Positions 1-64,000 of a stretch of 64,000 nucleotides of DNA are shown piece by piece; positions within the stretch are counted from its first letter, which is position 1, and each line of letters starts with the position of its first letter. The position numbers and the translations under genes are program-made. Source of the stretch: Candidatus Nitrosopumilus sediminis (lineage in GTDB: Archaea; Thermoproteota; Nitrososphaeria; Nitrososphaerales; Nitrosopumilaceae); contig NC_018656.1 of the NCBI RefSeq assembly GCF_000299395.1, positions 248,001 through 312,000 on the forward strand, written 5' to 3'. The notes beneath the pieces were generated by a model, which saw only the letters and a program-made list of their open reading frames with translations, was not told the origin of the DNA and searched no databases.

Positions 1-12
1 GCCCTCTTAATT

Positions 13-360
13 TTAAAAAATTCCAAACTTACTTGATTCCATCTCTTCTTTTATGGCTAGCTTAAATCTGGGCGATTTAGTTTCTACATTTTTTGTTAGC
101 CATGCCAAAAATTTCTTATCTGTGTTTTTCCCCTTCAATTTCTCAAAATCCATACCCATCATTTCTGCCAATTTTTCAATTAGAGATTTGTTTATGCTTA
201 ACACAAAAAAGTGCCAACCAAAAGCAAATTCCGAGTCTGTCATTACAAAATCATCTTCTCCATGTACCATTTCTTCTAAAAGTGATAACTGATGAGTTAA
301 TGCTTTACTAGTTTTATCATAATCTACTGCAGAAACATTGATGTTCAATCGATTCTCCAT
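13..360 (-). CDS. Conserved hypothetical protein, 115 aa
   Basis: I do not recognise the family. The protein is soluble and mixed charged, with no signal peptide or membrane segment. A helical, basic C-terminal half (KFLAWLTKNVETKSPRFKLAIKEE) follows a hydrophobic middle (FAFGWHFFVLSINKSLIEKL). The start at 360 was preferred over the ATG seven codons upstream because a TATA-like stretch (TTTTATTT on the minus strand, near 380-388) lies about 25 nt before it, the spacing expected for a leaderless archaeal mRNA. It is followed at the window edge by unknown sequence. Existence is likely; function is unknown. Confidence 0.65.
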   Translation of the reverse strand: MENRLNINVSAVDYDKTSKALTHQLSLLEEMVHGEDDFVMTDSEFAFGWHFFVLSINKSLIEKLAEMMGMDFEKLKGKNTDKKFLAWLTKNVETKSPRFKLAIKEEMESSKFGIF

Positions 361-400
361 ATTTTGTTTACACAAAAACAAAATAAAAGGATTACACAGG

Positions 401-1162
401 TTATTCTTTTAATAAATATTCAAAATCTATGTCAAAATGCATCTTCATAATGTTGATGTATGTCTTAATGGATTCTGGAATTTCATCTCCACACACGACT
501 CCTAATTTCTTTGCATTTATCCAGATTACTAATGTTTGTATGATTGTTAGAAATCGATCATTTTTAATTTCTGGTGATCCAATTGCTTTGGTATATCTTT
601 CTGCAAATTCCCATGCTGTCACAAAATCAACACATTTTACACCAAAAATTGCCAACAACTGTTCTTGCATGCTTTGTGCTTTTTTGAATGGGACTTTATT
701 CAAAATATATGGAAAATCTACCTTGTCTGGAAGACAATCTGGAAGAGGTCCCCAAATTGTGATTATTTTTGTTTCAGGTTTCAATTTTCCAAATTTTTCT
801 ATCATTTGATTAATTACAGTCTCATCAGTAAACCAAAATAAAATAACTGAAGCATCTGAGATCTCTGATTCTTCTATGTTTTGACAAATTAATTCTGCGT
901 TAATTTTTTTATTCTCCAGAATTTTCTTTGTATGTTCTATTTTTTCTAAGTTATTGTCAATTCCTACTGCTTTCTTCACTCCAAATTCATTGACGGCTAT
1001 CTCGATTCCTTTTTCGTCACTGCATCCTAAATGATAGAAAATATCATCTTTATCTAAATTCACAAATTTGAAAATTTCTCTAAAAGATTTTTCAGGCAAT
1101 TGAACGTCTTCACCATTAAGTAAATTATCTGGAAGTGTTTCTAAATATTCTTCAATTTTCAT
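401..1162 (-). CDS. SAM-dependent methyltransferase-like protein
   Basis: A 253-residue soluble protein with a Rossmann methyltransferase-like core. Motif I is degenerate (FYHLGCSDEKG, about residues 43-53) and is followed by the acidic strand end VGIDNN that normally contacts the ribose of S-adenosylmethionine. Further on are a short SDASVILFWFT strand and KPETKIITIWGPLPD, fitting motifs post-I to III. The C-terminal third (about 175-253) is helical and not recognised. The glycine-poor motif I leaves open whether it still binds SAM. It stands between the unknown 115-residue gene and UPF0147 on the same strand. The substrate cannot be read from the sequence. Confidence 0.6.
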   Translation of the reverse strand: MKIEEYLETLPDNLLNGEDVQLPEKSFREIFKFVNLDKDDIFYHLGCSDEKGIEIAVNEFGVKKAVGIDNNLEKIEHTKKILENKKINAELICQNIEESEISDASVILFWFTDETVINQMIEKFGKLKPETKIITIWGPLPDCLPDKVDFPYILNKVPFKKAQSMQEQLLAIFGVKCVDFVTAWEFAERYTKAIGSPEIKNDRFLTIIQTLVIWINAKKLGVVCGDEIPESIKTYINIMKMHFDIDFEYLLKE

Positions 1163-1187
1163 TATAACTAGTACTTTAAACGAGAAT

Positions 1188-1457
1188 TTATTCTCTTATG
1201 CTTTCTAATTTTGAAACTGCTTGCCATAATTGTGTTCTAACGTATGAAGGCATGTTTGGATCTTGTGTAACATCATCTAGTAAACTAATTGTATTTGCTG
1301 CTCTAACTGATAATGAATATTCTGGATTATTAAGATCTGTAATTAAATCGGTGATTGATTTTTTAATTGTTTTTGGAGTTGAATTGCTTGCAGTAATTTG
1401 CTCTAATGTTTCAATTGCCTCTTTCATTGATTTTTTATTTTGATCATCGTCAGCCAT
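1188..1457 (-). CDS. UPF0147 family protein
   Basis: An 89-residue all-helical protein matching the archaeal UPF0147 family, with the conserved core LEQITAS..TPKTIKKSITDLI..LNNPEYSLSVRAANTISLLDD..QDPNMPSYVRTQLW. The family is widespread and usually single-copy in archaea, with no settled function. The gene is 25 bp upstream of the methyltransferase-like gene on the same strand and 36 bp from the Rieske gene. Family assignment is from memory of the conserved segment; no biochemical role is inferred. Confidence 0.8.
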   Translation of the reverse strand: MADDDQNKKSMKEAIETLEQITASNSTPKTIKKSITDLITDLNNPEYSLSVRAANTISLLDDVTQDPNMPSYVRTQLWQAVSKLESIRE

Positions 1458-1493
1458 TTTTTACACCTTTTCTTAAAAATTAGAAGTATATAG

Positions 1494-1802
1494 TTACATC
1501 TCTACAAATACATTGTCTGATTCGACAACAACATTGTATGATGTTAAATCTCTAATTTTTGCTGGGAATTTAACTAGTTTTCCAGTTTTACAATCAAATT
1601 CTGCTGCATGCCATCCACAAGTAATAGTACAACCATCTAATTTCCCTTCGGATAAACTTGCACCTGAGTGTGTACATGAATCATCTGTCGCACAATACTC
1701 TCCATTGATATTTGCAACTAAAACATCTCTTCCATCAATCGATACCTTAATCATTTTTCCTGGTTGGATATCTGAAGTTTTTCCAGCTATAATTTTCCCC
1801 AT
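1494..1802 (-). CDS. Rieske [2Fe-2S] ferredoxin-like protein
   Basis: A 102-residue soluble stand-alone Rieske domain. The cluster ligands are visible as Cys43-Thr-His45 (CTHSGA) and Cys62-Gly-Trp-His65 (CGWHAAEF), the CxH...CxxH pattern that binds [2Fe-2S] through two Cys and two His. There is no signal peptide or membrane anchor, so this is a cytoplasmic electron carrier like those feeding oxygenases, not the membrane bc1-type subunit. No oxygenase gene is adjacent; the partner is unknown. The strand runs with UPF0147 downstream. Confidence 0.88.
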   Translation of the reverse strand: MGKIIAGKTSDIQPGKMIKVSIDGRDVLVANINGEYCATDDSCTHSGASLSEGKLDGCTITCGWHAAEFDCKTGKLVKFPAKIRDLTSYNVVVESDNVFVEM

Positions 1803-1835
1803 TGAAGTTTTTATCTAATTATTCTTAATAATTTT

Positions 1836-2630
1836 TTGGATATGATGGAAATAAAAATTAGAGATGCTAATAATTTGGATAAAATTCCAATTTTGAAATT
1901 CTGTAAAAATACTTTTTCTTGGGGTGATTATATTGAACATGTTTGGGATTATTGGCTATCTGAAGGGAATTTGTTTTTGGCCCAAAATCAATATCCAGTT
2001 GGGTTTTGTCATGCAGTTTATTCCAAAGATCAAATTTGGATCGAGGGAATTAGAATCGATCCTAAATATCGTCGTCATAATATTGCATCAAAACTAGTAA
2101 AGCATGCTGAAACAATTGGGATGAAAAAAAATCTCCATTTTTCTTTCATGCTTATAGATACTGAAAATTCTGAATCTTTATGCATGGCTAATTCTCTAAA
2201 TTATAATATTTTTCAAACTTGGAATTTCTATTCTCTAGAACCAAAAACCAATCCAAATCATAATGTTACATTTGTAAAATCTCTCAATTTGAAACTTTAT
2301 TCCCACTATGTAAAATCCTGGAGATGGCTTCCCTTTGATGATGAAACATTGACGTCACTCTATAAAAAAAACTGTATTGTAAAATCTGATATGAATGGAA
2401 AAAATTCCATTGCACTTCTTACTGACTCGGAACATTTTGATAACACTTTAATCGTTACACTATTTTCAAATTCAAGTGAATCTGCATTGGAAGTTATTTC
2501 ATTTTTACAAAATTTTGGTATTGAAAAAAACTATGAACGTATTCAAATTTTAACTAGGGAGAAATTGCCAAATTTTAATTCATTAGAATATAAAATTTCG
2601 TTTCATTTAATGAAAAAAACTCTAGTTTGA
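1836..2630 (+). CDS. GNAT family N-acetyltransferase-like protein
   Basis: A 264-residue protein whose N-terminal half (about residues 5-135) follows the GNAT fold. The acetyl-CoA pyrophosphate loop region reads IRIDPKYRRHNIASKLVKHAE (R-x-x-x-I/G-A motif near residues 75-95), preceded by the strand IWIEGIRID. The C-terminal half is a second, more divergent domain that may be a degenerate GNAT repeat. The natural start may be any of the closely spaced ATGs at 1836-1845. It converges with the fumarylacetoacetase-like gene, with stop codons overlapping by 9 nt. The acceptor substrate is unknown. Confidence 0.75.
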   Translation: MDMMEIKIRDANNLDKIPILKFCKNTFSWGDYIEHVWDYWLSEGNLFLAQNQYPVGFCHAVYSKDQIWIEGIRIDPKYRRHNIASKLVKHAETIGMKKNLHFSFMLIDTENSESLCMANSLNYNIFQTWNFYSLEPKTNPNHNVTFVKSLNLKLYSHYVKSWRWLPFDDETLTSLYKKNCIVKSDMNGKNSIALLTDSEHFDNTLIVTLFSNSSESALEVISFLQNFGIEKNYERIQILTREKLPNFNSLEYKISFHLMKKTLV

Positions 2631-3497
2631 TTTTATAATTTTTATTGTATTGTTTAAAATTCCCAAACTCTCAATTTCCATTTCTACTTTATCCCCATCT
2701 TTTAAAAACACTGCATTTGGTTTATTCAGCATTACTCCTGCAGGAGTCCCTGTAGAAATGATGTCTCCTTTTTCTAATGTCATTACTTTAGAAATTTTTG
2801 AAACAATTTCTGGAATTTTAATAAACATGTTATTTGATGAAGAATTTTGCCTTAATTCCCCATTGACCTTTGTAGTCATTTTTAGATTTTGCGGATTTTG
2901 GATTTCATCTTTAGTTGTAATCCATGGTCCACATGGTGCAAAAGAATCAAAACTTTTCCCCCTTGTGAACTGCTTATCCTTGAATTGAATATCTCTTGCA
3001 GAAACATCATTGAATACCATATATCCAAAAATTGCATTAGGTGCATCCTCAATGCTGATATTCTTACAATTTTTTCCGATAATCAAGGCTAATTCTATTT
3101 CATAATCTAACTGTGTAACAAAATCTGGGCAAGCAATATCTGAATTTGTACTGTTTAATGTAGTCCGTGGTTTGATTACGATGGCTGGATCTTCAGGTGC
3201 TTGTAATCCTTGCTCTTTTGCGTGATCTACATAGTTAAATGCTAAACAAATTATCTTATTTGGATTTGGAATTGGTGCTAACAATTTGTATTTTGAAAGG
3301 TTCTCTTCATATGGCAAATCATTAATTTTATTTTTTATTTCATCATACCATCCATCAAAAAGAAAATCTTTTACATTTTGAGGAATGGGCACACCTGTCA
3401 AGTATGTAATTTCATCTTTTGTAGATACTTTATTTCCCTTAACAAAACCATATGTTTCATTGTTTTCACATGACAATCGTGCTATTTTCATACTCAA
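2622..3497 (-). CDS. Fumarylacetoacetate hydrolase family protein
   Basis: A 291-residue FAH-superfamily protein. Recognisable blocks are CLAFNYVDHAKEQG, the metal-ligand strand YEIELALIIGKNC, FNDVSARDIQ, GPWITTKDEI and GDIISTGTPAGV, the order found in 2-keto-acid hydrolases and acylpyruvases that use Mg2+ or Mn2+ to cleave or decarboxylate 1,3-dicarbonyl acids. The N-terminal about 75 residues form the usual small domain. The gene abuts gltX (start at 3497 or the ATG at 3491) and is probably the last gene of that transcript. The precise substrate is not readable from sequence. Confidence 0.88.
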   Translation of the reverse strand: MSMKIARLSCENNETYGFVKGNKVSTKDEITYLTGVPIPQNVKDFLFDGWYDEIKNKINDLPYEENLSKYKLLAPIPNPNKIICLAFNYVDHAKEQGLQAPEDPAIVIKPRTTLNSTNSDIACPDFVTQLDYEIELALIIGKNCKNISIEDAPNAIFGYMVFNDVSARDIQFKDKQFTRGKSFDSFAPCGPWITTKDEIQNPQNLKMTTKVNGELRQNSSSNNMFIKIPEIVSKISKVMTLEKGDIISTGTPAGVMLNKPNAVFLKDGDKVEMEIESLGILNNTIKIIKSN

Positions 3498-5207
3498 TCA
3501 CTTGTGTGTAAAAATTGCTTGATTCTGTGAATCTTTTCTACAATATCCAAATCTAACAAATTGAATTTCTTCCCCTTCTTTTAATTGTAGATAATGTGGC
3601 TCTGTATAAACGTCCAATTCCTCTAAACTATTTTCATTAAATTCGTCTCCGATGAACAGAGTTTTTGGAATTACCATTTTAATTTCATGTGCTGTCTTTT
3701 GAGGAACCCACTGTATTTTTACAATGTTAGTAGTTTCACCATTCTCTACAAATTCTCCTTCTAATTCTATTCCTGATTTTGTGATCAATACATTACCTAA
3801 ACCTAAAAGACGAATTTGTGTTCCTTCATCGATATTTTTTGCATCATCGCCTGAAATGTAAAAATTCCCATCGATCTCAATTTTTCTTTTTCCCATGTCA
3901 TTAATTGGATGGTTTTGAATTTCAACTGATGATATTGGTACATTTCGCACTGTGAGTTTTTTAGCATTACTTACCATGAATAACCTGATACTGTCTGCAT
4001 CTACAAATTTTCTGTTGAATGCTTCAAGTGAATCAAATGGTGCTAGGGTGTTTGCTTTGGTTAACCCCAAAGACATAATGAATTTCCTAATAGCTTCCGG
4101 TTTGATCCCTCTTCGTCTTAATGCCTCTAAAGTTGGCAACCTTGGGTCATCATACCATGAAACCTTGCCTTCTTCAATCAGAGGCTTGATGATTCTTTTC
4201 GAAATTGGCATTCCCTTGAATTCTAATCTTGAGAAAAATCCCTGTGAAGGCTTTCTCATGTGTAGTGCGTCTAAAATTGCATCAATCAACTCTTTTCTTA
4301 ACTCAAACTCCTTTGAACGAAATGCATGAGTAACTCCGTCAATGCTATCTTCTATGGCAACAGCCATATCATAACTTGGCCAAATTCGATATTTTTCTCC
4401 TAATGTGTAATGTTTTCCTTCAATAATTCTAAACAATACTGGATCTCGCATGACTGCATTATCTGCTTTCATATCCCCACGAAACCTTACAATTGCATCT
4501 CCTGGTTTAAATTTCTCATTCATCTTTTGCCAATTTTTATAATTTTTTTCAATATTCTCAGTACTGCATTTGCAAGCTTTTCTTTCTCTTCTATTCTTGC
4601 TAATGTCTTCTCTTTTACAAGTACAAACATAAGCTTTGCCTGAATTGATTAATTCAATTCCTTTTTCATAAAATATCTCCATGTCATCTGATGTATTTTT
4701 TACGGTATCGAATTCAATCCCTAACCACTCTAATCCTACTTTGATAGCTGCATGGTATTCCATTCTTTCTGCTTCTGGATTTGTGTCATCCATTCTTAGA
4801 ATAAATTTTCCATCATACATCTTGGCATATTCTGAATTGATGATAGCAGCTTTTGCATGACCAATGTGAGGATATCCATTAGGTTCAGGTGGAAATCTTG
4901 TTATGACTTTGCCTTGTTCTGCATCTTTTAGTTCTGGAAGCCCTTCCCTTTCTTTAATTTTCTCTTTAGGAATTAAAATCTCTGAAAAATTTTCTTTGAT
5001 TTCTTTCTCTTGTTCTTCTAATGACAACTGATTAACTGATGAAACAATTTCAGAAATTTCTGGAGATATTTCTTTTACTTTACTTCTAAGTTCTGCTTTT
5101 GTTCCCAGAATTTTTCCTAAAATTATTTTATCTCTAGTTTCTCCTTCATGCTCAAAAGCATTTTGAAGAGCCATTTTTCGAATTTCGTTCCTAAGTTCTT
5201 CATCCAT
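3498..5207 (-). CDS. gltX: Glutamyl-tRNA synthetase (archaeal type)
   Basis: A 569-residue class I aminoacyl-tRNA synthetase that charges glutamate onto tRNA. The HIGH-type signature is RFPPEPNGYPHIGHAKAA near residue 105 and the KMSKS counterpart is KGMPISKRIIKP near 330. The C-terminal third is the beta-barrel anticodon domain typical of archaeal/eukaryotic GluRS/GlnRS. A Cys-rich insertion (CTCKREDISKNRRERKACKC) near residue 200 fits a structural zinc site. In archaea this enzyme is normally non-discriminating or paired with GatDE for Gln-tRNA; no amidotransferase is in the window. It lies 21 bp after the prenyl synthase and directly before the FAH gene. Confidence 0.95.
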   Translation of the reverse strand: MDEELRNEIRKMALQNAFEHEGETRDKIILGKILGTKAELRSKVKEISPEISEIVSSVNQLSLEEQEKEIKENFSEILIPKEKIKEREGLPELKDAEQGKVITRFPPEPNGYPHIGHAKAAIINSEYAKMYDGKFILRMDDTNPEAERMEYHAAIKVGLEWLGIEFDTVKNTSDDMEIFYEKGIELINSGKAYVCTCKREDISKNRRERKACKCSTENIEKNYKNWQKMNEKFKPGDAIVRFRGDMKADNAVMRDPVLFRIIEGKHYTLGEKYRIWPSYDMAVAIEDSIDGVTHAFRSKEFELRKELIDAILDALHMRKPSQGFFSRLEFKGMPISKRIIKPLIEEGKVSWYDDPRLPTLEALRRRGIKPEAIRKFIMSLGLTKANTLAPFDSLEAFNRKFVDADSIRLFMVSNAKKLTVRNVPISSVEIQNHPINDMGKRKIEIDGNFYISGDDAKNIDEGTQIRLLGLGNVLITKSGIELEGEFVENGETTNIVKIQWVPQKTAHEIKMVIPKTLFIGDEFNENSLEELDVYTEPHYLQLKEGEEIQFVRFGYCRKDSQNQAIFTHK

Positions 5208-5228
5208 TCTAGTTCTTACCTATTACAA

Positions 5229-6209
5229 CTATACACTTCTTTTAACTACAAAATCTAGTAATGAAATTAATTCTATTTTGGCAGGGCTTGAATATTTTAC
5301 TAGTGATTTCTCGGCTTTTTCTGCGTATTTTAGAGCCTGTTTTCTCACATTTTGTTCAATCCCTAAGGATCTTATGACCTGTACAGCTTTATTGAGATCT
5401 GTTCTTGCAACTTTTGAATTTCCAAATGCTTTCAAAATAATTTTCTTGTCCTTCCCTTTTGCTAATTTAATTGCCATTAAAATTGGAAGTGATTTTTTAC
5501 CTTCTCTTAGATCATTACCTACTGGCTTCTTTGTAATTTTAGGATCTCCCATTACACCAATAAGATCATCAGTAATCTGAAATGCAATTCCTAAGTTTCT
5601 TCCAAATGATGAAAGATTTGAAATATCTTTTGGTTTATTTGTTGCACATATTGCCCCCATTGCACATGACACATCAAACAGTGCGGCTGTTTTTTTACCT
5701 ATCATTGTGATGTATTCTGCTTGTGAAGGAATTTTCTTTTCTTCTGCCATTTTTACATCAAGTAATTGCCCTTCACATATGTCTACACAAGCTTTGGAAA
5801 GTCTAGAAACAAGTTGCGTGGTTGCACTTGATGGTAATTTTGAATCAGTAATTACTTGAAATGCTTTTGAAAATAATACATCCCCTGCAAGAATTGCAAT
5901 TGGCATACCAAATTTTTTATGAACTGTTGGAACTCCATGACGCATATCATCATTATCCATAATGTCATCATGAACTAATGAGAAATTATGTACCATTTCT
6001 ACTGCACTTGCAGCTGGCATTGCATCGGAGATTTTGCCATGTAAAATTTGGCAGCTTCTAATTACCATGTATGGTCTAAGTCTTTTCCCTCCATTCACAA
6101 TAAGATGTCCGGCTGCATCATAGAGTTTTTTTGGATTTCCTTTTAATTTTGAGTTTAGATACTTGTTTACTATTTTTGCATTTTGTTCAATCTGTTTAGT
6201 CTTTTTCAT
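5229..6209 (-). CDS. Polyprenyl / geranylgeranyl diphosphate synthase
   Basis: A 326-residue trans-prenyltransferase that chain-elongates DMAPP with IPP, most likely to GGPP for archaeal membrane lipids. Both aspartate-rich motifs are present: DDIMDNDDMRHG (first, Mg2+-diphosphate binding, near residue 95) and DDLIGVMGDP (second, near 220), with the KRLRPYMV substrate-binding basic patch at about 40. The residues before the first motif (AVEMVHNFSLVHDD) set chain length but I cannot predict the exact product. The start overlaps the end of the IPP isomerase-like gene by 14 nt, so the two are translationally coupled. Confidence 0.92.
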   Translation of the reverse strand: MKKTKQIEQNAKIVNKYLNSKLKGNPKKLYDAAGHLIVNGGKRLRPYMVIRSCQILHGKISDAMPAASAVEMVHNFSLVHDDIMDNDDMRHGVPTVHKKFGMPIAILAGDVLFSKAFQVITDSKLPSSATTQLVSRLSKACVDICEGQLLDVKMAEEKKIPSQAEYITMIGKKTAALFDVSCAMGAICATNKPKDISNLSSFGRNLGIAFQITDDLIGVMGDPKITKKPVGNDLREGKKSLPILMAIKLAKGKDKKIILKAFGNSKVARTDLNKAVQVIRSLGIEQNVRKQALKYAEKAEKSLVKYSSPAKIELISLLDFVVKRSV

Positions 6210-6846
6210 TTACTAATCTCCATTTGTCATCTGGTAGATGAATTTTAATTGCTTTTTGCAATTCATCATGAACTTCACTGTTCATCCATGTAGATAAGAC
6301 ATTTGCATGCTTTTCAAGCATAGATTTGTTGGATTTTTCTAATAATTCTAATGCAATGAGCATCCATGGGCAATAATTTTCTGGATTTGTCTTTAATTCT
6401 GCAAGTAATTCTTTTGATGAAATCCATTTTATTTCATCAATTTCCCCCTCAATTTCTTTTAGTTCTGTAGATTTATCAATAACCCCAATTAATGTTCCAC
6501 AAATTTCATTTTCAGAACCAACCTCTTTGTAAGGAACATGATATTCAAATTTGTGCAGATAATCAAGAGTACCGTTAATTCCTAATTCTTCTGGCATTCT
6601 TCTTTCTCCTGAGGAAACATATGTTTCTGATTCTCTTGGATGACTAGCAAAAGTTCCATCCCAATCATTAGGCCATAGCATTTTCTCCTTAGCCCTTCTG
6701 GTTAGAACCAGTCTTCCTTCATTGTCAAACAACAGTGCTGTAAACGCTCTATGTAATTTTCCATTAGGCAAATGGCATTTTACTTTTTCTTCAGTTCCAA
6801 TTGGATTGTCATTTTCATCTACTAAAATTACAAATTCTTCAGACAT
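6196..6846 (-). CDS. idi: Isopentenyl-diphosphate isomerase type 1-like Nudix protein
   Basis: A 216-residue Nudix-fold protein of the type 1 IPP isomerase family, interconverting IPP and DMAPP. HRAFTALLFD, LLTRRAKEKMLWPNDWDG and the Nudix-like SSGERRMPEELGI are visible, as is the ENE stretch (SENEICGTLIG) matching the second catalytic acid region. The usual catalytic cysteine in the Cys-(Ser/Gly)-His-Pro motif is alanine here (Ala67-Ser-His-Pro). The start at 6846 was chosen over the one ten codons upstream because GAGGT lies 7 nt before it. It overlaps the kinase gene by 8 nt and sits in a complete isoprenoid run, supporting the role despite the substitution. Confidence 0.85.
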   Translation of the reverse strand: MSEEFVILVDENDNPIGTEEKVKCHLPNGKLHRAFTALLFDNEGRLVLTRRAKEKMLWPNDWDGTFASHPRESETYVSSGERRMPEELGINGTLDYLHKFEYHVPYKEVGSENEICGTLIGVIDKSTELKEIEGEIDEIKWISSKELLAELKTNPENYCPWMLIALELLEKSNKSMLEKHANVLSTWMNSEVHDELQKAIKIHLPDDKWRLVNEKD

Positions 6847-7591
6847 TTCTTTTACCTCTAAACAATGTTCCTTCAAATGTCCTATTTTTAACCGCTTTCA
6901 CAATTCTTTCAGGCTTGTTTCCATTTACAAAAAACACATTCAATCCTATCTTGGCAATCTTTGATGCTTCTTCCACTTTCCTAGACATTCCTCCGGTAAC
7001 ATCCATCTTGTTTTCTGAAATTGTTGCTCGTTCACCTTTTAACTCGTAAATTAATTTTTTTGATTTTAAATCTGAATACAATCCATCTTCATTTAATGCA
7101 AAAATACAAAGTCTGGGTTTGAGTATTTTTGCTATATGGGTCATTATTTTATCCCCTGAAAGAATGTATGTTTTTTTCTGACCATACCATAATGCATCTC
7201 CATATGTGACTGGAATCAAACCTGTTCTTGCAATTTTTGCAATTTCTTTAATTTTTTTAGTAATGGGTTTATTTCCTGACATAAAATCTGTTGGTGGAAG
7301 AGAATATGGATTTAATTTATTTTTTAGCATTGAATCTAAAATGATTTTATTTAATTCAATCATTGAATTTTTAACAATTGCAACTCCTCTTAGATCATAT
7401 TTTTTTTCTTTTGTATGCATATCATATTTTACCGACCAATAATGTCCATAGGAACCTCCTCCATGAACAATAATTATTGGTTCATTAATTTTCCTTAAAC
7501 TTTTAGAAATATTCTCAATGGCTTTTTTCCTTACTGATAATGGTTTTTCTTTATTTGTGATAATTGAACCGCCTAATTTTATCAGAATCAT
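6839..7591 (-). CDS. Isopentenyl phosphate kinase
   Basis: A 250-residue amino-acid-kinase-fold enzyme that phosphorylates isopentenyl phosphate to IPP, the hallmark of the archaeal modified mevalonate pathways. The N-terminal phosphate-binding KLGGSIITNKEKP, the HGGGSYGHYW motif (its second His fits the IPK-specific catalytic position), the LSGDKI segment and the C-terminal DVTGGMSRKVEEA nucleotide/substrate loop are all visible. It is flanked by mevalonate kinase upstream and the isomerase downstream, with overlapping or near-overlapping ends. The decarboxylation steps that would produce its substrate are not in the window. Confidence 0.92.
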   Translation of the reverse strand: MILIKLGGSIITNKEKPLSVRKKAIENISKSLRKINEPIIIVHGGGSYGHYWSVKYDMHTKEKKYDLRGVAIVKNSMIELNKIILDSMLKNKLNPYSLPPTDFMSGNKPITKKIKEIAKIARTGLIPVTYGDALWYGQKKTYILSGDKIMTHIAKILKPRLCIFALNEDGLYSDLKSKKLIYELKGERATISENKMDVTGGMSRKVEEASKIAKIGLNVFFVNGNKPERIVKAVKNRTFEGTLFRGKRNV

Positions 7592-7614
7592 GCTGTTCCA
7601 CTTTACCTGATCAA

Positions 7615-8556
7615 TTAAAAAGTATCCAGTCCTTTAAAATCAATTTTTACGGAAAAACAATCATAATTCTTATTTTTAAATTCATTCATGGTCTGTTCCA
7701 AATTTGATTCATTTGTAAGTGCAAAAATACATCCTCCTCCACCTGCCCCTGTAATTTTTGCGCCAAATGATTTGCTTTGACCTATTTGAATCATCTTTCT
7801 TAATTTTTCATTTGAAATTCCTAAAACTTCAAGATATTCTTGATTTTCTGTTATTTTGTTTCCTAGTTCTATGATGTTATTTTCTTTTAGCAATTCTGAA
7901 ACATCTTCTACTAATTTTGATTCTTTTTTACATAGTTCGGAAAATTCATCCTCGTTTTTTTCCTTAAACTGTTTTACACTGTCTACTATAGATTTGGTTG
8001 AATGCTCTATCTCGGAATTGGCTATTACAAGATGAAAATTGGGTTCATATTTTATTTTGTTAAACCCCTTTTTCTTATCATATTCCATAATTCCACCATA
8101 TGTGCAAACAGTACAATCTGCCCCTGATGTATTTTCAAAAATTGTCCTCTCAGCTTCTATTGCGAGCTTTAAAATTTCCTCTTTAGATGTTCTTTTGAAT
8201 AATCTTGAGATTGCAGCAGCGCCTGCAACACAACATGCAGATGATGACCCTAATCCTACACCTAATGGGATGTCTGATTCTACATAAACTTGAATTCCAG
8301 TATTTTGATTCTTAATCAATTTATTTGCTAAATAATAAAATGGTCTTAACGGAGAATTAATTTCTGAAATTTCTTTGTTGGGTTCTAACTCTAAATTCCC
8401 AATGTTTGATTTTATGGAAATTTTATTTTCTTGAATTGTTTCTGCAGTTACTGTAATTCTTTTATTTATTGCACACAGAATAGCTTTAACACCATATACT
8501 ACAAAATGCTCTCCAAAAAGAATCACTTTTGCCGGTGATGAAGCTTTAGATTTCAA
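7615..8556 (-). CDS. mvk: Mevalonate kinase
   Basis: A 313-residue GHMP kinase converting mevalonate to 5-phosphomevalonate. The three GHMP motifs are clear: the N-terminal SSPAKVILFGEHFVVYG, the ATP-loop PLGVGLGSSSACCVAGAAA (near residue 95), and the C-terminal KITGAGGGGCIFAL (near 265). Length is normal for archaeal mevalonate kinases. It is the third gene after S2 and enolase and directly precedes isopentenyl phosphate kinase (23 bp), so two kinases, an isomerase and a prenyl synthase of one pathway are consecutive. Confidence 0.94.
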   Translation of the reverse strand: MKSKASSPAKVILFGEHFVVYGVKAILCAINKRITVTAETIQENKISIKSNIGNLELEPNKEISEINSPLRPFYYLANKLIKNQNTGIQVYVESDIPLGVGLGSSSACCVAGAAAISRLFKRTSKEEILKLAIEAERTIFENTSGADCTVCTYGGIMEYDKKKGFNKIKYEPNFHLVIANSEIEHSTKSIVDSVKQFKEKNEDEFSELCKKESKLVEDVSELLKENNIIELGNKITENQEYLEVLGISNEKLRKMIQIGQSKSFGAKITGAGGGGCIFALTNESNLEQTMNEFKNKNYDCFSVKIDFKGLDTF

Positions 8557-8580
8557 TAGTATACTTTAAAATTCTAAAAA

Positions 8581-9204
8581 TTACTCGATTTCTTCTTCAG
8601 TAATCTTTGTTTCAAAATCATCAATTTCATTTTTCATTGCTTCGTCTTCTTTCAATTCCCCTCTTTCGATTAACACTTGACGAACCAATAACCAGTAAAC
8701 TGTTGCTAGGGCTTTTCTTCCTCTATTGTTTGCTGGAATAATCACATCTAGATTTGATGTGATGTTATCTGTATTTGCAATTCCGATAATTGGAATACCT
8801 GCATTTGTTGCTTCAATGATGGCCTGTTCATCCACCTGTGGATCTGAAATTAAAACTAATTTTGGTTCAATGTAATATGGTAATGAGGGATTCGTTAAAG
8901 TTCCTGGCATAAATCTTCCAAGTAGTTTCTTTGAGCCCAAACTTTCACAGAACTTTTCGATTGGAGTTTCTGCATATTGTCTGCCTGAACACACGATTAG
9001 ATTTTCAGCCCCTAACCTATTGATGAATTTGGCAGCAGTCTGAATTTTTTCTAATGTTAGATCTAAATCAAGCATGTAAAGCCCTTCAGGACTAGCTTTG
9101 GTGATGAATGGTTTCATGAATTTTGTCTTTACTTGGGTACCTACTCTGATACCAGTAGCTAAAACTTTCTTCTTGATGTCTGTTGCTTCAGTTTGTTGGC
9201 TCAT
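8581..9204 (-). CDS. rps2: 30S ribosomal protein S2 (uS2)
   Basis: A 207-residue small-subunit protein of the archaeal uS2 type. Characteristic stretches are THVGTQVKTKFM-like GIRVGTQVKTKFM, the NRLGAENLIVCSGRQYAETPIEKF segment, FMPGTLTNPSLPYY and the C-terminal GRKALATVYWLLVRQVLIERGEL. The C-terminus is short and acidic. The gene is 8 bp after enolase and 25 bp before mevalonate kinase on the same strand, the conserved archaeal rpoN-eno-rps2-mvk neighbourhood. Confidence 0.95.
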   Translation of the reverse strand: MSQQTEATDIKKKVLATGIRVGTQVKTKFMKPFITKASPEGLYMLDLDLTLEKIQTAAKFINRLGAENLIVCSGRQYAETPIEKFCESLGSKKLLGRFMPGTLTNPSLPYYIEPKLVLISDPQVDEQAIIEATNAGIPIIGIANTDNITSNLDVIIPANNRGRKALATVYWLLVRQVLIERGELKEDEAMKNEIDDFETKITEEEIE

Positions 9205-9211
9205 GATGATT

Positions 9212-10450
9212 TTAAATCTCTGCCATACCGCGTATTAAATCATGCTCTGATAGTCGTAATAATTCATTGAGTTTTGCTACTCTTTCGCCTCCTACGATGC
9301 CTACTTTGAGCATTTTTGACTTTGTAGCAAGACCAATATGAGATATTTGAGAATCTGTGGATTCTCCAGATCTATGTGAGGTAATTAATTTGATATTATT
9401 TTGAGTTGCCTCGTTGGCAAATTCTAGAGCATCAAAAAGACTACCTGCCTGATTAACTTTTAAAATTGCTGCATTACATGATTTTAGGTCAATTGCTTTT
9501 TTCAAGATATTTTTGTTTGTAACAATGAGATCATCCCCTGCAACTAACGTATTTGGGAATCTTTTTGTTAATTCTGACATGTCTTCAAATGCTTCTTCAT
9601 GAACTGCATCTTCTGCATAAATTAATTTGAACTTTTCAATGATATTTGCCGCAAAATCTATCTGTTCACCAGTAGAATTTTCAAATCCTGCCCTATCATA
9701 AACATATTTTCCTTTTTCCTCGTTCCACTGTGTTGATGATGCAAAATCTACTCCTAACGAAACTTCTTTTCCTAAAGTAAATCCTAAATTTTCACATGCT
9801 TTTGCAGAAATTTCTAATGCTTTTTGATTTTCTAGTTTTGGTGCCCAACCTCCTTCATCACCTCTACCGTTTGTAAAGCTGGGATCTTCTTTTTCTAAAA
9901 CACGACGAAGTTCTTTATGTACTGATAGATTAGTTTCAATAGCATCTTCAATAGTTTTTGAACCTGTGGCACAAATTAAAATTTCTTGAATATCTGGTGT
10001 ACCAGGCCCTGCATGTGCTCCTCCACCTAAAATATTTCCTAAAGGAAATGGAAATTTGAATGAAGATTCTGATGATAGTGTTTTGAACAATGGCTCTCCT
10101 AATGCCTTTGATGCTGATTCCATTGAAGCAATTGTAACTGCAAAAGCTAAGGCTCCTCCCACAACTGAATAATTTGCAGAATCGTCTAAACTTTTTAGAA
10201 CGTCATGAACTCCTCTCAGATCTGATGATTCTAATCCGATAAATTTTTGAGAATTTTCTTTTAAGATTTTGAGACTTTTTTCTGGTTTTCCATCTGGAAA
10301 GCTAACTGCTTCATATTTTCCTACACTTGCACCTGACGGTGCACATACTCTTCCTAAAAACTGGTTATCTGATTTTACATCTACTTCGATTGTTTTACTG
10401 CCTCTACTATTGTAAAGAATACGTCCTTCAATTGAAGAGATCTTGGCCAA
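9212..10450 (-). CDS. eno: Enolase (phosphopyruvate hydratase)
   Basis: A 412-residue enolase interconverting 2-phosphoglycerate and phosphoenolpyruvate in gluconeogenesis/glycolysis. The Mg2+-site strands appear as VSLGVDFASS, IYAEDAVHEE and LVAGDDLIVTN; the catalytic lysine strand is AAILKVNQAGSLFDALE and the signature LITSHRSGESTDSQISHIGLA follows. GRGDEGGWAP is the flexible-loop region. The gene starts 2 bp from the rpoN stop, so both almost certainly share a transcript. The length matches archaeal enolases. Confidence 0.96.
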   Translation of the reverse strand: MAKISSIEGRILYNSRGSKTIEVDVKSDNQFLGRVCAPSGASVGKYEAVSFPDGKPEKSLKILKENSQKFIGLESSDLRGVHDVLKSLDDSANYSVVGGALAFAVTIASMESASKALGEPLFKTLSSESSFKFPFPLGNILGGGAHAGPGTPDIQEILICATGSKTIEDAIETNLSVHKELRRVLEKEDPSFTNGRGDEGGWAPKLENQKALEISAKACENLGFTLGKEVSLGVDFASSTQWNEEKGKYVYDRAGFENSTGEQIDFAANIIEKFKLIYAEDAVHEEAFEDMSELTKRFPNTLVAGDDLIVTNKNILKKAIDLKSCNAAILKVNQAGSLFDALEFANEATQNNIKLITSHRSGESTDSQISHIGLATKSKMLKVGIVGGERVAKLNELLRLSEHDLIRGMAEI

Positions 10451-10451
10451 G

Positions 10452-10688
10452 TTATTCTAACTCAGATTGAACTTCTTGTTTTCTTCTCTGAATTGCTTCG
10501 TAAAATGGAATTACCTGTTGTATTGTTTCTACAGTAGTCAAAAGCATTCTTCTGCAACAATACCTCTCAACCCCTAAAGAATCAAGAGTTTTTGTAGGAT
10601 CTTCTCCTGCTTTAATTTTATTTTGATAATCATCAAATTTGTCTGCAATTAATTTTCCACAAGTTAAACATCTAACAGGAATTAACAC
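10452..10688 (-). CDS. rpoN: DNA-directed RNA polymerase subunit N (Rpo10)
   Basis: A small RNAP subunit with the family N-terminus IPVRCLTCGKLIADKFDDY and a second cysteine pair ERYCCRRML. Cys-x-x-Cys plus Cys-Cys form the zinc-bundle that docks subunits D and L. The start is placed at GTG 10688 because homologues begin directly before IPVRC, and because a TATA box lies 25 nt upstream, making the GTG the first base of a leaderless message. That gives 78 residues; an upstream TTG would add six that homologues lack. It heads the eno-rps2-isoprenoid run. Confidence 0.92.
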   Translation of the reverse strand: MLIPVRCLTCGKLIADKFDDYQNKIKAGEDPTKTLDSLGVERYCCRRMLLTTVETIQQVIPFYEAIQRRKQEVQSELE

Positions 10689-10709
10689 GTACAAAAAAGT
10701 AACCAAGGA

Positions 10710-10718
10710 TTATAAAAA
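10710..10718. promoter_or_regulatory. Shared TATA box for rpoN (-) and tRNA-Leu (+)
   Basis: TTATAAAAA on the + strand reads TTTTTATAA on the minus strand. Its centre is about 25 nt from the rpoN GTG on one side and about 26 nt from the first base of tRNA-Leu on the other. Archaeal transcription starts about 25 nt from the box, so one element is placed correctly for both genes. No second TATA-like box is seen in the 50-bp gap. Confidence 0.6.
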
Positions 10719-10738
10719 CCATACAAGAAAATTTCTTT

Positions 10739-10826
10739 GCGGACGTCGCCCAGCCTGGCCAAAGGCGCTAGCTTGAGGGGCTAGTCTCTCAGGAGTTCGT
10801 GGGTTCAAATCCCATCGTCCGCACCA
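10739..10826 (+). tRNA. tRNA-Leu (GAG)
   Basis: A full type II cloverleaf. The acceptor GCGGACG pairs with CGTCCGC; the D-arm GCCC..GGCCAAAGGC follows. The anticodon stem CTAGC/GCTAG carries the 7-nt loop TTGAGGG, giving anticodon GAG. A long variable arm (TCTCTCAGGAGTTC region) and the T-loop GGTTCAAATCC are normal for leucine, as is discriminator A at 10823. The CCA tail is encoded (10824-10826). No intron. It lies divergently from rpoN with the 5' end about 26 nt from the shared TATA box. Confidence 0.95.
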
Positions 10827-10837
10827 CTGATTTTCAA

Positions 10838-11452
10838 TTATCTCTCTAATCTTTGTAAAATCTTGATTAATTCAGTTCTTCTTTTTTCTTCAGTTATTAC
10901 CGATCTAACATCATCAACTAGAATTCTATTTACATCAATTTTCCTTCTTGCTTCTTTTACTACTTTGTCATACATTGAGAAAGTGTATAATTGAAGATAC
11001 AAATTCTCCATCACTTCAAAAATTCTAGTAGCTTCATCAATCTTATCTATTCTAATTTTATCAAATACCTGTCTTTTCAGTTCTCCAACACAATCAAGCA
11101 ATCCTAAGACATATGATTCTGGCATGACTGCCAATTTTTTGTCTGATGGAATTTCTTTTCTCTCCACAATTGCAATTAAACATGCAGCCTCTACAAATTC
11201 CTGCTCTGGTGTAATCAGATATCTTTTCAACCCTTCTGTTGCTTTTTTCTTATATTTTTTTAATAATATCTCTGCTTGTTTTAGATTGTTTTTTCCAGTT
11301 TTTAAATCTCCTTTGTGAACTGCAATAATTGATTTACTGCAAAGAATCACAATTTCTCTTGTATTTTTTAATAAAAATTCTCTAGCATCTTGGGTATCTC
11401 CTAAATCCTTTGCAATTTTATTCAATGATGGTTTTACGTTTTTTAATGTCAT
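10838..11452 (-). CDS. Translin family protein
   Basis: A 204-residue all-helical protein matching the archaeal translin (TRAX/translin) family, whose eukaryotic members form an octameric RNA/ssDNA-binding ring and, with TRAX, an RNase. Conserved features are the helix HKGDLKTGKNNLKQAEILLKKY, QEFVEAACL, and the C-terminal YVLGLLDCVGELKRQVFDKIR...ARRKIDVNRILVDDVRSVI. I cannot confirm the TRAX-type catalytic acidic residues, so nuclease activity is open. It ends about 15 bp from the tRNA-Leu 3' end in convergent orientation. Confidence 0.8.
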   Translation of the reverse strand: MTLKNVKPSLNKIAKDLGDTQDAREFLLKNTREIVILCSKSIIAVHKGDLKTGKNNLKQAEILLKKYKKKATEGLKRYLITPEQEFVEAACLIAIVERKEIPSDKKLAVMPESYVLGLLDCVGELKRQVFDKIRIDKIDEATRIFEVMENLYLQLYTFSMYDKVVKEARRKIDVNRILVDDVRSVITEEKRRTELIKILQRLER

Positions 11453-11516
11453 GCTTACACATGTTTTGAAACTAGGATAAAGCCGTTTGCCAAACTCTTA
11501 TTTTAGATATAATTTC

Positions 11517-12173
11517 ATGAAAGATATGGAAATCACAGTTGATCAAATGTACAATATTGAAAATAAAGGACACGATATGGGATTCTTGAAAAAATTCATG
11601 ATGGAAAATGCGGGAGCTGCTGCAGTTAAAAGATTACTTGAAAAAATTGGAGATGTTAAATCCAAAAATATTCTGATTTTTGTGGGATTGGGAAACAATG
11701 GGGGTGATGGTTTGGTTATGGCAAGGCATCTTACAGGATATGGTGCAAAAGTAACTGTAATGCTCCTTGGCAATTCTAATAAAATAAAAACCGAGGAGAG
11801 TAATTGGAATTGGTCTCTTTTACAAAAAATGCCTTCGGTAAAACTACTATCTGGAAATTCTTTGAAATTTGATTTCAAACCTGATATTATAATTGACGCA
11901 ATTCTAGGAACTGGAATATCTGGAGAGATTAGGGAACCTTATGCGTCTGCAATAAATTACATTAATGAAACTGATTGCTACAAATTTGCAGTTGACGTTC
12001 CATCTGGCTTAGATCCACAAACTGGAGAAACTGCAAATATTTTCACAAAATGTGATATGACAGTAACATTTCACAAAATGAAACAAGGAATTCCCAAAAG
12101 AAAAGATTTGACAGGTGAATTATTTGTTGAAAAAATTGGAATTCCTCCTGAGGCTGAAGAGGGTATACTATGA
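11517..12173 (+). CDS. NAD(P)H-hydrate epimerase (YjeF N-terminal domain)
   Basis: A stand-alone YjeF-N/NnrE protein of about 218 residues that epimerises damaged hydrated NAD(P)H for repair. The signature GLGNNGGDGLVMARHL (Rossmann dinucleotide loop) and DAILGTGISGEIREP plus the substrate strand VDVPSGLDPQTG are clear. The ATG at 11517 (or 11526, before EITVDQM) is preferred over a TTG ten codons upstream. Unlike many archaeal homologues it is not fused to the ADP-dependent dehydratase. It overlaps the following hydrolase gene by 4 nt (ATGA), so they are coupled. Confidence 0.88.
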   Translation: MKDMEITVDQMYNIENKGHDMGFLKKFMMENAGAAAVKRLLEKIGDVKSKNILIFVGLGNNGGDGLVMARHLTGYGAKVTVMLLGNSNKIKTEESNWNWSLLQKMPSVKLLSGNSLKFDFKPDIIIDAILGTGISGEIREPYASAINYINETDCYKFAVDVPSGLDPQTGETANIFTKCDMTVTFHKMKQGIPKRKDLTGELFVEKIGIPPEAEEGIL

Positions 12174-12778
12174 AAGTTCACCAAATTCAAGTGGGAAACA
12201 TGCAGAATTTTTCATATATTGTAGAGGATGAAGATACTGGTGAATCTATTATTATTGATCCTTCTTGGGATTTAATTGAATTGGAAATGATAATTAAAAA
12301 AAACAATTTGAAAATAAAATACATTGTAAACACACATCATCACTTTGATCACACATTAGGAAATGAAGCAATGGCTGAATCTACTAAAGCTCCAATTATT
12401 CAACATGAAAATTCGGAATTAAAACATGATATTTCAGTAAAGGATGGGGATTTTATTGAATTTGGAAATTCAAAATTAAAAGTACTTCACACTCCTGGTC
12501 ATTCCCAAGATAGTATTTGTCTTATTGGTGATGGAAAAATTTTCTCAGGTGACACACTATTTGTAGGAAATTGTGGTAGAATTGATTTACCTGGAGGTTC
12601 TGCAAAAGATCTCTATCATAGTCTTTTTGATATTTTATATAATTTGGATGAAAATCTAGTCATGTATTCTGGTCATAATTACGGATCTTCTGAGATTTCT
12701 ACTCTGGGACAGGAAAAAATCACTAATCATGTAATGCAAAAACGAACTGAACAACAGTTCCTTGATATGATGGGCTAG
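12170..12778 (+). CDS. MBL-fold metallo-hydrolase (glyoxalase II-like)
   Basis: A 202-residue metallo-beta-lactamase-fold hydrolase. Zinc ligands are visible in THHHFDH (HxHxDH), the later histidine in LHTPGHSQDS, the bridging aspartate in FSGDTLFVGNCGR and the final histidine in MYSGHNYG. The arrangement and length resemble glyoxalase II/persulfide dioxygenase-type enzymes acting on thioesters or glutathione-like persulfides. Archaea of this type lack glutathione, so the thiol partner is unknown. It is coupled by ATGA overlap to the epimerase gene, and the next gene starts at or just after its stop. Confidence 0.9.
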   Translation: MKVHQIQVGNMQNFSYIVEDEDTGESIIIDPSWDLIELEMIIKKNNLKIKYIVNTHHHFDHTLGNEAMAESTKAPIIQHENSELKHDISVKDGDFIEFGNSKLKVLHTPGHSQDSICLIGDGKIFSGDTLFVGNCGRIDLPGGSAKDLYHSLFDILYNLDENLVMYSGHNYGSSEISTLGQEKITNHVMQKRTEQQFLDMMG

Positions 12779-12786
12779 TGATTTTA

Positions 12787-13851
12787 ATGGAAAATTTTAA
12801 ACTGTTTGGAAATGTAGAGCAAGGAAAAATTTTTCTTGAATCAATAAAGAATGGAAGATTTCTTTTTTCGTTTGTAATTTCATATACTGAAACATGTGAA
12901 ATTCCTGGAATTACTTTTGCAGGCGCTGACATGGATTCAATAAAATTCACTCCGCCTGCTGATGCTGAATATCTTCATTATGGATATTGTAAAACAATTG
13001 ATAAAATTCCCATGACTCCTGATGGAAAACCAACTCCTGGATTGCTTACAAAAACTGCACTAGAATCTGCTAGTATTCCTCATTTGACCATTAATGCTGG
13101 AAGTAAAATTTCCCCACAACTCCCATTCTTTGATACTGGTATGGTATTTGGAAAAAACATTTCAACACAAGATGCTATGACTGATTCTCAAGTATCCCAT
13201 GCTGTAGATTATGGACGAATTATTGGTAGAAGTATGGCCTCTCTTACTGATTGCTTGGTGATTGGTGAAAGTATTCCTGGCGGAACTACCACTGCATTAG
13301 CAGTATTGAAAGCATTAGGTTATGATGCCAGAGTAAGTTCTAGCATTCCAAATAATCCAGTTGAATTAAAAAATCAAATTGTTACTTCTGCCTTGGAACG
13401 AATAGACTCTGATCATCCATATAGTGTTGTAGCAAAGGTAGGTGATCCAATGATTCCTTTTGTAGCTGGAATGTTGAGTTCTGCATCTAATGTATCAAAT
13501 GTAATGTTAGCTGGCGGTACGCAAATGGCCGCAGTTTTGGCATTTGCATCAAAAATCGGATTTAATGAAGAAAATACTGCAATAGGAACAACTTCTTACA
13601 TTACTGATGATGACAGTGCAAATTTCACAAGTCTTGTAAAAGAAATTGCTGACATTCCTGCAATATCTGTAAATCCTGGCTTGGAAAACTCACAATACTC
13701 TGGTTTGAAAGCATTTTCTGAAGGATTTGCAAAAGAAGGAGTGGGTGCTGGTGGAAGTATTATCTCTTCAATGATCAAAACTGGAAATGATTCTTCAAAA
13801 TTTTTAGAGATTGCAGAAAAAGAATATCATCGATTATTTACTTCACTGTAA
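12787..13851 (+). CDS. CobT-like nicotinate-nucleotide phosphoribosyltransferase (TIGR00303 type)
   Basis: About 354 residues, matching the archaeal family related to CobT, which activates the lower-ligand base of cobalamin using nicotinate mononucleotide. Supporting segments are LVIGESIPGGTTTALAVLKALGYDARVSSSIP, VAKVGDPMIPFVAGMLSSAS, MLAGGTQMAAVLAFA and the C-terminal EGVGAGGSIISS. Thaumarchaeota make cobalamin, so the role fits. The ATG at 12787 is used; a GTG three codons earlier overlaps the preceding stop. The 3' end overlaps glmS by 14 nt in convergent orientation. Confidence 0.85.
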   Translation: MENFKLFGNVEQGKIFLESIKNGRFLFSFVISYTETCEIPGITFAGADMDSIKFTPPADAEYLHYGYCKTIDKIPMTPDGKPTPGLLTKTALESASIPHLTINAGSKISPQLPFFDTGMVFGKNISTQDAMTDSQVSHAVDYGRIIGRSMASLTDCLVIGESIPGGTTTALAVLKALGYDARVSSSIPNNPVELKNQIVTSALERIDSDHPYSVVAKVGDPMIPFVAGMLSSASNVSNVMLAGGTQMAAVLAFASKIGFNEENTAIGTTSYITDDDSANFTSLVKEIADIPAISVNPGLENSQYSGLKAFSEGFAKEGVGAGGSIISSMIKTGNDSSKFLEIAEKEYHRLFTSL

Positions 13852-15595
13852 CTGATTTTGCTAGATTTCTAGGATAATCAGGATCTGTATTTTTCTCAAG
13901 TGCTGCATAGTATGATAATAACTGAATTGGAATTATTTCTGAAATTGGATACAACACTTCATCAATCTTTGGCATTTCTATCCAGTAATCATAAACATCA
14001 CTTTCTATATCTGAAACTCCAATTACTTTTGCGCCACGAGCTTTAATTTCTCTTGCACTAGTTAGAGTATCTGAATATGTTGAATCATTTGGATTGATAA
14101 TTATCACAAATACACTTGAATCCATCAATGCAAGAGGTCCATGTTTTAATTCTCCTCCTGCAATTCCTTCGGCATGAATGTATGTTAGTTCTTTTAGTTT
14201 TAGTGCGGTCTCTATGGCAATTGGATAATTTATTCCTCTGCCTAAAATGTAAATGTCTGAAATTTCCTTTAACTCTTTAGCAATCTGCTGAATTTTTCTT
14301 GGATTTTCTAATATTTTTAGAACTGACTTAGAGAAATTTTCAAAATTTATTGTTATGTCATTGTTTAGTTTTTGAACAATTTTATATAATATCACCAGTT
14401 GTGATGTAAAACTTTTTGTTGCAGCAACTCCAATTTCAGGCCCACAATTCATTCCAATTACTACGTCTGCTTCACGTGCAAGTGAGGATGTCATTAAATT
14501 AACAATTGCAATAATCTTACAATTTGCTTGCTTTCCGATTTTTACTGCATCTAAGACATCTGCACTCTCTCCACTTTGAGATATTGCAATGATGATGGAA
14601 TTTTCCTCTATGCTGTCTGGTGAAAATTGTAATTCGCTTGACATTACTGGCTCTGCTTTAATTTTGACGTATTTTGATAGAATTTGCTTAGCAATTAATG
14701 CCGAATTGAAACTGGTTCCACTTCCCGTCACATAGATATTTTTTGCATTTTTTATGTAATCTGCAGTTTTTTCAATTGCTTCCATAGTTTTCTCTCCTGC
14801 TTTTAAGACAGTTTCAGGTTGTTCGTAAATTTCTTTTAATGTAAAATGTGCATAATCTCCTTTGTATGCATCTCCAAATTCTTTAGATACTTTTGTTATT
14901 CCATATTTTGCATGTTCTCCATGAAAATCTAAAATCTGAAATTTGTTTTCATCTAAAATAACAAAATTTCCATTTTCTAAATAAATTGCATCATCAGTAA
15001 ATTCAATAAATCCTAAAACATCACTTGACAAAAAGAAATCATCGTGCCCAACTCCTATGATTAATGGTTCATGGAATCTTGCTGCTGCAAGTTGCCCATT
15101 CTCAAACATTGCAACAAACGCATAATGTCCTTTAATTTCAGAAACAGTTTTCATAATTGTTTCTTTGACATCTTTTGTTTTTTCATAATGTTTTTGCAGC
15201 AAATTTGCAATTATTTCACTATCTGTTTCACTTTTGAAATTATATCCTTCATCTTGTAATTTCTTCTTTAATTCCTCAAAATTTTCAATAATCCCATTAT
15301 GCACTATGGCAATTTTTCCTGAATTACTTTGATGTGGATGTGCATTAAAATCGGTAACTTTTCCATGTGTTGCCCATCTTGTATGTCCTATACCTATTTT
15401 CCCAGGAAGTGAATCTAACTGAACTTTTGAATTTACTTCATTTACTTTCCCAATTCCTTTCTTTAATTCAATTTGATGATTTGATTCTGTTGCAACTCCA
15501 ACACTATCGTATCCACGATATTCCATTCTTTTTAATCCCTTGACGATTATTGGTGATGCTGTCTTATTCCCATAATATCCTATAATTGAACACAT
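13838..15595 (-). CDS. glmS: Glutamine-fructose-6-phosphate aminotransferase
   Basis: A 585-residue enzyme making glucosamine-6-phosphate, the entry to UDP-GlcNAc and surface glycans. The class II glutaminase domain begins MCSIIGYYG with the nucleophile Cys2 and has IGIGHTRWATHG and the AHPHQSNSGKIAIVHNGIIEN block. Two SIS sugar-isomerase domains follow, with VTGSGTSFNSALIAK (about 290), IAISQSGESADV (about 345) and ILGRGINYPIAIE (about 450). The C-terminus PDYPRNLAKSVTVK is the conserved end. It is the only glutamine amidotransferase in the window. Confidence 0.95.
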   Translation of the reverse strand: MCSIIGYYGNKTASPIIVKGLKRMEYRGYDSVGVATESNHQIELKKGIGKVNEVNSKVQLDSLPGKIGIGHTRWATHGKVTDFNAHPHQSNSGKIAIVHNGIIENFEELKKKLQDEGYNFKSETDSEIIANLLQKHYEKTKDVKETIMKTVSEIKGHYAFVAMFENGQLAAARFHEPLIIGVGHDDFFLSSDVLGFIEFTDDAIYLENGNFVILDENKFQILDFHGEHAKYGITKVSKEFGDAYKGDYAHFTLKEIYEQPETVLKAGEKTMEAIEKTADYIKNAKNIYVTGSGTSFNSALIAKQILSKYVKIKAEPVMSSELQFSPDSIEENSIIIAISQSGESADVLDAVKIGKQANCKIIAIVNLMTSSLAREADVVIGMNCGPEIGVAATKSFTSQLVILYKIVQKLNNDITINFENFSKSVLKILENPRKIQQIAKELKEISDIYILGRGINYPIAIETALKLKELTYIHAEGIAGGELKHGPLALMDSSVFVIIINPNDSTYSDTLTSAREIKARGAKVIGVSDIESDVYDYWIEMPKIDEVLYPISEIIPIQLLSYYAALEKNTDPDYPRNLAKSVTVK

Positions 15596-15646
15596 TGTGA
15601 TTCTCTTTGATATTGGGGTTATTTACTGATAAGCCTATTTTTTCGA

Positions 15647-16279
15647 TTATTCTGTTGAAGAAGTTTCATCTTTTGGGGCTTCAGCCGGTGTTTCAACTGT
15701 TTTCTCTTCCGTGGCCTCTTTTGGTGCCTCACCCTCTGTTTCTTCTTCAGTAGCCTCTACTACAGGCTCCTCTTTCTTTGTCTTTTCTAGCATTTCTGGA
15801 ATTTTTGATTCTGGTGCAAAATGAACACTATTCTCTTCATCAACTGTAACGGTATAAGATGGAATGTTGACTTTTCTTTCACCAATCATAATGTGGCCAT
15901 GAATAACTGCTTGTCTTGCTTGATATGGTGTTTTGAATCCTAGTTTCTTTGTGACAATAGTTTGTAATCTTCGTGAAAGTAAATCTGTTGCATTTAGGTT
16001 AAGTACATCATCTAATGTTGCATCACTACTTACCAAACCTATCCTTGCAAGAGAGTTCATTAAGATTGGTTCTTTTTCTGCTCTGATTTCTTGTCTTAAT
16101 GCAAGTAATGATCTGGCCTGATGTCTTACACGTGATAGTTCTGTATGTGCTTTCCATAATTCTCTTTTAGTTCTTAATCCAAATGTTCCAAGAGTTTTCA
16201 GTTCATCCATTTTTAATTCATAATTAAGAGGTCTTTTTGGTTTCCTCCATACTTTACGTGGATATTTTGGATCTCCCAT
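15647..16279 (-). CDS. rps4: 30S ribosomal protein S4 (uS4)
   Basis: A 210-residue uS4. The archaeal N-terminus [17 protein letters not shown] and the S4 RNA-binding domain ([40 protein letters not shown]) are clear. From about residue 165 the protein becomes a low-complexity acidic tail rich in Glu, Thr, Pro and Ala ([17 protein letters not shown]...), about 45 residues not needed for the fold. It follows S13 by 9 bp, the conserved archaeal S13-S4 pair; the usual S11 and rpoD partners are not adjacent here. Confidence 0.95.
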
Positions 16280-16288
16280 TCATAACAC

Positions 16289-16858
16289 CTATTCTTTTTT
16301 CTCCGCTGCTGGAGCTTCTGCAGCTGCTGGTGCTCCTTCTGCTGGAGCTTCTGCAGATGGTGCTGCAGCTGCTGGAGCACCTGCTCCTCCTTTCTTAACT
16401 GGAGCTGCCATTCCTCCTTTTGCTACTCCTACTGCTCCACCTTTTCTACCTGAAGTTCTTGTTCTTTGACCTCTGACTTTAAGACCACTTAGATGACGAT
16501 AGCCTCTCCAACTTGCAGTAATTCTTTCTCTTTCAATATCGTTTCTTAATGTAAATGGAATATCTGATGTTAACAAATGTAAATCTGCACCAGTTTCAAT
16601 ATCTTTTCTTCTGTTAAGGAACCAACTTGGAAAATTGCTTGCAATTGGATCTGTAATTAATTTCTCAATTGCTTGAACATTTTCATCAGTAAGGTTTCCG
16701 ATATTGGAATTTGGATTAATTTTTAGAGTATCAAGAATTGCAGTTGCAAAGTTGTACCCAAGACCTTTAATCTGGGTCAATCCGATAACCATTTTCTTTT
16801 CTCCACGGATATCGTTTCCTACAATTCTGACAATGTGTCTATATTCTTGTGCGCTCAA
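16289..16858 (-). CDS. rps13: 30S ribosomal protein S13 (uS13)
   Basis: A 189-residue uS13. Conserved blocks are [51 protein letters not shown] and [33 protein letters not shown]. The last about 45 residues form an Ala/Pro/Gly/Glu-rich tail beyond the normal C-terminus. The start is TTG at 16858; a TATA-like TTTTTAT on the minus strand near 16882-16889 lies about 27 nt upstream, so the message is probably leaderless. Heads the S13-S4 transcript. Confidence 0.94.
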
Positions 16859-16981
16859 GTATTCAAAAATTCAAAGAATCCCCGATAAAAACCATGCTAG
16901 GCACCAAATTAGATGATTTTTCAAATATAACCATTTGTGAACTATTCATCATGCCTGATTTCAGTGTATTTTTCAACTATT

Positions 16982-17134
16982 TTATCTAAAGTCCTCGTCA
17001 TTTGTCCAGTCATTCCCTTGAACATTCCACTGATTACATTTACAGCATTTTTTTACCCCTCTTTGAGCATCAATATCCACACAAAAACAGTGTATTCCTT
17101 TTCCAGATGGATCTTTACTACAGAGTCTTTGCAT
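16982..17134 (-). CDS. Cys-rich micro-protein, 50 aa
   Basis: A 50-codon frame in an otherwise gene-free 360-bp gap. Seen: MQRLCSKDPSGKGIHCFCVD followed by KKCCKCNQWN, with six cysteines in CxC and CCxC pairs that could bind zinc, and an acidic end (TNDEDFR). A weak TATA-like AAGATAATTA on the minus strand near 17157-17166 lies about 26 nt before the ATG. No family recognised. The cysteine spacing argues for a real small metal-binding protein, but conservation is untested. The rest of the gap (16859-16981, 17135-17219) holds the promoters of S13 and the gene at 17220; nothing else seen. Confidence 0.45.
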   Translation of the reverse strand: MQRLCSKDPSGKGIHCFCVDIDAQRGVKKCCKCNQWNVQGNDWTNDEDFR

Positions 17135-17219
17135 ATTTTTATTGAGATCTTTTTACTAATTATCTTATTGGAATAAACATATCAAAAAGTTATAACATTC
17201 AAAACTTTTCTATTTCCTT

Positions 17220-17531
17220 ATGAGTGAGACCTTTGATCGTGAAAAAATTGTAGATTGTATGTTCGATCCTACGACTGCTTCCATTTTAGCAGAACTTGAG
17301 GATGGCGAAAAAGAATGTTCTTTTCTGGCTGAACAAACATCAATTTCAGAATCCGAAGTTCTTCAAAGGCTATCATATTTGATTGAACATGAATTTGTCT
17401 TAAAAGATTCTGATGATGAAAAATGTATCTTAAAAGCTAACTCTGAGAAATTATCAAGTATTATTGAGGATGGTGATAATTTTGATGCGACTATTAGTGG
17501 ATTGGAAAAAATGGACAGTTATCTAAACTGA
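17220..17531 (+). CDS. Winged-helix-like small protein
   Basis: A 103-residue soluble acidic protein. Residues about 15-70 (TTASILAELEDGEKECSFLAEQTSISESEVLQRLSYLIEHEFVLKDS) fit a winged helix-turn-helix of the ArsR/MarR kind, with ILAELEDGEKECSFLA as helix 1-2 and SISESEVLQRLSYLIEHEFV as the recognition helix and wing. The acidic C-terminus is unusual for a DNA binder. TTATAAC about 26 nt upstream fits a leaderless start at the ATG. It converges with the membrane protein gene, with a 9-nt stop overlap. Possibly a regulator; target unknown. Confidence 0.65.
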   Translation: MSETFDREKIVDCMFDPTTASILAELEDGEKECSFLAEQTSISESEVLQRLSYLIEHEFVLKDSDDEKCILKANSEKLSSIIEDGDNFDATISGLEKMDSYLN

Positions 17532-18029
17532 TTTTTTCCTGTTTTTAATACCAAAAATTCCAATTATTACAAGTCCTATCATTCCGATAATGAGAATAGA
17601 TAGGGATATAGTTGAAAGAATAAGTTTTTTTCCTGTATCTGGAAGCGGTCCAATTGCACCTGTAACATAAATTTCGTCATCTACATTGCTCTCGATAATT
17701 AATTGATAAGTTCCTGATTCAAACACATCAAATTCTTTTTCAAGAATCTCATCATTTACTTTTTCAGAAATTATTTCAATATTTGATGGGTCTAATAATT
17801 TTGCAGATATCGTATTTTCCTTAAATTCCATTACTTGCACTGCAAAAATTCCAACAGGTGTAGTTTCTTTATCAATATTTACTGAAACTGTAACTGTCTC
17901 GATTGAGCTTACTTTGCCATTTCCTTGATTAATTCCTTCCAATGTCATTTGATTTTCAACTACAGATACTGCTAATCCTGCAACTATCAATAATCCAAAA
18001 ATTACTGTAATTAATCCTGATTTCTGCAC
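17523..18029 (-). CDS. Membrane-anchored extracellular beta-domain protein
   Basis: A 168-residue protein with an N-terminal hydrophobic segment (about 5-25, GLITVIFGLLIVAGLAVSVV), an extracellular domain of about 105 residues rich in beta-forming, acidic stretches, and a C-terminal membrane helix (about 137-162) ending in basic KNRKKSV. The PLPDTGKK before the last helix superficially resembles an LPxTG-like anchor region but no sortase is known here. Topology is N-out or cleaved signal plus C-terminal anchor. Function unknown; it lies divergently from the multicopper oxidase. Confidence 0.7.
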   Translation of the reverse strand: MQKSGLITVIFGLLIVAGLAVSVVENQMTLEGINQGNGKVSSIETVTVSVNIDKETTPVGIFAVQVMEFKENTISAKLLDPSNIEIISEKVNDEILEKEFDVFESGTYQLIIESNVDDEIYVTGAIGPLPDTGKKLILSTISLSILIIGMIGLVIIGIFGIKNRKKSV

Positions 18030-18089
18030 AGTTTCAGGATGATTTTCTTTACTTTAAACCTAATTTTTTTCAAATTTGTAATGAATGGA

Positions 18090-18120
18090 TAAAAAAGTTA
18101 GATTGGGCTAAAAAAGTTAG
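18090..18120. repeat. Direct repeat TAAAAAAGTTAG upstream of the multicopper oxidase promoter
   Basis: Two identical 12-mers at 18090-18101 and 18109-18120, 19 bp apart start to start, end 11 bp before the TATA box TTTAAATAA. A related CTTAGGGTAAC follows. Position and spacing suit a regulator or activator site for the multicopper oxidase-ZIP pair; this is inference. Confidence 0.4.
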
Positions 18121-18131
18121 CTTAGGGTAAC

Positions 18132-18140
18132 TTTAAATAA
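18132..18140 (+). promoter_or_regulatory. TATA box of the multicopper oxidase gene
   Basis: TTTAAATAA, centre about 28 nt before the TTG start at 18165, giving a nearly leaderless transcript and supporting the TTG over the ATG eight codons later. Confidence 0.55.
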
Positions 18141-18164
18141 TGAATTTGCCTTTTTTTACACATC

Positions 18165-19217
18165 TTGAGAATTCGTCGTTCATCTGCAATGATTTTATTG
18201 CTCTCATTAGTTATCGTATTTTCGGTAATCGCATTCTTTCCAACTTTCTCTGACGCTCAATCAGAACCTAAAACATTTGTAACTCATTCAGGAGCAGTTG
18301 TTAAAACTTCAGGAGAAATATTAGATCCACTATACACTAGTGCAACTGTAGAATTTGATCCAATGGAATATCTTCGGGATTTCAATTATGGGCAAATTTC
18401 ACAACTTGAAGATGGTACTACCCTAAGAGAATTTACAATTATTGCAAATGATGATAAAATAATGGAGGTTTCTCCTGGAATATTTTACAATGTATGGACA
18501 TTTAATGGAACAGTTCCAGGACCTACAATTCGAGCAACAGAAGGAGATATTGTACGAATCAAATTCATCAACAACGGAGAAAAAGAACATACCATGCATT
18601 TTCATGGAATCCATCCTGCTGGAATGGATGGAGTGTTTGAACCCGTAGGAGGAAATGGTGGACAATTTTTTTATGAATTTGAAGCAGGCCCTGTTGGTGT
18701 TCATCCTTATCATTGCCATGTGATGCCTTTAGAGGAACACATTGTTCATGGTCTCTATGGGGTCTTTATCGTTGATCCAAAAGAAGGACGTGCTCCTGCT
18801 GATGAAATGGTAATGGTTCTAAACGGTTTGGATACGGATTTTGACACTGAAAATAATTTCTATGCTGCAAATACAATTCCATTTTACTATCAACATCACC
18901 CAATTCAGATAAGCACTGATGAATTAATTCGAGTTTATGTAGTTAACATGGTAGAGTTTGATCCAATTAATAATCTCCACTTGCATGGTAATCTATACAA
19001 ATACTATCCAACAGGAACTGATGTTGTCCCATCATTTTATACTGATATGATTACTTTATCTCAAACTGAGCGTGGAATCATGGAATTTGAGTATCAATAT
19101 CCTGGAAAATACTTGTTCCATGCACACAAAGTTGAATTCTCAGAAAAAGGTTGGATTGGAATATTCATGGTAAATGAAAACAAAAAAGGTGTAGAGTCTG
19201 AGGGGTATGGAAGTTAG
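18165..19217 (+). CDS. Two-domain multicopper oxidase
   Basis: A 350-residue exported copper protein with an N-terminal hydrophobic signal (about 9-32). Cupredoxin domain 1 has the HFHGIHPAGMDG ligand pair and HPYHCHVMPLEEH, which contains the type 1 copper Cys. Domain 2 has NNLHLHGN and FHAHKVEF, where the type 1 cysteine is absent. Type 1 copper is therefore only in domain 1, the type C layout of two-domain laccase/nitrite reductase-like trimers. It may oxidise metals or act in nitrogen oxide chemistry; the adjacent ZIP gene (11-nt overlap) suggests metal handling. TTG start chosen from the TATA position. Confidence 0.88.
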   Translation: MRIRRSSAMILLLSLVIVFSVIAFFPTFSDAQSEPKTFVTHSGAVVKTSGEILDPLYTSATVEFDPMEYLRDFNYGQISQLEDGTTLREFTIIANDDKIMEVSPGIFYNVWTFNGTVPGPTIRATEGDIVRIKFINNGEKEHTMHFHGIHPAGMDGVFEPVGGNGGQFFYEFEAGPVGVHPYHCHVMPLEEHIVHGLYGVFIVDPKEGRAPADEMVMVLNGLDTDFDTENNFYAANTIPFYYQHHPIQISTDELIRVYVVNMVEFDPINNLHLHGNLYKYYPTGTDVVPSFYTDMITLSQTERGIMEFEYQYPGKYLFHAHKVEFSEKGWIGIFMVNENKKGVESEGYGS

Positions 19218-20385
19218 TACAAAATCCTCAAAAGGAAAATTAATTGCTAGTGGTGTAATCCCATTTATTTTTCTAATCGTCTTGGTTGCATACATTTTTG
19301 GTCCTGGATCTGAATTGTTAGATTTGGGTATTCCATTGCCTGAGATAACTATGGAAAAAGTTGATTTTCTTGATTCCGAAATTCAAGTTACAGTTAGAAA
19401 CACTGGTCCAATATCTGTAGAAATTGCAATGGCAGACATTAATGATAGGATACAACCAGCAGCTGTTGAACCTGACAGATACCTAGAACGATATGAAACT
19501 GCTCTAGTTAGAATTCCTTTTGAATGGAATGAGGCAGAGCCTTATAGAATTGGAATTACAATTGAGGATGGAACTAGATTTGAAAAAGAAATTGAAGCGG
19601 CAGCTCCTGCATTAGAACCAAGCCTTGAGCTTTTAGGATTTTTTGCAATTATTGGAACCTATGTCGGAATAATTCCAGTAATGATTGGATTGCTTTGGTT
19701 ACCATTTATCAAAAGGATTAGTAAACAAAAATATCATTTCTTTTTGGCACTAACTGCTGGACTATTATTATTTTTAGGAATTGATTCTATTGAAGAAGCA
19801 CTAGAGGTTTCAAATGAAAGTCTTGCAGGTAGCTTTAACGGAGTAATGCTTGTTGCAACTGTTTTAATTTTGTCCTTTCTTGGATTATACTATACTGGTG
19901 AAAAATTAGTAAGTAGAGCAAAATCATCTAGAATCACAAAACCTGTTGCAATTGCATTGATGATATCTATTGGAATTGGGTTGCATAATTTTGGGGAAGG
20001 ACTTGCAATAGGTGCAGCAGTTGGTTTAGGATCTATTGCATTTAGCACCTTTTTGATTATAGGTTTTGCAGTACATAATACGACTGAAGGAATTGCAATA
20101 GCTGCACCAATGTCTAGAGAAAAAAATGTAATTGGAAAACTCGCTGTCATGGGATTAATTGCTGGTGCTCCTGCTATTTTTGGAGCCTGGATTGGTGGAT
20201 TTGTTTATTCTCCTTTCACATCAGTTGTGTTTTTATCAATTGGAGCAGGTGCAATATTTCAAGTTATAATTACCATTTTAAAGTGGATTCGAGAACAGGG
20301 TGACAAAAATCTCTCAAGTGCTGCCATGGCTTCTGGGTTTGCAGTTGGAATGGTGATCATGTATCTTACTAGTATCTTAATCTAA
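19207..20385 (+). CDS. ZIP family metal transporter with extracytoplasmic N-terminal domain
   Basis: A 392-residue membrane protein. The C-terminal part (about 140-392) is a ZIP permease with the binuclear metal-site helices LHNFGEGLAIGAAVGLG and VHNTTEGIAIAAP (HNxxEG twice). Before it come one membrane helix (about 15-33) and an extracytoplasmic beta-rich domain (about 40-130, CARDB-like in texture) that ordinary ZIPs lack. The start lies inside the end of the oxidase gene, so the two are coupled. Likely takes up Zn, Fe or Cu-family ions oxidised or captured outside by the oxidase; substrate is inferred. Confidence 0.88.
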   Translation: MEVSTKSSKGKLIASGVIPFIFLIVLVAYIFGPGSELLDLGIPLPEITMEKVDFLDSEIQVTVRNTGPISVEIAMADINDRIQPAAVEPDRYLERYETALVRIPFEWNEAEPYRIGITIEDGTRFEKEIEAAAPALEPSLELLGFFAIIGTYVGIIPVMIGLLWLPFIKRISKQKYHFFLALTAGLLLFLGIDSIEEALEVSNESLAGSFNGVMLVATVLILSFLGLYYTGEKLVSRAKSSRITKPVAIALMISIGIGLHNFGEGLAIGAAVGLGSIAFSTFLIIGFAVHNTTEGIAIAAPMSREKNVIGKLAVMGLIAGAPAIFGAWIGGFVYSPFTSVVFLSIGAGAIFQVIITILKWIREQGDKNLSSAAMASGFAVGMVIMYLTSILI

Positions 20386-21740
20386 TATGGCTCTGGGTGT
20401 ATCGTAATTACAGAATTTTTTATCTCTGTTCTAATAATATGCTCAATTTCAGATGTCAAATCATGAACTTTTTCAATTGGTAAATCTTTGTCAAATGAAC
20501 AGTCTATATCTATTTTGAGAATATTCTCAAACTTCAATGATAATATTCTTCCAATTTTCTTAATGTCTGGATATTTTTCTAATATTGCCTTAATTCTTTT
20601 CTCTGTTTCAATATCCTCAACATTGAAATTTTTTGGAACCGTTACAAATGGCTCCAAATGGATAGTGGCATGAAATACTTCTGGAATCTGCTCTTGAATT
20701 TTTTGTTCAACTATTTCAGAAATTTTATGAGCAGATGAAAGATTAATTTCTCTATCTACCATTACGTGTAGATTAGAATATGTTTTCCCTTTTGTTTTAT
20801 GTGTACTGACATTATGAACCCCTTTAACTCCCTCTACATTTTTTACAATATCCAAGATTTTTGCATCTAATGGGACATCCTCCCAATTAGGTTCAAAATG
20901 TATTGTAGTAGACGCATTTGAAATTTTATTTTTTATGTTTCTCTCTACACCATCGCTAATCTCATGAGCTTTATCAAAACTTGTATCTCCTCTTAATGAG
21001 ATGGTAACATCTGCAAAAATTGTATCTCCTGATTTTCTCATGAGTATTGATCCTACATCAACTACTCCTTCAGTTGATAATGAAATCTCTCTAACTTTTT
21101 TTACAAGTTCTGGAGAAATTACATCCGTCAAATCTAATGCTGTTTTGTATACTAGTTTAATGCTAAGTATTGCTAATAATACCCCTAAAATTAATGCTGC
21201 AACAAAGTCTCCAAAATACAATCCATATGCAACTAAAACAATTCCTATAATTGCAACTAAAGTCGAACCAAGATCCATGAATGCATGATAAAAATCTGCT
21301 TTTAGTGTAGCGCCACCAATTTTTTTAATAGATTTCTTTAGAAGAATTATTCTAAAAAAGTCAACACCTATTGTGTAAATACCGCCTATAATTGCAAACA
21401 ATCCTGGCAAGATACTTGGTGGTGGGCTTTGCAATCTGTTGATTGATTCGTAAATGAAAAAACAAGCAATCAGAAAAATTGCTATTCCTCCAATTAATCC
21501 TCCTAGCGACTCAATCTTTCCATGACCATACGTATGTTCTTCATCTGGGGGCTTTATTGCCCATCTTGCTGCTAACAATAAGACAACCGTAACTACACTG
21601 TCTAACAAAGCGTGAATACTGTCTGTAATTAATGCAAGACTGTTTGAAATTAAACCAAAAATTAATTCTACTAAAAATGCTGAAAAAATGGCTAAAAGTG
21701 AAATTTGTAACACTCTGGTCCTTTGAACAAATATTCCCAT
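20382..21740 (-). CDS. Cation diffusion facilitator (CDF) metal exporter with three tandem C-terminal domains
   Basis: A 452-residue CDF transporter. Six helices occupy about residues 10-205; the transport-site aspartates/histidines are in LITDSIHALLDSVV (helix 2) and ADFYHAFMDLGST (helix 5, HxxxD). The cytoplasmic part is unusually long: three consecutive ferredoxin-like ZT-dimerisation units, each ending in a histidine strand (TTIHFEPNW, TIHLEPF, ITIHPEPY). Normal CDFs have one. It likely exports Zn2+, Mn2+ or Fe2+ and is convergent with the ZIP gene, sharing a CTAA at the stops. Opposite transport directions of the two neighbours fit metal homeostasis. Confidence 0.9.
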   Translation of the reverse strand: MGIFVQRTRVLQISLLAIFSAFLVELIFGLISNSLALITDSIHALLDSVVTVVLLLAARWAIKPPDEEHTYGHGKIESLGGLIGGIAIFLIACFFIYESINRLQSPPPSILPGLFAIIGGIYTIGVDFFRIILLKKSIKKIGGATLKADFYHAFMDLGSTLVAIIGIVLVAYGLYFGDFVAALILGVLLAILSIKLVYKTALDLTDVISPELVKKVREISLSTEGVVDVGSILMRKSGDTIFADVTISLRGDTSFDKAHEISDGVERNIKNKISNASTTIHFEPNWEDVPLDAKILDIVKNVEGVKGVHNVSTHKTKGKTYSNLHVMVDREINLSSAHKISEIVEQKIQEQIPEVFHATIHLEPFVTVPKNFNVEDIETEKRIKAILEKYPDIKKIGRILSLKFENILKIDIDCSFDKDLPIEKVHDLTSEIEHIIRTEIKNSVITIHPEPY

Positions 21741-21805
21741 TCTTTTTGATTATTTGAATCACCTATTACCGTTTTCTAAGAAGAACTGATACGACAACAT
21801 TATTT

Positions 21806-24800
21806 GTGATAAAATGTGGTCTTAGGAATGTGTGGAATACAAAATATTTGAGCCTATTTGCAATTTTTTCAATTATATTAATAATTCCTGTAATTGAGGT
21901 TGAGGCATCAAGTAATCCAAACTTGTTTGTCTCTGCTGAAAATCCACAATTTGACAATCATTTTTCTGGCTCTATGGTGATTGAAGTAGTAGTAATCGAT
22001 CCAAATCTAAGTGATACTGGTGAAGGTAAAGGCGAACCTGATGTTACTATTAATGGAAAATCGTTACGAATGGTACAGGCAACTGATGGAAGTTGGTATG
22101 CTTATTTTGCCAATGTTGACAAAGCCAGGAATGCTGATTCTACCGTTAGTGAAAATGGTGAAGGACTAGATTTTGGAGTTTTTTGTAGTAGGAATACCTC
22201 CTCATCTGTAATTGGAATTTCCCTTTCAGAGACTGATGGATTTGCTGTGCCTCGTTCCACCCCTGATTCTACTGATGGCACTTCTTCATTTACTTCATGT
22301 ACTGGTTCTCCATCTGGTACGATTTGGAATAATGTTGTTAGAAATGCAAAGTCAATTAATACAAACTCCAACGTGCCTTCTGGACAAATAGGGCTGGATC
22401 CTAATGCATGGCCATTAATCCAACTTTATTCATTTAATGATGTTACAATTCAGTACAATCCTGCTGGCCAATCACAACAAGTTTTGCTAGAGTATGATGA
22501 GATTCCAAACATTTCAATGAGTCTTGATAGGGCACTTTATCCTGAAAATGCTGAAGTTTTTTTGTTAGTAAATGATTTTCAATTAAATCAAGATCCAACA
22601 GATGAAGACTCTTGGACTTTTGATGTGGGATCCACTCCATCTGTTTTTTATCAAGCATATGATAATTCTGGTTCTGATTCTGCAAATGGTGGATCTGGTT
22701 TAGTAGATTTAGATCCATATCTTTCAAGTATTGGTTTTGAGGATAATGGACAACTTTCTATATTCAAAAATTCCGTTCTTGAATTACAATCAAATAATGA
22801 GCAACCTGATACCAGTGTTTCTAATGGACCTGTAACATATTCCGAAATTATTACACTAGTTGAAGATGGTCCAAATTCTGGTATATTTGATACTGGTGAT
22901 GATAATGATCAGTCTGTCTTGAAAATTTTAAATGATGCTCCACGAGGTCAAGCTGGCTCTATTACATATAATAAAAAATCTATCTCTGTTCTAACTGGTT
23001 CTTCATCAGCTAATGTTTCTCTAGGTGATCCTACTTTAACCATCGGTGATGGTTCCCAATCATTAAAGCCCGGATCTGAATTTCCAGTAATCCTTGTTGA
23101 CTCTGATCAAAACATCAATTCTGATTCACGAGATCACCTCGATGTTTACCGTGCATCAGCACTTATTCCTTCCATCACTATAGGAAATCCTATCACTCTT
23201 GGAAATGCCCAAAATGTCTTATTTCATACATCTTCTTTACCTACAGGTGATGATGCAAATTCTTCCATGCCTGATTCTAACTCTGACCGACTCTATATTG
23301 ATACTTCAAACGTAGCAAATGCCTCTTATGAAATAATTTCGCTGAATTTGGGAATTTCTGCATCTACGTTAGCTTCTACTTTAATTGATGTCTCTGAATC
23401 TGATACCCTGGGAACAAATTGGATTAATTATGATTTAAGATCTCTTAAAAATGATTTAGGAATCACTGATTTTACTGATACATCCTTTTCTCTTTATTTT
23501 GGAACTCTTACTGGATCATCCATAACTATAGTTGATGCCGGTGAAATTTCGTCATCAAAAGGATTTATTCAAATGGATGATTCTGATGTTGCAGATATTT
23601 CAGATCAAAGTGGAACTGTATTTCTTGTAATTGATTTTGATTCTTCTGATGATGATTCTGGTATGATTTTTGTTTCTGATGAAAGAAACAAACAACCAAT
23701 TGTTTTTGATCTTTTTTCTTTTGGATTAGAAAATGATGTGAGTATAAACAATTCTATTTATCGTTTTGAATTAGAAGAAACTCAGGATAACTCTTCTACT
23801 TTTGAAGGCACTTTTGAATATGCTGTGGCAAATCAACTAAACATACTAGATCCAAATTTCATTCAAACCATACAAACCATTGATGATCAAATAAAAATTA
23901 TCATAACAGATAGATTAATTGATGAAGAAGGACTTACAATATCTTATTCCGATTTGGATGAAGTTGGTGTATTCACAACAACTTCTACAAAATCTGATGC
24001 TGCTACAAATTCTGGTGTTGTATCAACATCTTCGACAACTTTCAGATTTGGACAACCTGTAACTCTAACTCTAAAAGACGCTGATCTAAATTTAAAAAGT
24101 GACACAATAGAAAGCTATCACACTATTGATGATCCTAATTCTATCAATGTGGATACAGTAGGAAAAGATGGAGAGATATTATTAGAAATCAAACTCAAGG
24201 ACATTCGTTACAAGCGTTGTACCATAAATGGAATTGAATATGGTGGATTAGCTTCTACTGGTTTTTCTCTAGTTGAAACTGGACCTAGTACGGGAATTTT
24301 TGAAGGGGTGTTTAAAATGCCTTCACAAATTTGTGATAAATCTGGAACTAAATTAATTTCCACTGCCGGTGGCAGCCTTGATGCTAAATATTATGATTCA
24401 AGAGACAATTATGGCAATCCAAATGTTTTCAGTTTGTTGAGAGATACGCCTACTTCCTTTTACAGTTCGCCAAAACTTAGTACATACGATGTTGTAAAAC
24501 CCATTTCAGGAAAAGTTGAGGAAATTATTCTTTCTGGAAGTATCGATAATCCTAGAAGAGGAATCCCGTTGAAAATAATTATTAGCACTCCTGATGGGCA
24601 GACTCAAAATTTTGCTGCAACACTATCTAACAATGGTGGCTACAAATCTGTGATTTCAATAAATGAAAATTCTTTGTCAGGTGTTTATGAAATTAATTTA
24701 TTTTATAATGATTCGTTTATAGAGAAAATTTCATTCACAGTTTCTAATCCTCTGATTCCTGATTGGATCAAAAATAATGCACAATCATGGTCGTCTGATA

Positions 24801-25012
24801 ATGCCTCTGACTCTGAATTTATTGATGGAATTGAATATTTTATTGAGAAAGGACTCATCATCAAACCCTCTTCGGCAATTTCTGATTCTGAACAAAAAAT
24901 ACCTGATTGGATCAAAAATAATGCAAAATGGTGGGCAGATGATCAAATCTCTGTTGAAGACTTTGTAAAATCAATTCAATACTTGCTCAAAAAAGGTATC
25001 ATTAGAATATAA
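21806..25012 (+). CDS. Large secreted surface protein with C-terminal PDWIKNNA repeats
   Basis: A 1068-residue exported protein: N-terminal signal (about 12-34, SLFAIFSIILIIPVIEVEA), then a Ser/Asp/Asn-rich beta-sandwich body and no C-terminal membrane helix. The motif E-x-x-x-S-x-x-F-(D/E)G recurs (EDGPNSGIFDTG, ETQDNSSTFEGTF, ETGPSTGIFEGVF), typical of thaumarchaeal S-layer-like Ig modules. The C-terminus carries two copies of IPDWIKNNA..W (about 988 and 1032), each followed by an F-x-x-x-I-x-Y/Q-L-x-x-K-G-I-I helix. Probably a cell-surface structural or binding protein; GTG start with upstream stop-limited frame. Confidence 0.75.
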   Translation: MIKCGLRNVWNTKYLSLFAIFSIILIIPVIEVEASSNPNLFVSAENPQFDNHFSGSMVIEVVVIDPNLSDTGEGKGEPDVTINGKSLRMVQATDGSWYAYFANVDKARNADSTVSENGEGLDFGVFCSRNTSSSVIGISLSETDGFAVPRSTPDSTDGTSSFTSCTGSPSGTIWNNVVRNAKSINTNSNVPSGQIGLDPNAWPLIQLYSFNDVTIQYNPAGQSQQVLLEYDEIPNISMSLDRALYPENAEVFLLVNDFQLNQDPTDEDSWTFDVGSTPSVFYQAYDNSGSDSANGGSGLVDLDPYLSSIGFEDNGQLSIFKNSVLELQSNNEQPDTSVSNGPVTYSEIITLVEDGPNSGIFDTGDDNDQSVLKILNDAPRGQAGSITYNKKSISVLTGSSSANVSLGDPTLTIGDGSQSLKPGSEFPVILVDSDQNINSDSRDHLDVYRASALIPSITIGNPITLGNAQNVLFHTSSLPTGDDANSSMPDSNSDRLYIDTSNVANASYEIISLNLGISASTLASTLIDVSESDTLGTNWINYDLRSLKNDLGITDFTDTSFSLYFGTLTGSSITIVDAGEISSSKGFIQMDDSDVADISDQSGTVFLVIDFDSSDDDSGMIFVSDERNKQPIVFDLFSFGLENDVSINNSIYRFELEETQDNSSTFEGTFEYAVANQLNILDPNFIQTIQTIDDQIKIIITDRLIDEEGLTISYSDLDEVGVFTTTSTKSDAATNSGVVSTSSTTFRFGQPVTLTLKDADLNLKSDTIESYHTIDDPNSINVDTVGKDGEILLEIKLKDIRYKRCTINGIEYGGLASTGFSLVETGPSTGIFEGVFKMPSQICDKSGTKLISTAGGSLDAKYYDSRDNYGNPNVFSLLRDTPTSFYSSPKLSTYDVVKPISGKVEEIILSGSIDNPRRGIPLKIIISTPDGQTQNFAATLSNNGGYKSVISINENSLSGVYEINLFYNDSFIEKISFTVSNPLIPDWIKNNAQSWSSDNASDSEFIDGIEYFIEKGLIIKPSSAISDSEQKIPDWIKNNAKWWADDQISVEDFVKSIQYLLKKGIIRI

Positions 25013-25067
25013 TCTGGTCAATTTTTATTTCGTTCAAAATATAAATACTCTCAACTCATGAAAAAAA

Positions 25068-26036
25068 ATGAAAATGAGGCTAACTGGATTCTTAGCATTT
25101 GCTTTATTGTCAATTTCAATTTTATCTTATGGTATTAGTGGTGCTGCATTTGCAACCAGTGATCCTAATCCTGCATTACCTGTATCTACTGATTTGGATA
25201 TTGTTTCAAATGGTGGGTCTGTAAAATTATCTGGAACTATCAAAGATTATGATTCTTCATCTGGAAAAGGACTTACATTTATCATAAAATCTCCCGACAA
25301 TAATATTGTCGGTATTGGACAACTGACACCAAGCTCTGATGGCTCTTTTGCAAAAAGTATTGTTGCTGGTGGCCCTCTTTGGAAATTAAATGGTGATTAT
25401 ATTATTGAATTTCATTATGGTGCAGATTCATCCGAAGTTTCAGTAAATTATGTTGGCGCTGATTCAGAACCTGTTGTCAATAAACCAACAGAACCAGAAC
25501 CAAAACCTGAGCCCGAACCAGAACCAAAACCTGAGCCCGAACCAGAACCAACACCTGAGCCAGAACCAACACCTGAGCCAGAACCAACATGTGGAGCTGG
25601 CACTGAACTAGTTAATGGAATTTGTCAAGTGATAAAAACTGAAGAACCAAAAGGTGGTGGTTGTTTAATTGCTACTGCAGCATATGGAACAGAATTAGCA
25701 CCACAAGTTCAGTTCCTTAGAGAAATTAGAGATAATACTATAATGAGTACTTCATCTGGAATTGCATTCATGTCTGGTTTCAACCAATTGTACTATTCCT
25801 TCTCACCAACAATTGCTGATATGGAACGAGAAAATCCTATGTTCCAAGAAGCTGTAAGGGCATTTATCACTCCTATGATTTCGACATTATCTATTATGAC
25901 ATTAGCTGATGATGGCTCAGAGGCTGAAGTTTTGGGATTGGGAATTTCTGTAATTGCATTAAACTTGGGTATGTATATTGCGGCTCCAGCATTAATTGGA
26001 TTCAAAGTTCACAAACATATCAAGTCTAGAAAATAA
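25068..26036 (+). CDS. Secreted protein with Pro-Glu spacer and CFI-box C-terminal domain
   Basis: A 322-residue exported protein. Signal (about 5-30), an Ig-like domain (about 38-125, ending KLNGDYIIEFHYG), a Pro-Glu/Lys/Thr spacer (about 142-175), a short GAGTELVNGICQV element, then GGGCLIATAAYGTELAPQVQ, the thaumarchaeal version of the CFI-box C-terminal region, with an amphipathic helix and final membrane helix before KVHKHIKSRK. The CFI-box is thought to direct surface processing or anchoring. AAATATAAATACT about 26 nt upstream gives a leaderless ATG at 25068. Confidence 0.78.
   Translation: MKMRLTGFLAFALLSISILSYGISGAAFATSDPNPALPVSTDLDIVSNGGSVKLSGTIKDYDSSSGKGLTFIIKSPDNNIVGIGQLTPSSDGSFAKSIVAGGPLWKLNGDYIIEFHYGADSSEVSVNYVGADSEPVVNKPTEPEPKPEPEPEPKPEPEPEPTPEPEPTPEPEPTCGAGTELVNGICQVIKTEEPKGGGCLIATAAYGTELAPQVQFLREIRDNTIMSTSSGIAFMSGFNQLYYSFSPTIADMERENPMFQEAVRAFITPMISTLSIMTLADDGSEAEVLGLGISVIALNLGMYIAAPALIGFKVHKHIKSRK
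25491..25588 (+). repeat. Pro-Glu coding repeat
   Basis: Tandem short units built from gaaccagaacca, aaacctgagccc and acacctgagcca encode PEPKPEPEPEPTPEPEPT-type spacer between the Ig-like and CFI-box domains. Units differ by a few bases, so the array is older than the exact one at 46476. Confidence 0.8.
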
Positions 26037-26082
26037 TCTGTTTTCACTCTAGGTTATTATACTGAAACACCTTGGATAATTC

Positions 26083-26406
26083 ATGCATATTGAATATGAG
26101 GAATTTGAAACAATTGAAGATATTCTAATGTATATGACATCTGCTGCTCCTCCCATGAAAAACACCATGCCGATTAATTCTTACAAAGGCTATGTGATGT
26201 CTTTTATTCCACTAAGTCCTGCAACTGGAGAAACTTATCTTATGCTTTATGTAAAAGGCTCCCTTGAACCAGGAATTTATGAATTTGATGTTTCATCAAA
26301 ATCATTTAAAAAAGTTGAAAGTATTGAAAGGGCAGACAAAGTTTACTTTATCTGCCTAACTCCTAAACGAAATACAATAGCAGATATTGCGATTGAAAAT
26401 CTATAA
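26083..26406 (+). CDS. Conserved hypothetical protein, 107 aa
   Basis: A 107-residue soluble protein with alternating hydrophobic strands (KGYVMSFIPLSPATGETYLMLYVKGSLEPGIYEFDV, VYFICLTPKR), suggesting a small beta-barrel or sandwich. No known motif. GGTTATTATACT centred about 26 nt before the ATG fits a leaderless start. It converges with the radical SAM gene with a 6-nt stop overlap. Function unknown. Confidence 0.6.
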   Translation: MHIEYEEFETIEDILMYMTSAAPPMKNTMPINSYKGYVMSFIPLSPATGETYLMLYVKGSLEPGIYEFDVSSKSFKKVESIERADKVYFICLTPKRNTIADIAIENL

Positions 26407-27981
26407 TTTTTTAGTTTGAATTTTAGGTGCAGATACTGATCTACTTCTAGCATATTTGTCGATTATTTCGTCTGGAGTTCTTCCATTGAATAGATCCTTG
26501 CAGAGTCCTCTAAGATATCTCATAATTGCCCAAGTTCCAGCTTTGAGAATTCCATACATGAATACCTTCATTGGAGGACCGTATGTCTTATTTCTTAGAA
26601 TAATTGGAATAATGTCATTAATTACACGTAAATTATTTTCCCAACATTTCCAAAATAGGGTAAATTGTGCTTCATTCAAATTCCCAAAATGCATGGAATT
26701 CTTTTCACTAAAGTCTTGGTAAAGTAATGGTGCTACCAAACCTCTAAAGTCCATTTCTCTAAAGTCGCTCATCATGTCTATAGTATATTGAATATCGTCA
26801 GGTGTTTCATCAGGCCATCCAATTATGATTGTCGCAGCTGGGAACCAGTGATTCTCATTTAGAATTTTTGCACCTTCTCTTACAACACTTCCCCATTCTT
26901 CAGGTGCAAATGGTTTTGTTTTAACTCCTAGATGCTTCTTTACCATGTCTGGTGCAACTGTTTCAATTCCTAGATTTGTTGCAAGCCATCTTCCAGTTTT
27001 ATCCTGCTGGTTAACCTGTGAAATTTGTTGCATTAATAATGGATCTGCCGCTACAGCAGAAAATGTCATATGTGTTGTACCAATAAAGTTTGCACCTAGG
27101 CCTTTGAGCCCTTTCCACAAATCAACTATGGCATCTCTATTTGGTACAAAGTCTCTATTATCACATCCATAGAGTAACATTTCATCTGAATGTAACCATA
27201 CAGAATCAAATCCATAATCTAAGTTAATTTTTGCCTCATGCTGTAATCTCTCTAATGGGAGATCTTTCTTTGATCTTTTGTTTACATCACAAAAGTCACA
27301 TCCTCTTCCACAACCTCGCATTGCTTCAATTAATGAATTGATAGTAGGGCCTTCAATAATTGGAATATTTTCAAGGTTTCTTACAAAACAGTGCATAAGT
27401 TCTGGCGCATCATTTTTTTCTAAATCTTGAAACAAATCCACTGCTAATTCATCAGCTTCCCCAACAACAACTGTATCAATTCCGTGGATTTTCATTCTAT
27501 CTGATTTAGCTAATTCCCAAGCCCCATTTCCTCCAACTACAACTTTAAAATCATATTTCTTTTTGAGTTGAATTATGCTAGCACACATTTTTTTAAATTT
27601 CATTGCGACATAGGATAATTTTTCTGGGGACATTGTTGTTGTAACTGGAGCCATTCCTAATGGATCCATCACATTGATTCCTACAACTTTGGTGTCTGGT
27701 CCAATTGATTTCTGTAACATTTCAGGATGTGCCATGAATACATCTTCTCTTTTGTATCCTCCTTGAATTAACGAACTCTCAATTCTTCTTAGTCCTACTT
27801 GAGCAACTTTTACTTCACCTGTAATTGGATCAGTTTCTACAGAAGGACAAAATACTTTATCGAAAACCCATTCAGGTAAAACCTCATATGGTCCACATGC
27901 GATAAATCCATACAGAAAATTTCCTCGATAATTTGTCATTAAACTACGATCAGCAGTAAGAACAACACGTTTGCCAGCCAA
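26401..27981 (-). CDS. B12-binding-type radical SAM enzyme (GDGT ring synthase-like candidate)
   Basis: A 526-residue radical SAM protein. The cluster motif is MRGCGRGCDFCDVN (CxxxCxxC, about residues 222-230). The N-terminal about 200 residues (LTADRSLMTNYRGNFLYGF, KVVGINVMDPLGM, FKVVVGGNGAWELA, DTVVVGEADELAVDLF) match the cobalamin-binding-like Rossmann domain of class B/B12 radical SAM enzymes. The C-terminal part is helical. The overall plan and N-terminus resemble, from memory, archaeal Grs enzymes that build cyclopentane rings into tetraether lipids. Thaumarchaeota make ringed crenarchaeol. The assignment to that reaction is inference. Confidence 0.8.
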   Translation of the reverse strand: MAGKRVVLTADRSLMTNYRGNFLYGFIACGPYEVLPEWVFDKVFCPSVETDPITGEVKVAQVGLRRIESSLIQGGYKREDVFMAHPEMLQKSIGPDTKVVGINVMDPLGMAPVTTTMSPEKLSYVAMKFKKMCASIIQLKKKYDFKVVVGGNGAWELAKSDRMKIHGIDTVVVGEADELAVDLFQDLEKNDAPELMHCFVRNLENIPIIEGPTINSLIEAMRGCGRGCDFCDVNKRSKKDLPLERLQHEAKINLDYGFDSVWLHSDEMLLYGCDNRDFVPNRDAIVDLWKGLKGLGANFIGTTHMTFSAVAADPLLMQQISQVNQQDKTGRWLATNLGIETVAPDMVKKHLGVKTKPFAPEEWGSVVREGAKILNENHWFPAATIIIGWPDETPDDIQYTIDMMSDFREMDFRGLVAPLLYQDFSEKNSMHFGNLNEAQFTLFWKCWENNLRVINDIIPIILRNKTYGPPMKVFMYGILKAGTWAIMRYLRGLCKDLFNGRTPDEIIDKYARSRSVSAPKIQTKKL

Positions 27982-28040
27982 TTACCCAACTTCGTTTAGG
28001 TATCTTATATATGATTTACGAGGTATGTTAATCCTGAATT

Positions 28041-28823
28041 TTAACTTGAATAATTTTTTTTGATTGCCCTGTTTGCAATATTTGCTGCTATCCCTCCTGC
28101 AGCAATACCGTTATCAATATTCACTACAGATAGTCCTAAAGAGCAACTTTGAAGCATAGATGCTAAGGCTGCTATTCCCTTTTCACCATATCCATACCCC
28201 ACTGATGTTGGAATTCCAATAATAGGAATGTCTACCAAAGTTGAAACTAGAGTAGCTAATGCTCCCTCCATCCCTGCAGCAACTATGATACAATCTACAT
28301 CCTCATTGATCATTTTTTTTAAAATTGGAAAAACTCTTTGGATTCCTGCCACTCCTACGTCATAACTTGTAATGCATTTACAATTCATTGCCTCGCACAT
28401 CAATCTGGATTCTTCAGCTACTCCTATATCCGAAGTACCTGCGGTCATAATTCCAACTTTCCCCCCATGAAATTTTATTGGATTTTTAAAAAGTAATAGC
28501 GATGATGAATTTTTCCCAGTCTTAATTTTCACTTTTAATCTCTTTGCAAATACTAGAATTTTTGGATAGTCATTTTTCTTTATTCTTGAGATGATTAGTG
28601 AATTTGTTTTTTCTAGAGTTTTTTTTGTAATTTTTTTAATCTCATCTAATTCTTTTGTTTCAGCAAAAACTACTTCTGGAATGCCTCTTCTTTTTCTTCT
28701 ATTGATATCTATTTTTACAAATCCTTCGACTTCTTCAATTGAATAAAGTGATAATAGCTTTTTTGCATTATTAATTGAGATTTTTCCTTCTTTTACTGAT
28801 TCTAAAATTTCATGAATTTCCAA
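28041..28823 (-). CDS. larB: LarB, nickel-pincer cofactor biosynthesis carboxylase/hydrolase
   Basis: A 260-residue protein of the AIR-carboxylase-like LarB family, which carboxylates the pyridinium ring of nicotinic acid adenine dinucleotide and hydrolyses the phosphoanhydride, the first step to the nickel-pincer nucleotide. The conserved C-terminal PurE-like half reads MTAGTSDIGVAEESRLMCEAMNC, SYDVGVAGIQRVF, VDCIIVAAGMEGALATLVSTLVDIPIIGIPTSVGYG and NIDNGIAAGGIAANIA. It follows mdh by 33 bp on the same strand; larC and larE are divergent close by. Confidence 0.9.
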   Translation of the reverse strand: MEIHEILESVKEGKISINNAKKLLSLYSIEEVEGFVKIDINRRKRRGIPEVVFAETKELDEIKKITKKTLEKTNSLIISRIKKNDYPKILVFAKRLKVKIKTGKNSSSLLLFKNPIKFHGGKVGIMTAGTSDIGVAEESRLMCEAMNCKCITSYDVGVAGIQRVFPILKKMINEDVDCIIVAAGMEGALATLVSTLVDIPIIGIPTSVGYGYGEKGIAALASMLQSCSLGLSVVNIDNGIAAGGIAANIANRAIKKNYSS

Positions 28824-28856
28824 TGTGATATTTTCTTTATTAGTATAAAAAAAGGC

Positions 28857-29771
28857 TTAGATTTCGATACCTGAGATGGCGCTTTTTACACTCGCAACTG
28901 CTTTATCAAATACTTGTCTTTCTTCATCATTTAGATCCAATTCAATAATTTTCTCAACTCCTTTTTTACCAATTATTGCCGGAACTCCTATTGTTACATC
29001 TGAATGACCGTATTCTCCATCAAGATATGTTGCAACTGGAATGACTTGTTTTCTATCTCTTACAACAGATTCTACAATTGCAGAAATTGCATTTCCTGGT
29101 GCATGAACTGTAGCGCCTTTTAATTCAATTACTTTAGCTGCTACTTGTTTTGTATTAGTTACTAATTCATCCAGTTTCTCTTTAGGTAGAAAAGTTGATA
29201 ATGGAATTCCTGATACGGATGAAAATCTTGGCAGTGGTAACATGTTTTCTCCATGTTCACCAATTACTAATGCTCTGATGGAATCACGAGAATGACCTGT
29301 TGCTTCATGAATAAATTGTCTAAATCTTGATAGATCAAGCATTCCTCCCATTCCAAAGACTCTACTTCTATCAAATCCAGAAACCTTGTAAGTAATGTAA
29401 GCCATAGGATCAAGTGGATTTGTTACTGGGATTATCATTGAATCATCTGCATATTTTTTTACATTCTCAACTACGCTCTTTACAATTGACGCATTAATTT
29501 TCAAAAGATCCATTCTGGTCATTCCTGGCTTTCTTCCGGAACCTGCCACAACAACGACAACATTTGATCCCTTCATATCTGCAAAATCGTTTGATCCTTT
29601 TACTTCTACATCAATTCCTTGCTCTGATAACATGTGATTGATATCCATGGCTTCTCCTTGGGGGAGACCTTCAGCAACATCTAGTAATAATATTTGATCA
29701 TCTAATCGCTTTAATGCTGAAAATAATGCGGCATCTCCGCCTACTTTACCTGAACCAATAATAGTAATCAT
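28857..29771 (-). CDS. mdh: Malate dehydrogenase (LDH-like type)
   Basis: A 304-residue NAD(P)-dependent enzyme. The dinucleotide loop is [16 protein letters not shown], with an acidic end LLLDVAEG. The substrate loop [13 protein letters not shown] carries arginine where lactate dehydrogenases have glutamine, indicating malate/oxaloacetate. [14 protein letters not shown] and the catalytic [20 protein letters not shown] follow. It serves the TCA/dicarboxylate cycle. It is directly upstream of larB; I see no sign that it is itself a nickel enzyme. Confidence 0.93.
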
Positions 29772-29860
29772 GAAAATTCGTGCTAAATTTGAATAATTAA
29801 ATCTAATGAAATTCCTGAAATATTAGTCGAATTTATAAGCATTTTTGATAAATTTTAATT

Positions 29861-31096
29861 ATGGTTCTTGTGATTGATCCCCAAATTGCTGGTATATCTG
29901 GTGATATGCTTCTTTGCTCATTGGTGGATTTAGGAGCTGATAAAAATAAAATCATTAATGGAATCAAAGAATCTGAAAAATTTCTTTCAAACTCTACAAT
30001 AAAAAAAATTGATTTTAGCAAAGTCAAAAAACATGGGATTGAATCTTTACAACTGATTTTAGAAATTGACGAAGAAATTCATGAAAGAAAAGGACTAGAA
30101 ATTAAAAATGCAATTGTTGATTCTGCCAAAGAAATTAATCTTTCAAAAAAAGCAAAATTGTTTGCTGAATCTTGCATTAACACTCTAATCTTATCAGAAT
30201 CTAAAATTCATGGTATTCCTGAAGAATCTGTTCATTTTCACGAGGCCTCAAGTATTGATACTCTGGTAGATATTATTGGAATTACAATTGCATTGGAAGA
30301 TTTAGATTTATTTGATGAAAAAATAGTATGTTTGCCAGTATCAGTAGGGGGTGGGTCTGTAACGTTTTCACATGGGACCATGTCCAATCCTGCAAGTGCA
30401 ATCCTTGAGATTTTTAAAAATTCAAAGTTGACAATTAAAGGAAATGATGCTAACGAAGAACTGACAACTCCAACTGGTGCCTGTATTTTAGTAAATTTGG
30501 CACATCAATCCGTAAAATACTATCCCTCAATGAAAGTAGAATCTATTGGATATGGGGCAGGTCAAAAAGACTTTGAATCTTTTTCAAATGTTCTAAAAAT
30601 TATTAGAGGTTCTGAAAATAATTTTGAAATTGACTCTGTAAAAATCCTTGAAACAAATGTTGATGACATCTCAGGAGAAATCTTGGGAAATCTGATTGAG
30701 AAAATCATGGTGAAAGGAGCACGAGATGTCTCTATTTACCATGGAATTACAAAGAAAGGAAGGCCAACAAATCTTGTATCTGTGATTTGCACTGATGACA
30801 CTCTTGATGAAATAGTTGATACATTGGTGTTGGAGACTGGAACTTTGGGAATTCGAATTTCTGATTCTGATAGGTTTATTGTTCCTAGATCAAATCATAA
30901 TGTTTCTATATCTTTGAACGGGCATACTTTTCAGGTACATTACAAAAAATCTTCATTTAAAGGAAAAGTTGATTTTAAAATAGAATTTGATGATCTTAAG
31001 AAAATTTCGAATATAGTTGATAAATCCATTAAAGAAACAGATGTATTGCTGAGAAAAGAAATTGAAAAATTGGAGGTGGATAATGACCACTCTTGA
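29861..31096 (+). CDS. larC: LarC, nickel insertion protein for the nickel-pincer cofactor
   Basis: A 411-residue LarC homologue (CTP-dependent nickel-inserting cyclometallase). Signatures are VLVIDPQIAGISGDMLLCSLVDLGADK, VHFHEASSIDTLVDIIG, the SHGTMSNPAS segment, ELTTPTGACIL and the C-terminal domain start ETNVDDISGEILGNLIE. In Lactobacillus plantarum larC is split and joined by ribosomal frameshifting; here it is one continuous frame. TTTATAAGC lies about 23 nt before the ATG. It overlaps larE by 14 nt from the larE ATG at 31083. Confidence 0.9.
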   Translation: MVLVIDPQIAGISGDMLLCSLVDLGADKNKIINGIKESEKFLSNSTIKKIDFSKVKKHGIESLQLILEIDEEIHERKGLEIKNAIVDSAKEINLSKKAKLFAESCINTLILSESKIHGIPEESVHFHEASSIDTLVDIIGITIALEDLDLFDEKIVCLPVSVGGGSVTFSHGTMSNPASAILEIFKNSKLTIKGNDANEELTTPTGACILVNLAHQSVKYYPSMKVESIGYGAGQKDFESFSNVLKIIRGSENNFEIDSVKILETNVDDISGEILGNLIEKIMVKGARDVSIYHGITKKGRPTNLVSVICTDDTLDEIVDTLVLETGTLGIRISDSDRFIVPRSNHNVSISLNGHTFQVHYKKSSFKGKVDFKIEFDDLKKISNIVDKSIKETDVLLRKEIEKLEVDNDHS

Positions 31097-31880
31097 AAAT
31101 CTTGCAAATTGGTTTGAGGACAAAAATAAGGTGATGATTGCACTTTCTGGTGGGGTTGACAGTGCGTTAGTAGCATATGCTGCATTCCAAAAACTAGGAA
31201 ATTCTGCTATTGCCGTAACTGCTGATTACAAAACTTTGTCTGCAGAAGAACTTGATACTGCCAAGCAAATTTGCTCAGAGATTGGAATCCAACAACTTCT
31301 TTTGGATTATAGCGAACTTGAGAATGAAGATTTTACAAAAAATGATTCAAATCGATGTTTTCATTGTAGAATGGAATTGGGTGAGCATTTGGTTAAATTG
31401 GCAAATGAGCATAATGTGGATGTAATTGTTGATGGGACAAATCTTGATGATTTGGGTGATTTCAGGCCTGGAATTGAGGCATTAAAACAAAATGGAATCC
31501 GTAGCCCCCTTGTAGAGACAAATTTTTCAAAATCAAAAATTAGAGAAACTGCCAAAATGATAGGACTGTCTGTACATGACAAGCCGTCCAATTCATGTTT
31601 AGCATCAAGAATTCCTTGGGGGCAAAGAGTAACTGCGGAAAAATTAATTCGAATTGAATTTAGCGAAACTATAGTTAAACAACTAACCAATGTGAAACAA
31701 GTTAGAGTGCGTGATATAGATGGCTCTGCAAGAATTGAAGTTGAAAAACACATGATATCTAAATTTGATGAAATGATCTTAAAACAATTAACTGAGAAAT
31801 TAAAGATGATTGGATTTAATTCTGTTGAAGTTGATCAAGAAGGGTATAAACCAGGAAAAATTAATGTGATTGCAGATTGA
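31083..31880 (+). CDS. larE: LarE, sulfur transferase of the nickel-pincer pathway
   Basis: A 265-residue PP-loop ATP pyrophosphatase that makes the thiocarboxylates of the nickel-pincer nucleotide. PP-loop: ALSGGVDSAL (Ser22-Ser27). Cys172 in PSNSCLASRIPWG matches the sacrificial cysteine site, and Cys92 and Cys95 in RCFHCR add two more, the three-cysteine set associated with [4Fe-4S] LarE forms that are not single-turnover. GGAGGTG at 31072-31078 fixes the start at 31083 rather than 31062. The next gene, a cysteine desulfurase, overlaps by 4 nt (TTGA). Confidence 0.9.
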   Translation: MTTLENLANWFEDKNKVMIALSGGVDSALVAYAAFQKLGNSAIAVTADYKTLSAEELDTAKQICSEIGIQQLLLDYSELENEDFTKNDSNRCFHCRMELGEHLVKLANEHNVDVIVDGTNLDDLGDFRPGIEALKQNGIRSPLVETNFSKSKIRETAKMIGLSVHDKPSNSCLASRIPWGQRVTAEKLIRIEFSETIVKQLTNVKQVRVRDIDGSARIEVEKHMISKFDEMILKQLTEKLKMIGFNSVEVDQEGYKPGKINVIAD

Positions 31881-33046
31881 TTTATCTGGATAATGCTGCA
31901 TCCACTCAAATTCATGAAGATGTTTTAAATTCAATGTTGCCTTATCTTAAGGAACAGTATGGTAATGCGTCATCGATTCATAGATATGGCAGAATAGCTC
32001 ACAAGGCAATTGAAAAAGCCAGAAAACAAATAGCATCACTGATTAATGCAGACCCTTCTGAAATTTTGATTACGTCTGGTGGCACTGAATCAAACAATAC
32101 CGTCCTAAGAGGTATAACTATGGGTAATGCTTGTAATCATGTTATTACATCATCAATTGAACATGATGCTATTTTGGAACCCTGCAAACAACTAGAAAAA
32201 AATGGTTTAACTGTTGATTATCTTCCTGTTGATAAATTTGGCACGGTTGATCCTTTAGAATTAAAAAATCATCTATCTGATAACACTTGCCTTGTTTCGA
32301 TAATGTTTGGCAATAATGAAGTTGGTACCATCCAAAAAATATCTGAAATTGCTAAAATATGTAATGAAAAAAAAATCCCATTTCATTCAGATGCTATTCA
32401 AGCCGTGGGCAAAGTACCCATTGATGTTAAAGAATTAGGCATAGATTTACTCTCAATTTCTTCTCATAAACTTCATGGCCCAAAGGGAATTGGTGCATTA
32501 TACATAAAAAATGGCATCAAAATAGATCCTGTGATTTTAGGTGGTGGACAAGAACATGGACTACGTTCTGGAACTGAAAATGTTGCAAATATTGTTGGAT
32601 TCGGTAAAGCATGTGAAATTGCAAAAAATAATTTAGATGAAAATATGTTATATGTTAAAAATATTCGAGATTTACTCGTTGACAAGATATTGCATGAAAT
32701 TCCTAAAGTGACTCTTAATGGTCATCCTATTTCGAGATTGCCAAATAATGCGCATTTTACATTTCTTGGTGTCAACGGTGAAGACCTTATCATAAAACTT
32801 GATGAGTATGGGATTGCAGCTTCTACTGGCTCTGCATGTTCTGTTAATACACAAAGAGCTTCACATGTTTTACAGGCAATGGGATTTTCTCATGAGCAAA
32901 TTACAGGTTCTTTAAGATTAACTGTGGGGATATTCAATAATGAAAAAGAAATTGAACAGACAGTAACTTCTCTGAAAAAAATTGTTGAAGAACTGAGATC
33001 ATTTTCTCCCTTTAAAGAAAAGTATTCTTTTACTTCTAAAGTCTAG
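31877..33046 (+). CDS. Cysteine desulfurase (NifS/IscS family)
   Basis: A 389-residue PLP enzyme taking sulfur from cysteine. YLDNAASTQIHEDV is the N-terminus, TSGGTESNNT and HSDAIQAVGKVPIDV follow, the PLP lysine is in LLSISSHKLHGPKGIGALY, and the active-site loop is ASTGSACSVNTQRASHVL with the catalytic cysteine. Start is TTG 31877 inside the larE stop (TTGA), so it is translationally coupled to larE and likely supplies sulfur to it or to Fe-S assembly. Its stop shares CTAG with the convergent surface-protein gene. Confidence 0.93.
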   Translation: MIYLDNAASTQIHEDVLNSMLPYLKEQYGNASSIHRYGRIAHKAIEKARKQIASLINADPSEILITSGGTESNNTVLRGITMGNACNHVITSSIEHDAILEPCKQLEKNGLTVDYLPVDKFGTVDPLELKNHLSDNTCLVSIMFGNNEVGTIQKISEIAKICNEKKIPFHSDAIQAVGKVPIDVKELGIDLLSISSHKLHGPKGIGALYIKNGIKIDPVILGGGQEHGLRSGTENVANIVGFGKACEIAKNNLDENMLYVKNIRDLLVDKILHEIPKVTLNGHPISRLPNNAHFTFLGVNGEDLIIKLDEYGIAASTGSACSVNTQRASHVLQAMGFSHEQITGSLRLTVGIFNNEKEIEQTVTSLKKIVEELRSFSPFKEKYSFTSKV

Positions 33047-33852
33047 ATGCTAATTTGAAATTTATTTCTAGTAACTAAAACAGTCATCATAGTCCCGACA
33101 ATCAAAACCAACATTACAATTGCTCCAAATTCAGGAACAACATAGGTTCCAATAATTTCAATGTCTGAATCCCCTTCTTCAAATTCAATTGTTATCACTC
33201 TGGATTCTGAATGAACTACTGATTCTTGGTATGCTACTTCTATTCCGTCTATCAAAATGATAAAAGTATCATCTTTACCATCTTGTTTTTCTGCCCCTAT
33301 GAATTCTCTTGGTAGATCTAGTGTTATCACTCCTTCATCTGTTGCATTGATTTGCACTATCACACCAAAAATATCTGAATCTACTACCATTTTTTTAACC
33401 GTTCCCCCTTTGATGGTGTATTTTACATCAAAAGTTCCATGACTTCCTGCATCTACTTCATAAGGTTCTGTTGTTTCGACCACTTTTGATTTTGGAGTAA
33501 ATGAAAATTCAGTTTCAGTTTGATACTCTTGATATGATGCTATGATTGTATAGTCTCCAGATTTTTTCCATAATGCTCCTTCTGCAAGGAATGTTTTTGT
33601 AAAACTACCGTCTTGTGCCACTGTAAGTTGTGCAACATCTACCAAATTGCCTTCATTAAATAATTGTAATATTACTGGTGTTTCACCGATCACTGTTTTT
33701 ACATTTCCTGAAACTACAATTGCATCTCCTTCATCATAATTATTATCATCAGTTTGAATTGAAATTAATGATTCTTGTGCAAATACTGTACCTGTAGAAA
33801 TTACCAATAATGCTATTAATCCATAAAAAATTTTTAAATCCACAAATTTCAA
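33043..33852 (-). CDS. PEFG-CTERM surface protein 1
   Basis: A 269-residue exported protein: signal (about 8-26), an Ig-like module beginning SIQTDDNNYDEGDAIVVSG and ending DYTIIASYQ (about 32-110), a second beta domain (about 125-235) with a TFIILIDGIEVAY segment, then VPEFGAIVMLVLIVGTMMTVLV and basic end. VPEFG plus a membrane helix is the thaumarchaeal PEFG-CTERM tail presumed to be cut by an archaeosortase. This copy's tail differs from the near-identical tails of the next three genes. Last gene of a four-gene tandem cluster. Confidence 0.8.
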   Translation of the reverse strand: MKFVDLKIFYGLIALLVISTGTVFAQESLISIQTDDNNYDEGDAIVVSGNVKTVIGETPVILQLFNEGNLVDVAQLTVAQDGSFTKTFLAEGALWKKSGDYTIIASYQEYQTETEFSFTPKSKVVETTEPYEVDAGSHGTFDVKYTIKGGTVKKMVVDSDIFGVIVQINATDEGVITLDLPREFIGAEKQDGKDDTFIILIDGIEVAYQESVVHSESRVITIEFEEGDSDIEIIGTYVVPEFGAIVMLVLIVGTMMTVLVTRNKFQISI

Positions 33853-33916
33853 AATACTCGTTTGTATATTTCCTTTACTATTAAAAAATGAAAAAATGAA
33901 AAAAGTTGTGTGACTT

Positions 33917-34789
33917 TTAATATCTTGGTATAATGCTTAGTCTTGATTTTGCAGAGATTGCAATTATTGAGATAATTGCTACTGCTAGAATCATAGCTGC
34001 TATTGTACCAAATTCTGGAATCACATAGGTACCAATTACTTCAATTTTCTCAGCGCCTGCTAGGAACATTACTGTTACTTTGTTTCCAACAATTTCAACA
34101 TCATCCCATTCTTGTCCATCAACTAGTACCATGAAGATACCGTCTAGGGTTTTCTTTGATGGGGTGATTGTTAACGTTCCATCTTCTTTAGCGTTGATCT
34201 TAATGACAATTGAGTTGTCATTAGTATTGAGCATTGCACTTGTTACCATTCCACCTGAAATGCTAAATGGTACACATTGACCATTTGCAGACAGTTCATT
34301 AGCACCACATTCTGATGGTGTGGTGTAGTCTGGTGTATGTACAACTCCACCAGTTAATTCAACTTTGACACTGTTACTTTTTTCAGTACTGCCATAGTTT
34401 GCTTTAATGGTGTAGGTACCGTCGTATTTCCACATTGCACCTCCTGTGTTTAATGTAGTCTTAAAACTACCATCTTTTACATTGATTTGATCAATTGTAA
34501 CAATGGAGTTTAGAGGACTAATCACAGTAATTGTAACTGGAAATCCAGATTCATTTGCCACTTGGCCTTCTACCATAATCATGTCATTGTGACTATATTC
34601 TGTTTTATCTGTCCAAACAGATACTGGAATTGCATTTTTCAACATATTGTCAGCTGTTATTCTAGCATCTTCCATAGAACATCCTACACATGCTTGAGGA
34701 ATATCTCCGGCGGCATATGCTGATGACATAGTTATTGTAGCGACTGCAGTCAATAAGGCTAGTAGCGCGAACGACGTACGATTGTTCAT
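33917..34789 (-). CDS. PEFG-CTERM surface protein 2
   Basis: A 290-residue exported protein: signal (about 5-27, ending SSAYAAGD), CVGCSMEDA with two cysteines just after it, an Ig-like module (about 55-140) with VWTDKTEYSHNDMIMVEGQ and GTYTIKANYG, a linker with CGANELSANGQC, a second beta domain with IFMVLVDGQEWDD, and the tail VIPEFGTIAAMILAVAIISIIA. It shares the last 35 residues, almost base for base, with its two upstream neighbours. A conserved promoter module lies at 34813-34836. Confidence 0.8.
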   Translation of the reverse strand: MNNRTSFALLALLTAVATITMSSAYAAGDIPQACVGCSMEDARITADNMLKNAIPVSVWTDKTEYSHNDMIMVEGQVANESGFPVTITVISPLNSIVTIDQINVKDGSFKTTLNTGGAMWKYDGTYTIKANYGSTEKSNSVKVELTGGVVHTPDYTTPSECGANELSANGQCVPFSISGGMVTSAMLNTNDNSIVIKINAKEDGTLTITPSKKTLDGIFMVLVDGQEWDDVEIVGNKVTVMFLAGAEKIEVIGTYVIPEFGTIAAMILAVAIISIIAISAKSRLSIIPRY

Positions 34790-34812
34790 CTTGTTGCGAT
34801 TTACACCCGTCT

Positions 34813-34836
34813 CTATTTATGTATATTTAAAAATAG
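34813..34836 (-). promoter_or_regulatory. Promoter module of PEFG-CTERM gene 2
   Basis: An AT-rich 24-mer flanked by CTATTT and AAATAG and containing TATA-like AAATATACATAAAT on the minus strand. It is identical but for one base to 35741-35764. Its centre is about 36 nt before the ATG, giving a short leader with a GGTG ribosome-binding stretch. Confidence 0.5.
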
Positions 34837-34853
34837 AAAAAAGTTGTATGAGC

Positions 34854-35717
34854 TTAGTATCTTGGTATAATGCTTAGTCTTGATTTTGCAGAGATTGCAA
34901 TTATTGAGATAACTGCTACTGCTAGAATCATAGCTGCTATTGCGCCAAATTCTGGAACTACAACTCCATCCTTGATATCTACTTCAGTTGAAGCAGTGTA
35001 TTTTGGATCGTCAAATTGTTGTACCGTTACAGTGTAAAAACCATCTTGTTTCCATAATGGTCCTCCAACTGTGATTTTGGAAGCAAATTCTCCATCAAGC
35101 ATTGGTGATATTTGAGCCACTTTTACCACATTTCCATTTGGTGCAGTAACCTTCAATGTGATATCTTGACTTACTCTGTCAGTTTTTCCAGTAACTTCAA
35201 ACATTGTAGAACCATTTTCGATAATTATTGCATCAAGTAAAATTCCTGCATCTTTTGCAACATTTGTTGTATTTGGTGTGAAAATTCCTGTCTCCATATT
35301 AGATTGAGTTGCAGAAGTTCTTTCAGTCATACCATTTGTTACTTCAACAAATACTTTCAAAGTGTACAATGAATTTGCACCTGTACCTTGCATTGCTTTA
35401 ATTTTGTAAAATCCATTTTCAGTCCATGTTGGTCCTACTTTGAATATTTTTACAAAATTGCCATCACTATCTGGTGATATCTGATCAATTGCGACAACAT
35501 TGCTTCCACTTGGAGATGTTACAGTAAATGTAACATCGCTAATTTTTGAAACTGTTTTGCCTGTTACAGTAATTGTATCTGAGCCTTTATCGGCCGTAGC
35601 TGTAATGGACATTCCAGTATTCTGAGCAAAAGCATCCTGTTGAATTGAAGTCATTGAAACTAATGACAGTGCCATGAGGGCTATTGCCATTGATGTTGTA
35701 GAGCGTTTAAAATTCAT
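34854..35717 (-). CDS. PEFG-CTERM surface protein 3
   Basis: About 287 residues: signal (about 7-32, ending QDAFAQ), two Ig-like modules (about 35-125 and 150-250), each with the pattern V-T-G-K-x-V/D-x-x-S-D/Q followed by Q-I-S-P-x-x-D-G and WxxxGFYxx, then VVPEFGAIAAMILAVAVISIIA. The start is set at ATG 35717 because the promoter module at 35741-35764 predicts transcription from about 35727, after the earlier ATG at 35735. GGTGAAAATAGG precedes the start. Confidence 0.8.
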   Translation of the reverse strand: MNFKRSTTSMAIALMALSLVSMTSIQQDAFAQNTGMSITATADKGSDTITVTGKTVSKISDVTFTVTSPSGSNVVAIDQISPDSDGNFVKIFKVGPTWTENGFYKIKAMQGTGANSLYTLKVFVEVTNGMTERTSATQSNMETGIFTPNTTNVAKDAGILLDAIIIENGSTMFEVTGKTDRVSQDITLKVTAPNGNVVKVAQISPMLDGEFASKITVGGPLWKQDGFYTVTVQQFDDPKYTASTEVDIKDGVVVPEFGAIAAMILAVAVISIIAISAKSRLSIIPRY

Positions 35718-35740
35718 CCTATTTTCACCCAGCATTATTG

Positions 35741-35764
35741 CTATTTATGTATATTCAAAAATAG
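35741..35764 (-). promoter_or_regulatory. Promoter module of PEFG-CTERM gene 3
   Basis: Second copy of the module at 34813-34836, with one base changed of 24. It includes the TATA-like core and is followed by a short leader to the ATG at 35717. Both copies directly follow the conserved 3' end of the gene before, so gene end and promoter were probably duplicated together. Confidence 0.5.
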
Positions 35765-35778
35765 AAAAAAGATGAAAT

Positions 35779-36597
35779 TTAGTATCTTGGTATAATACTA
35801 AGTCTTGATTTTGCAGATATTGCAATTATTGAGATAATTGCTACTGCTAGAATCATAGCTGCTATTGCACCAAATTCTGGGATTACAAAGGTACCAATTA
35901 TTTCAATTTCTTCAGCACCTACTGGGAATGCTATGGTGAGTGTTCTATCTTTTGATGATACAGTTTCCTCAAAGTCTACTTCTTCTCCATCAACTAAGAC
36001 GAAAAAGTCATCATCTTCACCATTAATTGTTGCATCCAAGACAGATCTTGGGATTGTGAGAGTAATTGATCCATCATTTGTAGCATCTATAGATATGATC
36101 AGTGAATTTGCATCTACATCAGGCATAATACCTAGTAGTTTGCCACCTGTAATCGTATATCCGATCAAATCACTAGAACCTTCAATTGCAACTGTTGTGG
36201 CAGTTACTTTGTCGGTTGGCATACTTGTAGATCCTCCAAATTCAAATGTTGTTGTAGCTACACGATTTTGGGTTCCATATGTTACTTCAACTGTATAAGT
36301 TCCAGCTGTTCTCATTGTTCCCCCTGCTGTAATTTCAGTACTGAATTTTTTATCAGCACCTACTGTTAATTGAGCAAGAGCAACAATTGCATTGTCATTC
36401 TTGACAATCAAACTTACTGGAGTTCCAGAATACAGATCTTTCACTTCTCCTGTTACTAGAATAGTTTCACCTTCTGAATAGGAAGATTTGTCTGTAGTAA
36501 CAACAATCGAGCTTTGTATTTGTCCAAATGCTGGTGCCATACCAATACTTGCAATCAAGATTGCAGATAAGGCAAACACTGCTAAATGAGCTTTCAT
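35779..36597 (-). CDS. PEFG-CTERM surface protein 4
   Basis: A 272-residue exported protein: signal (about 5-25, ending APAFGQ), an Ig-like module (about 30-112) beginning VVTTDKSSYSEGETILVTG and ending TYTVEVTYG, a second beta domain (about 140-235) with DDFFVLVDGEEVDFEE, and the tail VIPEFGAIAAMILAVAIISIIA ending SRLSIIPRY. The second domain resembles those of proteins 1 and 2. It is first of the four in transcription order; the upstream gap toward rpoH holds both divergent promoters. Confidence 0.8.
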   Translation of the reverse strand: MKAHLAVFALSAILIASIGMAPAFGQIQSSIVVTTDKSSYSEGETILVTGEVKDLYSGTPVSLIVKNDNAIVALAQLTVGADKKFSTEITAGGTMRTAGTYTVEVTYGTQNRVATTTFEFGGSTSMPTDKVTATTVAIEGSSDLIGYTITGGKLLGIMPDVDANSLIISIDATNDGSITLTIPRSVLDATINGEDDDFFVLVDGEEVDFEETVSSKDRTLTIAFPVGAEEIEIIGTFVIPEFGAIAAMILAVAIISIIAISAKSRLSIIPRY

Positions 36598-36776
36598 TAG
36601 TTTTACGCCTGAATTTGGACTATTTAAGGTTGTGATAAATTTTGTTGACTAAATAGAAAAAAGACTGATTTCTGCCAAATTTCAAATTACATATATATTA
36701 ACCCGAGCGTGAATTTTTGACAGTTTGTGTGTATTATTTACTGTTACATGTAATGTTCGTTGTGGGGGTTCTCTAA

Positions 36777-37028
36777 ATGGCAACTAAGAAAAATCAAGTT
36801 TTAGTCCCTGATCATGTTTATGTTCCAAAACATGAAATAATTTCTAAACAAGAAGCTGAAGAAGTTTTAAAAAAATACAATTGTAAACCAACTGAATTAC
36901 CATTAATCTTTGTAAATGATCCTGCAATTTTGGGACTTGGTGTAAAGCCTGGAGATATGATTAAGATTACTCGAAAAAGTCCAACTGCAGGTGAAAGTCT
37001 CTATTATAGATATGTGGTGGAAATCTAA
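36777..37028 (+). CDS. rpoH: DNA-directed RNA polymerase subunit H (Rpo5)
   Basis: An 83-residue archaeal Rpb5 C-terminal-domain homologue. VPDHVYVPKHEIISKQEAEEVLKKYNCKPTELPLIFVNDPAILGLGVKPGDMIKITRKSPTAGESLYYRYVV matches the whole family. It heads the rpoH-rpoB-rpoA operon with no gap to rpoB. CATATATATTA at about 36690-36700 is the likely TATA box, giving a leader of about 55 nt that contains the palindrome TTACATGTAA. Confidence 0.95.
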   Translation: MATKKNQVLVPDHVYVPKHEIISKQEAEEVLKKYNCKPTELPLIFVNDPAILGLGVKPGDMIKITRKSPTAGESLYYRYVVEI

Positions 37029-40000
37029 ATGGCAGATCCTTCAATAAAACGTTGGCCAGTAATTCAGGATATTTTAAAACGTGAAGGTATTGCACGTCAA
37101 CATCTAAACTCATTTGATGAATTTTTAGAAAGAGGACTTCAAAGTATCATAAATGAAGTTGGACAAATCGATATTGAAAATGCTGAATATCCATACAAAA
37201 TTCAACTTGGAAAAGTAAAACTTCAACAACCAAGAATGATGGAGCTTGATGGTTCGATCACTCACATTACTCCGGCTGAAGCTAGATTGAGAAATGTTTC
37301 TTATTCTGCACCTGTAATGATGGAGGCAAGTGTTGTAGAAGATGGAAAAATTTTAGAATCAAGATTTGTACATATTGGAGATGTACCAGTTATGGCAAAA
37401 TCAAATGCATGTATTTTACATAATTTTTCTTCTCAAAAATTAATTGAACATGGAGAGGATCCAAATGATCCGGGTGGTTACTTTATCATCAATGGTTCAG
37501 AACGTGTTATTGTTGGATTGGAAGATCTTTCTTACAACAAAATAATTGTCGATAGAGAAACTGTAGGTGGAAATATTGTTTTCAAAGCTAAAGTCTATTC
37601 TTCAATAGTCGGCTATCGTGCAAAATTAGAACTTGTCATGAAAAATGACGGATTAATAGTTGCCCGAATTCCTGGGTCTCCAGTTGATATCCCTGTTGTT
37701 ACATTAATGAGAGCACTTGGATTGGAATCTGATAGAGAGATTGCATCCGTAGTTTCATTAGTTGATGATATTCAAGATGAACTCGAAGGCTCTTTTGAAA
37801 AAGCAGGTGATGTCCCAACATCAAAAGATGCCATTGTCTATATCAGTAAAAGAATTGCACCTGGAATGTTAGAAGAATTCCAGATTAAACGTGCTGAAAC
37901 TTTACTTGATTGGGGACTCTTGCCACATTTGGGTAAGCATCCTGAAAATAGAAAAGAAAAAGCACAGTTCCTCGGTGAAGCAGCTTGTAAATTATTAGAA
38001 CTAAAACTTGGATGGATTACTCCTGATGATAAAGATCATTATGGAAACAAGGTCATTAAATTTGCAGGACAAATGTTGGCTGATTTGTTCAGAACAGCAT
38101 TTAGAAATCTAGTTAGAGACATGAAATATCAATTAGAGCGTTCAGGTCAAAAACGTGGAATCAATGCAGTTGCTGCAGCAATTCGTCCCGGAATAATTAC
38201 TGATAAGCTAAACAATGCAATTGCAACTGGAAACTGGGGCAGAGGACGTGTTGGTGTTACTCAATTACTTGATAGAACAAATTATCTTTCAACAATTAGT
38301 CATCTTAGAAGAATACAATCTCCTCTAAGTAGAACACAACCAAACTTTGAAGCAAGAGATTTGCATGCTACACACTTTGGAAGAATTTGTCCTAGTGAAA
38401 CTCCTGAAGGATCAAACTGTGGTTTGGTCAAAAATTTGGCCCTATCTGGAATCATCTCCGTAAATGTACCAAATGAGGAAATTGTCGAAAAACTCTATGA
38501 TCTTGGAACAGTTCATTTCTTTGATGCAAAAGAAGATTTGAAGAAAGATGGAACTCGTGTATTTGTTGATGGTCGATTAATTGGTTATTACAAAGATGGT
38601 TCAGAATTAGCCGAATCTCTCAGAGAACTGAGAAGAAATTCAAAAATTCATCCTCACGTTGGAGTATCATTCCACAAATCTGAAATCGAGGGCTCAACAA
38701 GAAGACTATATGTCAATTGTAATGCAGGTCGAGTGCTACGCCCACTAATAATTATCAAAGATAACAAACCGCTACTAACTTCTGAATTGCTAGATAAAAT
38801 TTCAAAGAAACTTCTCTCTTGGACTGATCTATTGAGAATGGGTGTCTTAGAAATGATTGATGCAAATGAAGAAGAAAACTGTTATGTTACTTTGGATGAG
38901 AAAGATGCAAAAAAACATACGCACTTGGAAGTGTTCCCACCAGCAATCCTAGGTGCAGGAGCTTCAATCATCCCATATCCTGAACATAACCAATCTCCAA
39001 GAAATACATACGAATCTGCCATGGCAAAACAGAGTTTAGGATTTTCAACACCTATGATGAATACTAGTACATACGTTAGACAACACTTTATGCTATATCC
39101 ACAAGTCCCAATTGTAAACACAAAAGCAATGAAGCTTTTAGGATTGGAAGATAGGCCAGCAGGTCAGAACTGTATTGTTGCAGTATTGCCATTTGATGGT
39201 TACAACATTGAAGATGCTATTGTGTTAAGTAAAGCATCTGTTGATAGGGGTCTTGGAAGAACTTTCTTCTTTAGAATTTATGATGCTGAAGCAAAACAAT
39301 ACCCTGGTGGAATGCGTGATAGTTTTGAAATTCCAAATGCTGAAGATAACATTAGAGGTTACAAAGGAGAACGTGCATACAGATTACTTGAAGATGACGG
39401 AGTAGTTGCATCTGAAGCTCCTGTAAAAGGAGGAGATATCCTAATTGGAAAAACTAGTCCCCCAAGATTCATGGAAGAATACAGAGAGTTTGAATCATCT
39501 GGTCCATATAGACGAGATACTTCTATCGGTGTCCGACCATCTGAAACCGGTGTAATTGACACTGTAGTTATGACTCAATCAAACGAAGGTGGAAAAATGT
39601 ACAAGATTCGTGCAAGAGATATGAGAATTCCAGAAATTGGTGATAAATTTGCATCAAGACATGGACAAAAAGGTGTACTGGGAATTTTAGCTAAAGCAGA
39701 AGATTTGCCATATACTGCAAGTGGAATGTCTCCTGATGTTTTGATTAATCCTCACGCATTCCCTTCAAGAATGACAGTTGGAATGATGATGGAATCTATT
39801 TGTGGTAAAGCAGCTGCATTACGTGGAAAAAGATTTGATGGTTCTGCATTTGTTGGAGAGAAAATGCCCGAAGTCAAAGAAGTAATGGATGCACATGGTT
39901 TTGAATACTCTGGTAAAGAAACAATGTATGATGGAAGAACTGGAAAATCATTCCCAGTAGACGTTTTCATCGGAGTTGTATATTATCAAAAATTACACCA

Positions 40001-40376
40001 CATGGTTGCAGATAAAATCCATGCAAGAGCTCGTGGACAAGTTCAGATGTTAACTAAACAACCAACAGAAGGTAGAGCAAGAGGTGGTGGATTAAGATTT
40101 GGTGAGATGGAAAGAGACTGCTTAATTGCTTATGGTGCCTCAATGATTCTTAAAGACAGATTGTTAGATGAATCTGATAAATCTGATATTTTTGTATGTG
40201 AGAGATGTGGATTAGTAGCATATCATGACGTTAAACAAAGAAAATATGTTTGCAGAGTCTGTGGAGATAAAGCCAAAGTGTCCTCTGTATCTGTAGCATA
40301 TGCATTCAAACTGCTCTTACAAGAAATGCAGAGTCTTAACGTTGCACCACGATTGTTGATCAAGGAGAAGATCTAG
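37029..40376 (+). CDS. rpoB: DNA-directed RNA polymerase subunit B (Rpo2)
   Basis: An unsplit 1115-residue second-largest subunit (some euryarchaea split it). Visible are the PGGYFIINGSERVIVG lobe, the fork region RTQPNFEARDLHATHFGRICPSETPEGSNCGL, the hybrid-binding NCIVAVLPFDGYNIEDAIVLSK, GDKFASRHGQKGVLG, the switch GRARGGGLRFGEMERDCLIAYGA, and the C-terminal zinc ribbon CERCGLVAYHDVKQRKYVCRVCG. It starts immediately at the rpoH stop and ends 2 bp before rpoA. Confidence 0.97.
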   Translation: MADPSIKRWPVIQDILKREGIARQHLNSFDEFLERGLQSIINEVGQIDIENAEYPYKIQLGKVKLQQPRMMELDGSITHITPAEARLRNVSYSAPVMMEASVVEDGKILESRFVHIGDVPVMAKSNACILHNFSSQKLIEHGEDPNDPGGYFIINGSERVIVGLEDLSYNKIIVDRETVGGNIVFKAKVYSSIVGYRAKLELVMKNDGLIVARIPGSPVDIPVVTLMRALGLESDREIASVVSLVDDIQDELEGSFEKAGDVPTSKDAIVYISKRIAPGMLEEFQIKRAETLLDWGLLPHLGKHPENRKEKAQFLGEAACKLLELKLGWITPDDKDHYGNKVIKFAGQMLADLFRTAFRNLVRDMKYQLERSGQKRGINAVAAAIRPGIITDKLNNAIATGNWGRGRVGVTQLLDRTNYLSTISHLRRIQSPLSRTQPNFEARDLHATHFGRICPSETPEGSNCGLVKNLALSGIISVNVPNEEIVEKLYDLGTVHFFDAKEDLKKDGTRVFVDGRLIGYYKDGSELAESLRELRRNSKIHPHVGVSFHKSEIEGSTRRLYVNCNAGRVLRPLIIIKDNKPLLTSELLDKISKKLLSWTDLLRMGVLEMIDANEEENCYVTLDEKDAKKHTHLEVFPPAILGAGASIIPYPEHNQSPRNTYESAMAKQSLGFSTPMMNTSTYVRQHFMLYPQVPIVNTKAMKLLGLEDRPAGQNCIVAVLPFDGYNIEDAIVLSKASVDRGLGRTFFFRIYDAEAKQYPGGMRDSFEIPNAEDNIRGYKGERAYRLLEDDGVVASEAPVKGGDILIGKTSPPRFMEEYREFESSGPYRRDTSIGVRPSETGVIDTVVMTQSNEGGKMYKIRARDMRIPEIGDKFASRHGQKGVLGILAKAEDLPYTASGMSPDVLINPHAFPSRMTVGMMMESICGKAAALRGKRFDGSAFVGEKMPEVKEVMDAHGFEYSGKETMYDGRTGKSFPVDVFIGVVYYQKLHHMVADKIHARARGQVQMLTKQPTEGRARGGGLRFGEMERDCLIAYGASMILKDRLLDESDKSDIFVCERCGLVAYHDVKQRKYVCRVCGDKAKVSSVSVAYAFKLLLQEMQSLNVAPRLLIKEKI

Positions 40377-40378
40377 AG

Positions 40379-43300
40379 ATGTCTGTTCAAGCAATTAAAG
40401 CAATTGATGGAATTCGATTTTCAGTATGGTCTCCAACTGAGATCAGAAAATATTCTGTAGCTGAAATTACTGCTCCTGAAACATATGATGAAGATGGAAT
40501 GCCTGTACAAGGAGGTCTAATGGATGGTAGATTGGGAACACTTGAGCCAGGACAAAAATGTCTTACATGTGGAAACACTGCTGCAAGATGTCCTGGACAC
40601 TTTGGACACATTGAACTTGCAGAACCAATTTTACACATTGCATTTATCGATAACATCTACAAACTATTACAATCAACATGTCGTTCTTGTGCAAGACTCA
40701 AAGTCCCTCAAGAAGATCTTGAAGCATTCAAAAGAATCAAAGACAAACATGCCGCTTATACCGTAGTTTCACAAAAACGTATTCCTGAACAAATTATTGA
40801 AAAAGCAAAAAAAGCAAAGGAATGCCCACACTGTGGAAAAACACAATACGAACTGGTGTTTACAAAACCAACTATCTTTGTAGAGAAAACTGAAATCGGC
40901 GAACACAGATTATTACCAATTACAATCAGAGAGAGATTTTCACAAATTCTAGATGAGGATTTGGAATTACTATCATATGATCCAATCACTGCAAGACCTG
41001 AATGGTTCATTCTTCAAGCATTACCTGTTCCTCCTGTAACGGTAAGACCTTCAATCATTCTTGAAACTGGAATTAGATCTGAGGATGATCTGACACACAA
41101 AATGGTAGACATCATTAGAGTTAATCAAAGACTAAAAGAAAGTAAAGAAGCAGGTACTCCTCCACTAATTGTTCAAGATTTAGTTGACTTGTTACAATAT
41201 CACTCTACAACATATTTTGATAACGAAGTATCTGGAATTCCACAAGCTCATCACCGCTCTGGACGTCCTCTCAAAACATTAACTCAAAGACTAAAAGGAA
41301 AAGAAGGAAGATTTAGAGGTTCATTATCTGGAAAGAGAGTCGATTTTTCAAGTAGAACTGTAATTTCACCTGATCCTAACTTGGATTTATCCGAAGTTGG
41401 TGTTCCTGAACAAGTCGCTATGAAATTAACTATTCCTGAAATTGTTACTGAATGGAACATTGAAAGAATGAGAAAATTAGTAATCAATGGACCTGAAAAA
41501 TTCCCAGGTGTAAACTATATTGTAAGACCTGATGGCGTCAAAATTAGATTAGATTTCGTAGAAGATCGTTCTACAATTGCTGAAACTCTTGAGATTGGAT
41601 ATCTCATTGAAAGACATCTTGCAGACGGTGATATTGTAATGTTCAACAGACAGCCATCACTTCACCAAATGTCTATCATGGCTCACTATGTCAGAGTACT
41701 TCCGGGTAAAACTTTCAGATTACATCCATCTGTTTGTCCTCCATACAACGCAGACTTTGATGGTGATGAGATGAACCTTCACGTACCTCAAAGTGAGGAA
41801 GCAAGAGCAGAAGCAATTCTCTTGATGAGAGTTCAAGACCAATTAATTTCTCCAAGATATGGTGGTCCAATTATTGGAGCACTAAGAGACTTTGTAACTG
41901 GCGCATACCTTCTAACTAAAGATGATACCACTCTATCTGTCCAAGAATTTTCAAACTATGCAATGCTTGGCGGTTATACTGAACCACTTCCAAAACCTGC
42001 AACCAAAACAAAAGATGGACCTGCATACACAGGAAAACAACTCTTCTCACTATTTCTACCAAAGGACTTCAACTATGTTCTTACATCAAAATGGTCAAAG
42101 GGAACAAAAGGTCCAGAAAAAGATGTTGTAATTAAAAACGGTGAACTGATCAGCGGTGTAATTGATAAAACATCAATCGGTGCTGAAGAACCAGAAAGTG
42201 TCTTACACAGAATTACAAAAGACTATGGAAATGCAGTTGGAAAGAACTTCCTAAATTCTATTCTAATTATGGTAAAACAGTTCATTACTCACTATGGATT
42301 CAGTTATGGATACGGTGATCTTGAAGTTCCAGAAAAGAACGTTCAACAAATTCTTGATGATATTCAGGAAACCTATGATGTTGTTGCAGACTTGACTGAC
42401 CAATACAACAAAGGAACACTCAAACTTACAAGAGGTATGAAAGCAGAAGAAGCCTTAGAGGCATACATTGTCAATGAATTAGGTAAGGCAAGAGAGAAAG
42501 CAGGTGCAACTGCAAATGACTCTTTAGATGATAGTAATGCTGGAAAAATCATGGCAACTACCGGTGCCAGAGGTTCGGCACTTAACGTAGGTCAGATGGC
42601 TGGTGCCTTGGGACAACAATCCAGAAGAGGAAACAGAATGAATGATGGTTACAGTAATCGTGCATTAACACACTACCAAGAACATGACAGCAATCCTGAC
42701 GCACATGGATTTGTAAAATCAAATTACCGAACAGGCCTTACAGCTTTAGAATTCTTCTTCCACGCAATGGGAGGTCGTGAAGGACTTGTAGACACTGCAG
42801 TCAGAACACAACAGAGTGGTTACATGCAGCGTAGATTGATCAACGCACTTGAACACATTAGATTAGAATATGATGGAACTGTAAGAGATCCACACGGACA
42901 CATTGTTCAATTCCTTTATGGTGAAGATGGAATTGATGTGCAAAAAAGTGATCATGGTGAAGCATTCAATGCAAGCAGATTGGCCGAATCTCAAACCATT
43001 ATTGATTCTGGAAAGAAGGCAACAAAAGATGAAATCGACACTCTAGCTAAAAAATATACCAAGACATTTAATCCAAGATTAACTGAACTTGTAACTGACG
43101 CTTTACACAAATCAAATCTCAGTAAAGATGGTGTGGAGGCAGTTTGTAAGAAAGGACTATCATTATACAACAACGCACAAGTCGAACCTGGTCAAGCAGT
43201 TGGTATCATTACTGCACAATCTATTGGTGAACCGGGAACTCAGATGACTTTGAGAACATTCCACTTTGCAGGAATTAAAGAAAGAAACGTTACCTTGGGT

Positions 43301-44170
43301 CTTCCAAGATTAATTGAACTAGTAGATGCTAGAAAGAAACCTGTCACACCAACTATGGATATTTACCTTGATGAGGAATCAAAGAAATCCCGAGAAAAAG
43401 CAATCGAGGTTGCACGAAACGTATTGCAAACCAAAGTCAGTGCATTAATTGCAAATACTGAAACAGACTATTCTACAAATATCCAACTAATCTTGAGTCC
43501 AAATAGACTCAAAGAAAGAGGATGCTCTATTGCAGAAGTAGAAGCAGCACTTTCATCAAATAAAAAATTCAAACTAGAAACTACTGGTGAATTAATCACT
43601 CTGAATTTGGTTGATGAGGCAGACACTGCAACTGCAATCGCAATTAGAAATAAAGTTCTCAATACTACTGTTAAAGGAGTTCCAGATATCGAACGAGTTA
43701 CACTGGTTCAAAAAGATGATGAATGGGTTATCCAGACAACAGGTTCTAACATTGCCAAAGTTCTTGAAGTTAAAGGAATCGATAAAAAGAATGTCAGAAC
43801 AAATAATGTCTTTGAAATTGCAGGAACCTTGGGAATTGAGGCTGCAAGAAATTCCTTGATTGATGAACTTAATCATACTTTGGGTGACCAAGGATTGGAA
43901 GTCGATAATAGATACATCATGTTAGTATCTGATTTGATGTGTTCTAGAGGCTACATGCAACAAATTGGTAGACACGGAATTGCAGGCACCAAAGACAGTG
44001 TTCTTGCAAGAGCCGCATTCGAGATTACAGTTCCAACAATTGCACATGCTGCACTTGGCGGTGAAGTTGAACAACTCAAAGGTATTACTGAAAATGTCAT
44101 TGTTGGAAGTAACATTCCAATCGGAAGTGGTACCGTTGACTTATACATGCAAGTCAGCAAGAAAAAATAG
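40379..44170 (+). CDS. rpoA: DNA-directed RNA polymerase largest subunit, A' and A'' fused (Rpo1)
   Basis: A single 1263-residue protein containing both parts that most archaea encode as rpoA1 and rpoA2. Zinc sites CLTCGNTAARCPGHFGH and CRSC..CPHCG are N-terminal; the catalytic loop NADFDGDEMNLHVPQ is near residue 457; the bridge-helix region RTQQSGYMQRRL near 820; and the A''-specific GIITAQSIGEPGTQMTLRTFHFAG near 942. No stop or intein interrupts it. An unsplit subunit is a known thaumarchaeal trait. Ribosome site GGAGAAG precedes the ATG. Confidence 0.97.
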   Translation: MSVQAIKAIDGIRFSVWSPTEIRKYSVAEITAPETYDEDGMPVQGGLMDGRLGTLEPGQKCLTCGNTAARCPGHFGHIELAEPILHIAFIDNIYKLLQSTCRSCARLKVPQEDLEAFKRIKDKHAAYTVVSQKRIPEQIIEKAKKAKECPHCGKTQYELVFTKPTIFVEKTEIGEHRLLPITIRERFSQILDEDLELLSYDPITARPEWFILQALPVPPVTVRPSIILETGIRSEDDLTHKMVDIIRVNQRLKESKEAGTPPLIVQDLVDLLQYHSTTYFDNEVSGIPQAHHRSGRPLKTLTQRLKGKEGRFRGSLSGKRVDFSSRTVISPDPNLDLSEVGVPEQVAMKLTIPEIVTEWNIERMRKLVINGPEKFPGVNYIVRPDGVKIRLDFVEDRSTIAETLEIGYLIERHLADGDIVMFNRQPSLHQMSIMAHYVRVLPGKTFRLHPSVCPPYNADFDGDEMNLHVPQSEEARAEAILLMRVQDQLISPRYGGPIIGALRDFVTGAYLLTKDDTTLSVQEFSNYAMLGGYTEPLPKPATKTKDGPAYTGKQLFSLFLPKDFNYVLTSKWSKGTKGPEKDVVIKNGELISGVIDKTSIGAEEPESVLHRITKDYGNAVGKNFLNSILIMVKQFITHYGFSYGYGDLEVPEKNVQQILDDIQETYDVVADLTDQYNKGTLKLTRGMKAEEALEAYIVNELGKAREKAGATANDSLDDSNAGKIMATTGARGSALNVGQMAGALGQQSRRGNRMNDGYSNRALTHYQEHDSNPDAHGFVKSNYRTGLTALEFFFHAMGGREGLVDTAVRTQQSGYMQRRLINALEHIRLEYDGTVRDPHGHIVQFLYGEDGIDVQKSDHGEAFNASRLAESQTIIDSGKKATKDEIDTLAKKYTKTFNPRLTELVTDALHKSNLSKDGVEAVCKKGLSLYNNAQVEPGQAVGIITAQSIGEPGTQMTLRTFHFAGIKERNVTLGLPRLIELVDARKKPVTPTMDIYLDEESKKSREKAIEVARNVLQTKVSALIANTETDYSTNIQLILSPNRLKERGCSIAEVEAALSSNKKFKLETTGELITLNLVDEADTATAIAIRNKVLNTTVKGVPDIERVTLVQKDDEWVIQTTGSNIAKVLEVKGIDKKNVRTNNVFEIAGTLGIEAARNSLIDELNHTLGDQGLEVDNRYIMLVSDLMCSRGYMQQIGRHGIAGTKDSVLARAAFEITVPTIAHAALGGEVEQLKGITENVIVGSNIPIGSGTVDLYMQVSKKK

Positions 44171-44185
44171 AATCAAGTGATAATT

Positions 44186-44416
44186 ATGGCCGATGAAATT
44201 TCCACATTAATGACAAATAGCAAAGGCAAAGTTGTTTTACTTCGATTGAGAAACACTAGAACTGTTCAGGGCACACTCAGAGATTTTGACATTCACATGA
44301 ATTTGACACTAGAAGATGCTGAAGATGTTACCGAAGAGAAACATGAGAAACTAGGAAAAATTTTACTCCGTGGAGATAACATTTTGGCAGTATCTTTGCC
44401 AGAAGAAGAATCTTAG
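44186..44416 (+). CDS. Sm-like (LSm) RNA-binding protein
   Basis: A 76-residue archaeal LSm protein forming heptameric rings that bind U-rich RNA. Sm1 is GKVVLLRLRNTRTVQGTLRDFDIHMNLTLEDAED and Sm2 is GKILLRGDNILAVSLP with the RGD-N signature. Start at ATG 44186 (MADEIS) rather than the GTG at 44177. It lies 15 bp after rpoA, probably on the same transcript. Confidence 0.92.
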   Translation: MADEISTLMTNSKGKVVLLRLRNTRTVQGTLRDFDIHMNLTLEDAEDVTEEKHEKLGKILLRGDNILAVSLPEEES

Positions 44417-44462
44417 AAATTAATCTGCCAAACATTAAATTCTATAAATCATAATTTTTAGC

Positions 44463-45635
44463 ATGCTGCATATTTTTCTATTTTTAATTCTACTTGCATT
44501 TGGACAATCTGCTCCTGACTACAATGATCCTTATTCTCCTATCTTTACTGACAAGGCAGTTTATTCTTGGACTGATAAAGTGAAAATGACCATCATTGCA
44601 CCTAGCTGGAATTCTGATAGGCATCTAATTGATACAATTGGAGACACTGATGATCATCCAATTAAAATCACAACATCAGAGCATTCTCTTGAACCATACA
44701 GATTTGTAGAAACTGATGTAAATTCTGGGGTTTTCACTGCAGAAGTGATCCTTACTGGCTTTGATCATGATGCTGATGGGGATGGTACTTTTGATACTAC
44801 TCCCAGAACTATTGGCAATGGCCCAACAAATGGATTTTTACAAGTAGATAGGAATTCTGCTATTACAATATCCTTTGAATTTGCAGATGGGGTTGTACTA
44901 GTTAAATCAGTACCTGTAAGATGGAATCTTGGAACAATCAGTTTTGTGGAGGATCTTTTCTATTTGGAAAACTCTGCAGTGGTTCGTGTCGTAGATGCTG
45001 ATATGAATCTAAACCCTGAAGCCCTAGACCATTTGTCAATCAAACTTTTTTCAGATTCTGATGTTGCAGGAATTAATGTCAATGCCGTTGAAACCTCTGA
45101 AAGTTCTGGTGCATTTGTTGCAACAGTCTCTTTATCACAAAGTTCTCCTTCTAGCGGAAATAGGCTTTATTCCCTGCCTGGTGATACCATATTTGCTAAA
45201 TACGACGATCACACCCTTCCAAAACCATACACAAAATCAGATAACTTGGAAATCAAAACTTTTGCAACAGTTGATTCATCAATTCCGCCAATTGATAGAA
45301 TTGAAAATTTGCCAATTACTTTTTCTAACAGTTTGGGAAACCTATTGGAATCCTTTTCACAAGATACCACAATGCAAATAGTTGGCACAATCAAAAATGA
45401 TCAAGAGTTTAAACAAAAATTCGTTTATATCTTTCAAGTAAAAAATGATCAAAATTATGTTGAATCAATTTCATGGGTTCAAGGCGAAATCTCTCCTAAG
45501 CAGATTCTAGATGTTTCACAATCTTGGATACCTAAAGAATCCGGAAAATACCACATTGAAACTTTTGTCTGGAACTCTATTGGTGATCCGACAGCTCTTT
45601 CCCCATCAATGTCTACATTAATCAATGTTCAATGA
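44463..45635 (+). CDS. Secreted S-layer-like Ig-repeat protein
   Basis: A 390-residue exported protein with a signal (about 1-16). The body repeats the surface motif seen in the 1068-residue protein: VETDVNSGVFTAEVILTG (about 77) and VETSESSGAFVATVSL (about 202), each closing a beta module. It contains a DHDADGDGTFD stretch that may bind Ca2+. A third domain with SWIPKESGKYHIETFVWN (about 355) ends the protein; there is no membrane anchor or PEFG tail. It lies with the next gene between the RNAP operon and L30e. Confidence 0.72.
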   Translation: MLHIFLFLILLAFGQSAPDYNDPYSPIFTDKAVYSWTDKVKMTIIAPSWNSDRHLIDTIGDTDDHPIKITTSEHSLEPYRFVETDVNSGVFTAEVILTGFDHDADGDGTFDTTPRTIGNGPTNGFLQVDRNSAITISFEFADGVVLVKSVPVRWNLGTISFVEDLFYLENSAVVRVVDADMNLNPEALDHLSIKLFSDSDVAGINVNAVETSESSGAFVATVSLSQSSPSSGNRLYSLPGDTIFAKYDDHTLPKPYTKSDNLEIKTFATVDSSIPPIDRIENLPITFSNSLGNLLESFSQDTTMQIVGTIKNDQEFKQKFVYIFQVKNDQNYVESISWVQGEISPKQILDVSQSWIPKESGKYHIETFVWNSIGDPTALSPSMSTLINVQ

Positions 45636-45686
45636 AAAGTATAATTTCTACGTGATTATTAAATACAAAATTACGTTTCTACCTTT

Positions 45687-47441
45687 GTGTTAGGATATGT
45701 TTTAGGACTTTTCTTAGTGTTAACCGTGATGACCCCTGTGGTTTTCATAGATGTCTTTGCAGATACATTTAGCGTAAGTTTTGATAAGGAACTTTATGAT
45801 CTCGGTGATTCCCTAACTGTTTCAGGCCAAATACTCGAACTTGGAATGCCTGAAATTGCCATGAGCATCTATGATCCAGACGGGAAAATCCTGTCTGCAA
45901 ATAGTTTGGAAATTACTCCTGAACAAACATTTTCTAAAACCATACAGCTTGATTCTCCATTCTATGAAAAAACCGGTCAGTATATGGTAAAATTAGACTA
46001 TGGGAAAACTTCTGAGAGCCATTATTTTGCTGTTCAAGGGGAATCATTAGAGCCTGAAATTCTAATTGAAGAAAATAGCATACCTGAAATCCTCTTACTT
46101 TACACCGAACAAAAACAATACACTGATGGTGACGTGATAAAAATTACTGGTCAAGTTTCATCTGTGGATTCACCAACTGTTCTAATTGGAATCTATGATC
46201 CGTTTGGAATGCCTGGTGGATTTTATTTTGGTGCAATAGATTCTAACTTGGAATTCACTACAAGCTTTCTTGTAAAGGATGGTGTAAATTTCAGAGTCGA
46301 TGGAACCTACTCTGTAAAAGCACATTATGCTGAATCTGAAGCGATATCATTTTTTGATTATTACAAAGTGCCACAAATTGATGACTCTTTAGATGAATCA
46401 AACGAATCTGAAATTGAAGATGAAAAAACAGAACAACCCTCTGATGTTCCATCAGAAACTAAAATCACTACATCTGAAACAACAACTGATGAAACAACAA
46501 CTGATGAAACAACAACTGATGAAACAACAACTGATGAAACAACAACTGATGAAACAACAACTGATGAAACAACAACTGATGAAACAACAACTGATGAAAC
46601 AACAACTGATGAAACAACAACTGATGAAACAACAACTGATGAAACACAAAATAATTCTGACCCTATTGATGATTCTACAATAATTAAAACTCCACAAGAA
46701 ACTACACCAAATAATGATACTATAACAAAAACTATTTCAAAAGAAATTCCTACTAAAAAAATTAATGATTCAGAAAACAAGGTGACAAAAACAATTCAAG
46801 AAAAACTTCCAACACAAAATAAAGTGAAAAAAGAAAATAATCTTACTGTGGAAGATATAGAGTTGGGAAAATTACTAAATCAAATTCAATTGGAATGTGA
46901 TTCTAGCACATACGCTGATACCATCTCATACTATGATGGAATGGGTCCTGCATTGTATCGCTTATGTAAATTTGATAGCTCATTGAATTTTTTTAATGAG
47001 TCATTAATTGAGAATCCTGATGATGTTGAAATCCTTACAAACAAAGGTTCCGCTTTGGGAAAATTAGGTTATTTTTCAGAGGCTATAGTGTTCTATGATC
47101 ATGCTATCAAGATTGATCCAAATTTCCTCCCCGCAAAAAATAACAAAGCAAACGCCCTTGCAAATTTAGGACAATTCGATGATGCAATTCTTTTGTATAA
47201 TCAAGTCTTGAATCAAAATCCAAATTATCTAACTGCTGCAAAGAATCTTCGTATCGTAATGTCTGCAATTCCTGATTTACATAATGATTCATCTACTTCG
47301 GAGATTGAAAAAATCACTTATTTTGAATCTCCTGAAAAAACCACCGGTAGTAATTTTGAAAAACAAAAACCAAATGATTTTTTTGAAGAAGTAAGTATCG
47401 CGTTTTCCACATTGGGTTCACTATTTGGTTTTCTAAACTAA
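45687..47441 (+). CDS. Secreted two-Ig protein with TTDET repeat and TPR region
   Basis: A 584-residue exported protein (GTG start, signal about 1-27). Two Ig-like modules (about 28-115, 128-230) match those of the PEFG proteins (FDKELYDLGDSLTVSGQ; EQKQYTDGDVIKITGQ). Then an acidic Thr-rich spacer of eleven identical five-residue units (DETTT register), another Asn/Lys/Thr linker, and a C-terminal TPR block of about three units (ILTNKGSALGKLGYFSEAI, AKNNKANALANLGQFDDAI). TPRs are usually cytoplasmic, so an exported TPR adaptor is unusual. No C-terminal anchor is visible. Confidence 0.75.
   Translation: MLGYVLGLFLVLTVMTPVVFIDVFADTFSVSFDKELYDLGDSLTVSGQILELGMPEIAMSIYDPDGKILSANSLEITPEQTFSKTIQLDSPFYEKTGQYMVKLDYGKTSESHYFAVQGESLEPEILIEENSIPEILLLYTEQKQYTDGDVIKITGQVSSVDSPTVLIGIYDPFGMPGGFYFGAIDSNLEFTTSFLVKDGVNFRVDGTYSVKAHYAESEAISFFDYYKVPQIDDSLDESNESEIEDEKTEQPSDVPSETKITTSETTTDETTTDETTTDETTTDETTTDETTTDETTTDETTTDETTTDETTTDETTTDETQNNSDPIDDSTIIKTPQETTPNNDTITKTISKEIPTKKINDSENKVTKTIQEKLPTQNKVKKENNLTVEDIELGKLLNQIQLECDSSTYADTISYYDGMGPALYRLCKFDSSLNFFNESLIENPDDVEILTNKGSALGKLGYFSEAIVFYDHAIKIDPNFLPAKNNKANALANLGQFDDAILLYNQVLNQNPNYLTAAKNLRIVMSAIPDLHNDSSTSEIEKITYFESPEKTTGSNFEKQKPNDFFEEVSIAFSTLGSLFGFLN
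46476..46640 (+). repeat. Eleven perfect 15-bp tandem repeats (gaaacaacaactgat)
   Basis: Eleven consecutive copies with no mismatch (165 bp), in frame, followed by a shortened unit. Exact identity at synonymous sites implies recent expansion or homogenisation by slippage. The reverse strand shows an open frame of Ser/Val repeats that is only a shadow. Confidence 0.95.
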
Positions 47442-47489
47442 TTTTCTAATATCTGACGCTTAATTTTTCAATAAACCTATAAAGCCCTG

Positions 47490-47507
47490 TTAAGACGATC
47501 GTCTTAA
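47490..47507. promoter_or_regulatory. 18-bp perfect palindrome at the L30e transcription start
   Basis: TTAAGACGATCGTCTTAA lies between the TATA box (TATAAA, 47478-47483) and the L30e ATG at 47517. With start about 25 nt from the box, the palindrome covers the promoter to about the first transcribed base. It fits a dimeric repressor operator better than an RNA hairpin. Confidence 0.5.
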
Positions 47508-47516
47508 GGAAAACAA

Positions 47517-47840
47517 ATGAGTAAGATACTTGAGAAATCATTAAAGGATGCCCGAAAAGAAGACAAGCTAACTATGGGTGCTAAACAAGTTTTGAACTCT
47601 GTAAAAAATTCCAAGCTAATTGTATTGTCTCAATCAATGAAAAAAGAAATGTTTGAGCAAATTGAATCAGATGCAAAAAAAGAAAAAATACCTCTAGTAA
47701 ACTTTCAAGGAACATCAGTCGCATTAGGAAGATTATGTGGCTTACAATTTAGAATTTCAACAATTTCATTTACATCAATAGACGATGCTAGCATCAAATC
47801 AATTTTAAAAGATACACAAGCTGAGGAAAAAAATGATTAA
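47517..47840 (+). CDS. rpl30e: 50S ribosomal protein L30e (eL30)
   Basis: A 107-residue L7Ae/L30e-fold protein. TMGAKQVLNSVKNSKLIVLSQSMKKEMFEQIESDAKKEKIPLVNFQGTSVALGRLCG is the RNA-binding core. In archaea it usually sits between rpoA2 and nusA; here LSm and two surface protein genes intervene. Its own TATA box and palindrome indicate a separate promoter. It is followed by NusA, S12 and S7. Confidence 0.92.
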   Translation: MSKILEKSLKDARKEDKLTMGAKQVLNSVKNSKLIVLSQSMKKEMFEQIESDAKKEKIPLVNFQGTSVALGRLCGLQFRISTISFTSIDDASIKSILKDTQAEEKND

Positions 47841-47904
47841 CTGTAATTCCTTGAATGTAAGTTTAAATGAGACATTTTTTGTTCGGAGATAAATAGGAAT
47901 TATA

Positions 47905-48369
47905 ATGACACAATCAATTAAACTCACAACTGATCAAATGCGAATGATGTCACTTTTCCAAAATGTAACTGGTGCAACAGCACGTGATTGTGTAGAAGAT
48001 GAAAAACAAGATAGAGTAATTTTTGTAGTTAATACTGGTAAAATGGGACTTGCAATTGGCAAGGGTGGAATTCATATCAAATCATTACAAAATATTGTAA
48101 AGAGAAATGTCGAATTGGTAGAATTTGATGAAGATCCGGCAAAATTTTTGTCTAATTTGCTTAATTCAAAACTAATTTCTGAAGTAAAAATAAATAAACG
48201 TCCTGATGGAACAAAACAGGCAATAGTTATGGTAGATGCAAGAAAGAAAGGAATTGTAGTCGGAAGAGAAGGCAGAAATGCAGAGAAAGCAAGACTTCTT
48301 GCAAAACGATATTTTGATATTAGTAGTGTGTTGATTAACAGTCCTGAACGGGCTACTTTGGAGATGTAA
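47905..48369 (+). CDS. nusA: NusA-like transcription factor (two KH domains)
   Basis: A 154-residue archaeal NusA consisting of two KH RNA-binding domains without the bacterial S1 and RNAP-binding parts. The KH loops are GLAIGKGGIHIKSLQNI and GIVVGREGRNAEKARLL. It binds RNA near the polymerase or rRNA antitermination signals. GTTTAAATGA at 47861-47870 could be an internal promoter with a leader of about 13 nt. S12 begins 3 bp after its stop. Confidence 0.92.
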   Translation: MTQSIKLTTDQMRMMSLFQNVTGATARDCVEDEKQDRVIFVVNTGKMGLAIGKGGIHIKSLQNIVKRNVELVEFDEDPAKFLSNLLNSKLISEVKINKRPDGTKQAIVMVDARKKGIVVGREGRNAEKARLLAKRYFDISSVLINSPERATLEM

Positions 48370-48372
48370 TAG

Positions 48373-48810
48373 ATGAGAAAATCACCACTTGGATTATTTG
48401 CTGGAAGAGTTCTTACAACTAAAAAGAAAAAACAACGTTGGGCAATCTCTACTTACAAGAGAAGAAAACTTGGTATTGATAAAAAGGCTGATCCTTTAGG
48501 GGGAGCACCTCAAGCACGCGGTATAGTTTTAGAAAAAGTAGGTATTGCAGCAAAACAGCCAAACTCTGCTATTAGAAAATGTGTTCGAGTTCAATTAATT
48601 AAAAACGGAAAAACTGTTACAGCATTTTTACCAAGAGACGGTGCCATGAACTTTATCGATGAGCACGACGAAGTACACATTCAAGGTATGGGTGCAACAC
48701 AGGGTGGTGCAATGGGAGATATTCCTGGTGTAAGATTCAAAGTTTTCAAAGTTAACGGTACAGCATTACATGAATTAGTAATTGGAAAGAAGGAGAAACC
48801 AAGGAGATAG
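48373..48810 (+). CDS. rps12: 30S ribosomal protein S12 (uS12)
   Basis: A 145-residue archaeal uS12. [51 protein letters not shown] and [14 protein letters not shown] are fully typical of the decoding-centre loops. The stop is just before the S7 ribosome-binding site, consistent with one transcript. Confidence 0.96.
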
Positions 48811-48814
48811 AGAA

Positions 48815-49414
48815 ATGGCACAAACTAAAAACTTGTTATTATTTAGAAAATGGGATTTGTCTGATATTGAAGTAAAGGATCCTGGATTAAAAACTGCAAT
48901 CTCTTTGAGAAAGCAAATTCTGCCTTATACCTATGGGCGTTCAGCTTTGAAGAGATTCAATAAAGCAGATGTCAACATTGTTGAAAGACTAATCAACAAA
49001 ACAATGCACTTTGGAAAGAAATATGCAAAGAACACCGGTAGAATGACTGGTAAGAAAACTAAACTTCTCAATACCGTAAAAACTGCTTTTGATATTATTG
49101 CACTAAAAACTGGTCAAAACCCAGTTGAAGTTTTAGTTAGAGCCATTGAATTCTCTGCTCCTAACGAAGACACTACCAGAATCGTATACGGTGGTACTGT
49201 ATATCACGTATCTGTCGATGTTGCTCCAATTAGAAGAGTAGATTTAGCTTTGAAATTTATCGCAGATGCTATCAAAGAAGCAACCTTCTCAAACCCAAAA
49301 CCAATTGAGGAACATATGGCTGAACAACTTATGCTTGCAGCAGCAAATGATCCTGCAGCACCTTCTGTAAAGAAGAAACACGAGTTGGAAAGAATAGCAC
49401 AAGCATCAAGATAA
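48815..49414 (+). CDS. rps7: 30S ribosomal protein S7 (uS7)
   Basis: A 199-residue uS7 that nucleates the 3' domain of 16S rRNA. RKWDLSDIEVKDPGLKTAISLRKQILPYTYGRSALKRFNKADVNIVERLINKTM and GQNPVEVLVRAIEFSAPNEDTTRI are conserved. Start set at ATG 48815, preceded by AGGAGATAGAGAA, not at the in-frame ATG inside S12 at 48782. EF-1A and S10 genes that often follow in archaea are absent; a convergent tRNA follows. Confidence 0.95.
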   Translation: MAQTKNLLLFRKWDLSDIEVKDPGLKTAISLRKQILPYTYGRSALKRFNKADVNIVERLINKTMHFGKKYAKNTGRMTGKKTKLLNTVKTAFDIIALKTGQNPVEVLVRAIEFSAPNEDTTRIVYGGTVYHVSVDVAPIRRVDLALKFIADAIKEATFSNPKPIEEHMAEQLMLAAANDPAAPSVKKKHELERIAQASR

Positions 49415-49435
49415 TAGTTTTAGAAATTTTTCCAG

Positions 49436-49523
49436 TAGCCCGAGGCAGATTCGAACTGCCGTCTCCGCCTATCCATTCCTGAGATCCAGAGGGCAGAATC
49501 CTTGACCACTAGACTATCGGGCT
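49436..49523 (-). tRNA. tRNA-Gln (CTG) with 15-nt intron
   Basis: Acceptor AGCCCGA/TCGGGCT, D-arm GTCT..GGAT, anticodon stem CTGCC/GGCGG with one T-G pair, loop CTCTGG|A giving anticodon CTG, variable AGAC, T-arm GGCAG-TTCGAAT-CTGCC, discriminator A, no encoded CCA. A 15-nt insertion (49471-49485 on the + strand) sits between positions 37 and 38, the canonical archaeal intron site. Without the intron the tRNA is 73 nt. A TATA-like TTATATGC lies about 28 nt upstream. Confidence 0.9.
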
Positions 49524-49568
49524 ACTGAAATAAACCCTAATGATTTAGCATATAATCATTTGTTGCAA

Positions 49569-49889
49569 TTACTTTAGTCTGACTTCGTGAATTACAGTTG
49601 CATAATCGCAATCTGCTCTTAGTCTCATGTAGGGAATTAGCTTGTAGTGAATTGAATAGATGTTTCCTTCTTTTAGTAAAATTCCTTTTTGTAACAATGA
49701 TGCTAACCCTCTTGATGGAATTGTAATTGAAATGTTTTTTTCTTTGCAAACTTGTTCTCTTTTGTTTTGAAATTGTTTTAGAGAAAATGAAACATCGTTG
49801 ATTTCTAAAATTAATGGCCAAACAATTTCTGCCCACACAAATCTTCTGTTTTCTGTTGCAGAGGCGTATTTCCCTTTTTCACTCAACAT
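49569..49889 (-). CDS. Conserved hypothetical protein, 106 aa
   Basis: A 106-residue soluble protein. The C-terminal half (TIPSRGLASLLQKGILLKEGNIYSIHYKLIPYMR) looks like a winged-helix unit. The start is placed at ATG 49889 because TTATAA centred near 49914 lies 25 nt upstream. It is divergent from the cysteine-cluster gene, and the two may overlap depending on that gene's start. Family not recognised. Confidence 0.55.
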   Translation of the reverse strand: MLSEKGKYASATENRRFVWAEIVWPLILEINDVSFSLKQFQNKREQVCKEKNISITIPSRGLASLLQKGILLKEGNIYSIHYKLIPYMRLRADCDYATVIHEVRLK

Positions 49890-49924
49890 TAATAACATCT
49901 GCAGCATATGTTATAATTCATCAG

Positions 49925-50629
49925 TTGTCTCAAAAAGAAATCGAAGAATCATTAAACTTGTTACAAAAGGATTGGGATGTTGACCCGATACTGCGCAATT
50001 TCATGCTGGGCAAAATTACAGACGTATCTGACTATAAAATCAAAGTCAAAGATGTTGTCTTTCACGTTCCTTATTTGAATTCTGAAAAAAAATACATTTT
50101 GTGGAAATGCTATTGGCCTGACTGTCACAACTGCTGTGATAGACAAGGTAGATTGCCATTGTCCTCTGATGATCTAATCACTATTGGCAAGGGATTGAAA
50201 TATTCTAAGACTTCGGATTTTATAAAAAACGAAACACTGACTGCCACATATCAAGAACCTGGACCTTCAGGGCAAATGACTACAATGACTACAATTAATC
50301 TGAAAAGAAAAACCGATGAAACAGAGGCCGATGATGGAACCCATATCTCTTGTAGATTTTTAGATGGTGAAGGGGGATGCTCTATGCATCCAGACCGTCC
50401 TGGGGTATGCTATCTGTATCCGTTTTCTAGCTGGCTTGAAAACGAGCAAGGAAAGGCTAGAGTCCATGCAACATACCAATTCACTGGGGATTGTCCTGGG
50501 TTTTACTTGGCAGATTCCCTAGATCCGATGAAAGACGAATTCAAGGATTATTCTAAAACCATATACGATTACAACATGGCATCAAACAGAACAAATCGTG
50601 AAGGCTTTGGATCTGTTAGTTTCTCTTAG
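49925..50629 (+). CDS. YkgJ-type cysteine cluster protein
   Basis: About 234 residues from a TTG start (uncertain; the frame is open back to 49814 but that part antisenses the divergent gene). The cluster CYWPDCHNCCDRQGRLPLSSDD and later CRFLDGEGGCSMHPDRPGVCYLYPF are the CxxxxCxxCC...C..C pattern of the YkgJ/UPF0153 family, thought to bind iron or zinc. The C-terminus ends in a polar stretch. Function of the family is unsettled. Confidence 0.75.
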   Translation: MSQKEIEESLNLLQKDWDVDPILRNFMLGKITDVSDYKIKVKDVVFHVPYLNSEKKYILWKCYWPDCHNCCDRQGRLPLSSDDLITIGKGLKYSKTSDFIKNETLTATYQEPGPSGQMTTMTTINLKRKTDETEADDGTHISCRFLDGEGGCSMHPDRPGVCYLYPFSSWLENEQGKARVHATYQFTGDCPGFYLADSLDPMKDEFKDYSKTIYDYNMASNRTNREGFGSVSFS

Positions 50630-50682
50630 ATTATTTTATCCGTAACGGTTAAATGCAAAATTTTTGATATCATATCAGTAAA

Positions 50683-52098
50683 ATGATAAAGTCTTCTGTT
50701 CTAATTGGTTTTGTAGCCTCATTGTTGTTTGTAAGTTTAATCGCGTATTCCCTTCCTGCATTTGCTCAAGGTCCTGATAATCCTGGTAAACCTGACGTTA
50801 TTGCAGTTTCTGGAATTGTTCCAGGAAAGAATTTAGTTGTTCATATTTTATTAGAAGTTCCACCTGGGGCTGATAGAAATCAAGCAGCTGCTGCTGCCCT
50901 TGCAAGTCAAGGTGCACGAGCATTCACTGTTGAAGAATATTCTCTAACTGGTTTAGTTTGGGACCAATTCTCTGATGGTGATCCTGGAAATGATTCTGTT
51001 ATTCAGAGATACAATCCACAAAATGATCCTACTGGCGGTAATGGACTTACTGCATTACTTAACACTCATGCTACTTGGAATAATGTTGCCACATCTAGTT
51101 TTGCTTTTGAATATGGTGGAACAACAGGCAAATGTCCTTCACTAGTTCAAGAATGTAAAGGTCGTCAAACCTTTGATGGTAACAATGATGTTGCATGGCT
51201 TGCATTAAGGGATGCAAACACCTTAGGTGTTACATGGTCCGGTACCAGCATTGATGAAGCAGATATGGCTTTGAATACTAATTTTGATTGGGCAACTGAT
51301 GGTGTAACTAACTTTGATGTTGAAACCGTATTTTTACATGAAAATGGTCATGCTGCTGGAATTGGCCACTCTGAAGTTTCTGGTGCAATCATGGAACCTG
51401 TTTATGCTAAACCAAATCGTATATTGCAACAAGACGATATTGATGCGTTAACTGCTCTATATCCTGGCACCTCTACTCCTACAAACAATTCTCCAACTGT
51501 ATCAATCTCTAGTCCTTCTGATAATTCATCATTTGACTCTGCATCTGTAATCCTATTTGCAGGATCTGCAAGTGACATTGAAGATGGTGACATTACTGCT
51601 AATTTGTCTTGGACATCAAACATTGATGGTGCCATTGGCACTGGAGGTTCATTTTCAGCTTCTTTAACTGATGGAACTCATATTATAACTGCTCAAGTTA
51701 CAGATGCTGGTGGAAAAACAGCTACTGATTCAATTACCATTACTGTTGGAGAAATAATTGTTGCAGAAAAGACCTCTGTTAATCCAATAGTCTACAGTCT
51801 TACTGGTGGAAAAAACAGTGACAGACATTTACTAGTTACAATTCATGTTGTAGATAATCTAGGCCAAGGTGTAGCCGGCGCTAATGTATCTATTACATTA
51901 GATCGTGATACACCTCCACCATTCACATATACTGGAAGTGCAACCACTGGAACAGATGGCAAAATCACATTCCAATTAAGTAATGCAAAAAGTGGATGTT
52001 ATACAACAGTTGTAGCAGTTGATTCTGTTCCTGCTTGGGATGGAGTACAACCACAAGATGGTTCTGATCCTGAAAATCCTGGATTCTGTAAACCTTAA
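50683..52098 (+). CDS. Secreted matrixin-like zinc metalloprotease with Ig-like domains
   Basis: A 471-residue exported protease. Signal about 5-28 (ending PAFAQ). Catalytic motif HENGHAAGIGHSE (HExxHxxGxxH, about residues 219-230), followed by the IMEP Met-turn and QQDDIDALTALYPG, the classical matrixin end. A pair of cysteines sits earlier (KCPSLVQECKG). After about residue 265 come an Ig/PKD-like domain (TVSISSPSDNSSFDSASV) and an invasin/Big1-like domain. It ends 26 bp from a convergent gene. Probably degrades extracellular or surface proteins. Confidence 0.88.
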   Translation: MIKSSVLIGFVASLLFVSLIAYSLPAFAQGPDNPGKPDVIAVSGIVPGKNLVVHILLEVPPGADRNQAAAAALASQGARAFTVEEYSLTGLVWDQFSDGDPGNDSVIQRYNPQNDPTGGNGLTALLNTHATWNNVATSSFAFEYGGTTGKCPSLVQECKGRQTFDGNNDVAWLALRDANTLGVTWSGTSIDEADMALNTNFDWATDGVTNFDVETVFLHENGHAAGIGHSEVSGAIMEPVYAKPNRILQQDDIDALTALYPGTSTPTNNSPTVSISSPSDNSSFDSASVILFAGSASDIEDGDITANLSWTSNIDGAIGTGGSFSASLTDGTHIITAQVTDAGGKTATDSITITVGEIIVAEKTSVNPIVYSLTGGKNSDRHLLVTIHVVDNLGQGVAGANVSITLDRDTPPPFTYTGSATTGTDGKITFQLSNAKSGCYTTVVAVDSVPAWDGVQPQDGSDPENPGFCKP

Positions 52099-52123
52099 TC
52101 TAATTTAAAAAACTAAATTTTAC

Positions 52124-53137
52124 TTAGGCTTTAGCGACTTTCATCAAATCTGCAATCTTGATGTTCATTCCAAATCTGTCTTCGTTCTTTTTCATGTATC
52201 TAAATATTGCAATAAAGTCTGGCAGCGCTTTTAAGAAACTGAAATCCTTGTGAATCTTTGCTCGAACAAAATTGAAAACTTTGGCATACACCTTGTAGTG
52301 CTCCTCCACTGCTTTCTCATATGCTTTGAAATCATGCATGTTCTCCAAGAATATATCAACACACTGCATTGATGGGATGATTCCCTCCCCTAGCAGAGCA
52401 TAGACTGTACCGATTGATTCCCCAACACCTACGACCTTGCCTGAATAGTATGGCTTGCATCTGTCCGGTGTTGCAAGTCTGATTGGCCTTCCCTTGGTTT
52501 TGAGAACCTTGCCACCGTGTTTCTTTAGGAAATCATCAGTTGCCTTGATGTGCTGTTTATTGTAATCACCTGCACCAATGTGTGCATATTTTTCACCCAG
52601 TGGGAAATACCAGAAATATCCTGACATTCCAGGAAATGGCTCTATGTAAAAGTCGTCATATGGAACCTTGTCTTCGTACTCTACCTTGTATTCGTATGTT
52701 GGTAAAAAGAAATCTTCTTTTAATTTTGGCAAGTACACTCTGTGAAATCCAGTACAGTCAACTATCATGTCGTACTCTTTTTCAAGCTCTTCAAGTTTTG
52801 GTGCTTCTCCGTAGATAACTTTGGAGTCTTTTATGAAATCCTTGATCAGTGCTAGCTTGTCATATGTGCATAACCCTTTGAGTCCTATGTCGAACTTTAC
52901 ATCGTTGTTCATCTTGACATGCATGTTTTTTCCATCATGAATTAGAAAATCATTAAAATCCCTGCCAGTCTTTTTGCAAAACTCTGTTAGGACTGGTTTG
53001 ATTGTTCCCCATGCGCAAATAGAATCGTGGTTCTCTTCTCGCATTCTCTCATATCCGGTAACGTCGTGTTCAGAGTCTTTTAGCCTGGCCATAAGATAAG
53101 AGCCTGCTACTCCCATGCCCATCACTGCAATCTTCAA
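52124..53137 (-). CDS. FAD-dependent oxidoreductase, geranylgeranyl reductase-like
   Basis: A 337-residue flavoprotein. N-terminal dinucleotide fold VMGMGVAGSYLMARLKDSEHDVTGYER (GxGxxG), a second strand MIVDCTGFHR and the C-terminal FAD strand GKVVGVGESIGTVYALLGEGIIPS. The arrangement is that of the geranylgeranyl reductase/digeranylgeranylglycerophospholipid reductase family, which saturates isoprenoid chains of archaeal lipids. Codons are noticeably richer in G/C at third positions than in genes before 52 kb. A TATA-like TATTTATTA about 26 nt upstream (53160-53169) fits a leaderless start. Confidence 0.8.
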   Translation of the reverse strand: MKIAVMGMGVAGSYLMARLKDSEHDVTGYERMREENHDSICAWGTIKPVLTEFCKKTGRDFNDFLIHDGKNMHVKMNNDVKFDIGLKGLCTYDKLALIKDFIKDSKVIYGEAPKLEELEKEYDMIVDCTGFHRVYLPKLKEDFFLPTYEYKVEYEDKVPYDDFYIEPFPGMSGYFWYFPLGEKYAHIGAGDYNKQHIKATDDFLKKHGGKVLKTKGRPIRLATPDRCKPYYSGKVVGVGESIGTVYALLGEGIIPSMQCVDIFLENMHDFKAYEKAVEEHYKVYAKVFNFVRAKIHKDFSFLKALPDFIAIFRYMKKNEDRFGMNIKIADLMKVAKA

Positions 53138-53193
53138 GATGTTTGCAGTCAGCCTGTGCCTAATAAATACACTATCTGATTTTGTTCAGGTAA

Positions 53194-53252
53194 ATTATTC
53201 CTAGTATGAAAAGATAGTGAGGATTAAATATGAAATTCACACTAGGAATAAT
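53194..53252. repeat. 17-bp inverted repeat flanking a TATA-like box
   Basis: ATTATTCCTAGTATGAA (53194-53210) and TTCACACTAGGAATAAT (53236-53252) are complementary except for one position; the outer 12 are perfect. The 25-nt loop contains ATTAAATAT at 53223-53231. The arrangement suits two regulator sites around a promoter, or a long hairpin. Confidence 0.7.
53223..53231 (+). promoter_or_regulatory. Candidate TATA box for the hairpin-array RNA
   Basis: ATTAAATAT. A start about 25-26 nt downstream would fall near 53253, about a dozen bases before the first module of the array. Inferred from spacing only. Confidence 0.4.
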
Positions 53253-53253
53253 G

Positions 53254-53390
53254 TGAAAAGGTGAGTCTGTCGTCTGAGAACAATCGTTTCAGGCCTTAAG
53301 ACAAGTCGCTGTCATCAGAAAACCTGCGGTTTCTGATCTTAAGCTAGGAGCTGTCATCGGCGCTTTTTCGGCGCTGATCTTAAGCTCAAT
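53254..53390 (+). ncRNA. Candidate structured RNA: three 42-nt hairpin modules
   Basis: Modules at 53265-53302, 53308-53344 and 53348-53387. Each has an outer stem (GTCT/AGAC; GCT/AGC; GAGCT/AGCTC), an identical internal loop with GTC on the 5' side (53269, 53311, 53353, exactly 42 apart) and CTTA on the 3' side, then an inner stem (GTCTGA/TCAGGC; ATCAGAAA/TTTCTGAT; ATCGGCGC/GCGCTGAT). Stems vary while pairing is kept. Two wobble pairs are G-U only if the + strand is transcribed. The stretch is GC-richer than its surroundings. No reading frame explains it; family unknown to me. Confidence 0.65.
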
Positions 53391-53434
53391 TGCCTTTTCA
53401 TTTACATTAAATTTAGGTAATTTTTGCTGTTGTC

Positions 53435-54037
53435 ATGGACGTCTTCGAAGCTATAGAGACTCGCCGTGCAATCAAAAAATTTGACAGCACATATACAATG
53501 AGCAGTGATGATGTCCAGAAATTATTGAGCCATGTTATCTTGGCACCTACTAGCTACAACCAACAGAACTGGAGATTTGTCTATGCTACTGATCAGTCTG
53601 TAAAGGAAAAAATTTCAGTTGCAGCAAGAGGACAGGCCCAACCAAGAGACGGCTCTTTGGTTATAGTGCTGTGCGGTGATACAACTGCATGGAGAACTGA
53701 CCCGCTGCGTTACTGGAAGAATCATCCTGCAGAAAAACAAGAGACGGTAAAGGCCGCCCTTGAGAGAAAGTACAAAGATAATCCGCAGAACCAACGAGAT
53801 GAGGCAATCCGTTCTTGTGGGATGGCAGCTCAGACAATAATGCTTGCAGCAAGACAGATGGGACTGGACTCTTGTCCTATGGTTGGATTCGAGTACGATG
53901 AACTAGCTGATGTGATCAAACTTCCCGAGAGCCACGTAATAGTAATGATGGTAGTAGTTGGGAAAAGAGCAGAAGATGCAGCAGAACGTGGCGGCCAGTT
54001 GCCATTGAATCAGGTCGCATTTGAGAATCATTTTTAG
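53435..54037 (+). CDS. Nitroreductase family protein
   Basis: A 200-residue FMN-dependent oxidoreductase of the nitroreductase fold. ETRRAIKKFDSTYTMS with the phosphate-binding RR, LAPTSYNQQNWRFVYAT, AAQTIMLAARQMGLDSCPMVGFEYDELADVIKLPESHVIVMMVVVGKR are the family's conserved blocks. Physiological substrate unknown (quinones, flavins or nitro compounds). ATTAAATTT near 53406-53414, about 25 nt upstream, gives a leaderless ATG. The structured RNA candidate ends about 45 bp before it. Confidence 0.9.
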   Translation: MDVFEAIETRRAIKKFDSTYTMSSDDVQKLLSHVILAPTSYNQQNWRFVYATDQSVKEKISVAARGQAQPRDGSLVIVLCGDTTAWRTDPLRYWKNHPAEKQETVKAALERKYKDNPQNQRDEAIRSCGMAAQTIMLAARQMGLDSCPMVGFEYDELADVIKLPESHVIVMMVVVGKRAEDAAERGGQLPLNQVAFENHF

Positions 54038-54080
54038 CTTGTAGGAATATCTTTTATTATTATAAAGTGATAACAATTTC

Positions 54081-54293
54081 ATGGGGACTGAGGAGGCAAT
54101 CAAAAAACTAGAGACCTCAAACCAGGGACTAAAAGTAATTTTGGATAATCTTGATGAGCAGCTTGCAGCAATACGCGCTGACCCAAAGCTTACGGGAATG
54201 GTAGATGACTTGGAGACTCTGTTTTACGCATACCTGAAAACCTGGATGAAAAGCAATAATGAAATCATTGGCATTCTAAAGGAGAAAAAATGA
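54081..54293 (+). CDS. Small helical protein, 70 aa
   Basis: A 70-residue acidic/basic coiled-coil-like protein (KKLETSNQGLKVILDNLDEQLAAIRADPKLTGMVDDLETLFYAYLKTWMKSNNEIIGIL). No signal or known motif. A 43-bp gap from the nitroreductase contains TATTATTATAAAG, so it may have its own promoter. The stop codon lies in an 8-bp inverted repeat. Function unknown. Confidence 0.65.
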   Translation: MGTEEAIKKLETSNQGLKVILDNLDEQLAAIRADPKLTGMVDDLETLFYAYLKTWMKSNNEIIGILKEKK

Positions 54294-54311
54294 GGATTTT
54301 CTCAATCCTCA
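54291..54311. terminator. Inverted repeat at two convergent gene ends
   Basis: TGAGGATT and AATCCTCA form a perfect 8-bp stem with a 5-nt loop, covering the stop of the 70-residue gene and ending in the acidic micro-ORF of the opposite strand. Placement suits a bidirectional terminator. Confidence 0.45.
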
Positions 54312-54373
54312 TAGTCTGATTCTGACTCATCAAAATCGTCGTATTCGTCTGGTGCGTTACTGTTGTAACTCAT
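54302..54373 (-). CDS. Acidic micro-protein, 23 aa
   Basis: Encodes MSYNSNAPDEYDDFDESESD plus three residues: ten acidic in 23. TTTAAAT on the minus strand near 54402-54408 predicts transcription from about 54380, leaving a leader of about 7 nt. The peptide is too short for family assignment; the promoter fit and clean composition support it. Confidence 0.4.
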   Translation of the reverse strand: MSYNSNAPDEYDDFDESESDYED

Positions 54374-54454
54374 TGCAAGTGTGGGTTGGAATTCTTGGAT
54401 TTAAACAATATGAATAATTGATTCTGTTTTGGAATGCATCTAGATAAAAAAACG

Positions 54455-54485
54455 AGCTTCAAAAGACTATTTCTTTTTTGAAGCT
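54455..54485 (-). terminator. Inverted repeat at the end of the basic micro-gene
   Basis: AGCTTCAAAA and TTTTGAAGCT, 10 bp perfect, 11-nt loop, followed on the minus strand by an A/T tract. Overlaps the last codons of the basic peptide. Confidence 0.4.
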
Positions 54486-54565
54486 TTTTTTGTCGTTTTA
54501 GCTGCTGTTTTTTTAGCTGTTGTTTTAGCTGTTGTTTTAGCTGCTGCTTTTTTCTTTGCTGCCAT
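54467..54565 (-). CDS. Lys/Ala/Thr-rich basic micro-protein, 32 aa
   Basis: Encodes MAAKKKAAAKTTAKTTAKKT and a further AAKTTKKASKKK: about 40 percent lysine, no acidic residue. Composition is that of histone H1 C-terminal tails and bacterial H1-like nucleoid peptides. It ends in a 10-bp inverted repeat (54455-54464 with 54476-54485) that can act as terminator. Likely a DNA- or RNA-binding peptide; inference from composition. Confidence 0.55.
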   Translation of the reverse strand: MAAKKKAAAKTTAKTTAKKTAAKTTKKASKKK

Positions 54566-54694
54566 TATCCAGATAACATTCCACATGGATTTCTATTCGT
54601 TAAATTAACAAAAATTTACAAAACAAGTATTATTTGAATCACTTTTTTTCTCAGATTTCAATATCTTTAAGTTTAGAATTGATGAGAAGAAATT

Positions 54695-54895
54695 ATGGAA
54701 GGTGCAGAACTTGCAAAACGAGACCACCAGAGAAACAAATCTGAAATAGTAAAACTGGTCAAGGAGATGTTTGATCAGGACAAATGGGGAGATGAACAAT
54801 ACAAGATCAAACTCCAGGAGCTAGTTGTAAAAGACGAGGAGCTGGTCCGAGATGTAATTGCCAAGATAAAGCAGGAGCGAGAACATGAAGCCTGA
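54695..54895 (+). CDS. Small charged helical protein, 66 aa
   Basis: A 66-residue, highly charged helical protein (RDHQRNKSEIVKLVKEMFDQDKWGDEQYKIKLQELVVKDEELVRDVIAKIKQE). No known family. Overlaps the next gene by 11 nt, so they are translationally coupled and may form a heteromeric coiled coil. ATCTTTAAG at about 54664-54672 may be the TATA region. G/C-ending codons are common. Confidence 0.65.
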   Translation: MEGAELAKRDHQRNKSEIVKLVKEMFDQDKWGDEQYKIKLQELVVKDEELVRDVIAKIKQEREHEA

Positions 54896-55124
54896 ATCAA
54901 TTAAAATTCTAACTGATGAGTTACAGTACAAGCTTGGCCGCATAGAGTTCTTCAAAAGTAGGTTAGAAGAGATGGAAAACAAAGACAAGGAATATGACCA
55001 GTCCACAAGACGGCTAGCCAAACTAATTGATGAGGCAGTAAACCTTATCCAAATAATGAAGATAGAAGAGCTTGACGAGTTTTCACAATATGAAAACACT
55101 CTGAAAACTCTCCAAAACTCTTAA
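54885..55124 (+). CDS. Small coiled-coil protein, 79 aa
   Basis: A 79-residue helical protein (ILTDELQYKLGRIEFFKSRLEEMENKDKEYDQSTRRLAKLIDEAVNLIQIMKIEELDEFSQ) with heptad-like spacing. Starts inside the previous gene and ends 10 bp before the AIM24-family gene. Likely co-transcribed with both. Function unknown. Confidence 0.65.
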   Translation: MKPESIKILTDELQYKLGRIEFFKSRLEEMENKDKEYDQSTRRLAKLIDEAVNLIQIMKIEELDEFSQYENTLKTLQNS

Positions 55125-55134
55125 CTTGTAGTTT

Positions 55135-55821
55135 TTGAAAAAGCATTCATTGGAATATGAGATTGTAAAAAACCCGATGGGTCTAATTGAGTTTTCGCTA
55201 AACAAAAATGAGAAAATTACTGCAGAAGCTGCTGCAATGGTATACATGAAAGGAAACATTGTAACTGAAACCAGGATGAGAAAGGGCGGATTTTTCAAAT
55301 CCCTCAAAGCTGCAGCCCTTGGTGGCGAATCATTTTTTGTAAATGAGTTTATCGCAGAAGAAGACGACTGCAAGCTAGGCCTTACTGGAAACATGCTAGG
55401 AGACATTGAGGTAATTGATGTAGATGAGGAGTTTATCGTCCAGTCCGGCTCTTTTGTCGGCTCTACAACCGATGTGACACTGGACACTGCATGGCAGGGG
55501 TTCACCAAGGGCATCTTTGGAAGCAATCTGTTTATGCTAAAGACTGTAGGTGCTGGCAAAATGTTTGTCAACGGATGGGGCGGAATTTTGAAAAAACAAC
55601 TCGGATCCGGCGAGAAGATGATACTGGACAACTATCAGCTAGTTGCCCTGAGCTCTACTGCGGGATACAGGGTCACAAAGCATGGCAGCATGAAGACTAC
55701 ACTGTTTGGGGGAGATGCACTAGTAATTGAGATTGTGGGGCCTGGCACCGTATACCTGCAGACTAAGAACATCATGGAGTTTGTCCGTGCACTGATTCCG
55801 TTTTTGCCCAAAAGAAACTAG
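55135..55821 (+). CDS. AIM24 / TIGR00266 family protein
   Basis: A 228-residue beta-rich protein of the AIM24 (TRAP-like trimer) family. Conserved glycine-rich turns AEAAAMVYMKGNIVTETRMRKGG, LGGESFFVNEF, GDIEVIDV, WQGFTKGIFGS and VGPGTVYLQTKN are present. Homologues are found in bacteria, archaea and mitochondria with no agreed biochemical role. Start is TTG 55135. Third-codon G/C is higher than in the RNAP genes. Coupled position after two coiled-coil genes. Confidence 0.85.
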   Translation: MKKHSLEYEIVKNPMGLIEFSLNKNEKITAEAAAMVYMKGNIVTETRMRKGGFFKSLKAAALGGESFFVNEFIAEEDDCKLGLTGNMLGDIEVIDVDEEFIVQSGSFVGSTTDVTLDTAWQGFTKGIFGSNLFMLKTVGAGKMFVNGWGGILKKQLGSGEKMILDNYQLVALSSTAGYRVTKHGSMKTTLFGGDALVIEIVGPGTVYLQTKNIMEFVRALIPFLPKRN

Positions 55822-55857
55822 AATACAATTATTTGTGTAGTTTGTAGTGAATTAGAA

Positions 55858-56040
55858 ATGGGATTCAAAGATTTTTTTGTAAATGACAACACTGGAAACG
55901 TCTCAGTTAAGGTGCAGTGCACTGGATGTCAGAGAATAACAACTGTGAGAATTCCCTCTGGCAAATCATTTGAGAAATGGAATGAAAAGGCAAAGTGCTC
56001 TATTTGTGGCGCTGCAAAATGCTGGGAAAAATTTGATTAA
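55858..56040 (+). CDS. Zinc-ribbon micro-protein, 60 aa
   Basis: A 60-residue protein with VQCTGCQRITTVRIPSGKS and AKCSICGAAKCW: two CxxC pairs about 30 apart, a zinc ribbon. The N-terminus MGFKDFFVNDNTGNVSVK is short. No enzymatic domain. It may be a nucleic-acid or protein-binding adaptor; unknown. Confidence 0.7.
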   Translation: MGFKDFFVNDNTGNVSVKVQCTGCQRITTVRIPSGKSFEKWNEKAKCSICGAAKCWEKFD

Positions 56041-56059
56041 AACTGGAACTGTGAATTAA

Positions 56060-56374
56060 ATGTCTATTGTAAAATCTAAACTAAAATTTCTCTTGATTCT
56101 GCCAATACTTGCAGGGATTGTTTACTTTGGAACAAGCGTGTCTGATTTTGACATTATGGAAAGCATGGATACTCAAAAGTGGATGCTAGAGCAGTTTGCA
56201 ATAAACTATGATGCAATGATGATTGCATGCAGTGCAGAGAATCTTAGTGATGAAGAACTGCAATCATGCCTTGATGCGTTCGTTGAGGTAAGGGAATTCT
56301 GTGCCACTATTACTGCTGATCAATGTGGTGATGAGAATATGGATCAGCTAGAGCAAAAATTACTGGACCTCTGA
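56060..56374 (+). CDS. Small exported or membrane-anchored protein, 104 aa
   Basis: A 104-residue protein with basic N-terminus and one hydrophobic helix (about 9-25, FLLILPILAGIVYFG). The remaining 75 residues are acidic with four cysteines (ACSAENLSDEELQSCLDAF, EFCATITADQCGDEN), likely two disulfides outside the cell. Helical hairpin like CHCH-type spacing (C-x13-C then C-x8-C) is possible but speculative. Starts 19 bp after the zinc-ribbon gene. Confidence 0.6.
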   Translation: MSIVKSKLKFLLILPILAGIVYFGTSVSDFDIMESMDTQKWMLEQFAINYDAMMIACSAENLSDEELQSCLDAFVEVREFCATITADQCGDENMDQLEQKLLDL

Positions 56375-56417
56375 TTGTAATTGCCAAAAGGCTTGGCAAT
56401 CTGGTTTCAAACTCTGA

Positions 56418-56516
56418 CTATTCTTCTATCTCTTCCCATTCTTGGTCAGGGGCCTCTAACTTTTCCCATTTGCTCTGAATGGATTTGAATATGTTCTTAT
56501 TTTTTAATTGAATCAT
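56418..56516 (-). CDS. Micro-protein, 32 aa
   Basis: Encodes MIQLKNKNIFKSIQSKWEKL then an acidic tail with two further Trp/Glu stretches. TTAAATAC on the minus strand (56538-56545) is centred 25 nt before the ATG, an exact leaderless fit. The gap 56375-56803 otherwise holds only the hairpin RNA candidate at 56619. Confidence 0.45.
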   Translation of the reverse strand: MIQLKNKNIFKSIQSKWEKLEAPDQEWEEIEE

Positions 56517-56589
56517 AGCGTAGTTATACAAAATTTGTATTTAACCGCGATTTCAGAATTATGCGTGAATTCTTTTGGTTCTCAGATGA

Positions 56590-56596
56590 TTTTTAT
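56590..56596 (+). promoter_or_regulatory. Candidate TATA box for the 56619 hairpin RNA
   Basis: TTTTTAT, centre about 25 nt before the first base of the hairpin at 56619. Spacing-based inference. Confidence 0.35.
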
Positions 56597-56617
56597 CCCT
56601 TTAGAAATGTCGTTCTT

Positions 56618-56672
56618 TGTGGGCTAGATGGGAATCGAAGACCCGTCAAGTCCACATCTAAAATTTAGAACA
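56618..56672 (+). ncRNA. Candidate small RNA with long 5' hairpin
   Basis: From 56618 to 56656 a stem of 15 positions forms: TGTGG with CCACA, then CT/AG and GA/TC pairs, two G-U wobbles, one A-A mismatch, GGG/CCC, and a 9-nt loop AATCGAAGA. The wobbles become mismatches on the other strand, so + strand transcription is favoured. A second small hairpin TCTAAA/TTTAGA follows (56658-56670). The 3' end is unknown. Confidence 0.4.
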
Positions 56673-56803
56673 ATAATTTCCCAACAAGACTAAACTCATC
56701 GCAATGTATGTTGGATTCTAGGTACAGTGATTGCTTTTTGTATGGTGATTGAATTTTTGATGTTCAAAGATATGCTTAAGTTCATACAAAAATTAAGTAA
56801 TTA

Positions 56804-57220
56804 GTGGATTGTACTAAATGTGGTTTTGACATTAAAGAAGAAGATACACAGTTTTGCCCAAAATGTGGAACTTCACTAAATGATTTTGCTAATCCAAACA
56901 CAGAGAAACCTGCTTCAAATACCACTCCATCTGGATTTCAGAGAACGCCTGAATGGAAATCAGAAGGAACTACACTTGTACTTACAATAGTTCTGGGATT
57001 ATTTGGATTTGGAGGAATTGGACATCTCTACTTGGGACAACTAGGAAAAGGAATTGGCATATTGATTGTAGGAATTATTCTTTTGATTGTTGCAATTTTT
57101 ACATATGGAATAGGGTTGGTCATATTGATTCCATTTGCAATATGGGTAATCTTTGATGCACGTAAGCAATGTAGAAAATATAACGATGTCTTGGAAAAAA
57201 CAGGCAAAGCTCCCTGGTAG
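56804..57220 (+). CDS. Zinc-ribbon TM2 domain membrane protein
   Basis: A 138-residue protein (GTG start): N-terminal zinc ribbon CTKCGFDIKEEDTQFCPKCG, a polar linker, then a TM2 domain with two helices (about 55-80, 85-110) and the typical GFGGIGHLYLGQLGKGIG turn and FDARKQCRKYN end. TM2 proteins are found across life; the ribbon-TM2 fusion is common in archaea. Followed 3 bp later by a secreted nuclease gene. Confidence 0.85.
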   Translation: MDCTKCGFDIKEEDTQFCPKCGTSLNDFANPNTEKPASNTTPSGFQRTPEWKSEGTTLVLTIVLGLFGFGGIGHLYLGQLGKGIGILIVGIILLIVAIFTYGIGLVILIPFAIWVIFDARKQCRKYNDVLEKTGKAPW

Positions 57221-57223
57221 AAA

Positions 57224-58006
57224 TTGAAACCAGTAATAATTATTGGAATTGTTATCGTAGGAATTATTGGCTCTATTGCAATCTTTGCATCTTTTCCAAC
57301 TGACACTTGGCAAGACAAAAGAGTAGACATCATAGGAGTTGCACCCCCTGATGAGAACAAAGAAAAGATTGATTGTCTATCAAATGGTGGTACATGGGAG
57401 TTTGCTAGTTGTACCACAATTAGAGATACAAAACCTCCGATGATACAAACACCTGATTGCTCTGGTACTGCAAAATGTATTACAGAAACAGTTACAAAAA
57501 TAGTTGATGGCGATACAATTTACACAAAAAATTACAAGATTCGTCTATCACTAACTAATACTCCTGAGAAAAATGAACCTCGATTCCAAGAGGCTGCAGC
57601 ATTTACTGCCATGCATTGTCCTGTTGGAAGTATCATTACAGTAGACCAGGATGACTTGCAGCCATATGATGTCTATGATAGAATGTTGGGCAAAGTTTAC
57701 TGTGAAGGCGGAGTAATCAATGAAATACTGCTATCTAATGGTCTTGCCAATATTTTGACTCGATATTGTGACACATCAGAGTTTTTAGGTGAGGATTGGG
57801 CTGTAAAATACGGCTGTGCTGCAACCAAGACTGAATCTTTAAAATCAGAAATCAGTAATTGTGATTTGTCGTATCCAGACTTTTGTATTCTATCTCCACC
57901 TCCAGATTTAGACTGTGGAGACATTCCGTACAAGAGATTTACAGTATTGCAGCCTGATCCTCATAGGTTTGATGGGGATAAAGATGGGATTGGTTGTGAA
58001 TCATAA
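57224..58006 (+). CDS. Secreted thermonuclease-like protein with Excalibur domain
   Basis: A 260-residue exported protein (TTG start, signal about 3-25). The SNase-like domain (about 88-200) has VTKIVDGDTIYTKNYKIRLSLTNTPE and EAAAFTAMHCPVGS, then YDVYDRMLGKVYCEGGVINEILLSNGLAN. The second catalytic arginine region reads YDRMLGKV. The first catalytic arginine appears as KIRLS. The C-terminus DLDCGDIPYKRF..DPHRFDGDKDGIGCES is a Ca2+-binding Excalibur domain. Many cysteines suggest disulfides. Probably an extracellular nuclease. Confidence 0.85.
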   Translation: MKPVIIIGIVIVGIIGSIAIFASFPTDTWQDKRVDIIGVAPPDENKEKIDCLSNGGTWEFASCTTIRDTKPPMIQTPDCSGTAKCITETVTKIVDGDTIYTKNYKIRLSLTNTPEKNEPRFQEAAAFTAMHCPVGSIITVDQDDLQPYDVYDRMLGKVYCEGGVINEILLSNGLANILTRYCDTSEFLGEDWAVKYGCAATKTESLKSEISNCDLSYPDFCILSPPPDLDCGDIPYKRFTVLQPDPHRFDGDKDGIGCES

Positions 58007-58118
58007 CTATGCAGAACTATGCAACTTTTGAAAAATTTTCGAATCTACTATAAAAGAACTATTTCTTATCTCAACCTAACCCCGAGAAAAAATTAGTTCT
58101 CTTAATCAAGTATGTTCT

Positions 58119-58514
58119 ATGTATTGTATGGCACAAATCCAAAAAATGGGAGGACCATACACCAAACAACAACAAGAAGACCGAAAAATCAAAGTCTTTG
58201 AATTGCATTTTGAACAAGGATATTCTGCAGTACAAATTGCAAAAATGCTTGATGTAAATAGAAACACAATCAACAAAGACATTGAATCTTGGTATTCTGA
58301 GATTCGTAAGGAACAATCTCATTCTAACAAAGATTGGTTTGACAAACAACTGCTGAGATTAGAATTTCAGCGAGCACGATTACAAGAATCTCTTGTTGAT
58401 GGGCTCTCTTACAAAGATAGAATGCAGATAGAGAAGAGCATTACTCATATTGATTTGAGTATTGCCTCTTTTGTTGTAAAAATTGAGGTTTCTAAAAAAT
58501 ACAAACACTTGTAG
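58119..58514 (+). CDS. Helix-turn-helix DNA-binding protein
   Basis: A 131-residue protein (start 58119, or MAQIQK at 58128). Residues about 25-60 (RKIKVFELHFEQGYSAVQIAKMLDVNRNTINKDIESWY) are a resolvase/Trp-repressor-like HTH with recognition helix NRNTINKDIESW. The C-terminal helices (LLRLEFQRARLQESLVDGL..RMQIEKSITHIDLSIASF) look like a dimerisation coiled coil. The TATA-like ACTATAAAAG near 58049-58058 is far upstream, allowing a leader of about 40 nt. Possibly regulator of this accessory segment. Confidence 0.75.
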   Translation: MYCMAQIQKMGGPYTKQQQEDRKIKVFELHFEQGYSAVQIAKMLDVNRNTINKDIESWYSEIRKEQSHSNKDWFDKQLLRLEFQRARLQESLVDGLSYKDRMQIEKSITHIDLSIASFVVKIEVSKKYKHL

Positions 58515-58535
58515 TTTTTAGTTCTCTTTTATTTT

Positions 58536-58640
58536 TTATTTTTTCTCGTATGACCACATTTTTCCCATGATGATATGGTAATCTATCCAAGGATTTCCTG
58601 TCTTTCCAACTTGATTTAGAAACTCACTAAATTCTATCAT
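58536..58640 (-). CDS. Possible micro-protein or gene remnant, 34 aa
   Basis: Encodes MIEFSEFLNQVGKTGNPWID then 14 residues ending WSYEKK. The frame stays open and protein-like 18 codons further upstream with no start codon, so this could be the end of a decayed gene. TTTAAGAAT about 30 nt before the ATG is a possible TATA box. The rest of 58515-58787 shows nothing clear. Confidence 0.3.
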   Translation of the reverse strand: MIEFSEFLNQVGKTGNPWIDYHIIMGKMWSYEKK

Positions 58641-58787
58641 AGAGTAATTTTTGAATGTGAAATTCTTAAACCAAATTGCATAGGCCCTCGAGGTGACTTG
58701 TCAAATTAGTTCAAGGCCCCTACAAAATTAACAATGAAATTTTATTCTCTGCCTGAAATTTAACCCCAAATCCGTATTTCTCTAGAT

Positions 58788-60017
58788 TTATTGAATAATT
58801 TTACGTTCATACAGGTTGTTTATTGCATCCAAGAAATTCTGTTGTGTTATTAGTCCCTCTTTGACCCACTTTGCATTTTGATTTTTCATCCAAATTGGGA
58901 TTTTATTACCTTCTATTCCAAGATGAGATAAAAATTCTTTATCAGAGGTTACTTCTGAGGAATATCCTGCCCAGCGATTAAACACTTGCCATGAAAAGAT
59001 AGGTTCTGGATCCATTTTGGGTTCAACGTTTTCTGAATCCGTTTCTGATTTAGTTTGTAAAATCTTTGATGGAACTACTTGTATTGCATCAGGATAGTCC
59101 TGTTGAATTTGATTTCTAGATAAATCCCATATTACCAGATGTAAATATACACTATCTAATGGAACTGCAAATGAAAATTCAATTTCAATTTTGGTGTTGA
59201 CGGCATCTATAGGAGTGGCCACAATATTTGCACTATCCAACATATTCGAAGGATTGTTTATTGAAAGAGGGTTGTTTTTTTCCCATCTAATATGAGTAGT
59301 CTTAAAGTCTCGACTAAGATCAGGTTGCCTAGTATCTAGATAAAGTGAAACATGTTCTAAATTATTGATTCCTTGATTCTCTCTAACCATCATAGAAATG
59401 GTAGTAGGTTGGCCTACTTCCAAAATTATTTTTGAATCAAGCAAATCTTCAACACCTTCTAGAGAATTTGAAATGTTTGAAATTGAGGGTTTTGATTTAT
59501 CTCCTCCACTACCACCTCCAGATGAAGGAGATGTTGGAAGGGGGTTAAAAAATAATGAAACCGTGGAAGCAGAATTCACATCAATTGTGTTTATTCCACC
59601 ACTAAAAGACCAGTCATTTGACAAAGCATTGTTTAGTTTTACTGCCGATAATTCAGTTCCAGTAACAGTCAATCTTTTATCAGTTAATCCAGCAGTATCA
59701 ATAGTGAAATCAATTTGTGTGTCTGAGATAGATGTGAGACGGACATCATAAGATACAGGAGAACTATTTCTAAAAAAATTATATTTTCGAGATTCTGATG
59801 ATTCAGTTAATTGTAGTGTTATTCCATTGTTTTGAGCAATCATAGTTTCAAAAGTAAATGGGGTGTTAAAGAATAACCTAAAACTGTTTGATGAAACATT
59901 AATTTCATCTACTGTTATTTCTGCAAATGTAAAATTAGAAGTAAAAAATAACGAAATTGAAAATAATGCTATACAAACAATTTGTTCCGATTTGGAAGAA
60001 AAAATATTATTAATCAT
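58788..60017 (-). CDS. Secreted beta-domain protein with C-terminal IPxWMKN motif
   Basis: A 409-residue exported protein with signal about 12-32 (ending FTFAE). A beta domain (about 33-165), a Pro/Ser/Gly linker (SGGGSGGDKSKPS), a second beta domain (about 180-320), and a C-terminal helical module IPIWMKNQNAKWVKEGLITQQNFLDAINNLYERKIIQ. That last module is a divergent form of the PDWIKNNA repeat in the protein at 21806. It lies directly downstream of the tail-fibre-like gene on the same strand (42 bp), likely co-transcribed. Confidence 0.72.
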   Translation of the reverse strand: MINNIFSSKSEQIVCIALFSISLFFTSNFTFAEITVDEINVSSNSFRLFFNTPFTFETMIAQNNGITLQLTESSESRKYNFFRNSSPVSYDVRLTSISDTQIDFTIDTAGLTDKRLTVTGTELSAVKLNNALSNDWSFSGGINTIDVNSASTVSLFFNPLPTSPSSGGGSGGDKSKPSISNISNSLEGVEDLLDSKIILEVGQPTTISMMVRENQGINNLEHVSLYLDTRQPDLSRDFKTTHIRWEKNNPLSINNPSNMLDSANIVATPIDAVNTKIEIEFSFAVPLDSVYLHLVIWDLSRNQIQQDYPDAIQVVPSKILQTKSETDSENVEPKMDPEPIFSWQVFNRWAGYSSEVTSDKEFLSHLGIEGNKIPIWMKNQNAKWVKEGLITQQNFLDAINNLYERKIIQ

Positions 60018-60058
60018 ATTTTATTCATAAAATAATTGACAGATTATTGTTTTTCAAT

Positions 60059-62659
60059 TTATCTTCCACTCATAATCCAACTTCCTTTAAAGTAGTCAAT
60101 ATCCATGGATCTTGCAGAACCTGCAAATGTGTCAATGGTTACAAATGGGCTTAGTGCACTTGTTGGAATTTGTGCAGAGTGATTACATACATTAACATCA
60201 TTTATTAGAAATCTTATGGTACCTCCGTCTTTTAGGATACGAAGGTTATACCATTGGTTTAATGTCACAGTACTTGAAGTTGCAGTAGTTTGATCAGTAC
60301 CTCCTGAACTTCTCGTTCTACAAACCCAATGCGTTGTGTCAGCTCCAGTAGAAGATCCAGTAGTATCAAAAAGAAACATTGCATTTTCGCTTGTTAACTC
60401 ACTTGCTGAAACAGTATTCAGATTTGCCCCTACTCTATAAGTTACAGTGGATATAGCTGTTGTTGGTCTTACAATAAAGGTCAAATCAAATGGGTTATCG
60501 GCATCAAAATTATTCAATGTAGGAGTACTACCCAAAAAGAAATCATGATCATTTCCACTAGTTGCGCCAGTGCCCAATCTTTTGATTCCCAAATGATCCA
60601 ATTCTCCATCAATAAATAATCCAGTTTCAGTGCCTACTCCTGCGCTGGTCCATCGAAGTGTACTTTGAGCGCCAATTCCTGTAGCTGTGCCTGGACCTGA
60701 TAAGAAATCATCAGATATGATGACATTGTTTTCTCTACCATAAATCAAATCATTGTAAACAGCAACCCAATTTGTTCCATCACTATACATATCCAATATC
60801 GCGTATGGATTTTTCATTTTGATTGTTAATGCTCCATTAATTGTATCTGAAGATTCCCCATCAATGGTTACTGGAGTTCCAGTTGTTGAAACATAATGGA
60901 ATCTGTAATGCTTTCCAGTATTTCCAGTGGCATCAGGTAAGTTTACTGTAAATGCCGTTGTGGAAGGATTTAGTAGAACAACTTCATTATTGGTAGTAAG
61001 TGTAGCCGTACCAGTAATTGTTGCAACGTTCCAGTTATTTATCGTAAAACTATTTGCATTTAGATTTCCACCTAAAATTGCTGAATCAAGTGTAAGACTT
61101 TTTGTAATTGTTTGTGCAGAATCTCCAGTTGTAACAATATTGTGTCCTGTATTAAATTGCAAAGTACCTGCACCTGTGTCTGTAATAGTCACATTACCTG
61201 AAGTACCTGAGAAAACTTGTGCAGCAGAAGCATCCCCATTTATTGAAGTAACACCTTCAACATCATTTGCACATATCCATGAACCTGCCGATGCTTTTAG
61301 AACTTGACCTGCTGCACATCCCACATTAGTTACATTTGCAATATCATGTACAGATGATCCTGTCTTTGAAATCTTAGTCCAATCAATTCCTGCGTTTGAT
61401 TTTATTTCATTATTATCAATATTTGTAAGAGTATTGGAATCAGCATCGATTGTTTTTGTAGTCAATGTCTGTCCATCATCAGTGTAAACAGTATCAGATG
61501 GAGATTGTGCTTTATCAATTCGTGAACTGCCATCCAATCCAGCATATCCTGAAGCTGCATTCTTGTTTACAGAAAGTTCTGCACCAGTAACTGTAACTAT
61601 CACTTGATCTGCATCTGTGGTTAAATCAATGTTAGAGCCTTCTTTGAGAACTTTGAAAGGCAAATCTACTCCAGATTTTGCATTTGCCAATCCAAATCGT
61701 GTTGCATCGTCTGCCAGAGTGTTACTTGAAGTGTTAGTTTCACCAATTGGAACTCCAGAAAACTGCGTAAATACAAGGGGGGTTGTATCGAGAGTTATTG
61801 GATCATCTGTAGCCAAAACAAATCCAAAGTCTGCATTTACAGTTCCTTCCCTAACAAAACAAAACATTCCAGGTGTAACTTCTGCAGAAACATCCGCGTC
61901 AGTAGCTCTTGTGGGAGCACCACTAACATTTATTGTGTAAATACCATTTTCTTCTCCTGATGCTTGGTTTTTAATTAAAATTCTATTGCCTGTTGCTAAT
62001 ACCACGCCATCTATTGTATCACCATTTTCAAAATCACTTGCAAAAGTTCCTGCAGTAGTCGTTGCAACTCTGACAGATTGCTTAATATCCAACCCCTGAC
62101 TTGTTGCATCAACATAATTTTTTGTTGCAGCATCAGTAGATGCTGTAGGGTCTGCAAGATTTGTAATCTTTTGATTGTTAAGGGATACATCAGATGTGGG
62201 AGATGTCATTTGGTCTAGTCTTGATAGAATAACTTGATTGTCAAAATCTGAAATTGTTGAAGCTGTTTGAGTGCCAGTATGACTTGCTCTTGCCAGAGGA
62301 TCAGTAGCTAGTTTTGATAGAGCAATGTTTGCTCCTGTTTTGATTTCAGAATCATCAATATTAGTAATAGTATTAGAATCGGCATCAATATTCTTTGATG
62401 TCAGTGTTTGACTTGTATCTTCTAAGACAACAGTGCCAGATGAATCAGGGAACACATATGTTCTAACCTGAGTAAGACCTGCACCAGATAATTGGAGAAA
62501 TTGATCAATAATGACTTGACCATCACTGAGGATTCTGAATAAAACAGTACTGGCACTATCATTAATGGTAAATGGGGGATCTGTTTGTGCAACTGCTTCA
62601 TCTATTGTAATCTGAGGATCCGCATATGCCATACCATAAGTATGAAATCCTATTAACAC
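60059..62659 (-). CDS. Phage-tail-fibre-like secreted surface protein
   Basis: 866 residues from GTG 62659. Repeats QTLT(S/T)K(N/T)IDADSNT(I/L)TNID occur near 85 and 400, and GNRILIKNQASGEENGIYTIN (about 225) and KNYVDATSQGLDIKQSVRVAT (about 185) are typical of phage tail-fibre/collar proteins. The C-terminal about 210 residues resemble a LamG/concanavalin jelly roll. The visible N-terminus GFHTYGMAYADP is the end of a signal peptide whose beginning is out of frame across a T7 tract, so the true start may be 62700 or 62685. Confidence 0.8.
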   Translation of the reverse strand: MLIGFHTYGMAYADPQITIDEAVAQTDPPFTINDSASTVLFRILSDGQVIIDQFLQLSGAGLTQVRTYVFPDSSGTVVLEDTSQTLTSKNIDADSNTITNIDDSEIKTGANIALSKLATDPLARASHTGTQTASTISDFDNQVILSRLDQMTSPTSDVSLNNQKITNLADPTASTDAATKNYVDATSQGLDIKQSVRVATTTAGTFASDFENGDTIDGVVLATGNRILIKNQASGEENGIYTINVSGAPTRATDADVSAEVTPGMFCFVREGTVNADFGFVLATDDPITLDTTPLVFTQFSGVPIGETNTSSNTLADDATRFGLANAKSGVDLPFKVLKEGSNIDLTTDADQVIVTVTGAELSVNKNAASGYAGLDGSSRIDKAQSPSDTVYTDDGQTLTTKTIDADSNTLTNIDNNEIKSNAGIDWTKISKTGSSVHDIANVTNVGCAAGQVLKASAGSWICANDVEGVTSINGDASAAQVFSGTSGNVTITDTGAGTLQFNTGHNIVTTGDSAQTITKSLTLDSAILGGNLNANSFTINNWNVATITGTATLTTNNEVVLLNPSTTAFTVNLPDATGNTGKHYRFHYVSTTGTPVTIDGESSDTINGALTIKMKNPYAILDMYSDGTNWVAVYNDLIYGRENNVIISDDFLSGPGTATGIGAQSTLRWTSAGVGTETGLFIDGELDHLGIKRLGTGATSGNDHDFFLGSTPTLNNFDADNPFDLTFIVRPTTAISTVTYRVGANLNTVSASELTSENAMFLFDTTGSSTGADTTHWVCRTRSSGGTDQTTATSSTVTLNQWYNLRILKDGGTIRFLINDVNVCNHSAQIPTSALSPFVTIDTFAGSARSMDIDYFKGSWIMSGR

Positions 62660-62815
62660 TAAAAAAACAATAACTCTATTTTCATATCCAAGTCGTTCAT
62701 TATGAAATGAGGTGACTATTAGATTTTATCAGAGTTTTATTAGATGAAATATCCACTTTTGGGAAATGTAGGCCGTCAAAGAGAACTGATTACCCAAATT
62801 TTATCATTTTAAAAA

Positions 62816-64000
62816 CTATTCAATTAGTATTGCAGGCTTGAAAGGTCTTGCATGTCTTGCCTTTCCTTTTGGATCATAAATGTCGCCATCTGACTCTGAA
62901 TACACTTCTATCTCCACTCCAAACTCTTTCTTTCCAATACTGGATAATTCAGATTTCAAAAATTCTTTTTCATTGAAATCATCTGATTCAAGCTTCATAT
63001 TTTTAATTTCTTCAGACTCTGAATGCAAATCTTTGATCACTTTTTGAATATAGTCTGGCATTTTTTTGGCCTCTGTAGTTTCAGGATCTGCAATTAACTC
63101 CTTCATTACAACTCCCATGTTGTTTTGACCTCCTACCATGATACTCAATACTTTGCGATACACTTTGGATTTTAAATCATCTGAGTTTACATAGAGTACA
63201 ATCTTCTTTGGAGTAATTTTTGTAACCTTGAGAATATTTGCAATATCATCTATGGTTGATTTTAGTAAATTCTCTGATTGAATTGACGTTGCATCCATTT
63301 CATCTTTAGAATAAACAGGCCATGCTGATTTTGATACCTGATTATCATTTCCAAGCTTCTCCCACATTTCCTCAGCTATGTGTGGTGCAAATGGAGACAA
63401 CATTGCAACTCGTGCAGAATTTATTTTATACAATATTCCTGAAACATCTTTTCTCTCTTTAGCTTCTGTTCTTTTGTTGTACCAGCTCAAGTCAGATTCG
63501 AATGAAAACAAAATCTCGTGCAATCCTTCCCTTAGTCTCATTTTTTCTAGGGATTCAGTAACTGTACCAATCATGCTCTGTAATTTGGATAAAATCCATC
63601 TATCTTCTGCCTGTAACTCGGAAATTGGCTCATTTTTGAGCCTAGAGCATTCATCTAAAAGAGATGCAAGCTTGTTTTGAATACCATAAACTGATTCCAT
63701 GTTAAAATCAGCATCCTGGAGTAGCTCAGCTGATGAAATTATTGCCAATCTAATTGGATCTGCACCATGGTCTCTGATTGCAGTTCGTAGTGGAATGATA
63801 TTTCCCATACTCTTTGACATTTTAGCACCATCCATCATTACACTACCATTGACAACAATTTCTTGCGGCCAGAATTTTTTCTCAAATATTGCAACGTGAT
63901 TTAACACAAAAAATGACAAATGGTTCTGTACCAAATCTCTACCTGAATGTCTTGAATCAACTGGATAGAAGTATTGGAACTCTTTCTTCATTGTTTCAAT
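62816..64000 (-). CDS. leuS: Leucyl-tRNA synthetase, C-terminal part (runs off the window)
   Basis: At least 394 residues of archaeal-type LeuRS; the frame is open to the window edge so the N-terminal about 550 residues, including HIGH, are outside. Seen: the RHSGRDLVQNHLSFFVLNHVAIF catalytic-core segment, VNGSVMMDGAKMSKSMGNIIPLRTAI with KMSKS, the anticodon-binding helical domain, and a C-terminal RNA-binding tail ending KARHARPFKPAILIE. KARHARPFKPAI is a conserved archaeal LeuRS terminus. Confidence 0.95.
   Translation of the reverse strand: METMKKEFQYFYPVDSRHSGRDLVQNHLSFFVLNHVAIFEKKFWPQEIVVNGSVMMDGAKMSKSMGNIIPLRTAIRDHGADPIRLAIISSAELLQDADFNMESVYGIQNKLASLLDECSRLKNEPISELQAEDRWILSKLQSMIGTVTESLEKMRLREGLHEILFSFESDLSWYNKRTEAKERKDVSGILYKINSARVAMLSPFAPHIAEEMWEKLGNDNQVSKSAWPVYSKDEMDATSIQSENLLKSTIDDIANILKVTKITPKKIVLYVNSDDLKSKVYRKVLSIMVGGQNNMGVVMKELIADPETTEAKKMPDYIQKVIKDLHSESEEIKNMKLESDDFNEKEFLKSELSSIGKKEFGVEIEVYSESDGDIYDPKGKARHARPFKPAILIE

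Follow-up and report, generated by a model that had tools for sequence, protein, structure and literature searches.

Three hairpins of 42 nt, each with a GTC element opposite CTTA, stand in tandem at positions 53264-53387 (+) of a 64,000-nt stretch of the Candidatus Nitrosopumilus sediminis genome (NC_018656.1; hereafter the window, with an offset of 248000 on the contig, C1). Do these hairpins form a genuine RNA, does this RNA belong to the adjacent gene or to a gene of its own, and what could its repeated loop be for? A sequence-only reading had drawn attention to the hairpins; it overlooked the helix that closes them into one structure, as well as the promoter boxes and isolated copies in other parts of the genome.

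Results

The modules start at window positions 53264, 53306 and 53348 (C1:301264, 301306 and 301348) and their GTC elements lie at 53269, 53311 and 53353, at a spacing of exactly 42 nt. Module 1 (53264..53303, +) is made of the outer stem GTCT/AGAC, the loop GTC / CTTA, the inner stem GTCTGA/TCAGGC and the apical part AAC-AATC-GTT. Module 2 (53306..53346, +) reads GCT-GTC-ATCAG...CTGAT-CTTA-AGC, and module 3 (53348..53387, +) GAGCT-GTC-ATC...GAT-CTTA-AGCTC. They score 44.0, 46.0 and 45.8 bits, respectively, with R2, a single-module covariance model built from 50 modules. The MFE structure of 53240-53410 (-58 kcal/mol) consists of exactly these three hairpins inside a closing helix; its z-score is -4.07, and an equally low energy was reached in 0 of 200 shuffles. 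The 5' half of this helix (AAAAGGT, 53256..53262, +) was placed from the MFE fold and end-pairing energies. The 3' half (GCCTTTTC, +), approximately at 53391..53398, is U-rich and is the probable 3' end. The RNA gene would then extend over ~145 nt, roughly 53253-53400. A strict scan of both strands of the window for (N)TC/CTTA hairpins, with an inner stem of at least 5 bp and an outer stem of at least 3 bp, returned exactly these three; a Markov sequence of the same length yields 0.22 per strand, and none of the other tetramers on the 3' side of the loop was found more than twice. Positions, fold and scan thus bear out the tandem arrangement first described from the sequence. The segment is also GC-rich and noncoding, as had been stated: its GC content is 49% versus 35% for the window, and none of the window's ORFs of 50 aa or more covers it.

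Significant DNA matches to the region were found in 70 of 95 congeneric genomes. In 34 aligned homologues the loops are near-invariant and the stems variable, and RNAalifold recovers the three hairpins from this alignment with double changes at 14 pairs. For the 3-module RNA, 51 double-change cells were observed versus 12.6 in shuffles, and the signal was lost when partner columns were slid; the earlier claim that the stems differ and still pair is therefore upheld. Stems lost without compensation, which that reading had named as a refutation, were looked for in the homologous regions, and the stems are kept. At the level of 50 modules the figures are 121 double-change cells versus 33, with 97% paired; as a pairing filter had been used to select these modules, from which R2 was built, the module-level covariation is biased upward. 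This filter affects neither the counts for the 3-module RNA nor the outer stems of the core-pattern hits described below. With 59 G·U cells against 7 A·C cells, the plus strand is the folded strand, as proposed. The ends of the RNA pair together and covary as well: their pairing energy is -8.6 kcal/mol, compared with -5.8 after exchange between species and -3.4 after shuffling.

Two details of the initial description hold only in part. The 42-nt spacing is exact here and specific to this genome, the modules of another one (G004) being spaced by 42 and 44 nt. In the supposedly invariant GTC/CTTA loop, the CTTA side and the UC are kept, but the G may be replaced by C, A or U. Because the first loop base is variable, the conserved loop is better written N-U-C / C-U-U-A, with a nearly invariant flanking U-A pair. 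In Rfam 15 no family scored above its gathering cut-off (only tRNAs did), in keeping with the earlier remark that no familiar RNA family has this exact tandem arrangement, and the sub-threshold hits over the RNA obtained with permissive thresholds are noise. No description of this hairpin family, nor of a small-RNA regulator of Nitrosopumilaceae, was found in the PMC papers searched. That the hairpins constitute a real structured RNA family can be held with high confidence.

Weaker matches of the 3-module model at other loci correspond to RNAs with one or two modules, so that forms with 1, 2 and 3 modules exist. R2 finds seven sites in this genome, namely the triple locus and four single hairpins at C1:1060637 (-), C1:1523816 (-), C1:1535898 (-) and C1:1499432 (+). 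Its E-values are rough, and R1 matches of ~30 bits were trusted only if R2 confirmed the module. Each of 24 near-complete Nitrosopumilus genomes, this one included, carries 1 to 14 module matches, and 16 near-complete genomes from other families of the order carry 0. Searching relatives with a covariance model, as had been suggested, showed that the module is present in 126 of the 185 genomes of the family and in 10 of its 20 genera. About a third of the family genomes are without a match at the cut-off used (E <=3e-4 with strict filters, incomplete assemblies included), and the RNA therefore looks dispensable in some lineages. As observations apart, three genomes (G071, G072 and G073) have 14-17 module matches each, a lineage-specific expansion, and at L111, L112, L113, L115, L116, L121 and L122 there is an RNA of another type, in which two NUC/CUUA modules stand on either side of a distinct middle domain, CTGAGACCAAAGTCGC...GCATTGGAATCAG. 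This RNA has a TATA-like box of its own, and its neighbour gene is shared in part.

The exact core pattern CTGTCACCAA-N8-16-TTGGTCTTAAG leaves out the outer stems and is thus a test independent of them. A scan of 84,980 genomes returned 79 stretches, all 79 of which score as full modules with R2, most with the same promoter boxes. All the checkable ones are Nitrosopumilales. Some labels deserve comment. L259 (JAJDDX010000191.1), filed under Phycisphaerae and the one record from outside the archaea, is Nitrosopumilus-like DNA, with about 80% identity to Nitrosopumilus loci and 82% to L281, and is probably a mis-binned contig. Among loci labelled Nitrososphaeraceae, L260 (JAICOU010000010.1) shares 93-95% identity with loci of Nitrosarchaeum, L248 (JAICHE010000019.1) matches Nitrosopumilus-like loci, and by these similarities both labels are doubtful. 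For L274, also labelled Nitrososphaeraceae, the match covers only about 140 bases, and for L258 a relative for comparison is absent.

Two syntenic single-hairpin sites recur across many species. The first (F0) is divergent to a cupredoxin-like gene and overlaps or abuts the end of a 136-aa ORF; the second (F7) lies ~50 nt upstream of a 127-aa gene. A few other sites are common to two or three species and the remainder are genome-specific. The cupredoxin-side single of L133, L138, L163 and L164 (near 1501-1541) differs in its upstream dyad, which reads TTGTCAATG...TGAACAA; the hairpin itself extends antisense as far as the end of the 136-aa ORF or into it.

A putative TATA-like box of the triple RNA, TTAAATATG, is located at 53224..53232 (+), ~27-30 nt upstream of the closing helix; its consensus in relatives is GGTTAAATATC. 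It is preceded by a putative upstream promoter element at 53203..53219 (+), conserved as TAGTA.GAAAA.GATAGTG. This element reads GTAGAAATTATCAGTA in the relatives L034/L035 and is also present at many single-copy RNA genes. A pattern combining it with the TATA box has one match in this genome, at one of the single-hairpin RNA genes, and the idea of a generic strong promoter was rejected on that account. Recognisable TATA-like boxes (CTAAATAC) were found for 57 of the 61 singles examined. In 31 of these 57 the first base of the box lies 33-34 nt ahead of the module, and the sequence of the spacer is little conserved. Downstream of the singles the consensus is CAATtt, with conservation fading beyond CAATT. 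RNA starts were placed with the TATA-to-start distance usual in archaea. A single RNA is then predicted to start near the base of an extended stem CAATTG...CAATT, and the entire transcript would form a single hairpin, U-rich at its end. The triple RNA has a like layout, with TTAAATATG at 53224, the closing helix from 53256 and the U-rich end near 53398.

On its left the RNA is flanked by a divergent FAD/GGR-like oxidoreductase gene (52124..53137, -), a constant neighbour of the 3-module RNA across Nitrosopumilus. A putative promoter of this gene, TATTTATTA preceded by CAGATAGTG, lies at 53160..53178 (-). Two further features of the intergenic region may be mentioned. A ~12-bp inverted repeat (ATTATTCCTAGT / ACTAGGAATAAT) brackets the RNA TATA box of this genome at 53195-53251 of the window and is not retained in relatives. 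The sequences CACTATCTG (53170-53178) and AAGATAGTG (53211-53219) adjoin the TATA boxes of the two divergent genes, oxidoreductase and RNA, and are perhaps one shared operator. On the other side, outside the RNA, is a nitroreductase-family gene (PF00881, Pfam; 53435..54037, +), with a putative TATA-like box of its own at 53407..53417 (+), between RNA and gene and 28 nt before the ATG. The downstream gene changes between genomes: nitroreductase, acetyltransferase-like protein, 142-aa protein and others were found. Because of the RNA's own TATA box at near-fixed spacing, the separate nitroreductase box and the changing downstream gene, the best reading is that these loci are predicted independent small RNA genes rather than leaders. 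By eye, neither an obvious RNA-binding protein or partner among the genes near several modules nor a transposase among the inspected neighbour proteins was noticed.

Discussion

We propose that Nitrosopumilaceae possess a multigene family of small structured RNAs, of which this region is one member. We infer that each RNA would be transcribed from its own TATA-box promoter, start near the base of its outermost helix and end in a U-rich stretch. The NUC/CUUA loop with its flanking U-A pair, perhaps together with the apical loop, would be the dock for one lineage-specific RNA-binding protein. A single-hairpin RNA would offer the protein one site. The triple RNA, with three sites on a single closed scaffold, could act as a multivalent (high-avidity) decoy or assembly platform that sets the level of free protein. 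For this explanation as a whole we estimate a probability of about 0.55. A docking site for a presumed protein is the probable function of the loop: a repeated invariant loop in variable stems is the expected look of a repeated docking site, and this reading gains strength from the recurrence of the module, as lone hairpins, at other loci of the genome. A decoy role in particular, by which the protein would be titrated, is a more tentative suggestion. Three points count against the overall explanation, namely that inspection of the gene neighbourhood did not find the binding protein, that many single positions are genome-specific, as a mobile or DNA-level element would show, and that roughly one family genome in three lacks a match at the cut-off applied.

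The closest architectural parallel is provided by the bacterial protein-sponge RNAs CsrB/RsmZ. They too repeat a short invariant element in hairpins with variable stems, and are stand-alone genes with several RNAs per genome. Their element, however, is a GGA apical loop, whereas here it is the internal loop NUC/CUUA, and GGA is absent from the alignments inspected. Unlike CsrB/RsmZ, the present RNAs are archaeal and most copies carry one site; the likeness is one of architecture, and a CsrA-type partner is not known here. Since the GGA apical motif is absent, these hairpin RNAs are Csr-like in architecture and not members of that type. Type III toxin-antitoxin RNAs (ToxI, CptI, TenpI) share the tandem repetition of an RNA fold of ~36-45 nt, but they are pseudoknots, whereas here there are hairpins and dispersed single copies. 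No conserved toxin gene (AbiQ/ToxN fold) is found directly downstream, where the genes vary. Lineage-specific ncRNAs without established function are also known from marine picoplankton: Yfr103 (290-328 nt), which is likewise multi-copy, and Tan1 (229 nt) belong to other lineages and are larger, and are set apart by their description (PMC5069720).

The main rival to the docking and decoy reading is a guide-type RNP, in which the hairpin would be a loading handle and the RNA an effector or guide whose apical loops or flanks read the targets, this recognition and not titration being what counts. An RNA of one to three hairpins, encoded at several loci of a genome, does resemble a set of guide RNAs, and the apical loops of the singles are fairly conserved, e.g. 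CAAC-UAAUC-GUUG. Archaeal H/ACA guide RNAs in particular are made of 1-3 tandem hairpins with an internal loop and have their own genes. Yet theirs is a variable guide pocket with complementarity to rRNA, whereas the loop described here is small and nearly invariant over 50 modules, that is, without guide-like variation. Inspection of the alignments gave no UGA/GA element in the module, such as the tandem G-A pairs of a kink-turn or K-loop for L7Ae would show, and the dispersed singles have no conserved ACA (ACA/ANA box) 3' of the hairpin. Moreover, the singles are almost all hairpin and a conserved tail is absent, conservation ending past CAATT. We regard a guide function as rather unlikely.

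That the hairpins are antisense or terminator-like elements with purely local roles is improbable. In several species the hairpin on the cupredoxin side does overlap the final 24 nt of an ORF, but an ORF of at least 100 aa is overlapped at only 7 of 75 sites, and neither termination nor antisense pairing would need an invariant loop. It is quite improbable that the module is a repeat that is mobile or acts at the DNA level (REP/BIME, IS200/IS605 end, attC-like), folding as single-stranded DNA. The dispersed copies, many of them genome-specific, and the module matches, which number as many as 17 in one genome, are what such a repeat could leave. Nevertheless, several positions, such as the cupredoxin-like locus and the F6/F7 locus, are conserved between species, and the length of the TATA-hairpin spacer is kept while its sequence is not, unlike copy-paste. 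The shared contiguous flanks expected of copied DNA are not seen, and the strong preference for G·U over A·C does not suit folded DNA. In viral contigs two similar core patterns gave 14 hits, about the chance number, of which 0 had the module, and viral spread was rejected. Finally, a cis-acting riboswitch-like leader of the nitroreductase gene, which does lie downstream of the RNA in many genomes, is most improbable and was rejected as the main reading, for another TATA box with leaderless spacing stands between RNA and gene, the RNA stays while the downstream gene varies, and the nearest downstream gene of the singles is on the opposite strand at 33 of 73 sites.

Conclusions

Nitrosopumilaceae are among the most abundant cells of the ocean and perform much of its nitrification. 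In these ammonia-oxidising marine archaea, a conserved and previously undescribed RNA family is well supported. Its invariant docking-like motif, the several genes per genome and the covariance model together offer a direct bait for the partner protein, and the model also provides a practical annotation of these RNAs in metatranscriptomes. It is possible, though still speculative, that the dispersed, individually promoted RNAs with one, two and three hairpins carry or titrate one NUC/CUUA-specific archaeal RNA-binding protein, as a new ribonucleoprotein system. If true, ammonia oxidisers would possess a global post-transcriptional regulator of Csr-like scope.
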